Of a stretch of 64,000 nt of DNA, positions 1 through 64,000 are shown piece by piece. Under the pieces are notes generated by a model. The model was not told the origin of the DNA. It made no database searches and worked only from the letters and a program-made list of their open reading frames with translations. A program made the position numbers and the translations under genes. Numbering within the stretch: the first letter of the stretch is position 1; each line of letters opens with the position of its first letter. This DNA comes from Allacma fusca (Eukaryota; Arthropoda; Collembola; Symphypleona; Sminthuridae): contig OX359246.1 in NCBI GenBank assembly GCA_947179485.1, positions 33,790,001 to 33,854,000 on the forward strand, written 5' to 3'.

Positions 1-3000
1 CTAAACTTGGTGAATTATTTGGTCAATCCTAATCCCAAAATCCACTGCTGTCAGTAGTGTGGATTGGATTTTATCTCCTGCTATGTCATTGCTGCATTTT
101 GCTCACGTTTTTCAACATCTAGCGGTTTCATAATGAACATGTATATAGCTTGTGTTTGTTGACATGTAACAATTCCAAGGCTAGCGATTTCAAACAAGAA
201 TCATGCCGTTGTAGTTTGTAGAAATATAAATTTGAGAAAAGAACGTGGGAGCATAGTAGGAGCTTTAAGCTTTTTGTATTAATTACGGAGTAACAAATTT
301 TCTTTAAGTTTGACTCAAATATGTGCATATTTTGATTACTAGTATTTCAGCTGTTTAATATGATAATTTAAATGCGTATCATAAATATGTAGGTTGGAAT
401 TGCGATTGGACCTACATATATCTTTCTATTTTAAGCAGACTATTCCTGGTTTCACTCCATCCTTCATCCACAATAATTTACTGCGTACTAATGTCTTTGA
501 ATAAATGGGACCAACCTTGTAATTTGAACCAACTATTCGAATATTTGCGTCATCGCATTATCCCAATATGAATTACCGAATTTAATGTGGCCAATAACGC
601 AAAAGATCTAAGTATGTATTAAGAAGTGTTGACCCATAAACCTCATTTATATAAGATTTAAATTGGTCTATGTGCTAATCCATTAGAGATTTTTTGATTT
701 TGTTCATCAATCCTTAATATCTGCATCTTTATTGGAAATCCAATATAAATCTGCAAAGTTTTATTCATCAAACCTTTAATCGAATCCAAATGTTTGGAGT
801 TTCCCCGCCAATCCGTTAATCCAATCCAAATGTTTGGAGTTTCCCCGCCAATCCGTTAATCCAATCCAAATGTTTGGAGTTTCCCCGCCAATCCGTTAAT
901 CCAATCCAAGTGATCGGAATTTTTTCCCTCAATCCCTTAATCCAATCCAGGTGATGGGATATTTTTGCTTTAATCCGTTAATCCAATCCAAGTGATTGGA
1001 AATTTTTGCTTTAATCCGTTAATCCAATCCAGGTGATCGGCGTTTTTACCTTTAATCCGCTAATCCAATCCAAGTGGTCGGAATGTTTTGCTTTAATCCA
1101 TTAATCCAATCCTGCAGGTCGTCTGTGTAAATTTCCCATCCCTGATCATGACATACATATGTAGGGAACATTATACAAATAAACAAGTAAAAAAATCGTA
1201 AATTGAAATCAGTTGACCGACAGCTCAATGAGCGAAGCGATAGGCGTCATATACGTTTGCCATGAGTATAAATGTAAATTAATTTTGGAGCTTATTGTGG
1301 TAGCACAATTTGTTATTTTTATGAGTGAACTTTTTTCTGAAACTATACCGAAGTTCTCAGAAACTGAGTGAAAAATTTGAACTGGTTTGCATACACGCAT
1401 GCTGAAATGTTGAAGTGAAATTTAAAACGCAATCCCAGTATGTACGATCTATATTTTTTGCACATATACATACATACATATTTTTTTCTTTTATTTTTTG
1501 CACAACTCCATGTTCCAAATGGAAATCGGGGCTAGAAAACCCAACCCCTTATATGGAAAAATCCATATAGCGAAAGTGCACTTTATTCCTTCATTTTTTC
1601 AGTCCTACTCTCATTGAGTCCTGTCAACCTGAATCACTTAAAAACCAGTCAGTCCTGGGCACCCATAACCCATACAGTCAGTCCTTCCTAGACAGTCTCA
1701 GTCCAAGTAAGAGTGGTACGAATAATTCCTAGTCAGTCCAATGCACTGCTGCCCTATTCTTTTCCAGCTATATTAGGAAAATTAGAAATTGTAAAGAAAT
1801 GGTCAAGTTTTAGCGCGATTTGGATTAGACTTGAATTGTTTTCCATTAAACCTGCGTGAATTGGAATAGAGTAGAATAAGGAAAAAAATTGAAACGTAAT
1901 AAATTGGATAGGCTTGAATATGACGGGTATTTGATTCAACTGCTAATGCAATCATCCCTGGTATTGCATGTGATGAGAAATCATCGCTACGCGATAATTT
2001 CAGACTTCGCGTAGGGTGGCATCGGCTACCACCGTCAAAGTAGGACGACTTTTGAGTTTTTTTTTAAAGAATTTTTTATCGAAAAAAAGTCGGGGCCGTA
2101 TTACGCAAGCAATATTCACAAAAACTTTCATTGAAATCGATTCAGTAGTTTTAGAGATTACTGTCATTTGACTTGAAGTTCGAAATTTCAGATGCTTTAT
2201 CGAAGAAAACTATCGGGCTTTCATCCAAATACAAACTCACCAGCCTTACATTTGACAAAAGTAATGTCCATAAAAAATTTCATTGAAATCGGTCTAGTAG
2301 TTTTGAGTTATCGTGCGGAAGGACGTAGGGGCTATTTTACTAGGGGATTGACGCCACCCTAAAAACAAAGGAACAACAACGCTCAGCGCTCAGCCGTTGC
2401 TTTTAGCTTCTTAAATTACCCTCATTCCGAACTGAAGATAGCGTTGAACCGGTTTGCAAATATGAGTGCTAATTGTAAGTGTATAAGGGTTATAGAAAAG
2501 ATTATGGTCCACATGTACAAAGCGTACGAATACTATATAGTTTGTTCGAGAAATAACTGGGCTTGATTTTTCGACAAATTTATCAGTTAGATTTAAATTA
2601 CCGGATGATAGTAAGTCATTCTGGTGATTGTTATTAGGAATATAAATAGTTTCATGCCAGCAGGTGTTCTAGAGTAAAATGCAGATAGCACCCAGATTAT
2701 AAGCAGCGGATTGCGAGAAGACGAAATTTTTCTACTTGGGTTGATGCCCTGGCTGTGTGGCTTGGGTGTTAGTTTGATTTTCTTGACATAGGGAAACTAC
2801 GACCTTAGAGACATTTGCCAATAAGCAGATTCAATCAGACTCGATGACACATTCCTTGAATCCATTTTTACCTTACGATTGCTAGGTTTTTATGTGGAAG
2901 GTTATATTAAACGACCTACCTTGAGATGCCTAATCAAATTGGATGCACCACCTCATGAAGGACTTGGATACAGATAGAGTTTGTTGCGGAGCCGATAATT

Positions 3001-4737
3001 CGCATGTATAGAAGTCGTTTCATGTGCTTTCATATCGTCAGTGACGAGATGTTCATTTATTTATTTTTGATTTTTGCTTATTGGTATCATTTTGAATGGT
3101 GGTGAATGAAGGTAGTTTCAATAATTGCTGAAATCTCGACAACTTTTGATTAGCAAAAGCATTGACAGTATCAATTATTGTTGAATGAAAGTTTGGCTCC
3201 CCAAACTAGTTTAAGTAAGGAAGCATTTTCGGATTTGTTGCAGGATTTGAGATTATTTTGTAATTCAGATTGCTTTTTCAGCACGATTACAGGAGTCGGA
3301 TTTTTAGACCGAGTAGTAGCTGTAGATGGGATTGAAGAGTTTTTGTAGAAATGTATTTAACGCAGTACACTATACGTTTTCTGAACTTGAGATGCTTTTT
3401 ATCTTAATATTTTGTTCACTAACAAAAATCTTGTTTTTTGTTAAAGAATTAAGTCGGAGTGAATCGGAAAATATCCTTAATTTGTTTTCAAGAAATGCTT
3501 TTAAAGTGGTTATTATAATCGTTTTACAAATTAATAATGCCTCACTAACCATTCTAGTTGATTTCTGGTTCAACTTGACAACTACATATATACGCACCGT
3601 GAATACTTGAGAAACCATGAAAAAAGAACAAACACATCTTTAACTGTAAGTGTCAGTATACATACACTGGCAAGCTTTTACTTTTTCCCACAATGTAACG
3701 TATCTGTCTATACAGATATTTAAACAGTAATAATAGAAAACTTCAACTGTAGACTAGAAAAAGTCAGATTTTCCCAATTGTATAAATCTAGATAATTGCA
3801 AATTGATATATGATAAAGCTAACATTGATTGAAAGATGAATACTAATGGAAGCAGGTACGTATCCAGCTTTGTTGATGAGCATATGTACCGATCGTTGTA
3901 AATAGCAGCAGTTATATACTGTAAAGTATTTTGGAGATTTTAGCGTTGGATAGGCAATGCAATTATCATTATATATCAATTTATAACTAACGAATGACTT
4001 AATTGAAATAAAAATCGATTTAAATGTTGGGGGATACATTTTAATTCTTTTTACATAGCCCAAAAGTCATTAAATATGGCGAAGATTTAGGAGCCAGACA
4101 TAGTTAGTCATGGTCGCTTAAATGGGGAAACAAATCTACTTACAAATTACAGGGTCATCGCACTAAGCAACACTCACAAAATTGTTCACTTCACTAATTT
4201 ATAAGCTCCTATCCCAACATGCAATGTCAAATAATAAGCTCAATGAAACTAAAACAGGTTATGAAAAGGTCGTGGTTGCTTTGATCAAATTTGCACATGC
4301 ACGGAAATAATACAATTGACCCTCTCAACATTAAAACAATATCATATGTGTGTGTGAGTTCAAGAGTTCTCAATATTCTTCCCACAATTTATTGTAAAAC
4401 CAGATTGAGTGCTTGTCTCGGATGGGTACACAAACGTTTTTGTCGTTACCAAGGTTGTGAATCTTTAATATTACTGGAAATTTTTCCAGTGTTCGAAGAA
4501 ATAAACCCTCATTATATATCGTCCTGTCTAAAGTGTTTGAAAGTACAATATTTAAAAATAAGAGTTTCGAGGTTTCTCCCTAATCTCAAATTTCCAGAGA
4601 ATCGACAGGAATGTCATAATTATTTTTCTGTCAGCTATAATAATAAAACAAACAGGATATTTACAATCCCTAAAAAACTAGCAATTACGGTATGTCTAGC
4701 TAATCCAGGTTAACTTAGCAACTTTAAATGTATAATC
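1..4737. other. Intergenic, no supported gene
   Basis: About 4.7 kb downstream of the TMEM53 homologue. I see no open frame with recognisable protein character; the longest (4291-4713, plus) is cysteine-rich but resembles nothing I know and has no splice or promoter support. The stretch holds the 40-bp minisatellite at 776-1121, CAGTC-rich degenerate repeats at about 1620-1740, and two related copies of a motif reading AAATCGrTyyAGTAGTTTT at about 2133 and 2285. The latter motif is common in dispersed arthropod repeats, so 2000-2350 is probably an old repeat copy. Confidence 0.6.
776..1121. repeat. Minisatellite, about 40-41 bp unit, 8-9 copies
   Basis: Tandem units begin with TTAATCCAATCC and continue to about AATCCG before restarting. 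The first three units are nearly identical, sharing AAATGTTTGGAGTTTCCCCG. The later five diverge, with GTGATCGG-type cores and T-rich middles. The graded divergence suggests recent expansion at the left side. Units abut with no unique spacers, so this is a minisatellite and not a CRISPR array. Confidence 0.92.
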
Positions 4738-5969
4738 TTATTCATCCCAATAAATTGCCGGCCCAATGTTGGACTCCATTGTCTCGTCAATAAATTTGGT
4801 AATTGCAGAAACATACTCCTGTAAATTCAAATGAAAATATGAGTTGACAGGCTAAATTTTCACTTAAGTATTACAAGGATATTCAAAATCGTATTTTACC
4901 GTTGGATACATCTTGTAATGCAAAACATGATCCGAACCCTCAAATTTAACAAGCCGAGCGGAGCCTCCTCTTTCACGAATAGCAGCTGCAACTTCCTCCA
5001 CTTCTTTCGCAGGGCTAATATCATCCATCTCGGAGTAAAGGAACATAAACGCATGATTTCTTAACTTCCAAATTCGAGTCTGGTAGTCACAAAGCGGATA
5101 GTTCTCTAATGCTTTTTCCTTGGGCCTTCTCATTGTACTGTGTGCACTGGTGACCCAAACATTCTTGCTGGAAACATAAATTTTCATCAGTACACCTATT
5201 GCAACTAACACAATTGAGACGAGAGTTGCAAGCCCGAAATTAAATCTCATGAAAGTACTGAAAACTTTCTGAACAGCAGCATGGGATGTTTTAAAAGTCG
5301 GCCAAACGGGGCCAGAATCCAAAATGGTTCCTCGAATGTCGAATTCCGCGGGATTTGGTTGCCTCGCAATTTCTTTGAGCATATAACTATACAAGTAAGC
5401 TCCACCACTTGAAAAAACATGGAAAAATATTGGATGTGCGTGAAATTTATGCTCTTGTAATTGGTTGACAAGTTGAGCTCCTAGTAAATTTAGCTTCTGA
5501 TGATTAAAGACTATTGTCATTACGGGAATGATGCACCGAACGACTATGCATCTGCAAGTAAATATTACATTTTAGAAATTTATAAATATTTGTGAGGATC
5601 AAATCACTGTCTACTATTAGTTATAGAATTGCCAGTGAAGAGCTCAAATCATTGCACGATCATTTCCCTTCTACACAAAATTCATTGACGCCCTGATCCC
5701 TCTTCATCAACGATATGCTAATATTAAATAATTATAAACACAAACCCCCTGTTTAAATAAATATCCGAGTACTTGGCCAAGTGTTTGTCCTTTGCTCCAG
5801 TCCAACCAATCAAAACAATGACTATCGTTTTCTGGTCTCCTTGACTTTCAACATCTTGGAAGTTGAGATGGCTTCTTCCCTGTTCATTATGATCTGATTG
5901 TGAGATATTGACGCTATTAACAGTTTTAGGGTATTCAACATTAAACTTAAATTCCAATTTCTTGGACAT
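4738..5969 (-). CDS. TMEM53: TMEM53 homologue (DUF829 alpha/beta-hydrolase-fold membrane protein)
   Basis: Three coding exons on the minus strand: 5746-5969, 4900-5551 and 4738-4818, with GT-AG introns in consistent phase, give about 318 aa (vertebrate TMEM53 is about 280). Exon 1 holds the first strand and turn (VIVLIGWTGA). Exon 2 holds the nucleophile-elbow region (HVFSSGG), a hydrophobic segment near residues 179-201 (FGLATLVSIVLVAIG), an acidic residue after LYSEMDD, and the conserved GSDHVLHY histidine. Exon 3 is the short C-terminal helix (EYVSAITKFIDE). TMEM53 is a nuclear-envelope membrane protein in vertebrates; hydrolase activity is not established. The first exon junction restores the family motif around RGCIV, which supports the splice choice. 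The start is the first ATG of an open exon; a further 5' non-coding exon is possible. Confidence 0.9.
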
Positions 5970-8184
5970 TTTCAGTTAATGCTTTAACGGTGCCGTTTCA
6001 GTGTTTGCACTCTACAGCTACAGAAGATGCGAATGAACGTAGAGAAGTGAATTCTAGCTACTAATAAGATGGATGTGAGCGGAAATCCCAATTATTTTTG
6101 AAGTATCAAGAGAATTTTCTTTCTAGTAATTACTACATTTATTTATGTGCATGTGTGATTTTAGCAATGGATTCACAATGAAACGCGGAAGAACGTTCAT
6201 TTAGAACTGGTTTTCCTAAATACGAAATTGAAAGAATTATGTAAAGGGGGTTTAATACAACTTCTACCCCTTTTAACATATAAAAGCTCTTTCAAAAAAA
6301 TTATGTTATAGCATTTTTTTGAAAGTTTGTAATTGAAAGTCAATATTTGATCATACTGGCTTCACAGACGAAAGAGGGTAAAGTCGTAATTTTTTAACGA
6401 TTATAAAATTAATGTTTTTTTTTTTATTTTCACACAAAAATTAAATTTCAATTGCACGGCCCGATAAATTCGACGCTTGAATTTGGTCAGTATTGTCCCG
6501 CAACTGAATTTATTTCAATCTGTAAGCAGTAGTGGCCACCATAAAATACACATTACAATCCCACTAATCCCTCTTAAAACTCTTAAAGCTCTCTAAAAGT
6601 AATCCGAAAATTTCAAAATAGTAGACCTGCTTAAGATTCTAGCATGTCTACATACGTACAACATCATATACTTATGTACGTAAATTAAGTTAATTTTAGA
6701 ATATTTGAAGCAATTTATTGACAAACTAAGGAATAAAATATTTGATGAGTCAGTCCCTAGTGCGGGCCTGAAAGGGAAATATTTTGTTACACATTGTACC
6801 TTTCCAGTAAACATTTTTTTATGGAGAACATTTAATCTCGCTGATGGTTGTAGGCCGGCACTGTCCCGAAGGATTGACGCAATACAACCACATTACATGT
6901 TTTCAGTATGAATTAATATCACTTCTACTGGGAAAGGATAAACTTGCTGATGCAGGGAGTGTAAACATCAACAGGCACTCCGATAGTCCGAAAAAGAAGG
7001 GGGGGTAACACTTTATAATTAGTCTTGGTTACTTTGCTAGTGGCCGCATACAAGCGTATGCATGCACATATAAGGTTACACGTTATTTTTTGTTAGCTAG
7101 CTAATATACATAAGCATGCAAAATATAGATCTTCCAATGTTTAAAGATTTTTTTTTGTTTTAGAAAAGCAAACCTTTTCTTACTCGCACACTAGCAAAAT
7201 TTTATGGATTTCAAATACCTAGAGCTATAAATGTATCCTTCCACTAATTGCAAACTAGTTACGGGAATAGTTCAATATTTTCTTTGTTTTTTGGCCTGGA
7301 ATGTTCCAAGCGTAGGAATATTCCGCAAAATCTGTTCCATAATTTTGGTCTAAAGAACATTCTCGCGTATATTTACTGGTTTAGAAGTGCATGACCTTTT
7401 CCATCCGTTTGATCAGACCAAGTGGACCACATTTTCTGACTGTGAATTCTTTGAAGTAAATGTTTCGCCAAACAACTAAATTGAATGGTATTTATTAATA
7501 TCCTGAAGTAAACTCCTTCGGTTGACGTTTTAATACTCTGCTGTATTCTTTTCAACAATATCAGCGGGTAAAAGTCTATCGAGCCTATAATTTTCTCCGA
7601 CCAAACTGTCCGTTATGCTGCTAATACAGGAATGGTATTAACTGTATGCTCCGACATTTTGAACTAGAATTATTTGTCTGGCATGAATTTGGAACAAAGT
7701 TCAAAGCGAAGTTTCAAATTGTTCAAACTTTTGAAGCAGGCCAAAATTTTGGCCTGGATCAATCTGGTAAGGGGAGGTCAAAATGTTTGGCAAAGGTAGT
7801 GAGAAAAACAATATTACAAATTTAACAAGGTTAACAATAGCTACGAATGATGGATAGAAAAATATCCTCTAATTTCTTGATGGGGCGCGTTTCGTTGAAT
7901 CCGTTTCGTTTCTAAGTCACTATTTAAATTATTACCCAATCACGCAATTTCAACCCTGAAAGTTGATTATAGTACTGCCGTAAAATTATTTATACAAGTT
8001 CAAAAGCATTATCAAGGATGAAAAGGGTCTTTTAAAAAATTATTTCGGACTGCTGAGTCATGTCATGACCCATTACTTTCACTACTCAATATTGGTAGTT
8101 ACCTAGATGAACCGAACTCCACATGTATACCTATACCAGGACGAAAAATATATTTTGTGCGGTGTAAACATTTTTGTTTGGAAG
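5970..8184. other. Intergenic between TMEM53 and the Polinton; nothing supported
   Basis: AT-rich sequence upstream of the TMEM53 homologue, presumably including its promoter. No convincing open frame, RNA gene or repeat array was seen. Short homopolymer runs (T10 near 6417) and CATA-type low-complexity sequence are present. It ends at the left target-site copy of the Polinton. Confidence 0.55.
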
Positions 8185-8190
8185 AAATAG
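8185..8190. other. Left target-site duplication (AAATAG)
   Basis: The six bases AAATAG directly abut the left inverted repeat and are repeated exactly at 33799-33804 after the right inverted repeat. Six-bp duplications are the hallmark of Polinton/Maverick integration, so this pair fixes both ends of the element to the base. Confidence 0.93.
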
Positions 8191-8233
8191 AGTAGTAGCA
8201 AGAATGTCGATCTATCACATAATCAATAAAATC
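8191..8233 (+). repeat. Left terminal inverted repeat (43 bp)
   Basis: Begins AGTAGTAGCAAGAATG and matches the reverse complement of 33756-33798 over all 43 bases. After base 8233 the two ends diverge completely. The AG...CT termini agree with Polinton ends. Confidence 0.95.
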
Positions 8234-8406
8234 AAGGATATCTGAGGTTTTTTTTTGATTATGAGAAAGATCGGGTGCATGGGGTAGAGTGAGACGCGAA
8301 CCCCTTGCGTGCTAAAGCCGGCTGATGAAAGGGGATTCGTGTTGTTGATGGAGAGTGTGTAGGGTATTGGACGAATGGGGGAAATTGTGCTCATATTCAT
8401 TTAGGT

Positions 8407-8936
8407 ATGGGTGCGACTCAGAGTGTTTCGGGAGCTGGGTCGGAGTGTGAAAACTTCAAGGGGTATAAAGATTGGTCTGAGTCTGGTAGTCAAATAGATT
8501 GGGAGAAAAATGAGGATGGAAGTTGGTATGTGTATTGTTGTGTGGATCGAATATTTCCTTGTCGTTTATGCAAGGCGCGACAGGTGGGAAAGGTTGATGT
8601 GAAAATGTTGAGAGGGGAGTATGAGAGGCTAAAATCGTTTTATGAGCCTGCGCGCTGGAAGAATATGAACGTTTCCCCTCTGGCGTTGGCTCGGGTGGGA
8701 TTCTGGTATTTTGGAGAAACGGATAAGGTATGTATGAATAAACGTTTTAACTTAGATTCGATGAATTGAGTTGAAAGAAGTTGAATTTCTAGGTCAGGTG
8801 TGTATTCTGTGGTGTGACTTTACGAAACTGGAAGGATGGAGACGATCCTAGAAGGGAGCATAGGAAGTACTGGAATAGATGTCCCTTTCTGTGTGGACTC
8901 CCTGTGGGGAATTTGGCTATACGCGAGGGGAAGTGA
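8407..8936 (+). CDS. Single-BIR inhibitor-of-apoptosis-like protein
   Basis: Two exons, 8407-8727 and 8793-8936, joined in phase 0 (donor GTATGT, acceptor TTTCTAG), give about 154 aa. The BIR domain spans about residues 74-141 and is split by the intron just before its first zinc cysteine. It has the canonical C-x2-C-x16-H-x6-C spacing (C110, C113, H130, C137) and the preceding LALARVGFWYFGETDKV signature. BIR proteins bind caspases or IBM peptides, and viral IAPs block host apoptosis; that role here is inferred. The N-terminus MGATQS fits an N-myristoylation signal (Gly2, Ser6), suggesting membrane targeting. There is no RING domain in the reading frame. Just before the stop, AAGTGAGT is a strong donor that could join an exon beginning about 8967 (open to 9162), but that intron would be only about 35 nt. 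First gene inside the left end. Confidence 0.88.
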
Positions 8937-9523
8937 GTAGGGTGTATTCAATAAATGTTGTATGCAAAGTGGAGATGGTTTAGGGGGAGTGGGCTGGCGG
9001 GTGAATTCGTTTACTGGGATCTGCCCGTTTGTTCCAAGGCTTTCAACGGGGGACCCTTGGCCATACAGAAAACCTGCGACAAGGCCAGATGAATCCGAAT
9101 ACGAATATGTACAGTTAAGTGAACGTATGCTTTATACTGGATTCAGCTGGGGGAAGATATAAAGTTTGTCTATGAACGATTTTGGAGGAAGTGATTGTGC
9201 TTTGTTTTCTATGCAAGAAATATAGCAGTGTCTAACGAGAATGTAATACGAATACAAATTTAATGGAAAAAAGTAAATTGATTTTAAAATGATGACATGG
9301 AAAAACCTGTCACGAGCATTGTGTAAAATAAGTATAAAATGATGAAATAAACCATGAGTATTGTGTAAAAAAATATTAAACTGAATAAAGGAATTGTAAA
9401 TAAATTTCCAGTCTTGATCGGTGGCATTATGCTGAAAACAAAATCATTCATTATAAGTCAAAAGTATATGTTGAAGTCCTGCAAAAAAACATGCATAAAT
9501 CAATCATTACATGTTAATCATTT
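8937..9523. other. Spacer between convergent BIR gene and unknown minus-strand gene
   Basis: Holds an open frame at 8962-9162 (plus) that may be a third BIR-gene exon or nothing. At 9287-9395 there is an imperfect direct repeat built on AAAATGATGA and GAGyATTGTGTAAAA. Both neighbouring genes end here, so it is a shared 3' region. Confidence 0.5.
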
Positions 9524-11844
9524 CTATGCCGAGTATACGGAGTCGGAGGATTGAGATACTCCCGACTGAGATCTTAACTCAGAAGCCAGTGACTTCTGAA
9601 GTTTCTTTTTCTGGCGGTTCTTGGCATTTTTACGGGAGGTTCGGCTACTGCCGGAACCGCCCTGTCCAACTGATTGGTCTGAGGGTGTGCAAGTTGACAA
9701 AGAAATCGACTTTGTCTTTTCCTTACGCCGAGCATTTTGCAATGCGCAGCTACTTTTGCCTGCGGATGAATCTAGTGCGCGTAGCGCTTTCTCCTTCTGT
9801 CTCCTTTTGAATTTCTTTACATATGCCTTGCTGTATTTTTGGCCAGGAGGCAAAGGTGGAACCTGTATTATTATAATGTATTTTGTTTAACACTTTGCAT
9901 CCCCTGGAAAAAAGAAGCTAAAATATAAAGCAATTACCACCGAATGTTGTGAAGTGGTAGAAGACCCATTTTGGGCAGGAGACAAAGGCGAAACCTGTAT
10001 AATGTATTTTGTTTAACACTGAGCATCCTCTGAAAACAAAGCTGCTGAAATATAAATTTATTACCGCAGGATGTTCTGAAGCAGAATTAGACCCATTGAA
10101 TGAATACATGGGTCCCACTGTAGAATCATTATTATAATTTGCCGGCAATTGAGCATCATTCGCTGAATAATACGGGGCGTCAATTGCGGGATATGGTACG
10201 GCAAGCTCTGGTGCTACACCGAGTATTTGGTCAGGGTCCTATGAAACAGTGGGAATTTAGGAGAGAACAAATGAAGTATAAGAGGGATAAAAACAAACAA
10301 AGTGCTTACTGCAGGCTCTTCTCTGGTCACATAACTCAGAGGCGGGCAAATTCTAGGAAACCCGCAATTCTGCAAGGATTGAAATTCACCTAGTGCAGCT
10401 CGGGCATCAGCATAGGACACAATTTTATCCAGTTTTTGTCCATGCACTCGTTGAATGGATTTTCGCATTTCGGACGAGCGCCTGCACTTGCACTCGGGAA
10501 TTAAATCATCACAAGTAAACCATGACTATAAATCCAAATGATCATACATAAATAACAATACTGATTAAGTCATAGGAAATATAGTCTTTTTAGTGCGACT
10601 TATAATTACCAGATCCAGATAGCTGGATGCAAAGCTTGAAGATTTGGTCAGACCCAATGTGGTTTTGCAACACATGGGTCTAGTTATCAGTATTTGTCCA
10701 ACACCTTGAAAGACAATGTAGAATCGAATACGAAGCATGAACAATGTGCGAAGGGTTAATAGAAACCGTTTCGACATCATCCATGCATCGCATTCTGTTG
10801 GATGAATTTGTTTTTTCCCAACAGTTCGAGGTGGAGGAAAGGCGCGCTCAATGTCAATCATTGCAACGCGAAGTAGTTGCAGTCGTTTGACATTGATCAG
10901 GCCATATCCAAAAACAATGTGAAGTTTATTGGGATGGTTGTCAGTTCCAGTGACAATAAAGTCAATTTCGGGCCACACTAATATAATAATGATAATAAAA
11001 AATATTATTCGGGATTAAACTGGAATATAAATTAGTGACTTATATCAAATGTCACTTACACATCTCATTGTAATGAGATGGAGAAACGTAGTCCGCTGGT
11101 AAGTGTGTCAAAACACTACGCTGATGTCCAAACGTCTTAGACATCAGGAAGCTCATCCCTGATTCAATCCCGCACGGATTCAGTGGATGCATGTAATCAA
11201 GTCCTGACAAATACGACAGGTCACCTGGAGACGGATCTTCAACGAGAGCCGCCTCCATATCGGTGCCTGTGCAAGACGAAATATGCACATCAAGGCAACC
11301 TAGTGTAGTGGAACTCGTAACAGCGGAAAACGAACTCGCGGATTTGAGCTCCGAAGTGCTGTACGGTCCTTCCACTAATGAAAACAATTCAAATAATTTA
11401 TATTACATATTTCGCATGGTACGTAATGATTCTTTGGATCGCAATACAAGTAATTTGTATGGAAATATAAAATTCGTACCATCACTAACTAAATTGAGTT
11501 TATCATAGTAGACTCCTTTGAAGTCAAGAGTCTTTTCTCCATATTCTTTGAATTGGAGGGTTTTGATGAACCTAGCGAACCGGTACTTCCGCAAAGATTT
11601 GATGGAAAAATTCCGATCCGTGAATTTTGACGTATCAAACTTTTGACTTGTGTCTATCACAAGTGCGGGTACATCACCGCCCAACTCTCGGAACATATCT
11701 TCCTTCAGTTCGTTGAAGGTTTTTCCCCACTGTTCGGTGGTGGGTTTTTGAACAGGAAGCAGTACATTCTCAATTTTGAATCTACACAAAAACGCATTGA
11801 CGTTCATGTCAAAGAGTTTTTCCTGTTCCCAGAAGGTCCTGTAG
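9524..11844 (-). CDS. Unrecognised Polinton protein of at least seven exons (about 600 aa)
   Basis: Exons 11480-11844 (ATG at 11807), 11060-11374, 10610-10977, 10310-10525, 10065-10238, 9938-9994 and 9524-9862 all join in phase through GT-AG introns, giving about 598 aa from the ATG at 11807. An acceptor (T9GTTTCAG) precedes 11844 and the frame is open above the ATG, so a small upstream exon may exist. The N-terminal part is mixed alpha/beta and charged. The fourth exon is cysteine-rich (CDDLIPECKC, CGFPRICPP). The fifth is Pro/Asn/Ser-rich. The C-terminus is strongly basic (KKFKRRQKEK then RRKEKTKS), so nucleic-acid binding or nuclear targeting is possible. Exons six and seven and their introns are related copies. 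Divergent from the ATPase. I do not recognise the family. Confidence 0.7.
9844..10065 (-). repeat. Tandem duplication of an exon plus intron inside the unknown gene
   Basis: The 3' intron and following exon start (about 9848-9938) and the previous intron and exon (about 9975-10065) are diverged copies. Both have an acceptor ACAG followed by GTTyCrCCTTTGyCTCCTG, and a T-rich intron containing GTATTTTGTTTAACAC in plus orientation. Both introns keep phase 0, so the duplication lengthened the protein without breaking it. Confidence 0.8.
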
Positions 11845-11986
11845 CTGAAACAAAAAAAAATCAGAAAAATGTATTTTCATGTATTAAATAAAGTCATAAG
11901 AAATTAAGAGGAAACGGTAAGTGTATATATATGACATATATGAACGTAAAATATGTTAGTATGCTAATGAAACTTATAGTGAGAGC

Positions 11987-12631
11987 ATGGACAGTGTGGA
12001 TTTTGCAATAGCACATCCGTCTACCTGCATTATTGCAGGCGTAACGGGAAGTGGAAAAACCCGCCTGACGTTAGATATAATACGGAATAGAAACAAAGTG
12101 TTTGATAAACCTATACAAAAGGTCCTGTACGTATATTCCGACTTTCAACCATCCTTCTACGAAATTCAGGAAACTGATCCTGACGTTACTTTTACTAAGC
12201 GGTTAGAAGACATTGAATCTGCGCCTAACCCTAGCCTAGTTGTTGTAGACGATCAGATTGATTCTTTGGGGAAAGGACAAGCTCATGATATTATTACAAA
12301 CTTTTTTACAAAACATTCGCATCACCGAGGGGTCTCTATAATAGTGATATTACAAAACCTCTATCATAAAAACCTTCGGGAGCTATCCATTAATACGCAG
12401 TGGTTGTGTTACTTTGACTCTGCAAGGGACAGATCAATAGTATCGACAATTGCACGTCAGGTTTGTCCCGGAAACGTATCTTTCCTGGTCGATGCATACA
12501 GAAAGGCTGTCATAGGTAAAGAGTATAGCTATATTATACTGGACCTGCACCCGAAGCATAAGAAATACGTTTTCTTTGTGAGAAATTCATTATATGCTAC
12601 CCCTGATACAGAAGTATATGGTCCGAAATAA
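11987..12631 (+). CDS. FtsK/HerA-type (A32-like) genome-packaging ATPase
   Basis: 214 aa. Walker A GVTGSGKT is at residues 18-25 and a Walker B strand ending in two aspartates (SLVVVDD) at about 83-89. The size and motif spacing fit the A32-like packaging ATPases of Polintons and adintoviruses, which pump the genome into capsids. It is the first gene of the tight plus-strand block. Its stop shares bases with the next start (TAATG at 12629). A strong donor (ACG|GTAAGTG at about 11918) and an acceptor just before the start (CTTATAG at about 11971) suggest a spliced 5' UTR. The frame is intact with no missing motif. Confidence 0.93.
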   Translation: MDSVDFAIAHPSTCIIAGVTGSGKTRLTLDIIRNRNKVFDKPIQKVLYVYSDFQPSFYEIQETDPDVTFTKRLEDIESAPNPSLVVVDDQIDSLGKGQAHDIITNFFTKHSHHRGVSIIVILQNLYHKNLRELSINTQWLCYFDSARDRSIVSTIARQVCPGNVSFLVDAYRKAVIGKEYSYIILDLHPKHKKYVFFVRNSLYATPDTEVYGPK

Positions 12632-12942
12632 TGGCGACTAAACTTGAGAAAAACTTTAAGTTCTTATATACTTTGTGCAAAGCTAAAAACAAATTATTTA
12701 CAAAGTTGCTTGTTCAAGCATCGGACCGGCAACTGAGTGCTGTTACAGAATGTCTTGTGGATTTTTCTATATTCAGTAACTCAAGGCGAACGTGTGTTAG
12801 TAGTGTACTGAAAGAAATCGAATCTTCTAAATCATTAAGGACGGCGTTGACGAGAAGAAAGGCCGAAGTTAAAAAAATTTTGTGTACTGTTGTTTCTCGA
12901 ATTCTACAGGACGAATTTGCTAGTGTCATGTTGTATGAATAA
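12631..12942 (+). CDS. Small helical Polinton protein, function unknown
   Basis: 103 aa, starting on the A of the ATPase stop codon. It is leucine- and lysine-rich and predicted helical, with LCKAKNKLFTKLL then a middle segment rich in Leu and Val. Small helical ORFs of this general type sit near integrase and capsid genes in many Polintons, but I cannot assign a function. It lies two bases before the next start. Confidence 0.7.
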   Translation: MATKLEKNFKFLYTLCKAKNKLFTKLLVQASDRQLSAVTECLVDFSIFSNSRRTCVSSVLKEIESSKSLRTALTRRKAEVKKILCTVVSRILQDEFASVMLYE

Positions 12943-12944
12943 TC

Positions 12945-13484
12945 ATGGCGCAAATTTACAAAGTTATCGAACCTCAGCTTTACGAAAAACTAATGAGCTT
13001 ATACAAAGATGATAGCAAAAAGACTACTGAGTTAAACGATGTTCCGGTTACAGAGAATGCACACACTGATCAGGAAACACTTAATGAACCTGTGACAGTG
13101 CCTTTGACTAATTCGGATGTCACCAAAACTCATACACAGACTGAAGACAAAACATTACCTCGAAAAAGAAAATCTCAACACCTACAATTATGCTGCTGCA
13201 GATTTCACAAAGGGGAGAACTATATATTGGAACCAGAATGGAAAACGTTCGGGAATGATGTGTCCTTTGGTGAGAAGGAAAAAGGTGATCAAATAGTTGA
13301 CCCTTTGGAAATAAAATCCAGCGAAAAAAGACAAGATCTAAGTACTCCTGGTCCAGACGTTGTTGAGAAAACTGGTCGGAAACTGCGCCCGCGAAAGCAA
13401 GTTGGCAAAGGGAAAAAGAGAAATAAAAAATGGAAGCGAGGAAAGTTGACGAAGAAAGATCGGAAATACAAAAGACGTACTTGA
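12945..13484 (+). CDS. Unknown protein with basic tail, upstream of integrase
   Basis: 179 aa. The short N-terminus (MAQIYKVIEPQLYEKLMSLY) resembles the start of the protein commonly found just before the integrase in Polintons. The middle is Thr/Glu-rich with a CCC cluster near residue 84. The last 40 residues are almost all Lys/Arg, ending in a nuclear-localisation-like or DNA-binding tail. The basic tail overlaps the integrase start by 55 bases in another frame. A virion DNA-binding role is possible but not shown. Confidence 0.75.
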   Translation: MAQIYKVIEPQLYEKLMSLYKDDSKKTTELNDVPVTENAHTDQETLNEPVTVPLTNSDVTKTHTQTEDKTLPRKRKSQHLQLCCCRFHKGENYILEPEWKTFGNDVSFGEKEKGDQIVDPLEIKSSEKRQDLSTPGPDVVEKTGRKLRPRKQVGKGKKRNKKWKRGKLTKKDRKYKRRT

Positions 13485-14398
13485 ATCAGAAATTATCTGG
13501 GTCATTCTCTGGTTTAAGTAGTTTTTTTCAAAATCGTAAAGAGTTTGCAGACAAGGATGAAGTTGCAAAAGAGCTGAGAGCTCTGGATACATTTTCATTG
13601 CACAAGCAAGCCAGAAAAAAGTTTCCAAGACGGAAAATTATGGTTAATTTTATAAATGAAATTTTCACAGCTGATCTGAAAGATTTGGCTGGACTTTCCA
13701 AGTCAAACAGTGGCAATCACTTTGTTCTGGTTGTGGTTGACGCTTTCTCGAGAAAAGCGTATACACGCTTGTTGAAAAACAAGAATTCAGACTCGATGAT
13801 TAAAGCTTTCAAGTCCGTTTTTGCGGAGTCGGGAGTTACACCTGTGTACTTATATACAGATAGGGGAACTGAATTTATGTCAGCTGCATTTGGAAAGTTT
13901 CTCAATGCAAGTCAAGTACAACTGTATAATATCCATTCGCCTATGAAAGCCAGTATGAGCGAAAGATTCATTAGAACACTTTTTACAAAGCTTCAACGAT
14001 ACATGACGATGGAAAACACGAAAAGAATTGTTGAAGTACTCCCAGACTTTACAAGAGCATATAATGCTACGAAACACAGATCTATTGGTATAGCTCCAAA
14101 TGATGTGACTACTAGAAATTCTTATGAGGTGTGGGAGCGCATATACAAGACGTATTTAGAAGAGACAAAAAGACCAAGAAAGCCTCCACAGTACTCAGTA
14201 GGTGATGTGGTTCGTATTTCTCGGATAAAAATGATATTTGAAAAGGGGTATAAGGAATCGTTTTCGAGAGAACTATTTAAAGTTGTTCAGGTTGTGAATA
14301 CATACCCGTATACATTTCGATTAGCCGACATGAATTCCGAACAGTTAAATGCGAGTTTTTATGCGCCTGAGCTAAGTCTAGTTAAGAAGACGGATTAA
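13430..14398 (+). CDS. Polinton integrase (retroviral-type rve, DDE)
   Basis: 322 aa. The N-terminal region contains the Polinton signature LNQKLSGSFSG and FSLHKQARKKFPRRK. The rve catalytic core has candidate catalytic residues D82 (TADLKDL), D144 (YTDRGTEF) and E178 (MSERFIRT). The C-terminal part (about 250-315) has the SH3/chromo-like VGDVVRISRIK...F...F.VV segment typical of these integrases. It inserts the linear element and generates 6-bp duplications, matching the AAATAG seen here. The start at 13430 lies inside the preceding gene, and the position just upstream of conserved sequence supports it. The reading frame is complete. Confidence 0.96.
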   Translation: MEARKVDEERSEIQKTYLNQKLSGSFSGLSSFFQNRKEFADKDEVAKELRALDTFSLHKQARKKFPRRKIMVNFINEIFTADLKDLAGLSKSNSGNHFVLVVVDAFSRKAYTRLLKNKNSDSMIKAFKSVFAESGVTPVYLYTDRGTEFMSAAFGKFLNASQVQLYNIHSPMKASMSERFIRTLFTKLQRYMTMENTKRIVEVLPDFTRAYNATKHRSIGIAPNDVTTRNSYEVWERIYKTYLEETKRPRKPPQYSVGDVVRISRIKMIFEKGYKESFSRELFKVVQVVNTYPYTFRLADMNSEQLNASFYAPELSLVKKTD

Positions 14399-14455
14399 AG
14401 AGATTTCCATATATATTCGACGTCATTCACAATTTGTCGTTCGAATTGACAACAG

Positions 14456-16081
14456 ATGAATAAAATGTACCCTCAACGAAACGCGCGATTTGTTCAGCAG
14501 GATAATGAACTGGACCACTACATTGTCCTAACAAATTCGAATGATCTGTCACAGTCTTCAATTATACATCAGTTGCCCAACCCAATAAATCGTCCAAGGG
14601 GAAAATATGAAGTTGGACTTTTAAAGCTTCGATACAAACCGAGTAAAACAATGCTGGAAAGTCTACGAAGTATCCCGCAAGTCGCAACGAGCGAACCTCA
14701 GCTGCGTCTTACAAGGAAACGACGACGAGTTGTCAAACGGTCTATTCCCATTCACATGTCTGCTGTTCCGATTGGTCCGTTGTACCCTGGTTACGTACCG
14801 CCCGTTGAAACATCGTATCAATTTAAGAAGACGGATGCTAATATTAACGAATTCATAACTCAATTTAACAATAAATATGCGGCGCTCAAAATAAACATGG
14901 GCATCGCTTATGTTGAGGGAGCAAACAAAATGATTATCTTTATCAACCCAGAACTTGGCAAGGCGTATGATTACTTGTATCTGTCGACTGACTTTGCAAA
15001 AGTCTTGGGCTTCACTCGAAAACTGTTCGCATCCGGATCAACAACTGGGGACTTTATATTGGATCAAACCGAATTTGTCAAAACTCCGATGAACACAATA
15101 TTCGACTTCAAATTTTTGAGGGAAACATATTTTTTAAATCGGGTTGGGGTTAAACAACAGCATAACAACCTAATTGTTTTAAAGAAACTTAACGATAAAG
15201 ATTATGTGCAATATTTTATGAAAGTGAAATCTAAGCTCGAACAGTTCTTGGAGACGATTGTAGACTTTGTCTGGGACAGTGCCTTTCGATGTTCGATTAT
15301 TGTCAAGTTGGGAGCATATAATGATCGCAATCATATAGTTTTCCCTACAAAGATTGCAAATTGCTTAGGGTTTACCGACGACACGTTCTACTCGGGAAGT
15401 GTTTACGTTTCCAAGGCTCCATTCGACCAAGCTATGTTTAATAAAATTGGAAAGACAGATATTCTGATATATAAAGTTCGTAGATCGGTACCTATGAACT
15501 TGTACATGAAAGAGCCTGCGTCGATGGCGCTTCAAGACGTATTACAAGAACTCAATAATACTTTCTCCGAATATGTATATCCTTTGAATAATGTGAAATT
15601 TCATTACGACAATGGGGACATTGTCATGAGCGAAGTATCGAACGACGTTGAAGTCGTTTTGCCGCTTTCCCTGGTCAAGTACCTTGGAATACCTCGGAAT
15701 CATGTGTTTAAGAGCGGTTCGAGGTATGTGGCAAAGCGCGAACTAGTTGAGGAGCAAGAGGAAGATGAATATGAAAAGGAGGAAATCCCGCCTCCTGTAC
15801 CAACGCCAGCTCCGGGTCAGGCAAATCGCCTGCTGGTTCTTTCAAATCTGATTGAGAATCAGACATATGAAGACCGTTGTATCCCTCTACTTAAGGAGCT
15901 AAAACTAAGCCATGATTATAATTCAGAATGCGAGCACGAATTTTCCCCAGTGTCTTATTTGCCTTTGCACGGCGAGGAGCAAAATCAGATTCGTGTAGAT
16001 TTTGCTGACGAATCATTGAGTCCTATTAATTTCGGAGGAACTACAACAGGAGTGACGCTTCACATTCGACCAAAAGTATGA
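14456..16081 (+). CDS. Minor capsid (penton) protein candidate
   Basis: 541 aa. The N-terminal FVQQDNELDHYIVLTNSND...GKYEVGLLKLRY pattern is that of Polinton penton proteins, which begin with a short surface strand and then an E-V-G-L strand. Two similar segments of about 100 residues each contain an LGF(T) motif followed by SGS (residues about 180-200 and 295-315), with a third near 405, suggesting internal repetition. A Glu-rich, then Pro-rich linker (EEQEEDEYEKEE, PPPVPTPAPG) lies near 440-465. Single-jelly-roll pentons fill capsid vertices. The assignment rests on position before the basic protein and MCP, size and N-terminal motif. The stop overlaps the next ATG (ATGA). Confidence 0.78.
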   Translation: MNKMYPQRNARFVQQDNELDHYIVLTNSNDLSQSSIIHQLPNPINRPRGKYEVGLLKLRYKPSKTMLESLRSIPQVATSEPQLRLTRKRRRVVKRSIPIHMSAVPIGPLYPGYVPPVETSYQFKKTDANINEFITQFNNKYAALKINMGIAYVEGANKMIIFINPELGKAYDYLYLSTDFAKVLGFTRKLFASGSTTGDFILDQTEFVKTPMNTIFDFKFLRETYFLNRVGVKQQHNNLIVLKKLNDKDYVQYFMKVKSKLEQFLETIVDFVWDSAFRCSIIVKLGAYNDRNHIVFPTKIANCLGFTDDTFYSGSVYVSKAPFDQAMFNKIGKTDILIYKVRRSVPMNLYMKEPASMALQDVLQELNNTFSEYVYPLNNVKFHYDNGDIVMSEVSNDVEVVLPLSLVKYLGIPRNHVFKSGSRYVAKRELVEEQEEDEYEKEEIPPPVPTPAPGQANRLLVLSNLIENQTYEDRCIPLLKELKLSHDYNSECEHEFSPVSYLPLHGEEQNQIRVDFADESLSPINFGGTTTGVTLHIRPKV

Positions 16082-16431
16082 GACAGGTCCAGTGTGATGA
16101 TAAAGCTTGTGTCCTAGAACCCGGTGGTCAGAACCAAGTTGGAGGAGCAAGTGTAAGCACTAATTTAATGGCGACTGGCGGTCTAAATCCGGAGGCGTCT
16201 TCTTACCTCATCCCCCTAAAGAGATCAGCTGGTGTGAAGAAAAAGGAGCAAACGGGCAAAGGAAAGAGGAAAAGAAGGCGTACAGTTCAAAAACCAGTTC
16301 AGTTGGGATTGGGTAGGAGACGAAGAAAGTCACATAAGAAAAAGAAGCGTGGACGAACTAAGAAGAAGAATATTAAACGCGTGCAATTAGGAGCAGGAAG
16401 AAAACGAAAGAACCGTCGGTGTGTGAAATAG
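16078..16431 (+). CDS. Arg/Lys-rich core-type virion protein candidate
   Basis: 117 aa, starting inside the stop of the penton gene (ATGA). The first 50 residues are neutral and Gly-rich; the rest is about half Lys/Arg (KGKRKRRR, RRRRKSHKKKKRGRTKKK). QLG-x-G occurs twice (QLGLG, QLGAG), each next to a basic block. Adenoviral core proteins pVII and pX are small, basic and matured by the viral protease at sites of similar Gly-containing form. By analogy this may condense the genome and be cut at those sites, which is inference. It lies four bases before the MCP start. Confidence 0.72.
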   Translation: MRQVQCDDKACVLEPGGQNQVGGASVSTNLMATGGLNPEASSYLIPLKRSAGVKKKEQTGKGKRKRRRTVQKPVQLGLGRRRRKSHKKKKRGRTKKKNIKRVQLGAGRKRKNRRCVK

Positions 16432-16435
16432 TCCA

Positions 16436-17889
16436 ATGGATTTAAATAGCGTTTTTGAGAGAGGGGCTACGGTCTATGAAGGGTCAACAGAGAGCATTCG
16501 ATCTGAGTTGGCCCTTTTTGACCTACTGCCCACTGATATTTCGACTCAATTGAGTAGCGACTTTATCCAGGCATTTCCTCTCGTCTCCATAAAGGAAGAT
16601 TTTAATCCTCTGGAATTTCAAATAACTTTGGATACGTCTGGCTATCTGGATCCGCTAGACAGCTTCATATCTCTTACTTGTCGAATTGTAAATCAGGATG
16701 GCACTCTATGCGATGAAGCGCGCGATCTTGTCGCCCCGTGCAACTTATTCTTTCAGACAATGTTTAGCAACCTGGAGATTTATCTAAATGGGCAATTGAT
16801 TTCCGATACGTCTAATTTTTATCCATGGATTGGATACATGCAACGTCTGTTGAGTGCAAGCCCTCAGGAAAAAGATGGACGACTCAAGAACGAGTTGTGG
16901 TATCCGAATGTGACACCGGAAGTATTTACTGCTTCAGATCCCGGGTGGAAGGCTAGATTTGACATGTCGAAAAAAAGCCAGCCCTTCCAAGTGGTCGGAC
17001 AGCTCGTAGGAAGTATCTTTACACAACCGCGATACATACCAGCTGGTAGTCATATACGAATTGTACTGAGACGTGCACAACCAGAACTTTGTCTTGAATG
17101 CAGTACAACAACGAAGGCCGGTACTAACGGGGTTCCGTACAAGTACCAAATAACGGATGCGGTTTTCTATGGATCTAAGAAAGTTGTTTCTAAGCCCATC
17201 ATTGATATGCACCGGGCTGAACTAGCCCGCGGGAATACATTCAAGTACATTACTAATGATGCTGAGATCAAAACGTTTACGGTAGCATCAGGCCTCAGCT
17301 ATGTAACTACTGATTCTCTTGTTATTGGAAAAATTCCAAAAATAATTGTCATTGGCATGGTCAACTCGGATGGATTTATGGGATCACTGAACAAATCCCC
17401 GTTCAATTTCGTCGACAAAAACCTGTCTGAGATGTCTATTACTTGGAATGGAGATTCTCTCCAGTACAGGGATCTATCTTTGAGTTTTAAGCAAAAGCAA
17501 GCTGACGGAAGCTTCTTAGGGTCAGATGACTTTCTGCTTGGACTCAGGACGCTTGAAAAAACTGCTGCTAATTCGCTGTTGTCCAACGGTATCCAACGCG
17601 ACAATTACACTAAAGGTACATATGAATTAACATTTTTTAGAAACACGTTTTCATAAAACTGGAGTGTGAAATTTAAAAAGGTTAATTCATTTGTACAGGC
17701 AACTGTCTTGTGGCAATTGAGCTACTGCCTAATTCTGGGAACTTTCTCAGTGTCAACAAACGAGGACAGCTTAAAGTATCGCTTAAATTCAGGACCGCGT
17801 TGGACAAGAACATAAATGTCATTGTCTACTGTCAGTATCAGAGTGTCCTGGAAATTGATGCTGATAAAAGAGTGATACTTGATCACTAA
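16436..17889 (+). CDS. Major capsid protein (Polinton double jelly-roll)
   Basis: Two exons: 16436-17615 and 17699-17889 (donor AAAG|GTACAT, acceptor TTTGTACAG), about 456 aa. Without splicing the frame stops at 17656 and lacks the C-terminal strands. With splicing the end reads GQLKVSLKFRTAL then VIVYCQYQSVLEID, which is the conserved C-terminal pattern of Polinton MCPs (the F54H12.2-like family). The N-terminal part has LFDLLPTDISTQLSSDFIQAFP, and the sheet regions have the LDPLDSFISLTCRI and FSNLEIYLNGQLI patterns of the first jelly roll. The protein should form pseudo-hexameric capsomers. An 83-nt intron this close to the 3' end is unusual for a capsid gene. Followed after two bases by the protease. 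Confidence 0.95.
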
Positions 17890-17891
17890 CC

Positions 17892-18422
17892 ATGAATAGC
17901 AGTGAAATTTACCAGGCTCTGGCCTGTCTACTTCCCAAAAACGAAATACCCTTTTACATTGCGTCCGCAGACACGTTGAGGTCGTTGACGAAAAATTCGA
18001 CCTATCCGTATGTTGTTATACAAAATACGGACCGAGCTGATGAGCCAGGCTGGCACTGGGTCAGCTGGTTTGTGCATAACATCAACGATGCTGAGTGGTT
18101 CGACTCGTATGGTCTACCGCCTCGGATTTATAAAGACATTGAATGGCCCGCTAAAAACGTCATTGCAGAAAACTGCCGTTCACTGCAAAGTATTAATTCT
18201 GATGTTTGTGGTCAATATTGTGTATACTTTGCCTATCTAAGAATAATTGGTCTAAGTTATGAAAACTTTATGAGTAGCTTTAAGGTTAGATCAAAATCTA
18301 ATGACGCAATGGTGCGGAAATTTGTAAACAATATTTCTAAGTTTATATCTATAGATTGTGGAAAGCAGAATTGCATGCCAAAGTATGCGACTCGATTCTA
18401 TGGTTATAACAGTATAAGTTGA
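17892..18422 (+). CDS. Adenain-like cysteine protease (maturation protease)
   Basis: 176 aa, close to the length of adenain (about 204) and other Polinton proteases. Candidate catalytic residues are H55 (PGWHWVSW), D71 (WFDSYGLPP), Q99 and C106 (SDVCGQYC), in the adenain order with the expected DS-x-G motif. It would process capsid and core precursors during maturation. It starts two bases after the MCP stop. A polyadenylation signal AATAAA at 18447-18452, 25 bases after the stop, is the first clear one seen after this gene block. Confidence 0.95.
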   Translation: MNSSEIYQALACLLPKNEIPFYIASADTLRSLTKNSTYPYVVIQNTDRADEPGWHWVSWFVHNINDAEWFDSYGLPPRIYKDIEWPAKNVIAENCRSLQSINSDVCGQYCVYFAYLRIIGLSYENFMSSFKVRSKSNDAMVRKFVNNISKFISIDCGKQNCMPKYATRFYGYNSIS

Positions 18423-18446
18423 AATTGTAAAATGCAATATGATCTG

Positions 18447-18488
18447 AATAAATTTTCAAGAATTCAATTCGTTTTTTGGGGTTTTATT
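18447..18488. terminator. Convergent polyadenylation signals
   Basis: AATAAA on the plus strand at 18447-18452 serves the protease end of the capsid block. AATAAA on the minus strand (TTTATT at 18483-18488) lies about 47 bases past the helicase stop. The two transcription units thus end tail to tail in a 112-bp gap. Confidence 0.7.
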
Positions 18489-18534
18489 GTTTTTTGGTTA
18501 GCATATTTACGCATTTACACATATTTTAGAATTT

Positions 18535-20117
18535 TTAGCCGACCCACGATCTCATATTTACACAGTCTATGCTTGATCCTCCAATACGTTCGAATTTCGC
18601 AAGTCTTGCTTCTTCAAGAATCTGAAGTCTCGGCTTCCTATCTCCCCTCAACCGATGGGATGGTAGTTGCTTGTCCAAAATGAGTATGTCGTCGACTGAC
18701 CTTGTTCTTGAGAAGCATATATAGTCTATTCCAGGGGAAACTTGTTCTTGTCCCAGATAAAAGGCAACGGACGGGAGTGTGAGCCCTTGCAGTTTGTGCA
18801 CGGTTAAAGCGAAACATAATTCGAGAGGAAAGCGTTTTATATGAACAAACTTCCCCATTGGCGGTATATACCTCGACTGCTTGATTCTGTAGATCTGAAC
18901 TCCATTTCCGGATTTTGTTGATGCGTTGGGACTGTAGTCGGGAAAGTCCACTAATATGCACTTCACATTCCCGTTTTGATATACAATGTCTTTACATGTC
19001 CCACGGGATCCGTTGCATAGACCAGATGAGACGCATAAATTCTCAAGAAGAATGACGGGACATCCGATCGCAAGTTCTAGAACTTCATCGCCGTTATTAA
19101 TTCTAACCCGGTTTTCTTCTGGGTACAGTTTCCTCAGCATCTTCCTGAATCAGTAATAGGGATTATTACTCAAACTAAATAACTAGTCTATGTTTAGCAG
19201 TTTACGAGAAAAAATTACATATTGTGATGAAATACTTGATTGCGTTTCGGAAATGCGTGGATAGAAAGATCAAATTTCCTCTTCGCCTCAAATGGTAATT
19301 CGGATGCAAGTCTTCGCCGAGCATACTCCACGTCCAGTTCTGTGATCTCACACAGCCGGAGACGTTCCAGAAATTTCTGGAACCTGACTTGTTCCGGCGA
19401 GTTTCCCAACTGACGAAATGGTTTTCGCATTATGAAGACATGAGTGTCAAATTTTCTGTACAGCTGGAACGCTTCTTGGGCATATTTAGGACTTGTTTTA
19501 CCCGCAGGGGTGAATATTGCTCGGTCGTTTGCCGGTGCTAATTGAAATATATCTCCGAGTAAAACGACGGACCTGCCCGAAAATGGTAAATGGCTGTACC
19601 TCCGATCAACGTGTTTCAAAAGACTGTCAATAAGGTAGAACATTCTCTGTCCGATGAAATTCATCTCGTCGAAAACAATAAACTGCACTCGTCTCAGATA
19701 TAGCGCTCGGTCACTATTAAGATCAATGTTCCTTACAAATGCGTCATGATCATCGTGCTTGACGAACGAAGGAATTCCGAAGGATCTATGTATAGTTCCA
19801 CCTTTAATTTGATTTGCTGCGATACCAGTATAGGCTCCCATCAGAAATTCAAAATCTTGACACTTTTGCTTTTGACTTTCCAGCTCGAATCTCAAATGCG
19901 AGCAAATTTCACTCTTGCCTGTTCCTCCACTGCCCAACACGATAACTCGAATCGGGTTGTCCAGCTGATCTTCAGACGATTGACGAAGATGGGTTTTGAC
20001 AATGTTCAGTATTACTCTCTGTTGTAAACTCAATGCACTCAATGGAATAGATGGAACTTCCAATGGTGTTGGCGAGCATCGAGATAAATTGCATCGCTTC
20101 ACTTGACTGCAATCCAT
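18535..20117 (-). CDS. PIF1-like superfamily 1 DNA helicase
   Basis: Two exons, 19219-20117 and 18535-19144, joined across a 74-nt intron in phase 2, give about 502 aa. Walker A GSGGTGKS is near residue 62 and motif II FIVFDEMNFIG near 142. GDIFQLAPA (motif III), MRKPFRQ and the late motif VHKLQGLTLPSV with the following FSRTRS are all Pif1-family features. PIF1/RecD helicases unwind 5' to 3' and probably assist strand displacement by the element's polymerase. Helicases of varied families occur as optional Polinton genes. It is divergent from X/PolB across the dyad-repeat region, so these replication genes may share control. Confidence 0.94.
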
Positions 20118-20261
20118 GATGATATATTCAGTAGATCAACGGGAGAGGTTCATCGCCAAACTGCGAGAAATTACACACGGGGAAATTATTTTCGAGTGCT
20201 TTACGAGTTTTCACGGGTGAACGTTTCGATTAAGTTTATGCATACTAATGAAACCATATTA

Positions 20262-20694
20262 TGAGAACTAGGGTCGAGATTGGTTCTCATGATTTCCCCC
20301 CTCAATAATGATTCGGTTCCTTAGAAGCACCTGTCCGTTTAATTCGACCTTGACCCTTCAGTGTATATGCATTCCAATGAACGCATATTATGAGAACTGA
20401 GGTTGAGCACGGTTCTCACACTACATTCCCCCTCCTTAGTTTGTATTCGGGCTTCCTAGATGCACCTGTCCGTTTAATTCGACCTTGACCCTTCAGTGTA
20501 TATGCATTATAATGAACCTATATTATGAGAACTGAGGTTGAGCACGGTTCTCACACTACATTCCTCCCTCCTTAGTTTGTATTCGGGCTTCCTAGATGCA
20601 CCTGTCTAATAGCATTTATTTATCCTTGAACCTTCAGTGACCATGCATTCTAATGCAGGTGCATGATGAGAGCTTAGATTCAGCATAGTTCTCA
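20262..20694. repeat. Array of four related units each with a 28-bp dyad
   Basis: Four units of about 129-141 bp lie between the helicase and X/PolB. Each carries TGAGAAC-N14-GTTCTCA or a close variant, at 20262-20289, 20391-20418, 20526-20553 and 20667-20694. Units two and three are nearly identical and share CACCTGTCCGTTTAATTCGACCTTGACCC. The last is the most diverged, and a copy of it recurs inverted near 26853. Repeated dyads between divergent replication genes resemble an iteron-type control or origin region, or binding sites for a transcription factor. The sequence cannot decide which. Confidence 0.85.
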
Positions 20695-21187
20695 CGGTTT
20701 ATCAACAGAACCGATTGTCCTCGGTCTGTACATTATACATCCCGTCTCTCACGCACGCAGTGCATCCCTCTGTAAAAACGCAATCTACAAAAAAATGTAG
20801 AAAATAATTATACCTGTGCATATTCGTAGCACAAAACAGTTAAAACGATCTTTATATTTACTTTCACTCACCGTCACTCATTTTTGTCTATGAATTGATC
20901 CAGTTGAGAATGAAATGATTAAAATCTCAGCTGATTTATTACCATTGCAAGTGCTGACGCATTTGGGTAACAAGATACTTTTAAAAATAGTCATAGTTTC
21001 CAAGTCGGTATCAGTTGTTACAGAGTAGTCACCCACGATGGAGACCAAAGGAAGAAGCGATGAGTTGTCAGAATTGATGTATAATTCTTTGTCAACTTTA
21101 GTTAGTAAAATTATAAACAAAAATGATACGACCGGGTTTAAGGGTCTGGAAAGCAGGGAGGAGTGGAAAAGTAAGCTAGTAGATATA
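20562..21187 (-). repeat. Left copy of the inverted X/Y promoter block
   Basis: On the minus strand this contains block B (20703-21187), nearly identical to 27015-27499, followed directly by block A (20562-20702), related to 26844-26984. In the right copy the order is A then B with about 30 bases between. Block B holds the head-to-head 5' ends of genes X and Y. In this copy X is complete (reading plus) while the Y reading frame (minus) is cut at 20703 inside its second exon. Confidence 0.9.
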
Positions 21188-21363
21188 TGCTCTAGACATG
21201 CTATATGCTAACTTGTTTTTCTCTCTCTCTAGCTATATGCGTATGCATTGTCCTCATTGCGGGGCTAAAGCTGGTGAAGTTCTTCACTGATTATTACTTT
21301 CGGTGGAGAGCCGCTCGCAACCAGACACCTGTCATACTCTCTCCTTCCGTGCATAATGGATAG
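21038..21363 (+). CDS. Small single-pass membrane protein X
   Basis: Two exons, 21038-21170 and 21233-21363 (donor AAAA|GTAAGC, acceptor TCTCTCTAG), give 87 aa. The first 44 residues are polar and helical. The second exon encodes one hydrophobic segment (ICVCIVLIAGLKLVKFF), then a short basic and polar tail. No signal peptide is seen, so it is probably a tail-type or type II membrane protein. The intron is pyrimidine-rich and the frame is preserved. The stop overlaps the PolB start by 8 bases (ATGGATAG). A second, truncated and frame-shifted copy of exon 1 lies on the minus strand at about 27040-27170. No function is known. Confidence 0.72.
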
Positions 21364-24300
21364 CAACGAGACGAGTGACAAGCCAAGTCCAATTCGCACT
21401 GGCGAAAGGGGATATGTAAGTACCGTAATGATAATCGCTGAGTGTCAGATTTTCACTCGCGAATATTGATAAATTATGCGTTGTTAATTACAGTGCTTAC
21501 GATGTCCAATGACGCCGTGTGGGTTCTTCAGTAGATCTCGCATCAATTTCGAGTCGCATTTGGAGAGAATTCATTTTTGTGGTGACTGTGATCACTACTG
21601 TAGAGTCAAAGGACAGCATGTGTGTCCATGCCCCGGTTCAAGACGTGGGCATGTTGATTCATACATGCAACCTGATATGTCCAATTTTTCCGAACTTTCC
21701 CGTTCTCATTTAGGCAGTATGCTGTTGTATAAATACAACAAGCATATATCTGCTCCGGACATAGAGTCCACGTTTAAAGAAGTGGCTCCGGCAGCAATAA
21801 CCTTTTTATCTGACTTGTTTAAAATACATGGCCTCATTAAAATAGAAATTGGCATGGGGATAAAAATGGAAAAGGAATCTAAAGATTCCGAGGGCAATTT
21901 GCAATTACACGAAGCAACAGTATATTTCAAGTCAATGCACTACGAATTAGAATGGATAAGTAAGATAGAATATATATTAGTGCATGCTGCTTCTGATATT
22001 GTTGACAAAAAGAATAACTTCTTAAGTCATGGGAGTGGGTGGAATATAAAATACATGTACAGTTTTGAAATTAAAATGGCTGAAGCTAGACTATTTTATA
22101 ATAGTGTTGGGAAAAAATATTTGCCCATGCCTTTTGAGAAGCGCAAGGGGATTGTTAATTTTAAAAACAATGACGACAATTGTTTTCTGTACTGCGTCGC
22201 TGCTGCATTATTTCGCGACGATCAGATAGCATTTAATAAAGAAAATTTTTACAAAAATCGAAACTTGGAAAATCACAATACGTGGACAAAGTATTTTCAT
22301 CTGCTTAAGACAGATTGTATTAACGGTCCAGTAGATGTATATAAAACTATACCATTGTTTGAGGAAAGCAATAATGTTAAAATAAATGTGCTCACACATG
22401 AGGACGGGGATGTCATTCCTATGAGAAGAAGTAACTACATCTCGCCAAGAACAATTAATTTGTTTTTAATTCGAAGTGATGACGATCAACACTTTGTTTT
22501 GATTACAGATATAAACAAATTCTTGTGTAACAAAAGTCCGCGAAAAGTGTTTATTTGCGACCATTGCTTTCGAAATTTAAAATCACCTTCAGCCCTAATG
22601 TTTCATTCGTGTTCAAAAAGTGTGAGCAAGATTAAAGAAAGGCTCCCCAAGAAAGGCGACTGCTTGGAGTTTAAACGACTCGAAATGACATTGCCGTACC
22701 CTTATGTGTTGTATTGGGACTTTGAAACATTTTCATCGTCTTTAAATGAAAAGAAAGGCGCGAGCACTACACTCAACAGTGAATTCCAGGCAGCAAGTTA
22801 TGCATTATGCTTAGTTTATACCACGACAGTGCAATCAAAAATTGTTGCCTGTGAGTATTACGACGGTCCCGATCCGGTCCATCATTTCTTTGAACGTGTT
22901 TTCTATCACGCGAAAAATGTGCTAAACGATATCAGGACAGTCAATAATTTTGTCACACCATCTGATGAAGACCTTGAGCGTCATAATGCTGCTAAACATT
23001 GCGACTTTTGTCGCCGCGAATTTACTTGTTCTAGTAGAAATGAAACCCATGCATCTGATGAAGACGAACCATATAGGACTACGAAGAAAGTTGTAAAAAC
23101 GTATCACCACTGTCACCAAAGTGGGCGTTATCTTCATACATTATGTCAGAGTTGTAATTTAAAAATTAAGTTTAAAAACGATTTAGTATGTGTATGCCAC
23201 AATGGATCTGGATTCGACTTTCATCTTCTACTACAAAATTTGGATTCGCCATTTTTCAGCCCACATGATGTCAACGTCATAAGCAAAGGTGGTGAGAAAC
23301 TAGTTCAGATAGAAATAACCGCCAGCAATATGTACATTCCAGAATTAAAATCAAAGTACGACGAAAACTATACTCCAAGTGCAAAGCAGTCGTGCGGCAA
23401 GAGAAAGGTCAAGGTTCGTTTTATTGACTCGTTCCAGTTTTTGAACTCCAGTTTAAGCACACTGGCTGCGGGTCTTAAAATTGAAAATGCAAGCACAACA
23501 AGTCTAGTTAACGACTGCTTGCCATACCTTTTCCCCGGCCTGGATAACCTTGTTTCTAAAGACACATCAATATTTTTTGAGAAGCTTCCTTATCCATATA
23601 CATACCTTTCGGGACCCGAGAAGCTAGAAATTGGACATCCCATCCCGGGACGGGAGCATTTCGACAACGAATTGAAGAAGGAATCAATTACAAATGAAGA
23701 ATGGGGGAAAATTCAGATTTTAATTGAACAATTTCAAATCAGAGATTTTAAACAGTTTACAAGAGCTTACACTATCATCGACACGGTACTCCTGGGAGTG
23801 ATTTGGGGAAACTTTAGGAGAAACTGTTTTGTTTCGTATGGATTAGATCCAACCTATGTATGTACAGTATCTGGATATTCATGGCAGTGTTTTTTATCTT
23901 TTACCAAAGCCAAGATAGAATATATTACCGACAAAAACATGCTCGACATGATTACATCTGGAATAAGAGGTGGAATGGCTTTCTGCACTCGCAAAATTGT
24001 CACCGCCAATTGTGAACGCTCTCCGCTGGGATTTGATCCTACCAAAGAACGTACACATATTCTCTATAACGATAAGGTTTCCCTTTATGCCACAGCTCTG
24101 CTGGGAAAATTCCCTCATTCCGATTACAAGTGGGAAAGCGTAGACAGTTTGAAAAACATTAATTGGAAAACGTATGATGGAGACAATGAGACTGGGTATA
24201 TTCTGAATGTAAGTTTGCGCTACCCTGAAAAACTACAGGATGAAACTGAGTGTTTGCCATTAGCTCCGGAAAAACGAAAGGTTCGTATTTCCGATTTGTC

Positions 24301-25369
24301 GTCTGGGCAGCAGGAAACGATGGAATCCCTTGGTCTGGTTCGCTCGTTTACAAGCGAACCAAGACTCTTGCTTCATTGCGGGGATCGTATTGAATACGTA
24401 GTCCATTATAAAGCTCTTCAGTTCTACCTAAATATGGGCATGGAATTGCTCGACATACATGCAGGGATTAGTTTTCATGAAGAGGCTTATTTTAAGCCTT
24501 ACATTGAGTTCAACATTGAGCAGCGCAAATCATCGAAAACCGAATCCCAGCGGGCACTGTACAAAATTCTTTCGAATGGAATTTTCGGGAAATCTTTACA
24601 GTCTAACAAAGGAAACGTCAAAGTAAAATTTTGCGGATCCAAGGCTGAATCCCGAAAACTTGTCAGTGACCCTCGGTGTGTTGACTTTGTACCCATAACG
24701 GAAAATATTAGCATGGTTATGCTTTCGCCAAAGGAGATTGTCTTGAATAATATCATACAATCCGGGATGACGTGCTTGGATCTCGCCAAAGTCATATTCT
24801 ATCACGGCTACTATCGGCAACTACAACAAGTGTTTCCCGGACGAATTTCTAATCTTTACGTTGATACCGATTCCTGTATTGCTCTTGTTTCAGACCCAAA
24901 CAACTCTTTGTTTAAAGACATTGTCGACCACAAAGATTTTTTTGATTTCTCAAAGCTGCCTCGATGTCATGAAATTTTTAAACTGTATCCAGAATTCCCT
25001 GATTTACGATCGAAATCTGCTGGAACAGCAGGTCTTTGGAAATTAGAATCCTTGGATATTTGCCAGATAGTCACTATCAAGAGCAAGCAGTACAGTATTT
25101 TGTATTTCGACCAAGCTGAAGAACTCAAGTGCAAGGGAGTTCCGTCTGCTGCTTTGAAGTCGTTCAACCATGCAAAATACACATCCGTGATCGAATCTAA
25201 CAAAGTTTTCTATGTTGACTGCAGTTACATTCGCAGTCTGAAACACAAATTGTATAATATTACTGTAAATAAATTAGGGTTTCATTGCTTAGATGTATAT
25301 CGTGTGTACCCCGATCCCAATGACTACAATTTCTCTCTCCCATTCGGACACTACAAATTACGTAAGTAA
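21356..25369 (+). CDS. Protein-primed-type family B DNA polymerase
   Basis: Exons 21356-21415 and 21494-25369, joined in phase 0, give about 1311 aa, in the Polinton PolB size range. The junction completes an N-terminal zinc finger C-x4-C-x12-H-x4-H. A cysteine-protease-like (OTU-type) N-terminal region follows (NFKNNDDNCFLYCVAAALF). Exonuclease motif I is YWDFETF near 432 and motif II HNGSGFDFHLLLQNL near 600. Polymerase motif A is around NDKVSLYATALL near 878, motif B KILSNGIFGKSLQ near 1043 and motif C YVDTDS near 1144. It would copy the linear element using a protein primer. It starts inside the last codons of X. An AATAAA lies at 25401-25406. Confidence 0.96.
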
Positions 25370-25719
25370 GAATAATGTGTATTGTACAATTTTAAACTTG
25401 AATAAAAGAAATGTTGAAAACCCAATTTTGCATTATCTTTGCAAGATTTTCATGACATGACTATGCATATGAAATCAATAAATGCACATATAAATTTGTT
25501 TTTGAGGAGGTTTTATTACTGTTTTTTTTTGCACAAACACACTTCGCAATTATAATAAATTATGAATATAAGTAAGAATGTTAATTAAATACATGACTAG
25601 GGTGCATAAAGGCAATTGCATATTCATTTCTAAACTACAAACAATAGCAATAGTGGTATTACATTTTTTTTTTAATTTTATAATATACATACCAAAAATG
25701 TGTACACACAATTCCATAT

Positions 25720-26487
25720 TCAGGACGTCTCCTCTTGTTGAGTATCCTGCTCCAAAGCAGGCACGGAGACTTCAGAAAGATAGGCTTCCAAATTTCTGAC
25801 AGCAGGCAGAGCTAAAGTCATCTGTGGACCTTGCCAATTCTTAAGCCGCTTCGAAACTACGTCTGATACTTTGTTGTTCATAAGAATGGCGTACTGTCCA
25901 CTGACGCGGTTGAAAACCAGCCGAACGCGGACTGTATCCAGCTCAAGGTCAGGGTCAGTCCACAGCTCAGCCCGATGGTCATGCCTGATGGAAACGTGTG
26001 CTCGAGTTGGGTTGGTGTCGAAGAACGGAATAAGGTCGGTGAAATGTTTTCCGGGCTCCGGATGGGCAGCAATCTGGTCAAGTACGCGAGAGACAAAATC
26101 CAGGATTAGTCTTCCTTCGTACTGAGAAAATTTGACAGTTGTCACGGTCCCAGCCTTGTTTTTTCTCCCAAAGTAGTAGAAGTAACAGCGATGGTATCGG
26201 TTCCAAGCTAGCCGAGCCACAATGTCAAAATCGATCTGCAAATGCCAATTTAAAAAATCAGTTTTAAATTTAATTAATCGAGTGTCAATATTATATATAC
26301 TCACCATGTAAGCTTCAGCAGGATGTTCATAGAATGTCCAACTGGTAGTGCAGTCCGGATTTTCATCCGGCTGGGGAACTGAGTGATATCGTCCATAGTT
26401 TTTCAACTTTGGACGTAACCTAAGCAGTTCTGGATCACGCTTTTGATCTTCCCCTTCGAAGCGTTTGGTGAGAGAAAATTCGGCCAT
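25720..26487 (-). CDS. Unrecognised Polinton protein with in-frame intron
   Basis: Exons 26305-26487 and 25720-26235 give 232 aa. The 69-nt intron (GTGAGT...TTTGCAG) contains no stop and is a multiple of three, so an unspliced transcript would encode a form 23 residues longer. The start is the ATG at 26487: a TATA box (GTATAAAAC, about 26555-26563) and an arthropod initiator (TCATTC, about 26528-26533) place transcription start just upstream and exclude the longer open frame. The protein is Tyr/Arg-rich (WNRYHRCYFYYFGR) with a repeated beta-type pattern and an acidic C-terminus. Convergent with PolB. I do not recognise the family. Confidence 0.75.
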   Translation of the reverse strand: MAEFSLTKRFEGEDQKRDPELLRLRPKLKNYGRYHSVPQPDENPDCTTSWTFYEHPAEAYMVSIYNIDTRLIKFKTDFLNWHLQIDFDIVARLAWNRYHRCYFYYFGRKNKAGTVTTVKFSQYEGRLILDFVSRVLDQIAAHPEPGKHFTDLIPFFDTNPTRAHVSIRHDHRAELWTDPDLELDTVRVRLVFNRVSGQYAILMNNKVSDVVSKRLKNWQGPQMTLALPAVRNLEAYLSEVSVPALEQDTQQEETS

Positions 26488-26527
26488 GTTGTAAGAGAGA
26501 GAGAAAGTGAGTGGGTTGTTGAAAAAG

Positions 26528-26563
26528 AGTGAATGATCCAAACGCCGGATCCCGCTCGTTTTA
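26528..26563 (-). promoter_or_regulatory. TATA box and initiator of the unknown gene
   Basis: On the minus strand GGGTATAAAACGAG is followed about 30 bases later by ATCATTCACTC, which fits the arthropod initiator TCAKTY at the correct spacing. The coding start follows about 40 bases downstream. This is the clearest core promoter in the element and indicates host RNA polymerase II transcription. Confidence 0.75.
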
Positions 26564-26843
26564 TACCCGGGATTTACTGGAGGAGCGCATAGATCGTGTG
26601 AACGGTTAAAAATTACGGTCCCATAATCTAACTAGATCATAATGCATAATAATTGGCGTTGGACAGGTGTGTAAAGACGTTACCCGTAATATATACATAC
26701 ACGCATGCATGTGTGAAAAGGTCATGAGAACAGATCAACATTAACGCTCTCACCGTCCAGGTTGATGCATAATATCAAGGGGTCAAGAACGCTTTAAAGG
26801 TCATTAGAAAATCTGTGAAACCGAGTCTTCAGCTGAGGAAGGG

Positions 26844-27499
26844 GATAAACCGTGAGAACTATGCTGAATCTAAGCTCTCATCATGCACCTGCATTAGAAT
26901 GCATGGTCACTGAAGGTTCAAGGATAAATAAATGCTATTAGACTGGCGCATCTAGGAAGCCCGAATACAAACCAAGGAGGGGGGAACTATTCCATCGAGT
27001 GCTCTAGCAGTATATCTACTAGCTTACTTTTCCACTCCTCCCTGCTTTCCAGACCCTTAAACCCGGTCGTATCATTTTTTTGTTTATAATTTTACTAACT
27101 AAAGTTGACAAAGAATTATACATCAATTCTGACAACTCATCGCTTCTTCCTTTGGTCTCCATCGTGGGTGACTACTCTTTAACAACTGATACCGACTTGG
27201 AAACTATGACTATTTTTAAAAGTATCTTGTTACCCAAATGCGTCAGCACTTGCAATGGTAATAAGACAGTTGAGATTTTTAATCATTTCATTCTCAACTG
27301 GATCCATTCATAGACAACAATGAGTGACGGTGAGTGAAAGTAAATATAAAGCTCGTTTTAAATGTTTTTCTGCTACCAATTTTCACAGTATAATTATTTT
27401 CTACATTTTTTTTGTAGATTGCGTTTTAACAGAGGGATGCACTACGTGCGTGAGAGACGGGATGTATTATGTACAGACCGAGGACAATCGGTTCTGTTG
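26844..27499 (+). repeat. Right copy of the inverted X/Y promoter block
   Basis: Block A (26844-26984, with one TGAGAAC...TCTCA dyad) is followed by block B (27015-27499). B is inverted relative to 20703-21187 and nearly identical, with a few substitutions. In this copy Y is complete (plus). X exon 1 on the minus strand carries two extra T/A bases in a homopolymer (27075-27081) that shift its frame, and the X second exon is absent. Confidence 0.9.
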
Positions 27500-27983
27500 C
27501 ACATCCGATCCCGGGCTACTTGACTCAAACGTAATCAAAATAGTCCTCGACCTGGCTGATTGCGTACGAGAAGGGCTGGAAGGAACGAGCATCGTCCCTA
27601 TAATTGCAGGTAAAAGCCGTTATTTAACGACTTGCCTTTTTTCAACTACTCAAAAGTAGAATATTTGGTGAATGTTGTTATTACTTACAGGAATAGGATC
27701 AACCGTTGCACTCTTGCTCGGGATCGGTGGCATGCTCATTTGCGTGCTAAGGAGGAAGAAAAGGGGGAACGCATCGCAGAGGACTCCATTGTGGAAAACT
27801 TTGGACAACCGGGGAGGCGAGAGTAACGAGAACATCGAGATGCAGGAGTTGAGAATTCCCAACTACAATGCAACCGATTCCACGATGGTGCATACTACCG
27901 GCACCTTTATGTGGCAATCACCGCCAACCCCCCGACGTGTGCTGAGTGTTCCGATTCCGGAGCCACCTCCAATGCCACTATAA
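27320..27983 (+). CDS. Small cysteine-rich single-pass membrane protein Y
   Basis: Exons 27320-27329, 27418-27609 and 27691-27983 join in phase to about 164 aa. The first exon has only ten bases (donor ACG|GTGAGT). The N-terminal 60 residues contain seven cysteines, including CTTC and CC. A hydrophobic span follows at about 62-87 (IVPIIAGIGSTVALLLGIGG...), then a basic stop-transfer RRKKRG and a 75-residue tail ending in Pro-rich PPTPRR and PIPEPPPMP. No signal peptide is visible, so topology is uncertain. If the N-terminus is outside, the tail could bind SH3 or WW domains; this is inference. Divergent from the X promoter in block B, and a truncated copy sits at 20703-20870 (minus). It could be a virion membrane or host-interaction protein. 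Confidence 0.72.
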
Positions 27984-28255
27984 ACTCATTTAGCATGCAA
28001 TGCATTGTTTCATGTAAAACAATATACGCATAAATGAGCAGGATTAAAAATTATAAATGTATTCTATATGCGCACCCTATTTATTGAGCATGCTGACCTC
28101 GAATTTGACCTTTCTCGTGGTGTTTTTCCGAATCCGGACTGTTCATTTTCATCATTCATCATTTTGGTTTCATTCTAACTAGTCACTTTTATTTTGTCAC
28201 TCTATTCATTACACACTTAGTGGTAATTTCATAGGAAAGTTTTCACAGAACAAAC
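27984..28255. other. Spacer between Y and RING gene
   Basis: AT-rich 3' region of Y and promoter region of the RING gene. No open frame or repeat was recognised. Confidence 0.5.
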
Positions 28256-29701
28256 ATGGAAAATTGTCAAATTTGCAACGTTGATCTGGAGCTGCCCCCA
28301 GTGCACTCAGCAGAAACCATGGTTGTTCTGCCCATCAACACTCCATTTTTAAGAGGCCATGGCAGAAGCCATTATAACATTTTAGACCAGTTTAACGATC
28401 ACGGTTTCCAGCAATGGAAGCATTTTTCCTCCGTGACCATCGCTACCGATCGGCTTATGTCCGAAATGGACTTCTTTGGATGTGCACATGGGTTTCACAT
28501 CCCCTGCCTACTAAAATATCTGTCCAGGGAATTCAACGACCCCGATGTCGTACAAACCAAGGACTACACCATACGATGCAGACTTTGCTCGGCAAAGTGC
28601 CGCTGGTTTTGTGAACTTCGTCCAGCAATGTCCATGAATTACTGGCTTCGCCAGTATGAGTACTTGTATTGTAAGTACCTGTTTATACATTATTGAATTA
28701 ACTAAATGTATGTGTATATTTTTATCAACCTTTTTGTGTATATTTTTATCAAGCAACTATTCTTAGATTTTATTTTTTTGTCCTGCAGTTCCTCAAGACC
28801 AGTTCTACCCCGAACTGAATGAGCACTATGACATTTTCCGGAGGGTCAATAGTGTTACGGTTCGAGACGGTGGGATTGTACCAGTCCTATTTGCGCCTGA
28901 AGACGCAAGGCTAGAAAGACCTTGGACTGGTACGCTATCCTAGTAATTTTCTCCCCGTATATAGCTGTCACCCTTACACACTTATTAACCGAAAAACAAT
29001 ATATATTTTCAGATGATGTCCCTAAAACCTCGAATAAGCCAGCACCTGTCCCATGTCCATTCTTTCAGGAGCCTTGGGTCAGTGATGGGACACATCGTGG
29101 TGCCGTTGACGGAAATCTACTTCAAATTCCGTCTAGCAACGTGTGGCTGACGCCACCGGCCTCGCCATCACCAACATTTCAAGATCTTATATCTCCCGGA
29201 GTCAACCACATGGGACCTCCGGAAGCGATTATATTTGATAGTGATGATGAAATTGACGGGCCTGCTGAAACATTTCAAGGTCGTATATCTACCGGAGTCA
29301 ACCACATGGAACCTCCAGAAGTGATCATACTTGATAGTGATGATGATGACATTGACGGGCCTGTTGAACCACCGAGGTCACCCGAGGTTATAACTCTAGA
29401 CGAGGATACAGTGTCCCCAGAAAATGCGATCGAGAACCCATCAGTTGAGAACCCACCAGTTGAGAACCCTCCAGTTGAAACATCAACAGTGATTGACTAC
29501 AACCACGGCATTGATTCAACCAACGAGGATCTGTCACTCGAAGACGCCTTTGCGTTCCTCGAGGAATTGGATTTTGTCGAATTGGACCAGATTACCAACG
29601 TTCAAAGTGTTCTACAAGATATCAGAAAAGAAAAGCAGGCTGATATCGAGCTCATTGAACGCATCGAAAACCAGTTAAATAATTATGAAAATCTTAAATG
29701 A
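28256..29701 (+). CDS. RING-H2 protein with three SUMO-interaction-like motifs (STUbL-like)
   Basis: Exons 28256-28670, 28789-28929 and 29013-29701 join in consistent phase to about 414 aa. The N-terminal RING-H2 ligands are C4, C7, then after a long loop C76, H78, H81, C84, then C108, C111. The C-terminal half is acidic and Pro-rich and contains AIIFDSDDE (257-265), VIILDSDDDD (289-298) and VITLDED (311-317). These match the SUMO-interaction-motif form of a hydrophobic core followed by acidic/Ser residues. The first two lie in a duplicated segment of about 32 residues. RING plus tandem SIMs is the layout of SUMO-targeted ubiquitin ligases such as RNF4. By analogy it may direct ubiquitination of sumoylated host antiviral proteins, which is inference. 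The extra-long RING loop could instead mean a divergent fold. Confidence 0.82.
29225..29361 (+). repeat. Coding duplication carrying SIM-like motifs
   Basis: Two copies, about 29178-29266 and 29274-29361, each encode FQ..IS.GVNHM.PPE followed by a hydrophobic-acidic SIM-like motif and IDGP. They are about 96 bp apart and recently duplicated. This would raise valency for SUMO chains if the motifs bind SUMO. Confidence 0.85.
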
Positions 29702-29854
29702 TTACATTCATAATCTCAGGTTTGTATAAATTATTTTTCTAAAGTATTAAACTGAATTATGTAAATAATATTTCTAACTTGCATTTATTATTTATCATGT
29801 GCATACACCCCTCCCATTCAGCAAAAATCCAATGTATTCGGTATATCTGTAGAC

Positions 29855-30425
29855 ACCCCTCCACAGTGCACAATAAATCCTATGGAGTTCTACTCCACTA
29901 TGTTCATTAAGTCCTCAGGAAACCCTTCCACTTTGTGCAATTAGTCTCTTCGAGTCCTACTTCATATTGAAGCGAGTCCAAAAAAGACACTTGCACGGTG
30001 CAGAATAGGTTTCTACAAAAGGCTCCATGAACTCGGCGGAGGTTTTCTCCAAGAGATTCCTACGCATTGCAGAATAAGTGAAAAAGATAATTTAATCAGA
30101 GATAAAATTTGCATCCAGTATTCCACATATAAACTTCTAATGCATGAGCATTAATACATGAATCTAACAAAGACAGTAAGTTTCGGGACACCTCTCCACC
30201 ATGCACAATAAATCCTATGAAGTTCTACCCCACTATGTTCATTAAGTCCTCAGGAAACCCTTCCACTTTGTGCAATTAGTCTCTTCGAGTCCCACCTCAT
30301 TTGAAGCGAGTCCCAAAAAGACACTTGCCCGGTGCAGAATAGGTTTCTACAAAAGGCTCTCTGAACTCGGTGGAGGTTTTCTCCAAGAGATTCCTGCGCT
30401 GTGCGGAATAAGTGAAAACGATAAT
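29855..30425 (+). repeat. Direct repeat of about 240 bp, two copies
   Basis: The copies at about 29855-30095 and 30186-30425 share ACACCyCTCCAC, then CACTATGTTCATTAAGTCC and CTTTGTGCAATTAGTCTC, and end in GAATAAGTGAAAA. They are about 90% alike by eye, separated by about 90 unrelated bases. No coding character; function unknown. Confidence 0.88.
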
Positions 30426-30777
30426 TTCATTGGATTTAAATTTGCAACATTGATGCTACAATTCCGAGCTATGCAAATATATACAAAAGATATGCAGCTG
30501 AAAACAATTAAAAAGAGATAGGATAGAACACAAGGGCCAACGTATATATCACTGAAACTCAATAATGAATTATTCCCTTACTTTAATTCTGGTAGGCTGT
30601 CCATGACGAATCCTTTAGATGAACTAGGAGTATTCGCTAAATAGGAACGAGTAACATACATTTACATACATTTTGCATAAATATAAATCTAATCCTGAAA
30701 ACAAAAAAAAGCCCTGGATGGAAGTTCAAAATAGCAATTTAGTTAACAGCCAAGCTTCTTCCAGCATTCCATATTTG

Positions 30778-31060
30778 ATCGAACCTTCCTCGTTTTTTCT
30801 CGCAGTAGCTTCTGACATCCATTTGTAACAGTTCCAGTGTCTTCGACAAATGGATTTTCACTTCGTGTAAGTATCTTGTAGTAACGCTATCGTTAGAAAA
30901 ATTCTTGAACTTCATTGCATAATAGATTATTGAGAAATTCTCTAGCGACAACGCAAATACAAGATACTTGCACGAGGTGAAAATCCATTTCTCGAAGACA
31001 CTAGAAATATTAATATCAGGTTTGCAAAGCTACTACGAGAAAATTGACGAAGGTTCGATA
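30778..31060. repeat. Imperfect inverted repeat, about 100-bp arms
   Basis: The left arm (about 30778-30875: GATCGAACCTTCCTCG... to AAGTATCTTGTA) is complementary, with mismatches and small gaps, to about 30958-31060 (ACAAGATACTTGCACGAGG... to GAAGGTTCGAT). The spacer is about 80 bp. It may be a foldback MITE inserted in the Polinton or a structural element. Confidence 0.75.
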
Positions 31061-31209
31061 AAGTAGGGAATGCTAAAAGTAGCTTGTCGGTTAAATAAAT
31101 TGTCTTTCTGAATTTCATCCCAGAGCTTTTTGTCCATATGCATTCATCTGTAATAACCTTGAATACGTAGATTATTGTGGTATCGTAAGTATTTATGGTG
31201 ATGAAAAAC

Positions 31210-31285
31210 GCGTGCACATACATATACACATACTTACATACATACATACACACATACTTACTTACATACATACATACATAATACG
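31210..31285. repeat. CATA/CTTA tetranucleotide microsatellite
   Basis: Runs of ACATACATAC interrupted by ACTTAC units. A low-complexity slippage repeat. Confidence 0.9.
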
Positions 31286-33647
31286 TATAGTTTTCCGAAG
31301 AAAATAGGACGAAGGATACTGAACGGTTCAAGCTGATATTCAAGATTTCGAGATTTTGATTGAAAGAATATTTTCGCTAATGCGACAAAAATGGACTGAC
31401 TAGAGAAATTCTCTCGAAGTTGATAGCGCCCGCTCAGAATTGCAAATTATTGCCAACTTTCAAAACAAATCCTGCTCATGTACATATGTACAACCAGTGT
31501 TTAGAGAATAAAGAATAGCTATTAGCTGCGAGGTCAGATAAGAAGTACACTTGGAAGAGCAAGAATTCCCATTAGTTTAGGTACATACTTTCACGCATAT
31601 TGGCTAGTACCTAATTATTTATAAACTAGCATTCACCAAGGTGGATGGGAAAAACTGGGATTGCATTGATTTGTAATTTATAAAAAACATTAAACTTAAC
31701 ATTATAACTTTGTATAATGTTTGATTATTATACGTGAAACATTCAATCTTAGCTTACAAAAATTGGTTATTTACCCATGGACCAGGATAGGGTCAAATTG
31801 TTTTTAATAATCCAGAACGCTGTTAATGCATGATAGCTACATCATTTTAATGAATTGTATGTCTGACATGTGTTGGCGGACAAAAAAGTTACTCTTAATT
31901 TCTACTTACACATCATGTTTAAAAACTAATTTTACTACCGATGCCGACCATGAGACTAGCTGGAATTTATCAGAATGAATAAACAAGAGGTCAAGCGATA
32001 ACGTACTTTGGTATGTGCACACACACATGTAAATGACGAAACCAAATCCACCCACTAAAGAAACAAGCGACAAAAACAACCATTACAACCATGCAAACCT
32101 CAAAACCTAAAACCGAAATTAATCAATTCACGTATACAAACCAGAAACAACTTAAAATGTCGTCCAGATTAAATTCAAGCAAAATTATTGTTTTTCTTCA
32201 ATTACCAACAAATCCTGGTTGCAAGTTTGTCAATTACTTCAAATCCGAATACTCCAGATCCGAACAGCTGCCTTCATCAGTACTGCATATAACGTTTAGC
32301 AATTCCCAATTCAAATCTAAAACAACACACAAGAAGAAATTCATTTCAAAACAAACATTAAAACACGAGGTCCTGCCACTGCCCCTGCCACACTCTATAC
32401 TCTGTATCCCATTACAACTACGAACACTAACATGCTCATGTAAAACGTTTCCCTTGAAAGAATCCTTTACCATTCAGTTATTACGGTTGAACAAAGTATA
32501 CCCAATACAGACACTACATATTGTGAATAATCAAAAATCAGATCTTAGCATCGTCCTTTGAAACTCCACATAATATAATTCATTCAACACACATTTTGCA
32601 CAACCATACTTCTGCTCATACCCACAAGTATAACGTACCCATCCGCATAATTAAATGCACAGTATAATTAAATATAAGTACTAAGCATTCATTTCAATAA
32701 CGAGGAAAACTGCATACATCAGAAAATCCAGCGTCACACAATCTCAACATCAATGCTCAGGATTTGGCTAATTAAATTATCACAGTCCAGAGCTTTATAT
32801 AATGACAAAAGGCTGCATAAATAAATCCCAAGCTTCTTTCCTCGGGTTTCACGTTTCACCTTCCTCCTATATATAATTATACCAAAACCGAATTAAGAAG
32901 TAATGTGAACACTCCCCACCACAAGCACAACACATAAATAATACTTCCATAATTACACACCAACAAATATACTCGACTATTTTACATGTGAAGCTGTGTG
33001 TCTTACCAGTAATTAATTGTATCCCTTTTGGTAATGATAATTCCCCTTATAAGAGTGAGTATCAGAATTTCACAACTTTACATTATGACTCAAAAGGTTT
33101 TTAGCAAATAATATCTTGACTCAGTCTTGTAACGTCAATTTGATTTAAAAATTGAACTAAAAATATCAATGATGTTGACAACAATTTATGTGCACTAATT
33201 TCCTTAAATATCTTCAAACTTCTTTGAGCCCCAGTTTCTTCTCTTGAAATCACAAATCACAAACGGGCCAAGTTCATGTCTCATGTAGAAAGATGAGCAT
33301 TCATCTGTAGAATCTTATGATGTCAACACTTGATCTCACATTTGTCCTTCAACACTTTTCCCTGTCTTGTTGTTACTGACCTATTGAGGTAGATATATTG
33401 AAACTATTTTTCAAGTTTTAGTATTTTTTCCCCGAAACTATGACAGGATTTTACTTGAGTAGTTTAGGCCTGGCTCCGTCACTTATTATTACTACATGTT
33501 TCGAGTTTGTGTAAACTTTGTGTCTCTGCGTGTGTGTCTGTGTGTGTGTGTGTGTGTGTATAGTTCAACTCTCATAGGAAAAAGGGACCCTTGAGTTTTC
33601 CCTCTCTTTGAAGGGTTCCCCACTCGCAGCAACAGGTTGAGCCGCCC

Positions 33648-33693
33648 ACGCACATTTCATTCTGAAGGCGAGCCTTCAGAATGAAATGTGCGT
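33648..33693. repeat. Palindrome with 22-bp perfect arms
   Basis: Arms ACGCACATTTCATTCTGAAGGC at 33648-33669 and the exact complement at 33672-33693 are separated by two bases. It lies 24 bases left of the larger terminal palindrome. Confidence 0.92.
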
Positions 33694-33716
33694 CTCACAG
33701 TGCCCCTATATAGCAA

Positions 33717-33786
33717 AATGTCGATCTATCACATAATCAATAAAATCTCCATGGAGATTTTATTGATTATGTGATAGATCGACATT
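33717..33786. repeat. Perfect 70-bp palindrome at the right terminus
   Basis: The sequence is self-complementary about the point between 33751 and 33752 (CC/ATGG centre). Its right arm is most of the right terminal inverted repeat; its left arm is an inverted copy of the terminal repeat lacking the outer 12 bases. The left end of the element has no such inverted copy, so the right end carries a hairpin-like terminal duplication. Confidence 0.94.
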
Positions 33787-33798
33787 CTTGCTACTACT
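33756..33798 (-). repeat. Right terminal inverted repeat (43 bp)
   Basis: Exact reverse complement of 8191-8233, ending in CTTGCTACTACT next to the AAATAG duplication. Confidence 0.95.
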
Positions 33799-33804
33799 AA
33801 ATAG
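33799..33804. other. Right target-site duplication (AAATAG)
   Basis: Exact copy of 8185-8190, immediately outside the right inverted repeat. Confidence 0.93.
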
Positions 33805-33810
33805 AACTCA

Positions 33811-35238
33811 AGTTATTTAAATGCAACTAATAGTAATTTGTGAAGGATTTTATTATTGAAGTTTTACAGCAGTTTTGACAGTGAAAAGTCAGGAAAAGGT
33901 TAATTTGATTCTTGAAAAGAGGGAGACAGTAGTACAGTTGTCCCTCCCTGCATATAGGATATCTTGTCTGGGAAACATATATAGCATATCGTGTGAAGAT
34001 ATCCTATATGTTTCACGCGTCTGGGTACATGAGCTGCGAAAATACTAATTTTCAAGAAGTTTAGAGAAATCTACTGGGAAAATGTGCAGGATTTGCTGAA
34101 TGTATTTCAACACGTTGTCTCACAGGATCCTATGATTCCCCATTGTACAAACATTCACGCAATTCCATGGGAATGATCGCACAAACAACAAAAATACATT
34201 TGCAGAGAATAATTCAATCAAAATAACCTGTATCAGACATTCATAAAACTACGTCGCTAATTGCTAATCATACATATTTTCTTCAATTCTTACGTCTTCT
34301 GCTTCTTCAGACACTTCCTACTGTCCGAGCAAATCCTACGAATCACCGACAATGCCCGCTTTCACGTACCACGTAATCTAAATTAGAAACAGCCCAAGCA
34401 ATTTAAAAACTTGTTAATAATTCCTTACCGAATTCAATTGTCGTTTTCAGTTTAAAAATTGCATTTGGTTCAACGATTGCTAAATAGGTCAGCCGCACCT
34501 TTCAACGAGACGAACTTTCGAGTTCATCGAACTGTTTCTGTTCAAGAACAGGCCGAAGGTTTTCAGGGGAAGACGACGACTTTGTGGCCACAAACGGAGT
34601 GCTTTGAAATTTTCTCCACAATGAACACAATGGTCTAGTCCATCAACGCTTTTAGGAATGGACGACTTCCATAGTAGCGATCCCAAATTAGTACCCATCA
34701 TGGGTACAAGTTTTACCCGGGGATTTGGGTACCGATACAGGTGCGTTTCAGGTACAAACGTTTTGCACCCGTCCAGTTTGGGTATAGGTTAAGATTCAGT
34801 CGATAGATACCTTAGAATTCAGGTTCAGGTGTGGGTAAAGGTACAAAAACATCTTTCGGGTAAAACCCATCAGGTGTGGTTACACATTGGGTAAATACCT
34901 GAAGCTGAACGTAAAGTACTTGACCATTCAGGTACTTTTAAGTCCTGTCAGTGTTTTCCAAATTGATGGTAGCAATTTTTAAATAGCAGAACTGTCGCCA
35001 TCTACTTGGCATATAAATCAATGATCTAAATTTCATTGCATTCATAGTCTCATAGTCTGTACTAGTACTCGAAAATTCGATCGCCAACGACGTGAGCGCG
35101 GTTTTCATCATGACAACTGTCAGCAGTTTGGGACGATTGTTGATTCCAGTATTTGTTTAATTTGCGAACAATAGCACATCGAGATAAATGTACAACATCT
35201 GAGTTACTTAAGTGTACTGGGACGTAAAAACAGCAGCT
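33811..35238. other. Intergenic, degenerate GGGTAC-type repeats
   Basis: No supported gene. At about 34695-34935, degenerate units built on GGGTAC and CAGGTAC alternate irregularly; a related stretch (TTTGGGTACAGGTAC) recurs at 36426-36440. The minus frame at 34489-34701 has two CxxC-like spots but no recognisable domain. Confidence 0.5.
33951..34010. repeat. Hairpin with 15-bp arms outside the Polinton
   Basis: CATATAGGATATCTT at 33951-33965 is complementary to 33996-34010 around a 30-base loop. The flanking GAAACATATA and TATATGTTTC add partial pairing. It lies about 150 bases beyond the element; origin unknown. Confidence 0.75.
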
Positions 35239-37014
35239 GGGGTCTATTCCACCAATCCAACTTTGCGTTTCGCACTTTGCATTTCCCGAGAAGTGCAAAG
35301 CGCGGAGTGCGAAGCGTTCCACAACAAAAATTGTCTGGCTTCGCATTCTCACAACGGAATGCAAAGTGGGCGTATACTCTTCGCAGCGAATCTGACTGAA
35401 GCAGCGACTCAATTGGACGCGTGGAGTCATAATTGCGCTCATATATTCACCCATCTCATATTTGTTATCCACTTGCTCCTTTCATGTTTCTTGTCAAAAT
35501 CCTTTAGCTTTAACTCTTCAGATTTTTGAAATTTTCAGCCGAAAGGAATTAATATTGATTAATAAAATTAATTAAAATGGCGAACAGAAAGGGGTAACGT
35601 TAATGTATTAAAATTTTAATTAATTAAAATTAAATAATAAATCGAGTGAAACACCTGAACCTACGACAGAAAGGGTCCTGTCCATGATAAGGGACATTTA
35701 AAATTATTTTTCAAAAATTAAATGTCTTAAATTAAAAATTATTAACTGTAAAGCAGTTAACTACCATAGAAGTAAATGGATGCAAAGCGTCTGATCTCTT
35801 TGCAATAGTATCTGCAAAGTTGGAGGATAATTTGCGCTAGCATTTGCGAAAGATTTTCTGGTGGAACAGAAAGTGCAAATTAATGGCTGGGAAGCTTTCG
35901 CTTCGCACTCCGCAGAATTTCCGCGCGAAGTGAAACGGTGGAACGGTCGCTTCGCACTTTTAATGCAAAGCATAGATGGGCATTTTTCTCTCCCTCTGCC
36001 CATTTGTGCGAGGGATGGAAAAAAGCCTACTCGCACTCTCCCTCGTCATCAATCGAGCGACACGTTACGAGGTGTCCTCGTCCTCGCCCTCCTGAGGTGC
36101 TACTTTTAAAATACACCCCTCTCTTTCGCACTCATGAGGGCCCTCGTTATTTTATATTACACGTAAATAAACCCCCCTACAAATTCATACAATCCCTGTG
36201 CGTTCAATTAACTTTTTCACGGACACTTGGTTAAAATATGACAACTTCAATGTGTGTCGACATACTCCCAGTTCTGAACGTAAGGAATTTTTGGATAGCT
36301 TAGAAAGTTTACAAAATTTCCTACAACCTAGCGTTCAAAACTAATTTAGAAAAAAATTGTTGTTGAAATAAACTACTGTATTCAAAATAGTGCCATTTGC
36401 AGGCGTAGGTTTTACCCCGGTATTTGGGTACAGGTACTTATTAGGTGTCCTGGTTGACATAATTGTAAAAAGTATAAAAACCTTGAAAAATTAAGTGTTT
36501 TTTCGATTTTATAAATTGCGCAAAAAATAAGTTTAAAATTCTAATTCATTGGTGAAAAGTGCCTATCTTCCTTATATTTTAATTGTAGGCATAGGAAAAA
36601 ATTTAGTATTAAAATTATAATATGTTGTAAAATACATTTTTGTCGGTCTTTGACAATAATTCTTCGGTACAATCGATTCAGTAGCTCAGAAAATGACTAT
36701 TATTGATCAAAGCTGTTTTCTACGTCTCTGGTTAGTGTCAAAATTTCTCGAATAGGAATGCCAGAAGTGGTCTATTCGATAGTTGTGGTAATGTATGTAA
36801 AAAGCATGCGATGAAGCTAAGTTATGAAGGTGCGAACTGGAATTTTTGAGATCGGGACACTGATACGGGAGATACCGGGCATTTTCGGATTTTTCAGGGA
36901 AATGGATATAACTCGGTAAGTAACCGTTAGATTTTGATGGTTCTTTCGGCAAATGAAAGGTATAAGAAATACCTAGGTCAGGTTTTGTTCTCATTTTGAA
37001 CGGCCAAAAAACAA

Positions 37015-38895
37015 ATGCTGAAATTTTTCAATTTTTATAAAATGTGTATGTTTCTGCTACAATGCTTTCATATTATTTGTTCCTGTCACTCCACACTGAA
37101 AAACAGCGATTCAAAAGTTGCTTTACATATATACTTCCGGTGTAGTACATATGAGGCACGACAAGCTTCCACGTTTAAAAAACAGTTTGGACCATTTTAC
37201 TTCCCACCACCAAAAGCAGTTGGAAGACCCTTGAGTGACCGGATCAAACTACTTGTTACGGCTTTTTACATGGATGACTTTAACAGTAGGGTTGTTGCAG
37301 GACAGCGAAAGACTATAATAGCACTTAAAGACGACGGAACTAAGGGAAGGGTTGCCAAGCGGCTCATTCTCGTCAAACTAGAAGAGTTGTACCGCGAATT
37401 TAAACACCATCACGAGGATGCAACCATCAGCATAAGCAAGTTTCAGCTTCTACGGCCACGGCAATGTATATGGCCTGGGATACGAGGCCATCATACAACC
37501 TGCGTGTGTATAATACACGAAAATTTCAAACTTTTATGTGACGTAATTGAATATACGGAGGACACTAAAACATTCTTGAACACTTACATGTGCAATCCGA
37601 CTACAGACGAATGTTATTTGGGCTTTTGTTCAGAATGCCCTTTGTAAACTGAATTAGATTAAATGCTTGTTGAAACAACAGAAGAGGATATGGTGTATAA
37701 CAAATGGCAGATGACAGATGGTGCAAAAATGCAAGAATGTCGTGAAAGTCAGGCGGACTTCATACAAAACTTTCACACAACCTGTCCGAAAATTGCATTC
37801 CACCATTTTGTGAATAATAAACAAAGTGCAGAGATAAAATCTCTTCACACCAGAATTCAAACCAAAGATAGCATAATTTGTCAGGTTAACTTTGCAATGA
37901 ACTATTCATTTGTTACAAACCGTGATATTCAAAGCTCCCACTTTAGCCCTCGGCAATGTACCGTCCATCCTTTTGTTGTCCATGGTTACGATAAACTTTT
38001 GAAGAAGGTTATGTACAAGTCATACGTAGTTGTTAGTGGTGATTTACAACATAATTCCACAGCTTTTCACGTATACCGGAAAAAGGTTCTTCCCCTCATT
38101 GAAAAGGATTTCCCATATTGCAAACATATAATTTATGTATCTGACGGCAGTGCCGCCCAGTACAAAAATTATAAAAACGTTGCTAATTTGGTTATGCATC
38201 AACAAGATTTCGGATTAAGTGCTGAGTGGCACTACACAGCAACAGCCCATGGTAAATCAACATGTGACGCAATATCGGCGGTTGGTAATCGCGAAACGCG
38301 TCTTTACAGCCTACGCCCACATCATTACCTGCAGGAAGCCCATGAAATGGTCGCATTTTGTAGCATAAATTGGAAAGATTCAGCCACTTTACACGTTTTA
38401 TTTGTTACAAATGCAGATGTACTTTCGGAGTTAGAATCACAAAAAATGAGATACAAATCTGCAAATACAGTAAGTGGAATACAACGAGCTCACTCAATTG
38501 TTCCCGTACCTAATAATCAAATACAGGTCCGTACCTTTTCCTCGTCATTGAATTATGAGGTCGTAGAAATATTTTTAAATCCACAACATCTTACAAGAGT
38601 TCCGCATTTGGGGGCTTACGTTGCTGTCGAGGTAAATCGTTTGTTTCAACTGGGTGTACTTCAAGCTTATGACACGATTACTGGAACTATGGAAATAAGT
38701 TTCATGACTAGAAACCGCAGGCTGAACAGTTTTTCGTGGCCTAACGTTTCTAAAGTTGAAAGTATTGAACTGTGTCATCTTCTAACAATTGTGGAAGCAC
38801 CATGTGCAACCACTATGAGTGGACGGATGTACAACCTTGAACCTTCAGATTTCGAAAGGGTGACGATCATTCTGCAGGAAAGACTAAGCCGTTGA
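37015..38895 (+). pseudogene. Transposase with two in-frame stop codons
   Basis: The open frames 37015-37647 and 37663-38895 are in the same frame, separated by stops at 37645-37647 and 37660-37662. The upstream part ends in a cysteine-rich motif (CNPTTDECYLGFCSECP) and the downstream part begins just after it, as in one continuous protein. The core reads YVSDGSAAQYKNYKNVANL followed by SAEWHYTATAHGKSTCDA, a pattern found in a widespread family of animal transposase-like proteins (acid residue in SDG, His-Gly-Lys motif). The 5' end lies in the inverted repeat, so the true start or an intron may be misplaced. The protein is therefore inactive unless read through. Confidence 0.78.
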
Positions 38896-39188
38896 TGTGG
38901 GCCCTGTTACTAAAATCATTTTGTTTTGAAAATAATCATACTTACTTCTTTTGTCTTGTTTCAGGCATTTTTATTAACTAATAAAATCAGATGTTACTAA
39001 TCAACTGTAGTGTAGCACGTAGACCTTCCATTACAGTAGCACAGCATAAGGTCGATTCTGCATGATTACCGTCCATCATATATAGATATGTACGCAACTT
39101 CTCCTATTGAGGGTGACTACTACTAAATATTTTCCCGTAACAGAGCCGTACTGGTGTTACTACATGTGATTGCATACTATGTAAACTA

Positions 39189-39790
39189 CAGTAAAACCTG
39201 TATATAGTGGCCGTTCATATAGTGGATTCCTGTTTATAGTGGATACATTTTACATCCCGGTCCCACCTCCTATCCTTTAACATAGGAAACTCCCTCTATA
39301 TAGTGGGTTTCTATATAGTGGAAACCTGCTCATAGTGGACTAATAATCATACCCCTTCAGCTAAAAATGCAGCTTGAAGTACCTGTATATAGTGGTCATC
39401 CAGTCAGAACGAAGGAATACAACTCGCGCGAACCCGAACCAATAACACGGCTGCTTCAATTTAACTCAATTACAGGCATTTGGACTACGTTTTTATTTTC
39501 AGAGGTTTTGTATTGTATGTATCTGTACTAAATCAAATGCTTATTTATTATGTCCATTGTATCTAAGTAATTTGTTATTAATAGTAAAATTAGTGATTAT
39601 TTTAAAAAGTAGAATAACTGATTGTCAATACCGTGTAAAAGTAAAACTTTGGTTGGTTCGTGCTGGTATACGTATATGTGTATGTATTTATATAGTGACC
39701 CCTGACCACTATATACTTATATAGTGGTCCCTGTCTATAGTGGACAAATTTTGGCGTCCCTAGGAAAACCATGATGTACAGGTTTTACTG
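39189..39790. mobile_element. pogo/Tigger-like MITE nested in the transposon
   Basis: 602 bp with ends CAGTAAAACCTGTA and TACAGGTTTTACTG, flanked by TA on both sides (39187-39188, 39791-39792). The interior is full of TATAGTGG / CCACTATA motifs, as in Tc1-mariner pogo-group non-autonomous elements. There is no transposase gene. It inserted between the transposase and the right inverted repeat of the 3.5-kb transposon, so it is the younger insertion. Confidence 0.9.
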
Positions 39791-40259
39791 TATATGCCTC
39801 GAGTAAAAAATCCATTGACTAACCTTCACTCAACACTACGGCAAGGTAGTAATTCGAGTGTATATATGTAAAGCAACTTTTGAATCGCTGTTTTTCAGTG
39901 TGGAGTGACAGGAACAAATAATATGAAAGCATTGTAGCAGAAACATACACATTTTATAAAAATTGAAAAATTTCAGCATTTGTTTTTTGGCCGTTCAAAA
40001 TGAGAACAAAACCTGACCTAGGTATTTCTTATACCTTTCATTTGCCGAAAGAACCATCAAAATCTAACGGTTACTTACCGAGTTATATCCATTTCCCTGA
40101 AAAATCCGAAAATGCCCGGTATCTCCCGTATCAGTGTCCCGATCTCAAAAATTCCAGTTCGCACCTTCATAACTTAGCTTCATCGCATGCTTTTTACATA
40201 CATTACCACAACTATCGAATAGACCACTTCTGGCATTCCTAATCAAGAAATTTTGACAC

Positions 40260-40970
40260 TTAACAAATATAACAAACACCACAAATCAAATATAAAGCTC
40301 AGGTAGAGGCCTTGTTTACAAATGACCATGTTTCCCCGACATCCTAAAATGAAATTTTTTCCGGGGGGTTAAATATGGGAAATTTTAACGTAAAAATGAG
40401 GACCTTTTACTTTTAAAAATTAAAACTGGTGTTTTTGCGCTGGACCATAAACCATGTACCTAAGACGTTATGGAGTTGGGCTTGCTACTGAACAATACAT
40501 GTTTGATTTTTTCATAACGATTAAGGTAAGATGAGGTCATGAGGGCTTACCTGTGTACTCGGCCTCCCTCTCTTTCATTCCTCTCCCTCATGTTCATGAA
40601 GGCGCCTAAAATCAACGTGTACTCGCCATCACCCTCGCAGTTTGTTAGGGCGAGGACTAGGGAGAGGGCGAGGCATCCCTCAATCCCTCGTGAGGGTGCC
40701 CATGTATGGTGCAAAGTGCGGAGTGCAAAGCGCAAAGTTAGATTGGTGGAATAGGCCCCGTTGAGTGGTAGCTTGAACTTATAATATTTCTGCTCTCCTC
40801 TGCACTTTCCCAAGAAAGCAAGTTCATCATTACAGTGCTGCTTACTGTACTCGATGGCAACAAGGTACATAAATCAGAAACAGTTCTAAATGTTCGTCAT
40901 ACATGATGCGTTTATACAAGTATTTAATAAACAACAGTTACATTTTATTGTAAGCAGTTTTGCAGCCCTG
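40260..40970. other. Spacer with low-complexity and repeat remnants
   Basis: Contains CCCTC-rich low-complexity sequence at 40560-40700 and the right end of the candidate 5.5-kb element. No gene supported. Confidence 0.5.
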
Positions 40971-42009
40971 GGGAGTTACGAGAAAACTCCGCCGGGGATT
41001 TTTACGCGGAGTTATTTACGCAGAGAAAACTCCGCGGGAGATTATTACGCCCAGGTGGAGATTATTACGCGGAGATTCTTACGCCACTTGAGAGAAATTT
41101 ACGCGGAGAAAATTCCTTCGGAGATTATTAATATTTTCAGTAGAATATTGTGAGACACTACCAGTACGAATTTCGCCAGTCTTTAAATTCATAATGCCAA
41201 AAATAATGATTGGGTACCACTATAAATAAATGTCATGAAGATGAGATTGCCAAAGATGAGATGACTTCAACAAATTAAATTTTAGCCCTGGGCTGCATTT
41301 ATCGACTCTTTACTTTCTATACATATTGTCATTGATTAAAGCAAATCAATAAAGGCGGTACAACGCTGACAAATGCATGAAACCCGCATAGCAGATTCTT
41401 AATAAATAAAATTCTTTGCCACTCTTCCCAGCAGCATAATCCACAATATCTTCCTCTAGTGCTTTATGGATGATGTCATTATGTGTTAATGTTACTGTAT
41501 GTTACCAAGTGCATTTTATGACTACTGTTTTGAAAAAAAAACACTTCTATAAGAATAAAATTCATGTGTTACAGATAATAATTACTCCGCGTAAAACTCT
41601 CCTGCCCCGCTTGGAAATCGTGTGCACAATTGTGAGCAAACTGGGTTTTCCATGAATTCCGTGCACAATTGTGTATACATATTTCGTTTAAGTTATTTTG
41701 TGCACAATGATGCACAACTCAATCGTTACCATACTTTGAAATGATTTTCAAATTTCACTGAAATTCTATGAACTGCCGACAATAATTTTTATGTAACGTA
41801 AATTTATTCATTATTAAAGATATTCTATTGAATAGCTAACAATAATTAATTAACTTATATCAAATACGATCATTCAAGTTCTACAGTGTTAGGAACTCTA
41901 ATTAAATATTTCAGATAATTTTCAGTGGTACAACAGGTAATAAATTTTTGCCTAGACAATTTAGACAGGATTACAATTGACCAACGTTCGTCAACATGCG
42001 TAACTGTTG

Positions 42010-43133
42010 TTAGATACGAATTGAGTGAATTTGCAATCCCATGTATGCGCTGAGCAACTGCCACTCCGAAAAATCGAATTCTTGAAGTCCAAGTGTCTTA
42101 TAACTCTCGCCATCGCAAATATCTTGTTGGAATACTTGGTGATTTGCATTTCTCTTCAATAAATTGCGATACAAACACGCTGAAACTTCTTCAGACTGCA
42201 GTAAACTGTTGATCATGTACCGAATATCAAACGTAATGAAGTAGCTTCCGCTCCGCAACATAGACTCATTACTTAATTCCGTACGACAGGATTCGCATTC
42301 TAAATAGTTTTCTTGTTTTTCTTCTCCTATTAAGGATTGGCACTTTGGGCAAATAAATTGTGTTTTGCAATTATTCATGTTGACACTAATTTCTTTTTTA
42401 AGTAAAAAGTGGCTGCTGGGAATATCTCGATCTTCCGGAGACAAGAGTTGCAGTAATGTCAATAAATCCTCCGTTGCTGACTTTGTCAAGCCGTGCTTTA
42501 TCACATAAGCATTAATCAGGAGAATCTTTTCTTGCCTATTTAAACTTGAACCATGTTCCTAAAATTCACATCTGTATTAAAAAGCAGTTATATAATGCGT
42601 AATTTAAAATAAGTAGACTGTATTAGAGTTAAATTTTACATTTGGCTCTTGGGATTGCCTGTCCTGTAACCAATCTTCACAAAGTTCATGACCGCCACCA
42701 TTGACATCGCTCAAAGTTATCTCCTGTCAATATAAATGTGAAATCGTAAAAATATGAAATACAATTGCCCAAGTATATTTTAATTTTGAAAAATTTATTT
42801 CCAAATTGTTTTTGTGATGTTGAAAATTAAAGTAAAATTTATTTTTTAACATTTATAGAATTATTACAATTGGAATTGCATCTTCATGATGATTTGTAGT
42901 AAGGGGAAACTCTAAAATAAAGTTAATTGCATCCCCACTTAATCCACCTTGTCTCACCTGCTGGTATTTAACAATTAATTGTAAAATGATTGCTTCAACG
43001 CTATTAACATAAATAATAATATTAAAAATTAAAAATCATAACAATAGTTCAGAGTTACCTTTAATAACCTATGCCTGGACCGTCGTGGAATATTGCTGAC
43101 TGGAGATGATTTGAGTTTTCTTTGCTTTGGCAT
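42010..43133 (-). CDS. Transposase-like fragment (N-terminal region only)
   Basis: Four exons, 43059-43133, 42868-42957, 42640-42723 and 42010-42558, join in phase 0 to about 265 aa. The last exon has the layout of a transposase-associated family common in insects: EKILLINAYVIKHGLTKSATEDLL, a CPKC...CESC zinc-ribbon-like pair, and FDIRYMINSLL then DICDGESY. In full-length relatives a long catalytic region would follow, but here the frame ends 30 residues later with unrelated sequence. It is probably a truncated, non-functional transposase. Divergent from the neighbouring BEN-like gene. Confidence 0.65.
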
Positions 43134-43677
43134 TGCAATATTTGAAACAATAGTAAATATTATTGAAATTTGTTTTGTTCACAGCGCAATATTTACAGCC
43201 CAAGTACCGTACATTAAATTCGCCCTACACTTAATGAGAATTTAAAAGTACAAAGTGTCCCGTATGGACAAACTTCCCAAATAATTATTACGCTAGCTAT
43301 TGCTTCACAATATAAATGGTGTCGAATAGAATATGTTATGTGCTCTGGTGTTTAGCAAGAAACGATCCGGATAATTATTTTCGACAAAATTCTAAAATGG
43401 TGAACAATTACAAAAAATGTGGTGTTCAAACGCAAACAAATAATACCAAAAAATGAAAGAAGTCCAGTTTGTACTGGGGTGAGTAAGTCTATAATTTTTG
43501 ATTCAATTAAATTCCATGGTATGCGTTTATCTATGGCTCCAAAATTACCCAAGTGAGTTTCCCGCCTTCATTGTTGTTTAACGGCCCGCTCTCATTTTCT
43601 ACACTTAGACTTCGTGTCATCGAAGAATTACCACGCCGTTTTAGATCTGGAAGCTTTTTCAAGTAAAACTGAGAAAA

Positions 43678-44940
43678 ATGTATTTGGTTGTGGAATTCCT
43701 AGAAGATCCAAAAGTTTACAGTGTTATTTCTGCTGAAAATGTGGTTGATGGATCAGTCCGAGCCAATGTTGCGGATTATTTGGGCAAAACTACAAAGGTC
43801 ATATGGGGGAAGAAGAATTTCGATGCCGTTTTACGTGGCCAAGGTAAGTTCTGCCATTTAGTGCTCAATCATATTTACAACTATTTTATTATTTACAAAT
43901 AGTAGACATATATTTAGAAAATGCGAATTATTATTTAATGCAGGCTCAAAACGAGAAATGAATGTGATGTGTAATTCATTGGCTAAATCAGCTGCAGTAA
44001 GCGATGGAGGGTCCAACGATAATCCTCAGCAAAACGAAATCGTCGTAAATAAAAAGGTTTTTACATTTTTCACTTAACCAAAATATTGTCTAGACAACGT
44101 GGGCATCGAAGTTACATATGTACACGCCGAATATAATTATTACAGATTTCCGCAAAAACGAGCGAAAGAGCAAAGAAGTCCCGAGACATTGCGAGCGTGC
44201 TTGCAAAACGGTCGAAGTCAGCAGGTGTCAACAGCAGTACTTTTAATGAGGTAAATTTTATTAACGAATATTAGTATTTTAAAACAGCGTAGTAAAATAA
44301 ATGTCCATGTTGTGTGATGTAACGCCTTATTTTTAAAACTTTTGTTAGCCAAACGTCAGCAAAAATGTTTTGGATGCCAATACGGAGAACAATTTGTGTT
44401 TACCCGAAATGCCAGAAAACACTCGAGAAGTAGATTCGTGCATTCGTCAACATGTTAACCAAGCTGACGATCCTGGTGACTTGCGGGAATTTATCAAGAA
44501 GTTGCAGGCCAAAATAGAAAAGTTAAAGAGACGAAAGCGGAAGTTGGAAGGTATTATATTTTCAATTTTTAAATGTTTTTATTTTGTTAATTTAAAATAA
44601 TTCTGAATTTACTATATTTATTATTTCCAGATACAGTGGACGAGCAACAGAAGACAATCAATTCATTGGAACAGAAGCTTCAAATCTCATCATCGTCTTC
44701 GGTGAATACTCATATATACTTATATATTGTAGTGCATTTACGTCTTAAAAATTTAATTACATGATGATGTATGCCATTAATATTGATTGTAAATGTAATA
44801 GTAATTTAAATTCTCGTTTAATGTAGAAGAAGGTCGAACTTGTAGCTGGCAGCGGAGTTTATTTGCGAGCAACTAAAATTGCGGCGTACAAATCTCGGCG
44901 TAAAAATCCCCAGCGGTGTTTTCTCCGAACACACTGTTAG
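43678..44940 (+). CDS. Coiled-coil/BEN-like protein truncated in the BEN domain
   Basis: Six exons, 43678-43843, 43944-44056, 44146-44250, 44349-44550, 44631-44701 and 44827-44940, stay open and in phase for about 256 aa. The N-terminus (YLVVEFLEDPKVYSVISAENVV) resembles the start of BEN-domain proteins. The middle has a basic region and a Lys/Glu-rich coiled coil (REFIKKLQAKIEKLKRRKRK). The last exon begins like a BEN domain (KVELVAGSGVYLRATKIAAYK) but then reads into the ACGCCGAG-type repeat end and stops. The donor of exon two (AAG|GTTTTT) is weak. BEN proteins bind DNA or chromatin; this copy probably lacks that function. Confidence 0.6.
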
Positions 44941-45259
44941 CATGTTACCCGTTTATTTTCTAAATTGCTATTGCTGCCAATAAATAGTAGAACAAAAATT
45001 ATTACAATACACTCAACAATGAATAGCAACATAACAAGTACCCAAACAACATCCACATTATTGCAAAACAAAAGGAATATTTAAACTGCAAGAACACGAA
45101 TTTTAAGGTAAGAATGATCCTCCTCCGTCATGGTAATTACAGCTCTAATGTTTCTCATCTGAATAATTTGCTCCCATTTTGAAGCCTGCATACAATTTCA
45201 CATTTTTTCAGTGCATGATATCATTTACACAGCAGGTATACGTCATAATGATAATTTAT

Positions 45260-47124
45260 TCAAACTGAAAAACATACGTCTTCCTGTTTCCTGTGAAGAA
45301 ATGATTTCCAATTATTATTCGACTGCATTAAATCTTGTAATTCGCTTCCACCCGTGACCGCAGGAAGTGGAACAAACTCAGCAGCAAATGAGTTTGAACT
45401 GATTGAACACCTCAGAGCGATTACCAAACCAAGATCCGTGGTATCGATCTCGTAGGAAAACATGGCTTCGACAATTCTGCATTTCAATTTAACATTTGCT
45501 GCTTATGCTTCATTATATACACTATGAGTAATAAGTCAATAAGTTGGAGGCCTAGAAACAAATTAGGTGGGAATTTTGTAAACTCTTACGTATCATTCTT
45601 GGCAAAGAATAATTCCCGGGTAAAAGGAAGGACCTCCGACGGCAGGAAGTTCACACTCTTAGAATTGCAATTAAATTGATTCCAGTTTCTCAATTTAACA
45701 TTCAAGCCGTTGGCTAAAAAGGTGCAATAAATTTTATACAAATTAAGCACGCTGTTGTCCAATAATTTTAAAAATTATTTACATACTGGTAAAAAATACA
45801 AACCGATTTCAATACTGCATGAAAACCCGCCCTGGTTTTCATTCATTTTTAAAATTGCTCTTGCAACTTTAGAGTATGGGATGGATTTCAAGGTTTTGCC
45901 ATTCACAATGCTTTTACGTTCAGGTGGTGGGGATGAGGAATTTAGGGTGAATATTTTATCCTTCCTTTCAATTATTTCAACATGGACGACCGAGCGGGGT
46001 CCATTCGTTATGTGACCCCTGGCAAATATATTTCCATGGTTCACAAAAACCTCTATCGGGACTTTACTAGTTTGTTTCTGCAGTAACAAAAAATTGTGAT
46101 AAAACCTTTGCATTTTAATCGTAAATATTTAACTGGATATCTTACAGTCATCCAAATATCCGGTAGGGGTGGTAACTCATTCATTGTTTTAAACAGGACT
46201 GTATCTACTGGTAAATCCGTTGGAGTGAATCCCATGCCGAATATAATCTCACCATTGTAACAAACGTAACAGAGAATGGTTAAACGCAGGTCTCGACAGA
46301 TACGGAACGAGCACAAGAAATAACAATAATACCTGAAACAAAAATACAGGAATAATTACAACATACTTTATTCTACATTTAATAATAATTTACCCTTTCC
46401 CCACCCTCTAAACTTACCGATCTCCCACGAAAGTAATAACCTCACAAACATTTGGATAAATTTTCGTAACCGAAAACTGGTCCTTTTTGGAACCATGCCA
46501 GAAATGATACTTAGGATCCGTCAGTTCGCGTTCTAAAAAGTTGGCTACAGATTATAAAAAATTTAAAATGTGATCAAAACCATTATGTATGTACACACAC
46601 ACGGGCGTTTATTTCCAGAACGGAAATACTTTTAATACAATAATAATAAAATTACATGCATACAGAGTTTCAAAGCACAGTATACTCCAACATTGGCTGC
46701 AAAAGGAAGTGAGGAGACCATGTCTTCAAATGTTTTTTCCCGTAGAGTGCTCCCATTTGTTGCTGTTCTCCCTTGTAATATTTCATTAAAAATGGTTTTT
46801 ATCCAGGTTCTCTCATCCGCAATGGTTTTGCTCCTAATAGCTACAACTTCATATTCTTCTATCTCTTCAGGTGCTGTCTCTGCCGGACTCTCGCCGTGTA
46901 TAATATTTGCATTGAGTTCTTTGATCTGGGTCTGTATTTCCTCAACAATTCCCCACAAAGTCTGTCCCTCTGATGAACCCAGGGATTGTGGTGGGTTTGA
47001 AGTATCTGTATTATTTCCATTGCCCAGGATTTTCTTCCTCAGTATTTCATTTTCAGCCTTCAGGTCGGCTAAAGTTTGCGTTACTTCTTGTAGCCGGCTC
47101 TCAAGGCGGAGTAGGATTGCTTCC
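45260..47124 (-). CDS. Six-exon coiled-coil protein, family not recognised (5' partial)
   Basis: Exons 46664-47124, 46418-46544, 46146-46332, 45804-46077, 45590-45713 and 45260-45476 join in phase through GT-AG introns (one donor is GTTTGT), giving about 462 aa. The first listed exon begins one base into a codon, so at least one upstream exon with the start is missing from this model. The N-terminal part is a leucine-heptad coiled coil (LRLESRLQEVTQTLADLKAENEILRKK), then an acidic linker, and the rest looks globular with a Cys/Tyr-rich strand (YYCYFLCSFRICRD). Phase agreement across six exons argues for a real host gene. I do not recognise the family. Confidence 0.68.
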
Positions 47125-50100
47125 CTGTTTAAAAAATAGGGGTTTTCAAAGTCAAAATAGCTTGCATATTATATTACATTAGGTGTATTGACGAAAAATA
47201 GTAGGTTAATTATTTACATTGATTTTTATACTTTTGACCGTTAGCCAGGAGACGAAATCAGTTCTTACTATTAGCGTCGTTCCTGAAACCAGAAACAAGC
47301 TAAAAATTTAATGCATGACAAATTTAATCAATACGAATAGCAGCGTTAAAATTTTTAAGCTTGTTTACCTTATTGCTTTACCTTTATATTATATACTATA
47401 CTTATATTCTTCAGGTCTCTTATTGCAAAAAATACACTGAATTTACATGGACGGGGAGTTAACGCATGTAAAAACGGAACTGATCGCAAGAGAATATTTC
47501 TAAATTTGTTTTATTGCTTCAAGCATTTAGATCATGGACGAGAACACAAACACTATGCACATTGCATATACTTTAGGTCGACTCCCTTTAATAGATGGTG
47601 AGAATATTTTATGTGGAGGGTAACTATCTTCGTCAAACATCACAATTGCGTTAAGCCTTTGATAAAGACTGATAAGGGACTGGAGCAGGGGCAACAGATG
47701 ATACTGGGATAGTTAAAATACGTAATATCTTGGAGATGATAAACTGCACACGGGCAGTCTAAATATGTATAGGAGGGATTTAAAACTCCATCATACCATT
47801 GGGGGATTATGTGATTTAAAGAGCAGCAGAATTTTAGGTTAATCATTGTATGCTCTTCAGTCAAATTTTATTGCACATGAGCGAATCCTACTCAAAAAGT
47901 TAATTGTTGACGAGGTTATACTTAGTGTGGACAGAGCTTGATCATAAGTGGTGTTGAATTGCTTGTTCAGGATGCCCCATCAACCCGAAGTTGGATAAAT
48001 TTGCCCGTGACAACTCAAAGCCTTCCATGATATAAGTTGTATAAGTATACATACATTTTAACATTCTGACCAATCCTGAGTAATCAGTAAGAAAAACTCG
48101 AGATTCCAATCTTATTCGACCGCAGATTACATTTTCAGCTCAACAAAAATTGCTTATATAAATGTGATGATTGGGTGCTTTCATATTGTAGAGGGTATTT
48201 GACTATACTACTTAAAATTAATTCTTATTTCCATACTACTATAAATAAGCATGAAAATGTGTCAAAATGTTGACCTGGATTCAAAATTTGAAAAACATTA
48301 ACTTTTGCTGCCGCAAGACCGATCACTATATTTGCCCTGTCAAATAAAGCTGTACTGTGCGGAATTTATTTCGCGCTGATCATAAAGTACATTTCATTTT
48401 GAAGAGGGTCAGTTTGGTTAATTTTCAAAACAGTTTTAGATATTAGTGCGACTTTAAAAAATTAAAAGCATTAGGGAAAGATCACAAAAAGGTGCACATT
48501 AATTCTTTAGATCCTGCATGACTATTTCTATGAAGCTTTCAATTTTTTAATGCACACCTCGGTCAACAATTGACTAACATGTCGGGGTCTTTTACAGGGA
48601 AGTGTTGGTTTTTAGTGCTTACAATAAAAAGAACTATTCAATATGTTCGTTTTAAAATTATGTGTCTGATTTACTCAAAAAATTCCAATTGCTTCACACT
48701 TTATCATTCCAAGCTAGTATTTTCCAATAATCTGAGGATCTTCGGAGGGTTGTTAACAACCAGTTACGGTCAGTATATTACATTACATTTGTATTAACAT
48801 CACGCAGTTGAACACTCTTATTTATAGGAACAATTTTCGATTACTGCTCTTATTTTAATAACATCCTCGTTTCTTGAGTCGATTCTCACACAGTACCAGT
48901 GAACTATTTTGTTTTTCGCTTCCAACGATATTATGTAATTATGTATATGTACTCTTGCTGTCATTTCTCCAAATGGAAATCTCAAAATCGGTGAGGTATG
49001 TATCTAATTGTAAGTGTAATCGCATTTATTTTTCTTTCTTTTCGCAAAATATTTTTTCATTAAACACACAATTTTCTGTAGTACATAATGTACGGCTTTG
49101 AATGCCTTAAGGCTACATATAATTACATGTAGTAGTATCATCACATGGGACAAAATAATAAAAAATAATTATTTGAAATCGTAAGGCAATTACTTACTGA
49201 AGATATTAGCAATAAGAATACCGTTCAACTTGCACGCACAATTGACTTACAATTAGATACACTAGGTAATCGACACACTATGTAATTGTGAATGATACAT
49301 TATTGCATAAAATAGAATACACATTTTTGTTGTCATATCTTCTGTAAGGAGAAGATCAAAGATCTTAACCCCAGTCACTTCTTTGTTCGTGCAGAATTTC
49401 TCTTTCCATCTTGAATTTCTCATAATGTTCACAAAAGTCCGGAGGTAATTTGAATGCTTTTCTTCGTTATGATTAGATATATACACACATGATAAATTCA
49501 AGCGGAATTCTAAAACAGTAGTAAAATATGAAGTATTAAGTCTTCATAATATAATTTTTTATTTGTAGCTACATTTTACAATTTTCACACAACTACTAAT
49601 TCTAATCTTGTATAGTAGAAAGATAAGATACTGAGTAGCCTGTATTGAAAATACATGCATAAATATATCAAAATGACTGACAATTTTACACGAAATGAGT
49701 TCGGGACAGCTTGGCTCAAGAATGAAAATCTTTCATCTAAATACATAATTATGTTACAAGAGACTATGATCATTATATTGGATTTGGAATAGCTGGACAA
49801 CAGAATACAAAGCTACAAACATTATTACTTCTTATTGTTAGTAAATTTGAGAAGCGAGTTAGTGCTGGGTAGTTAATAGAACTTGAAAGTATCAACAGAA
49901 GTACCCAAAGACCAGGTAATATCTGTCTGAGTTAATTTTTCATCCCAAGTAATTACATCAATAATTAACTTTGCTTAAATGTAATTAGTAATTTCAATTG
50001 TTGGACATGCTTTAATTGCCAGACAAATATGAAGCGACTGATAAGCTGATAAGAATTATGTATTTATAATTTTTAACTGACAACATTAAGACCTTTAAAT

Positions 50101-51202
50101 CATGATTAAATTACACACACGTACACAATTATTTCTATAGCTTAGGAGGCTGAATGGTGACACGTGTAAAGAAAGGTAAAGACAAATTTTAGGGCATAAT
50201 AGGCTGAATAGGCTAACAATTTTAATTTTAATTTACAATTAGTTCCTATCATAAATTACTTAATGCTGGGTGTATTTACACTGTTGCAGAAGATTGCAGC
50301 TTCAGGATGCGTTTGATAAATGTCAACGCATACAGTTCATAAATTATGGATATAAAAGCACCCTATTTAATAATATAATACATTTGATTTCACTTCAATG
50401 CATAGGTCCAGGAAAGCCGAAAAGTAAACATTGGAAAACCTAAGGCGTAGCCACAGTTACTACATATACTTTTATAAATCATCAAACTAAATCGTAAATA
50501 GGATCACATTGATTTCGTCTAGCCTTAACCACTTACAGATGTGTGATGGTCATTTTGGGATCTTGTTTAGTAGAAGTTAACTGGAAATACGCTTTCTACG
50601 GTAATCGCTGATGTCAAAATGTGGCTACAAAAACTAGTTTAAAACCTACTATATTCAATTGAAACTGCTTTTTTCCTTCCGTTTGCACCTATTTCTGTTA
50701 CTGTAACACTGAGTAGTTAACAGCATCTTGAATATGGTCAAAATAATACAGGTGTAGTTTTCCACGGTAAATGTACCTTGAGCATGCCACATTAAGTATG
50801 TTTTATGAATAATAATAATGCGGCAAAAAATATATGTACATTTCACCACAAACTATTTTCATTTACTTTATCTAAACTTCGGATAATCTGAAAAAGAAGC
50901 TGACTGACACAAAACCAAATCCACCGGAAATTGCCAGCAGCTGAAAAAACTGTACTGTACGTTGACACTGTTATACAATCCAGGGTATCAAAGGGGCGAA
51001 GCACAAGTTTAGTACACAAATTTGAATTGAATATACCAGTTTTACTTTTTAGACTTTCCTGAACCTAATTGTGTGCGCAAGAAAAATATCAACCGTTTTC
51101 ACTCACTCTCTAGACGCGCACGCAATGGTAATCCGGCCCTGAACTTAAATAATTACGCTCAATCGTCACCCTTAGAATTATTCCATTAAAGCAAATTGAA
51201 GC
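47125..51202. other. Intergenic, no supported gene
   Basis: AT-rich. It probably contains the 5' end of the six-exon gene near 47.2-47.6 kb and the downstream region of the ERP44 homologue. Open frames here are short, hydrophobic and without splice support. No repeats of note. Confidence 0.5.
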
Positions 51203-54200
51203 TCAAAGCTCGTCACGATTCACAAAAGAATATCTAGTGTCAGAGGGGGCTAGTTTCTTGAAAGTAGATTCTGGAGGGTTCGTGGGTAACTGATTAGCAC
51301 CAGCCACAACTTCTTGAGCTTGAGGTTCTGTTGGGTCTGGACCGTAATGATATTCACGGTGAAGTTTTCCTGAATGTAAATTGGAGATGAACTGTTTCAC
51401 TTTGCCAGGAACATCCATTTGTTTAGCGTCAGGGAATAAGTACATATGTCGGAAACTATCGATAGCAATTAGTGGAAGATCTTTTTCGGACTTTCCAAGA
51501 TGATGCAGAGGATGTGCAAATTTTAGGCCATCTGCAGTTAAGAAGTTGATGGTCTCTGAAATATATGTATAAATTAGTATGTATTAAAACGGTAATTATT
51601 CGGCTTTTCTAATAACTATAAGTTGGTTAAAACCTCTGATTTCATTTTAGACAGTTTTAGCATTACTGAACTCCTCAAACACTAAACTGCCTGGCGAGAT
51701 CAAAAACACATTTAATACATTTTGAATACAAGATTACAGATTAATTATATGCTTAAGCAATTGTGGCTAGAGTCACCAGCAGGAAAGAGCTACCATCAAA
51801 AAGGCGATTCAAGTGGTATAATGTGATCACAGCAATAGGCCTGCCTGCCTGTTGTCTTAAATGCAAATTCTAAATGCTTGTTAAACGTTCCGATCTATTT
51901 ACAGTACATTTTTGAAGTAGGCAGGTACTTAAGCGAAGTAATTTCCAAGGTATAATTATTACATACTAACACTAGCTGTAGAATGCTACCAAAACAATAA
52001 AACAAGGAAACCAACACCTAAGCTAGAAATCAAAATTTTGAATAATTAAATTAAAACACTCACGGCGGTCTTCCAAGAGCTCTCGCTGGACGAGATTATT
52101 AAATCGCTTGATGCTATCAGCATCGTCGGGATGGTGAAAGAGTATCAAGAATGGTAGACCTTCTTCCGTCAATTCTTCAGCATTCTCGAACGTAATTTCA
52201 CGCACAAGGGCGACACACTTGGCCTGAGTCCACGCAAGCAACTCATCAAAATTTTCAATGTTTCCTGTGAATGTTTCATCCTGATCTACGGACCGAGTAC
52301 GATCAGGTCGGAATGCAATAATGTCATGATCAGGGGGGTGCATTTGCTTTGAAGCATCTCTGCGTTCAAAGAAAAGTTTATATTAGACTATAAACAAGTC
52401 ATTCATCGTTACATTGCATTCTCAACAAAAAAATCCAGCAGCTTCAAATACAATAATTATTCTTGTTTAAAAATCAAAGCTCAATTGATCCTTCACAAAA
52501 AAATACATACCCAAATCCGACGTAAAACGAACATTCCTCTTTCAGATTGCTGGCTACTCGTCGGTAAGTGTCATAACCCTGGCTCGTATTTGATGTCATA
52601 TAACCAATAAATACTCGTTTCTTTGCCTACATTGGATTGTAATACATTCAGTCCTCAAATCATTTAAAGTCTTTAAAATTTGTAATCCAAGTTATGTTGC
52701 CCATGAAAGTTGTCACTCACATCAATTTTCAAAACTTCATTCAATTCGTGGAACTCCTGGATAGGGCTTTCCAGCTGCTTCTTGATGTACTCCAAAAAAG
52801 CTTCGGGTGACCTCTGACCCCTATACTCTTTCTTCAGCGCGATTCCATTTCGAATGAGCTTTAAAGTGGGATACTTACTCACCTTATATCGTGATGCAAT
52901 GGAACCTAAACGGAGCAACAAACAAAGCAATACCAAAATTACTTGACCCACACAATAACCGCAGCTAATTCCTAACAATCTTTGCTCGAAACGAATCAAG
53001 GCTATTTCTTATGTATACTAGAGCACATTAAACATTAAGACAGCGGTCTGCTTTAGCAACGAGGGTAGAAATTAAAAGTATTGACATAAGTAACTTGGGC
53101 AAAGTCAATCATTTTTCCATAACTATGTAACAGCTCATAATTAACTTTTTTAACACATCCGAGGTTAGGAGGGTGAAAAGAATTCCCAATAGAAACCGAA
53201 CGTCCATCTCCCTAGCTAATAGATCGGACAACCTCCATATATAATTGAAACCGGTAAGGGGACTGATTGTAAGATCCTCAAAACTAACATATATTGACCC
53301 TACAAATATTTTCACTGGGATAACTTTTGATACTGGATGACATTTCCAATTCATTAACTCAACCATATGTAGGTACAGGAAAGCAAGGATGAAAGCAAAG
53401 AAAGTCATCTACCCCTCACTTCCTGCGTCTATTCCTAAGTTAATTTTTTGACGAGCTGAGCATACGACGTAGAGACACAGGACACAAATATAGAATATCG
53501 ACTTATCTCAAAACATTAGGAGTGCAACATGTGATTGCTTTAAACATTACTAAGCTTTAAAGCTTTGCAAGCTGACTCTAGTATTTTTGCAAAGTTTTAT
53601 AACCGGTTCATCCCCTGTCCGTCTCCATACATATTAGGAAAGTGCAATACGTCCTCATAGAAACGATTATTTACAAGGGAAAAGCTTTCAATGCTTTTCC
53701 ATGTGTCTTTACATACAATACAAGTAATAAACTTCTCAAGTTCTATACTGAAGGTCGAGGTACTCAAGCAATTATCATTCTTATTGCACTCTTATTCTCA
53801 CTGTAACTTAAGCTGTGCAAAATAAATTCCTCCAGCTCAAAAATGCATCTACCATCAAGTTTTGTCATCACGAGTCCTGTACCGTATGTCCAAGAAATGA
53901 GCCGTTTACTACGTTACGACAATTCCCCCCCAAGCTTTCGATCTCATTTCCAAACTGAAAACTACTCCAAGAATCAAGTGCAATGACCAAATTTCCGAAC
54001 ATACATCCCCCCTACAGTGCTCAGTCAGTTCCATTAGGTCCAATCCTCCTACTTCACTCCCATCAACCCCCCAAAAGTACAAACTACAAAAACTTACTCT
54101 GCTTGTCGCAATCAACACGACCCAGGACAACCCGGCCCGTCTCTCCAAATTCTTTCTCAACTTTTTCAGCCGCCTCATTGAAAATCGGAGCTAGCAAATT

Positions 54201-54981
54201 GCTAAATCGGCACCAGTCCGCGTAGAAATTGACGAATACTAATTCCTTGGAAGCTGAAAATATAACAGTCACTTCAATCACCCCATTAATCATTAACCCT
54301 TCACATTCCCATGAATCACACTTTATCAACATCTCCCAATCTTTCCAAACAAGGTCAGAGCACAATCAAGAGTTCCTCAATAATATGCACAACCCACAAA
54401 GCATACACAAATACACACACACTCACATCCCTATCAATTCCCCATTACCAAAGTTGTTCCTCAACTATATCAATTTTATTTCAACACCAAAAAAATACTA
54501 CCCCAAACTTACCTAAGTAAGAATCAAAGTTGTTGGAATCAAATTCAACAGATCCACTACTAGTAGGGTTTTGAAAAGAGATCAGAGTCTGAAAAAAGAG
54601 ACAAATCAAGAAATTAAAACCCTTGTAAACAAACCACTCAACCCAACATCACATGTTACACCCAATGTTACATAAATATTCTTCTACCCCTTTTTTTAAT
54701 ACCACACATGTAATCACCATATTTATACAAACTTTATAATTTTTTATTTAAAATATTACGTTCACATGAATAAATACTAAAAATAAACAATACATCCTCA
54801 GAGCTACGCCCGCTACATATAACCGTATGTATGTGGGACAAGGTAAAAAAAAATATTATAAATGACCTAAAAAAATGTCAAAGGAACTCACAAGGTATAA
54901 AATGATGAAGGAGATTTTGGCCAGGCGACTGTGAGAGATCCGTGACCCGAGAAATGATAATGAGTGGAGACGGTCCATCAT
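51203..54981 (-). CDS. ERP44: Endoplasmic reticulum resident protein 44 (thioredoxin-family chaperone)
   Basis: Seven exons, 54892-54981, 54513-54588, 54098-54253, 52721-52905, 52511-52626, 52064-52359 and 51203-51555, join in phase to about 423 aa (human about 406). Exon 1 encodes a hydrophobic signal segment (KISFIILYL). The thioredoxin domain has the ERp44 CxxS site as CRFS in FVNFYADWCRFS. Exon 4 holds KYPTLKLIRNG and EYRGQRSPEAF, and exon 6 holds REITFENAEELTEEGLPFLILFH. The protein ends in RDEL, the ER-retrieval signal of this family. ERp44 retains ERO1 and unassembled secretory proteins through its single reactive cysteine. The start has two adjacent ATGs (54981 or 54978). All key residues are present. 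Confidence 0.95.
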
Positions 54982-57900
54982 AAAAAAAAAACTTTCACAG
55001 CATACAAAACAGTGACTAGTTCACGACGAATAATTAACTGAAGTGCCGGCCGACTGCGGACCCTAGATCTCTTCTGGGACTCTATATTTGGAATAATGTG
55101 AATGTAAAGGGAACTAAGAGCTAATTACATGTAAAGTCCTGCAAATGTATAGGAAAACTGGACACGTATTTGAAGTCGAGGAATACTCTTTCACGTCACG
55201 GTGGCAAAACCTCAATTTTTGAATTAGCCAACCACCACAGAGCTCACACCTTCCTCGGCTCAGACTGTGGGAAGTGCCGAGGGAATTCAGTCAGAGTTCC
55301 GCATTAACCACACACATACCGATTACTGAGAACTGTAGCCGCCAGTGTTACTCAGTCTTTGGCTTCCTCACAGCCAAAGTCTGTGCACCAGTTTTTACAC
55401 GCTTGGATCAAATCCGATCCGAATCTTATTCCCATTCCCGGAAATGTACAAAATAAACAAATCATTGCTTACGATTTCAAATGGATTATGGAATTTAAGT
55501 ATAGATTACTACTAGCAGAGCTGTACAAAATATTTGTATTTAAAAAAATTAAAATAAATTTTGTAGATTGTATTTTAGCTACTGACAGTCAAATTTCTAT
55601 TTTGCAGATCTGTCCAAAATAATATATGCAGTTAAAATACATTTTGCATCCTGTATAGCTTGTATTTTATATTTCTAGTGGTTAAAACGTATTTTGTGGT
55701 TTGTATTGTATGATTTGTACGGCTTCAATGTCTTGTTGGTGACAATGATAGGGATTTTAAGCTTCCGTAAAAATTAAATTTGTCTTATTTTTGTCACGTG
55801 AGCGACCCAGGGGTCGGATTTTTGTAAATTTCCCTGCTGAATCTGAAATCACTGAAGGGAAGTTGTTTACGATTTTGAAAATCTCTGCTGACAAAAAGGC
55901 TGCGAAATCCGTGTTCGCAAAAAAGATTATTTACAAGACGTTAAATCCTTGCGAAAAAAAGGTCAACGCTTTTTAGAATCCCTGTTTACAAAACAGTTTT
56001 CCCTGAAATACGACAATAATTTTGAAAATCCCTGGAAATAAAAAGGTCAGAGAAATTTGAAAATCTCTGCTCACAAAAAATTCCCTTCCAAATGAAATTT
56101 TCCGACAGAATTTATTTTTCCCTGGGAAGAATCTTCCGGTTTTCCCACAAAAATCCGACCCTTGCGTGAACCAAGCGTTGTTATCATAGTTGTTAAAACA
56201 ACAATTATTCCGAAAGACCTGAGTTGTCCAAAACACACAGTATTTTTTTAAATGTATTCAAATGAAATCTAAAATACGTTTTGTATTCCGTGGACTGTAT
56301 TTTGGATTTGAATGAGTTAAAAAAGTATTTTCCATTTTATATTTTCTCAGCGGGGCAGTGTTTTGGAGTTTGTATTTTGGTTTAAATGTATGTATATATG
56401 TATGTACTTATATCTTGTATTCTTGTACTTTCAATTACATTTGCTGAGAATGCATTTTAGACAGCTCAGTTCGGAAGCTATTCGTAGATGTTTATGAAAC
56501 TTGGTGTAGTGGTGAATTCTGTGGGCAGATTTTCTGATTTATAGATCATCTGATCACCAAATTGTCCGGTATTTATACGTCATTCCGCTACATGATCAGA
56601 ATTGACGGTATATGTTTACATAGATACGTAGGAACAGCTAGTGGGGGTGCAAAATATTGAACGGGATATGACCCTAGTGACCTCGATAATCGTTTCTGTT
56701 ATTAAGGTGTTCATTATAAACCGTTTGTCGCAGTTTCGGAGACTTGAGAGGTCAATGATGACTTGTGCCATGTGATATTATAGGACACGGAGAAGCGTAT
56801 TTCACATAATTTAGGGTTTAATTAAGCATAATTACGGTATCGAAGGTTGATGTTAATACTATTTTCAATTTGTATCATACTAAGCCCATTATACTGGTTT
56901 CTTTTTCCTTGCTAGGCTAGAGATCAGATGTAAATAAAAGATTTCAAAATACTCGAAGCAAAGCTTTTGATATTGGAAGCGCTTCTAGAGGAGAAGTCCG
57001 CAGCCACTTTATACTGGAGAGTTTTCGTCATATCGAATTTCCCATTAATAACAAATCAAATATGCAATTCACCCTATATTCGACATATTAAACAGGTGAC
57101 CTTTGATCTCTCACTCGAATACCCGGAAGTTCATATTTGCTCATAACAAAACCCTTCCAAATTTCCTAATCTGTGGAATGCGTAAACCTCCAATGATGAC
57201 TAAGGTCGGTGAAGGAAATTTAAAAAATTAGGAAGCTTTTCTATAAAACAGGGAAATCAATGAGAAAATATTTCTTCACACTCTGTACATAGACTTTAAC
57301 GATTAGAAGAGATGCACATAGCCCAACGATTTTAAACCACAGATTTTAATTAAAATACCAATGACATTATGAGACGGACGGTATTGCACCCTAACAAGGA
57401 TTTACGGTATAGGTTTTCCTATCAATTTAGGTTTTGTTAGATGCAGCCCTGTTGTGAAAGTACACGTTGTTCTGTGTCAGTAAACTCCATAGAGCTGTCT
57501 ATACAATGAATAATGACACTATATCGTATTTAGATTGTATTTACAGTAGTATTGAGAAACATGTCAATTTAGTATTAACGGCCTGAATTGCTGAAAGTTG
57601 TATAGCAAATCGGTTGAAGTGTTTTGCTCGAGGAAAAACATTTTCCGTATGTGTAAATTATGCATTCCCATGTGCTTCTACTGAAACGATTGTGGTAAAT
57701 TTCTTTGTCCATCAATCACATGCACATAAAATGACATAAAATATACAGATATGTGTCATTTATTACACTGCAGTCAATTTCATGAAACTGAAAATAGCTG
57801 CCGTGGCATCATATACAACATACTACCGTACATTTTAAAGCTCTACACATCCCAGATAAGGAATAAGGAACTAAAACTATAGAACAATGATAGCGATAAA

Positions 57901-60900
57901 AATTACAGCGTAAGAGACTTTGGAACCAGAATAATTAAAAATAAAATTATACATTGTCGCATCGCTCCATATGCATACAATCTTATTTAATGCAATGAAA
58001 CTCTTCTCAAAACATCCTTCATTGAAATATTGTATTGTTCTCAAAAGCATGTGTAAATGCAAATGAAATGAATAAAATTCTTTATTAAAATATTTATTAA
58101 CGCAAAAATTTAAAGAATTTTAAATCCTTTTTGTATTTAAATACCCATTTTATTATGACAGCTCTCAATGCTTATTATTGGCTAACGAGGAAATTCGGGT
58201 AGGAAGTATAGTAATGAAAGAATGAAGAATGGGGTATCGAAAATAAATATTTGAAGTAAGTTTCCTTGTAAAACGTTGTTTGGCTCGTACACATAAAATT
58301 AGCCAAGTGCATAAAAATAGGCAGATGTTCGTTTCAAGAGGAATCTGGACGTCTAGTAAAAGTTACGTTATACAGAAAAAGCACTGTATTGCAAACCCGA
58401 CGGGAAAATTTTGAATCAGACTATCCTGCAACCTGAAAAAACTGTAAACATTACAAGCATTGATGCAAATACAGTCTTCAAGTGCGGACTTTCAAAAATG
58501 GTCTGCAAGGTAAAATAGTACTGCCCGAAAGTTCTTTTTACTTTTTAATCCTTTAATTTTGATCCCTTGAGCTTGTTTGAGCTGGGGAAGGATAATGGAA
58601 ATGTTTTGTATTTTTTATGCTATCCTGCAAAAATATATGTCCAAGTAATACTCTTAAAATAAGACAAATCTGCATATTGTCTGGCCTTCAGTTCAATAAT
58701 GTTAACCAACATAAGGACAAAGAATAATTTTTTCTTATTGTTGGCAGTTGGCCCTCATTCTGTGAATTTTATTAATTACACTAAAATAATTTAATCTTTC
58801 CAAAAAGATAATATTATACGTTCTCAACTACATCCCGTCGTCATAATTATACCAAATGACTCTCCCAATTGCAATAATTTCAAGACAGTAATAATTGAAA
58901 GAATATAAAGCATTACATGCACGAGTTGTTGCAAATTATGACATTAACTTTTATGTCTGTAGCTTGAAAGATTAGTGGTAATGTTATCACTAAATGTAAG
59001 TACATGTGAGATTGTACTTATATCTACATATATACAAAATCCATGAAAGAAACAATGTTCAAGCTTTACAAAATTGCTCAAAATTATCAAATATTTTGTA
59101 TAATTTTTTTTACAGTTGCAGTTTGATAAGAGGAGAAATTTTATTCTAAAGTTACGCCGCAAATAAATATGCTCCCATTAATTAAATGATTGACATACGC
59201 GGTTTGTGTACGTTATAGAGAAATGTGTATCTGCATTTGTACAAAACCAGGTTTGCTATTTGTTCGGAAATTATTCGAACGGAAATAATTTTTGTTTTTA
59301 GTGATTGTTATATTGTGTATATATATATTTTTTTGTAAATTAAAACTAAATAAGGACTTTCAACAAAAAAATGTACAATGTAAGTTGACTATGCATTTAT
59401 CACACTAGATGGCATGGTTTAGCTATTTTGTTTATTTATAACAAAGTAGTACCTGAAAATGAAGTATTACAATACAATCACTGTGACACATTGATCCGTG
59501 TCGTTTTGATCACTCATAAGATACAGCTATCTTGTTCCACTCATATTCGTATAGAACATTAGATATACAATTTGGGACATGTACAAAAAGAAACAACCCA
59601 TTAAATATGGAAACAGCCAAAAATTTTCCCCTTTTTGTGATCTGGAATAAAATGTTACATTTCGAGGAAATCAACTCATTGTCAGATTCCACTGGCATTG
59701 CATGAAACCTTATAGGCCTTGGACCTTGGAACTACTGACTGAAATCCAAATGACTGTCGAATTGTATTTGCAAAGCTGATGAAATCATTTACATACATTC
59801 CTTACTGTAATTAATTTTTTATATCTTTTACACAACCCAAATTTGACCCTTATGTTTCTACTAGGTCAAACTAAAGTATATTTTTTACCTGGCCATTTAG
59901 AAATCCACAGTGATATTTAATAATGCAAATATTTAAATTCTTTCACAAATTTTTAATTTATTCTGGTTTCTTCCCCATTAGGACCTCCGTTATTTTAGTT
60001 CAACTTCACTCACAACAAGAACCAACAGTCATATAAGCGTTTCATAAAAGCGTACATGAAAAGCTAGCATTTTAAATATATAATGTTACTCCTACAATTT
60101 TATTACACAATATGTTGCAAAATATATACCCTGCAGGGAATAAATCTACACCTATTTTATTTGACTCTCAAAATGTTTATATTTAAAATATTTGGCTCTC
60201 ACTTCATCAGCTGCCCTCACGCCAGACTTTGCTTTTTAAGGGTAAATATATTTGGGCACCACTCCTCGCAGCTCAGTGTTACAAATTCTTCAGCATATAA
60301 TTATGTATATTTTATGTGGATGTAACTACAAGAATTTTCTTTCAGAGGGTGTCCTAGGTAAAGAATACTCGATTAAATGTTCTCTGCACTCTATCCCCAT
60401 ATTTTATTTTTTTCCGTAATTACACCCATTGTGTCCAACAAAATTATTCATATTAATCAACCCCCTATACACTCCTAATTTTAGCCCAGGTGTCCTCCCA
60501 CCCTCCTCCCAGAAGTGAAGCTAATAGGAAGTCATGTAATCAGTTAAAAAAACAATAAATGTACAAATAACAAAGGAATCTTAAGTTATAGTCGGGGATG
60601 TACATATATGTACCCCCAACAGTAAAAAATAAATAAAATTATTTCTATCAAAAGAAGGAATTATTACTTTAAAGATTACAAGTCCCAAAAGCTCCAAGGA
60701 AGAATTACAGGAAGGTAATTACATTTCAAGCGAGGCATGGGCTTGAAGTGAACAATCATATAAAATTTGTTTGCCAACATTATTTATCCCTTAAATTTCT
60801 TGCAATGTCCTCCAAATCTGGTTGGACATCCCATCAATACAATTTTTAGCTCTAACTGTTTTTAGCACAATACTTACAAATAAATATGTACGTTCCTAAA

Positions 60901-61522
60901 TGGAGGATATAGAATTGCGGGACGTATTAATATAAGAAACGTAAAAATTATTTTTATACCATTGTTTTTTTCAAAAAATTAATATTACATACAAAACAAA
61001 TACTCACTTTGATTACTCATAACATATAAGGACTAATCCCTAATATTTCTCACATTTGAGGCTTGTTATCACCCCAGAACAGAAAACAAGTCTTCCTTAT
61101 GTGATGTTCCTCAAGTGCAATGAGATATCCTTGGATTTCGTCCACACTTTGAAAAACCCAAGAGCTGTGTATGTCTGTCTTGTCTACAAAAATAATTTTT
61201 GCAATAATTGGATTACAAATGAAATCCTGATTTCTTTCTGTCTTTATTACCAAAGCTATTTTCTAACATGTTTCCTAATTATCATTACACGCAATAAATA
61301 ATCTTAATCTGTAGGTGGTTCTGTGTCTTTCCCCTCACAAAAATTCAAGATACTATATTATTATTGTGGTTTTTTTAAGGGAAAGGGAAACTTTTATTGA
61401 ACAAAAAACATCTGCAAAATTTTTAGTACTATTATTACCACAGAATAATAATTATTATTTCTTATAATAATAATTTCTCGAGTTATATTTCAATTTAATA
61501 ATTTTGTTGAGCCTTTTAAAAA
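54982..61522. other. Intergenic, no supported gene
   Basis: Contains the ERP44 upstream region, a small MITE-like element at about 55813-56166, degenerate GTATTTTG repeats at 55500-55720 and 56240-56440, and otherwise AT-rich sequence. No open frame with recognisable domains, and no tRNA or rRNA seen. Confidence 0.5.
55813..56166. mobile_element. MITE-like element with GGGTCGGATTTTTGT ends
   Basis: GGGTCGGATTTTTGTAAATTTCC near 55813 pairs with ...CACAAAAATCCGACCC ending near 56165. The interior carries repeated GAAAATCyCTG segments, some inverted. No coding potential. The target duplication is not clear. Confidence 0.7.
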
Positions 61523-63575
61523 ATGGAATATTATCATCCGGAGCCGACGATTAGTCAGGAAATTGAGCCTTGTCCCTTTGGGGAAGGAATTCATGAAAAA
61601 ATAGATATAGTTGATAAATCTTCGGTTCGTCAAGTGGTTAGTAAGGGATTGAAATCCTTGGGTCCAACAAAGTCCATCGTTATTGTGGCGCAAGGGCGCC
61701 AAACGTCCAAGGCTGTGACCTGTGCGGAAATTATGAAAGCTAAAAAAACAAATGCGGAGATTCATCAGATCAACCGGGTTGCTTTTATAAAGTGAGGACT
61801 TTTGACCTTTCACCTTTGCTTCGGGCTCTGGAAAAACTGCTGGATATTTATAAGGCTTTAAAAATAATATCCTCTCCCTTAGTTCCATATTTTGCATCAA
61901 ATTTCGTCAAAATCACATTGTTACTATACCATAGGCTCGGCATCTTAAGGAGTTGTTTGTATTTATAAAAAGACACCCCAAAAAAAGAAACAGAAATTAT
62001 GAATGAATTTTGTTATTCCTTACATAATTTATTTTTATAAAAAATTGCGTAAGTGTAATGTAGGTACTGATTACGTATTTAAAATTTTGTAAGTGGGCTT
62101 ACTGGCATTATTAGTAAAAAACCTAAAATAAATTATGAAGATTTATGAGTAAATGTATGCTAATGGACGCATAAATTTGTAAGCTTCTGGTTAAATCCAG
62201 TGCTGTAGGCTTGAAGAAATTAAATTCTAGATAAAAAGGGAGTAAAAATTATTTCAGGAATGAAACAAAAATATAAAGATATAAGGTATGATGTAAAAAA
62301 ATTAAATTAATTCAAAATGTAGCCTTGATTTTTGAGCATGAATAATTTCTTGAGGATTTTGGAAGCCATGCATGACACACTTTTAGATTTAAATAGGGTT
62401 ATTGCTAAAAATGTAAAAAGGGTGGCTTTTGGCTTTACTTTCATATTATATATGTTTCTGATGCTTAAAGGCAAAGTCCTTTCTAGTTTGACTTTCCCTA
62501 TGGATTGACATCCCTGGAATGGGTTGAATAATCACGAGACTGTGAATAATGAGCTGAGCAGGATTCCAGGTGACACTTATTGTCACCTTTTTCCATTCAG
62601 ACATATCCAGTTGGACAGGATCTACTCACCTAACTGTATATCTATAGGGATTTTACTCATTGACTAGATTATTTATGTAAAGACCTGCTAGCTATAGATA
62701 ATATAATTATTATTATACACCTGAGCTTTCTATATCCTGAAACAAAATTCTTGACTGGGCTGAACCTCCATCCAGGTCAAGGTTGATCGTTGATCCTAGC
62801 CTTTCTCGTGGTTTGGGTTCTGTTCTCATTAGTGCTCTCATTGCTCATATATGAGTCGTACACGATGCTATCACAAATGAAGGCAACAAGGAGTAAAGAT
62901 TTTTATTAGAAAGTCCAGGAACTTCACTTGTAAAACTTTCAGTTGGATTCCTTTCATTGAGCCCTATCTTGGTTCTTGAGTGTTGGAAAAATGCTTCCAA
63001 TTTACTGCCTCAAAAAATAATTTGACAGAGTCAAATTATATGCATATATGAATGGGTGGACAATTGTCTTCGAATTGGATAAAAATCCATTGATTACGGA
63101 CGTGCAAGAATCCTTGACACCAAAAGGACGTCTTCAGAATCAAAGTAGTATTGATTCGGACATATATATGTCATTCCTTAGGTCTATGAATAGCCAAGGG
63201 ATACGGAATCATTGTTTATAAATCTTGAGTCTTGATGATTTCTCTGTATGCTAATTTGGTGTTTCATTGAGTGAGTTGAGTTATGTGAGATATATTTGTT
63301 TGGTTTGGTAATGTCAGCTTTGATTGCGCTTCAAGCGTATCATATTATATATGAGCATGTACTATGATAATGACTGTAATTTATATATATACATACGTAT
63401 AGGGATTTCTATATTATATGCAAATAAATACATGAATTTTTTTTTCAGAACCACTGAGACTTACGATCCACTTTTGGAAGGTTTGGAGCCAATCCGAGTG
63501 ACCCGGTCAATACCCTTAATTCATATCTTACTGTCGATGGAGAAGCTGGATGAGAAGATTGCTGGGTAATATTTT

Positions 63576-63607
<32 letters not shown>

Positions 63608-63779
63608 TGTTTTTATTGTACAATAATATAATTATTTACACATGTATATAGTAAAATAAGGAAACTGACTCTGACGAACATTACTCATCCTTTGATTGGT
63701 TGGTTTCAGGTACCAGAAGACATCAGGAGATGGGAAGAAGTACAGTAAAAAAGTCATCCCGTCAGAGTTTTTAGCTTGA
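61523..63779 (+). CDS. RPP25L: Alba-domain RNase P/MRP subunit p25-like protein
   Basis: Three exons, 61523-61791, 63449-63565 and 63710-63779, join in phase to about 151 aa (vertebrate RPP25L is 163). The Alba fold spans residues about 28-115: VRQVVSKGLKSLGPTKSIVIVAQGRQTSKAVTCAEIMK contains the strand-helix-strand core and the conserved GR...KAV(S/T)CAE motif, followed in exon 2 by TRSIPLIHILLS. The C-terminus is short and basic (KTSGDGKKYSKKV). Rpp25 pairs with Rpp20 to bind the P3 helix of RNase P/MRP RNA in the nucleolus. RPP25 versus RPP25L cannot be separated in an invertebrate. The first intron is about 1.66 kb and holds nothing recognised. Confidence 0.9.
63572..63606. repeat. TAA microsatellite in RPP25L intron 2
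   Basis: About ten TAA units just after the exon 2 donor. Confidence 0.9.
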
Positions 63780-64000
63780 CTTTGAATCATCATCATCACG
63801 AGCCAACTAATATAAAACACGGAAATCATGTGTTTTGCTAAGGTTCAGGAAGCAAATCCTTGAAAATAAAACTTTTACCGGCGATTAATAATAAACAAAG
63901 CGTTGGAATTTTCCAAGTTTGAAATCCACCCAATAAAGAATTCCTTTGTGAATTTTTGCGGGCAAAACTAAATAACTTTTGTGTATTAAGATACAGTCAC
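63780..64000. other. 3' flank of the p25-like gene
   Basis: Contains AATAAA at 63865-63870 and again near 63932, plausible polyadenylation signals. Nothing else seen. Confidence 0.5.

Follow-up and report, generated by a model that had tools for sequence, protein, structure and literature searches.

A RING-H2 gene with SIM-like motifs in a multi-copy Polinton-type element of the springtail Allacma fusca

The window, a stretch of 64,000 nt of the Allacma fusca genome (contig OX359246.1), contains a virus-like element and a three-exon gene whose product combines an N-terminal RING-H2 with C-terminal hydrophobic-acidic motifs resembling SUMO-interaction motifs (SIMs). The locus raises the question of whether this gene belongs to the element, and whether its product has the layout of a SUMO-targeted ubiquitin ligase (STUbL) that might act on the host.

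The region at ~8.2-29.9 kb of the window has a G+C content of ~0.38-0.42 vs ~0.32-0.36 in the immediate flanks, and the value climbs back to 0.36-0.40 beyond 34.5 kb. The following features were assigned within this block:

11987..12631, + strand: A32-like packaging ATPase, weak (Pfam Pox_A32, E 0.0023, below cut-off)
13430..14398, + strand: retroviral-type integrase (rve, Pfam 7.4e-10)
16436..17656, + strand: 406-aa ORF, putative capsid protein (MCP), named by position
17892..18422, + strand: adenain/Ulp1-type cysteine protease, weak (sole PDB match Cysteine protease S273R, E 0.03)
21509..25369, + strand: family B DNA polymerase (PolB), protein-primed type
27324..27983, + strand: neighbouring two-exon gene with a Cys-rich segment, one membrane-span-like stretch and a Pro-rich tail (by eye)

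Both a retroviral integrase and a protein-primed PolB, the pair by which Polintons/Mavericks are recognized, are present, and the block is taken as a Polinton-type element. The polymerase has no Pfam match of its own, and is 48% identical to the protein P0003, which matches DNA_pol_B_2 at 9e-17. The protease ORF is likewise without a Pfam match, its catalytic pattern being recognized by eye. The 406-aa ORF, which has no Pfam, PHROG or PDB match, is presumed from its position to be the capsid gene, which in Polintons encodes a double jelly-roll protein. A PIF1 helicase (1.1e-20) was also found in the block. No terminal inverted repeats were found flanking the element in the window; a 43-bp repeat at 8191 and 33756 was rejected as the element ends, as it belongs to a small palindromic repeat (33711-33798). 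Two inverted arms (20561-21191 and 26844-27499) are 95-97% alike with two blocks in swapped order; they enclose PolB and a 273-aa minus-strand gene, and one of them contains a piece of the membrane-protein-like gene at 27324..27983. A two-exon, inhibitor-of-apoptosis-like gene (8407-8937, + strand) lies at the left margin of this block; once spliced, it matches a complete BIR domain (Pfam 7.7e-18).

The RING gene is made up as follows:

28256..28670, + strand: exon 1, complete RING-H2, 138 codons and 1 base
28671..28788, + strand: intron 1, GTAAGT...CTGCAG
28789..28929, + strand: exon 2, phase 1, no Met
28930..29012, + strand: intron 2, GTACGC...TTTCAG
29013..29701, + strand: exon 3, poorly conserved tail that includes the SIM-like array and a C-terminal segment

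The three exons join in frame to 414 codons and a stop (414 aa), with consensus-like splice sites. The codon-usage score is positive only in the reading frame given here for exons 1-3 and the RING loop, and is negative in intron 1. The coordinates proposed in the initial annotation are correct. Relatives of the gene were read in six subfamilies, A (the window and its near-identical copies) to F; two copies each were read of B, C and D, and one each of E (L050) and F. Intron 1 is 118, 115 or 91 nt long in the near-identical copies, 123 nt in B and 127 nt in C, and intron 2 is 81-88 nt long in the near-identical copies. In subfamily C the gene reads through, and intron 2 is unnecessary. The reading frame of exons 1-3 is intact in 15 of the 18 near-identical copies, although the intron lengths drift; one exception lacks the start of exon 1 (L023), one has a stop at residue 230 (L027) and one lacks the gene (L019). 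The junction of exons 1 and 2 is identical in A, B and C (phase 1, with a GTAAGT or GTGAGT donor), and exon 3 is for this reason regarded as part of the RING gene; its C-terminal segment, helix-like by eye, is kept in the same three subfamilies. The doubt raised at the outset, that the C-terminal exon might come from another transcript, was not borne out, given this common junction and the 15 intact frames. The only annotated database relative (P0001, from Allacma fusca) has the end of the capsid ORF, and not exon 1, fused to exons 2-3, which is taken as a gene-prediction error.

The RING-H2 ligands are C4-x2-C7-x68-C76-x-H78-x2-H81-x2-C84-x23-C108-x2-C111. The RING-H2 that the initial annotation placed at the N-terminus has all eight zinc ligands, in C3H2C3 order. 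This pattern is unique among the 233 stop-to-stop frames of at least 60 aa in the window, and was seen in one of 300,000 shuffles of exon 1. Only RING models matched exon 1 in Pfam (six), all of them below their cut-offs (best E 0.0012; the best curated RING model, PF23413, at 19.7 bits vs a cut-off of 27.4). Five subfamily members scanned against Pfam matched nine families, of which eight are zinc fingers of RING type or RING-like and one is PHD-like; no family was matched by more than three of the five. A profile search of the PDB gave the ligase MYCBP2 as its top two matches (E 0.2); the third match was not a RING. AlphaFold2 run on exon 1 alone and without an alignment reached a pLDDT of 32, which is uninformative either way. 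The first RING loop, of 68 residues, far exceeds the usual length, and the Pro that usually precedes the last Cys of RINGs is absent. The loop is coding by codon usage and conserved in relatives; an unspliced intron at this place is ruled out by that codon usage and by the conservation in B and C. The eight ligands are present in A, B, C and E, together with the signatures C-x-I-C and C-x-H-x-[FW]-H-x-x-C, and D and F lack the ligand C76 and have a last pair of the form C-x4-C.

The association of the gene with the element was surveyed in the 392.7 Mb genome of Allacma fusca. The capsid ORF was scored at 102 or more genomic places, of 681 candidates. Eighteen of these are at 99-100% identity, 17 of them without a stop, and for this reason a recent spread is suggested by the sequences. 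Other capsid-gene copies are at 95-97%, 74% and 61-64% identity, with one partial copy at 91%, and copies are located on C1, C8, C9, C10, C12 and others. A relative of the RING gene lies within 20 kb of 88 of the 102 listed capsid-gene places, compared with 286 of 19,589 random sites; no RING relative lies that close to the other 14, and for 35 RING places no capsid gene is listed. Exon 1 was found at 131 places genome-wide: 19 at 98-100% and full-length, 9 at 74-75%, 4 at 70%, and the remainder at lower identity or partial. As to the related Polintons that were to be surveyed, the gene is collinear and at the expected position in 16 of the 17 other near-identical copies; in the remaining one (L019) it is absent, and the integrase and a 541-aa ORF come after PolB (L044). 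The offsets between the RING and capsid genes, from low coordinate to low coordinate, are mainly ~+11 to +12, +4.4 to +6.4 and -5.8 to -7.6 kb, and a few lie elsewhere. From these three groups it follows that gene order was shuffled between subfamilies and the RING gene kept. The description of the gene as Polinton-encoded is upheld by these counts: the RING gene is regularly carried, as an accessory gene, by a large Polinton-type clade present in many copies in this springtail. Relatives of the membrane-protein-like gene sit next to the RING gene of B, C, D and F, and a BIR-like match was also found close to an element of subfamily E (L038/L039).

Purifying selection acts on the RING half. 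In exon 1, A and B differ by ~71 synonymous and 50 nonsynonymous changes (dN 0.17, with dS saturated), omega is 0.11 between B and C, and A differs from the copy L014 by nine synonymous changes and one nonsynonymous. The near-identical copies show synonymous variation at 11 codons and nonsynonymous variation at five. Identity to A in exon 1 is 74% (B) and 70% (C), whereas in the tail it is 28% (B) and, over the first part only, 44% (C).

The tail of the window's protein carries the three hydrophobic-acidic motifs described in the initial annotation, two of them within a tandem duplication:

29173..29368, + strand: tandem duplication, ~97 nt x 2, that includes SIM-like motifs 1 and 2
29225..29251, + strand: SIM-like motif 1, AIIFDSDDE (residue 257), not a strict V/I/L core
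29321..29350, + strand: SIM-like motif 2, VIILDSDDDD (residue 289), strict core with acidic/Ser stretch
29387..29407, + strand: SIM-like motif 3, VITLDED (residue 311), strict core

The SIM is described in the available text of two sources as a loose motif with a four-residue hydrophobic core, mostly V/I/L, and acidic or phospho-Ser flanks (PMC12751080, PMC3174244). Two of the three window motifs (2 and 3) have the strict core. Two or more SIM motifs occur in ~6% of shuffled subfamily A tails, and in 19% when acid is also allowed before the core, so that the array in A is not proof alone and the number of SIMs by itself was rejected as proof of SUMO binding. Support for the array comes from the relatives. 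Of the 16 near-identical copies that are readable here, 12 have three tandem units and four have two (the window, L014, L022 and L023), and P0001 has one. The frame PE-x-I-x-x-D-x-D is kept in the motifs read, except in the last one of L020 (PD). Eight of the 10 substituted codons between the two units of the window change the residue, and the repeat is therefore not strongly constrained. The sole basic cluster found in the A protein is RKEK at 390.

The tails of the other subfamilies are diverse; for D, E and F, only open frames were followed, so that additional exons may have escaped notice. Subfamily B has a SIM pair, VITL+SDNDDD and NDDDDD+VVLL+DE, on which both copies read agree (P 0.003 against shuffles with at least four acidic residues, 0.08 with at least three). 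PEVITL is common to the tails of A (in motif 3) and B and is one of only two identical stretches of six or more residues, and the aligner did not pair the PEVITL of B with motif 3 of A. Both copies of subfamily C have the same tail; the RING and the C-terminal segment are present in C, but no core followed by acid. When acid is allowed before the core, LLRV matches, as do two cores that overlap within the C-terminal segment (P 0.02-0.04), these looser matches falling mostly in the helix-like part. The core seen in subfamily E is a bare VEVLD that lacks an acidic stretch, and E has no SIM match, D has no SIM match in either copy read, and F has one weak match (LLGL-ESETEG). Acidic-flanked SIM pairs are thus found in two of the six subfamilies read (A and B). 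The STUbL-like layout claimed for the gene is thus supported in part: a RING goes with an acidic-flanked SIM-like pair in A and B, and no such pair was found in the copies read of C, D, E and F, so that SUMO targeting would apply at most to some RING lineages. Two other short motifs were observed. TPPASP (in LTPPASPSP, residues ~230-239) is conserved in A, B and C, the pattern TPPxSP occurring in 0.06-0.26% of shuffles; it is among the few tail blocks that all three retain, and resembles an Fbw7/Cdc4 phosphodegron. QTKITDYY is present in both D copies (L042 and L049), its pattern in 1-3% of shuffles, and is a PCNA-box-like peptide with the TD of PIP degrons. Taken together, the family appears to combine a conserved RING with tails that change.

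The reading preferred here is that the subfamily A protein would be an ICP0-like SUMO-targeted E3 directed against sumoylated host factors. Given the purifying selection on the RING half, its most probable role is that of a ubiquitin ligase, with an E2 recruited from the host. The fast-changing tail, far less conserved than exon 1, may for that reason select the substrates. In A and B its SIM-like motifs, with their acidic flanks, could provide avidity for poly-SUMO or for multiply sumoylated host proteins, and in A they have been multiplied by the tandem duplication; different tails seem to serve the remaining subfamilies. Sumoylated host factors would then be ubiquitinated by the ligase. The most plausible among them would be repressors of chromatin or nuclear bodies that gather on element DNA, either incoming or excised, as has been proposed for ICP0, and the element would benefit against nuclear silencing. 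Taken as a whole this chain is proposed tentatively, and may fail about as easily as hold. A broader form of it is possible though rather doubtful: a modular RING-H2 platform would be kept by the whole Polinton clade and its tail swapped between lineages, with SIM valency in the youngest lineage evolving by tandem duplication, as in an arms race with sumoylated repressors, so that an ICP0-type strategy would have arisen independently.

The protein may instead be a RING E3 that is targeted by other short motifs, TPPASP mattering more, and the acidic-hydrophobic repeats would then be a CK2-phosphorylated spacer or an acidic activation segment. The conservation of TPPASP in A, B and C, the absence of A/B-type SIM pairs from C, D, E and F, and the PCNA-box-like QTKITDYY that D has instead are consistent with this explanation; it is nevertheless unlikely, as PEVITL with an acidic stretch is found in both A and B despite only 28% tail identity, and the duplicated units keep PE-x-I-x-x-D-x-D. 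A role of the SIMs in localisation, or of the protein as a SUMO E3 or scaffold at SUMO-rich nuclear foci, with sumoylated targets not ubiquitinated, is quite unlikely. PIAS ligases have an SP-RING, unlike the RING-H2 pattern, and the zinc-ligand pattern of the element protein is of the ubiquitin-type RING-H2. Such a role does have counterparts, in that SIMs are also described for RANBP2 and the PIAS family, which are SUMO E3 ligases (PMC12751080), and K-bZIP of KSHV is named as a viral SUMO ligase (PMC3749962).

No less unlikely is a RING-like module that is a structural zinc domain, with a virion, packaging or nucleic-acid role and without ligase activity. It would accommodate the weak Pfam scores and the deviating ligands of D and F, low-identity relatives of the gene being kept at many loci all the same; the eight ligands of subfamilies A, B, C and E, with their signatures C-x-I-C and C-x-H-x-[FW]-H-x-x-C, speak against it. 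A host gene beside the element, or an artefact joining unrelated exons, is very hard to credit: the missing terminal inverted repeats and the one annotated model that fuses exons 2-3 to the capsid ORF would fit it, but the genome survey already contradicts it, a host neighbour being rejected by the co-occurrence at 88 of 102 places, and the exon junction is the same in three subfamilies.

Among known systems, the preferred reading, a SUMO-targeted E3, has its nearest counterpart in ICP0. The carriers of ICP0 are a different virus group from Polintons. Both ICP0 and the RING gene are nevertheless located on a DNA virus or virus-like element, and the alphaherpesvirus RING ligases of the ICP0 type combine, like the A gene, a RING with several SIM-like sequences, some of them acidic/Ser-flanked, ICP0 being described in the available text as a viral SUMO-targeted ubiquitin ligase (PMC3174244). 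Unlike those of ICP0, the SIM-like motifs of the element are in tandem and vary in number between copies. No homology to ICP0 was indicated, as protein database searches with the RING protein returned only the Allacma record. The cellular STUbLs (RNF4, Arkadia/RNF111 and Slx5-Slx8) likewise have a RING and multiple SIMs; unlike them, the element protein has an N-terminal RING with a 68-residue first loop, and no homology was found in the protein searches. In RNF4 the SIMs sit in the N-terminus, according to the portion of the source available (PMC3174244). With RING-H2 E3 ligases in general the element RING has in common the C3H2C3 order and the C-x-H-x-F-H-x-x-C core, and differs from them in its very long loop 1. 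A predicted E3 ubiquitin ligase is described for the Polinton-like virus CpV-PLV Curly; this virus is associated with an alga and the giant virus of that alga, and SIMs are unmentioned in the text available (PMC6459981).

Outside the genome, a single relative (from Allacma fusca) was found among ~5.8 billion proteins in a search that needs shared 5-residue words. The RING protein, the 406-aa ORF and a single PolB were each run against IMG/VR, where no relative turned up, and a search with an integrase alignment found nothing. Two PolB alignments gave two Polinton-like contigs (L001, the same as L003, and L002), which make up the entire outside survey; neither shows the RING-H2 pattern or a gene combining RING and SIMs. 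An ORF of the Polinton-like virus L001 (14099-14836) has a Cys-rich C-terminus with a B-box-type Pfam match below cut-off (E 0.005). Among the literature matches listed, no title or opening of an abstract indicated a RING-SIM gene in a Polinton, which does not establish its absence from print, and no such Polinton gene was met in the available parts of PMC4642659, PMC10120064, PMC11071308, PMC5803895, PMC6431247, PMC6027436 and PMC2836005. PMC6027436, in the part available, counts SUMO-acceptor-type motifs and not SIMs in virophage proteins.

Even without SUMO binding, a conserved RING accessory gene is present by 88 of the 102 listed capsid genes, one not found described in the available portions of the literature searched. 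If the preferred reading is true, the tens of copies in one genome, with differing SIM number and tail type, would be a natural series for the effect of SIM valency and of the tail on ligase targets, and the gene would be a concrete candidate for the handling of host silencing by Polintons. In that case an integrating virus-like element would share with herpesviruses a SUMO-to-ubiquitin route against nuclear repression, separately evolved.
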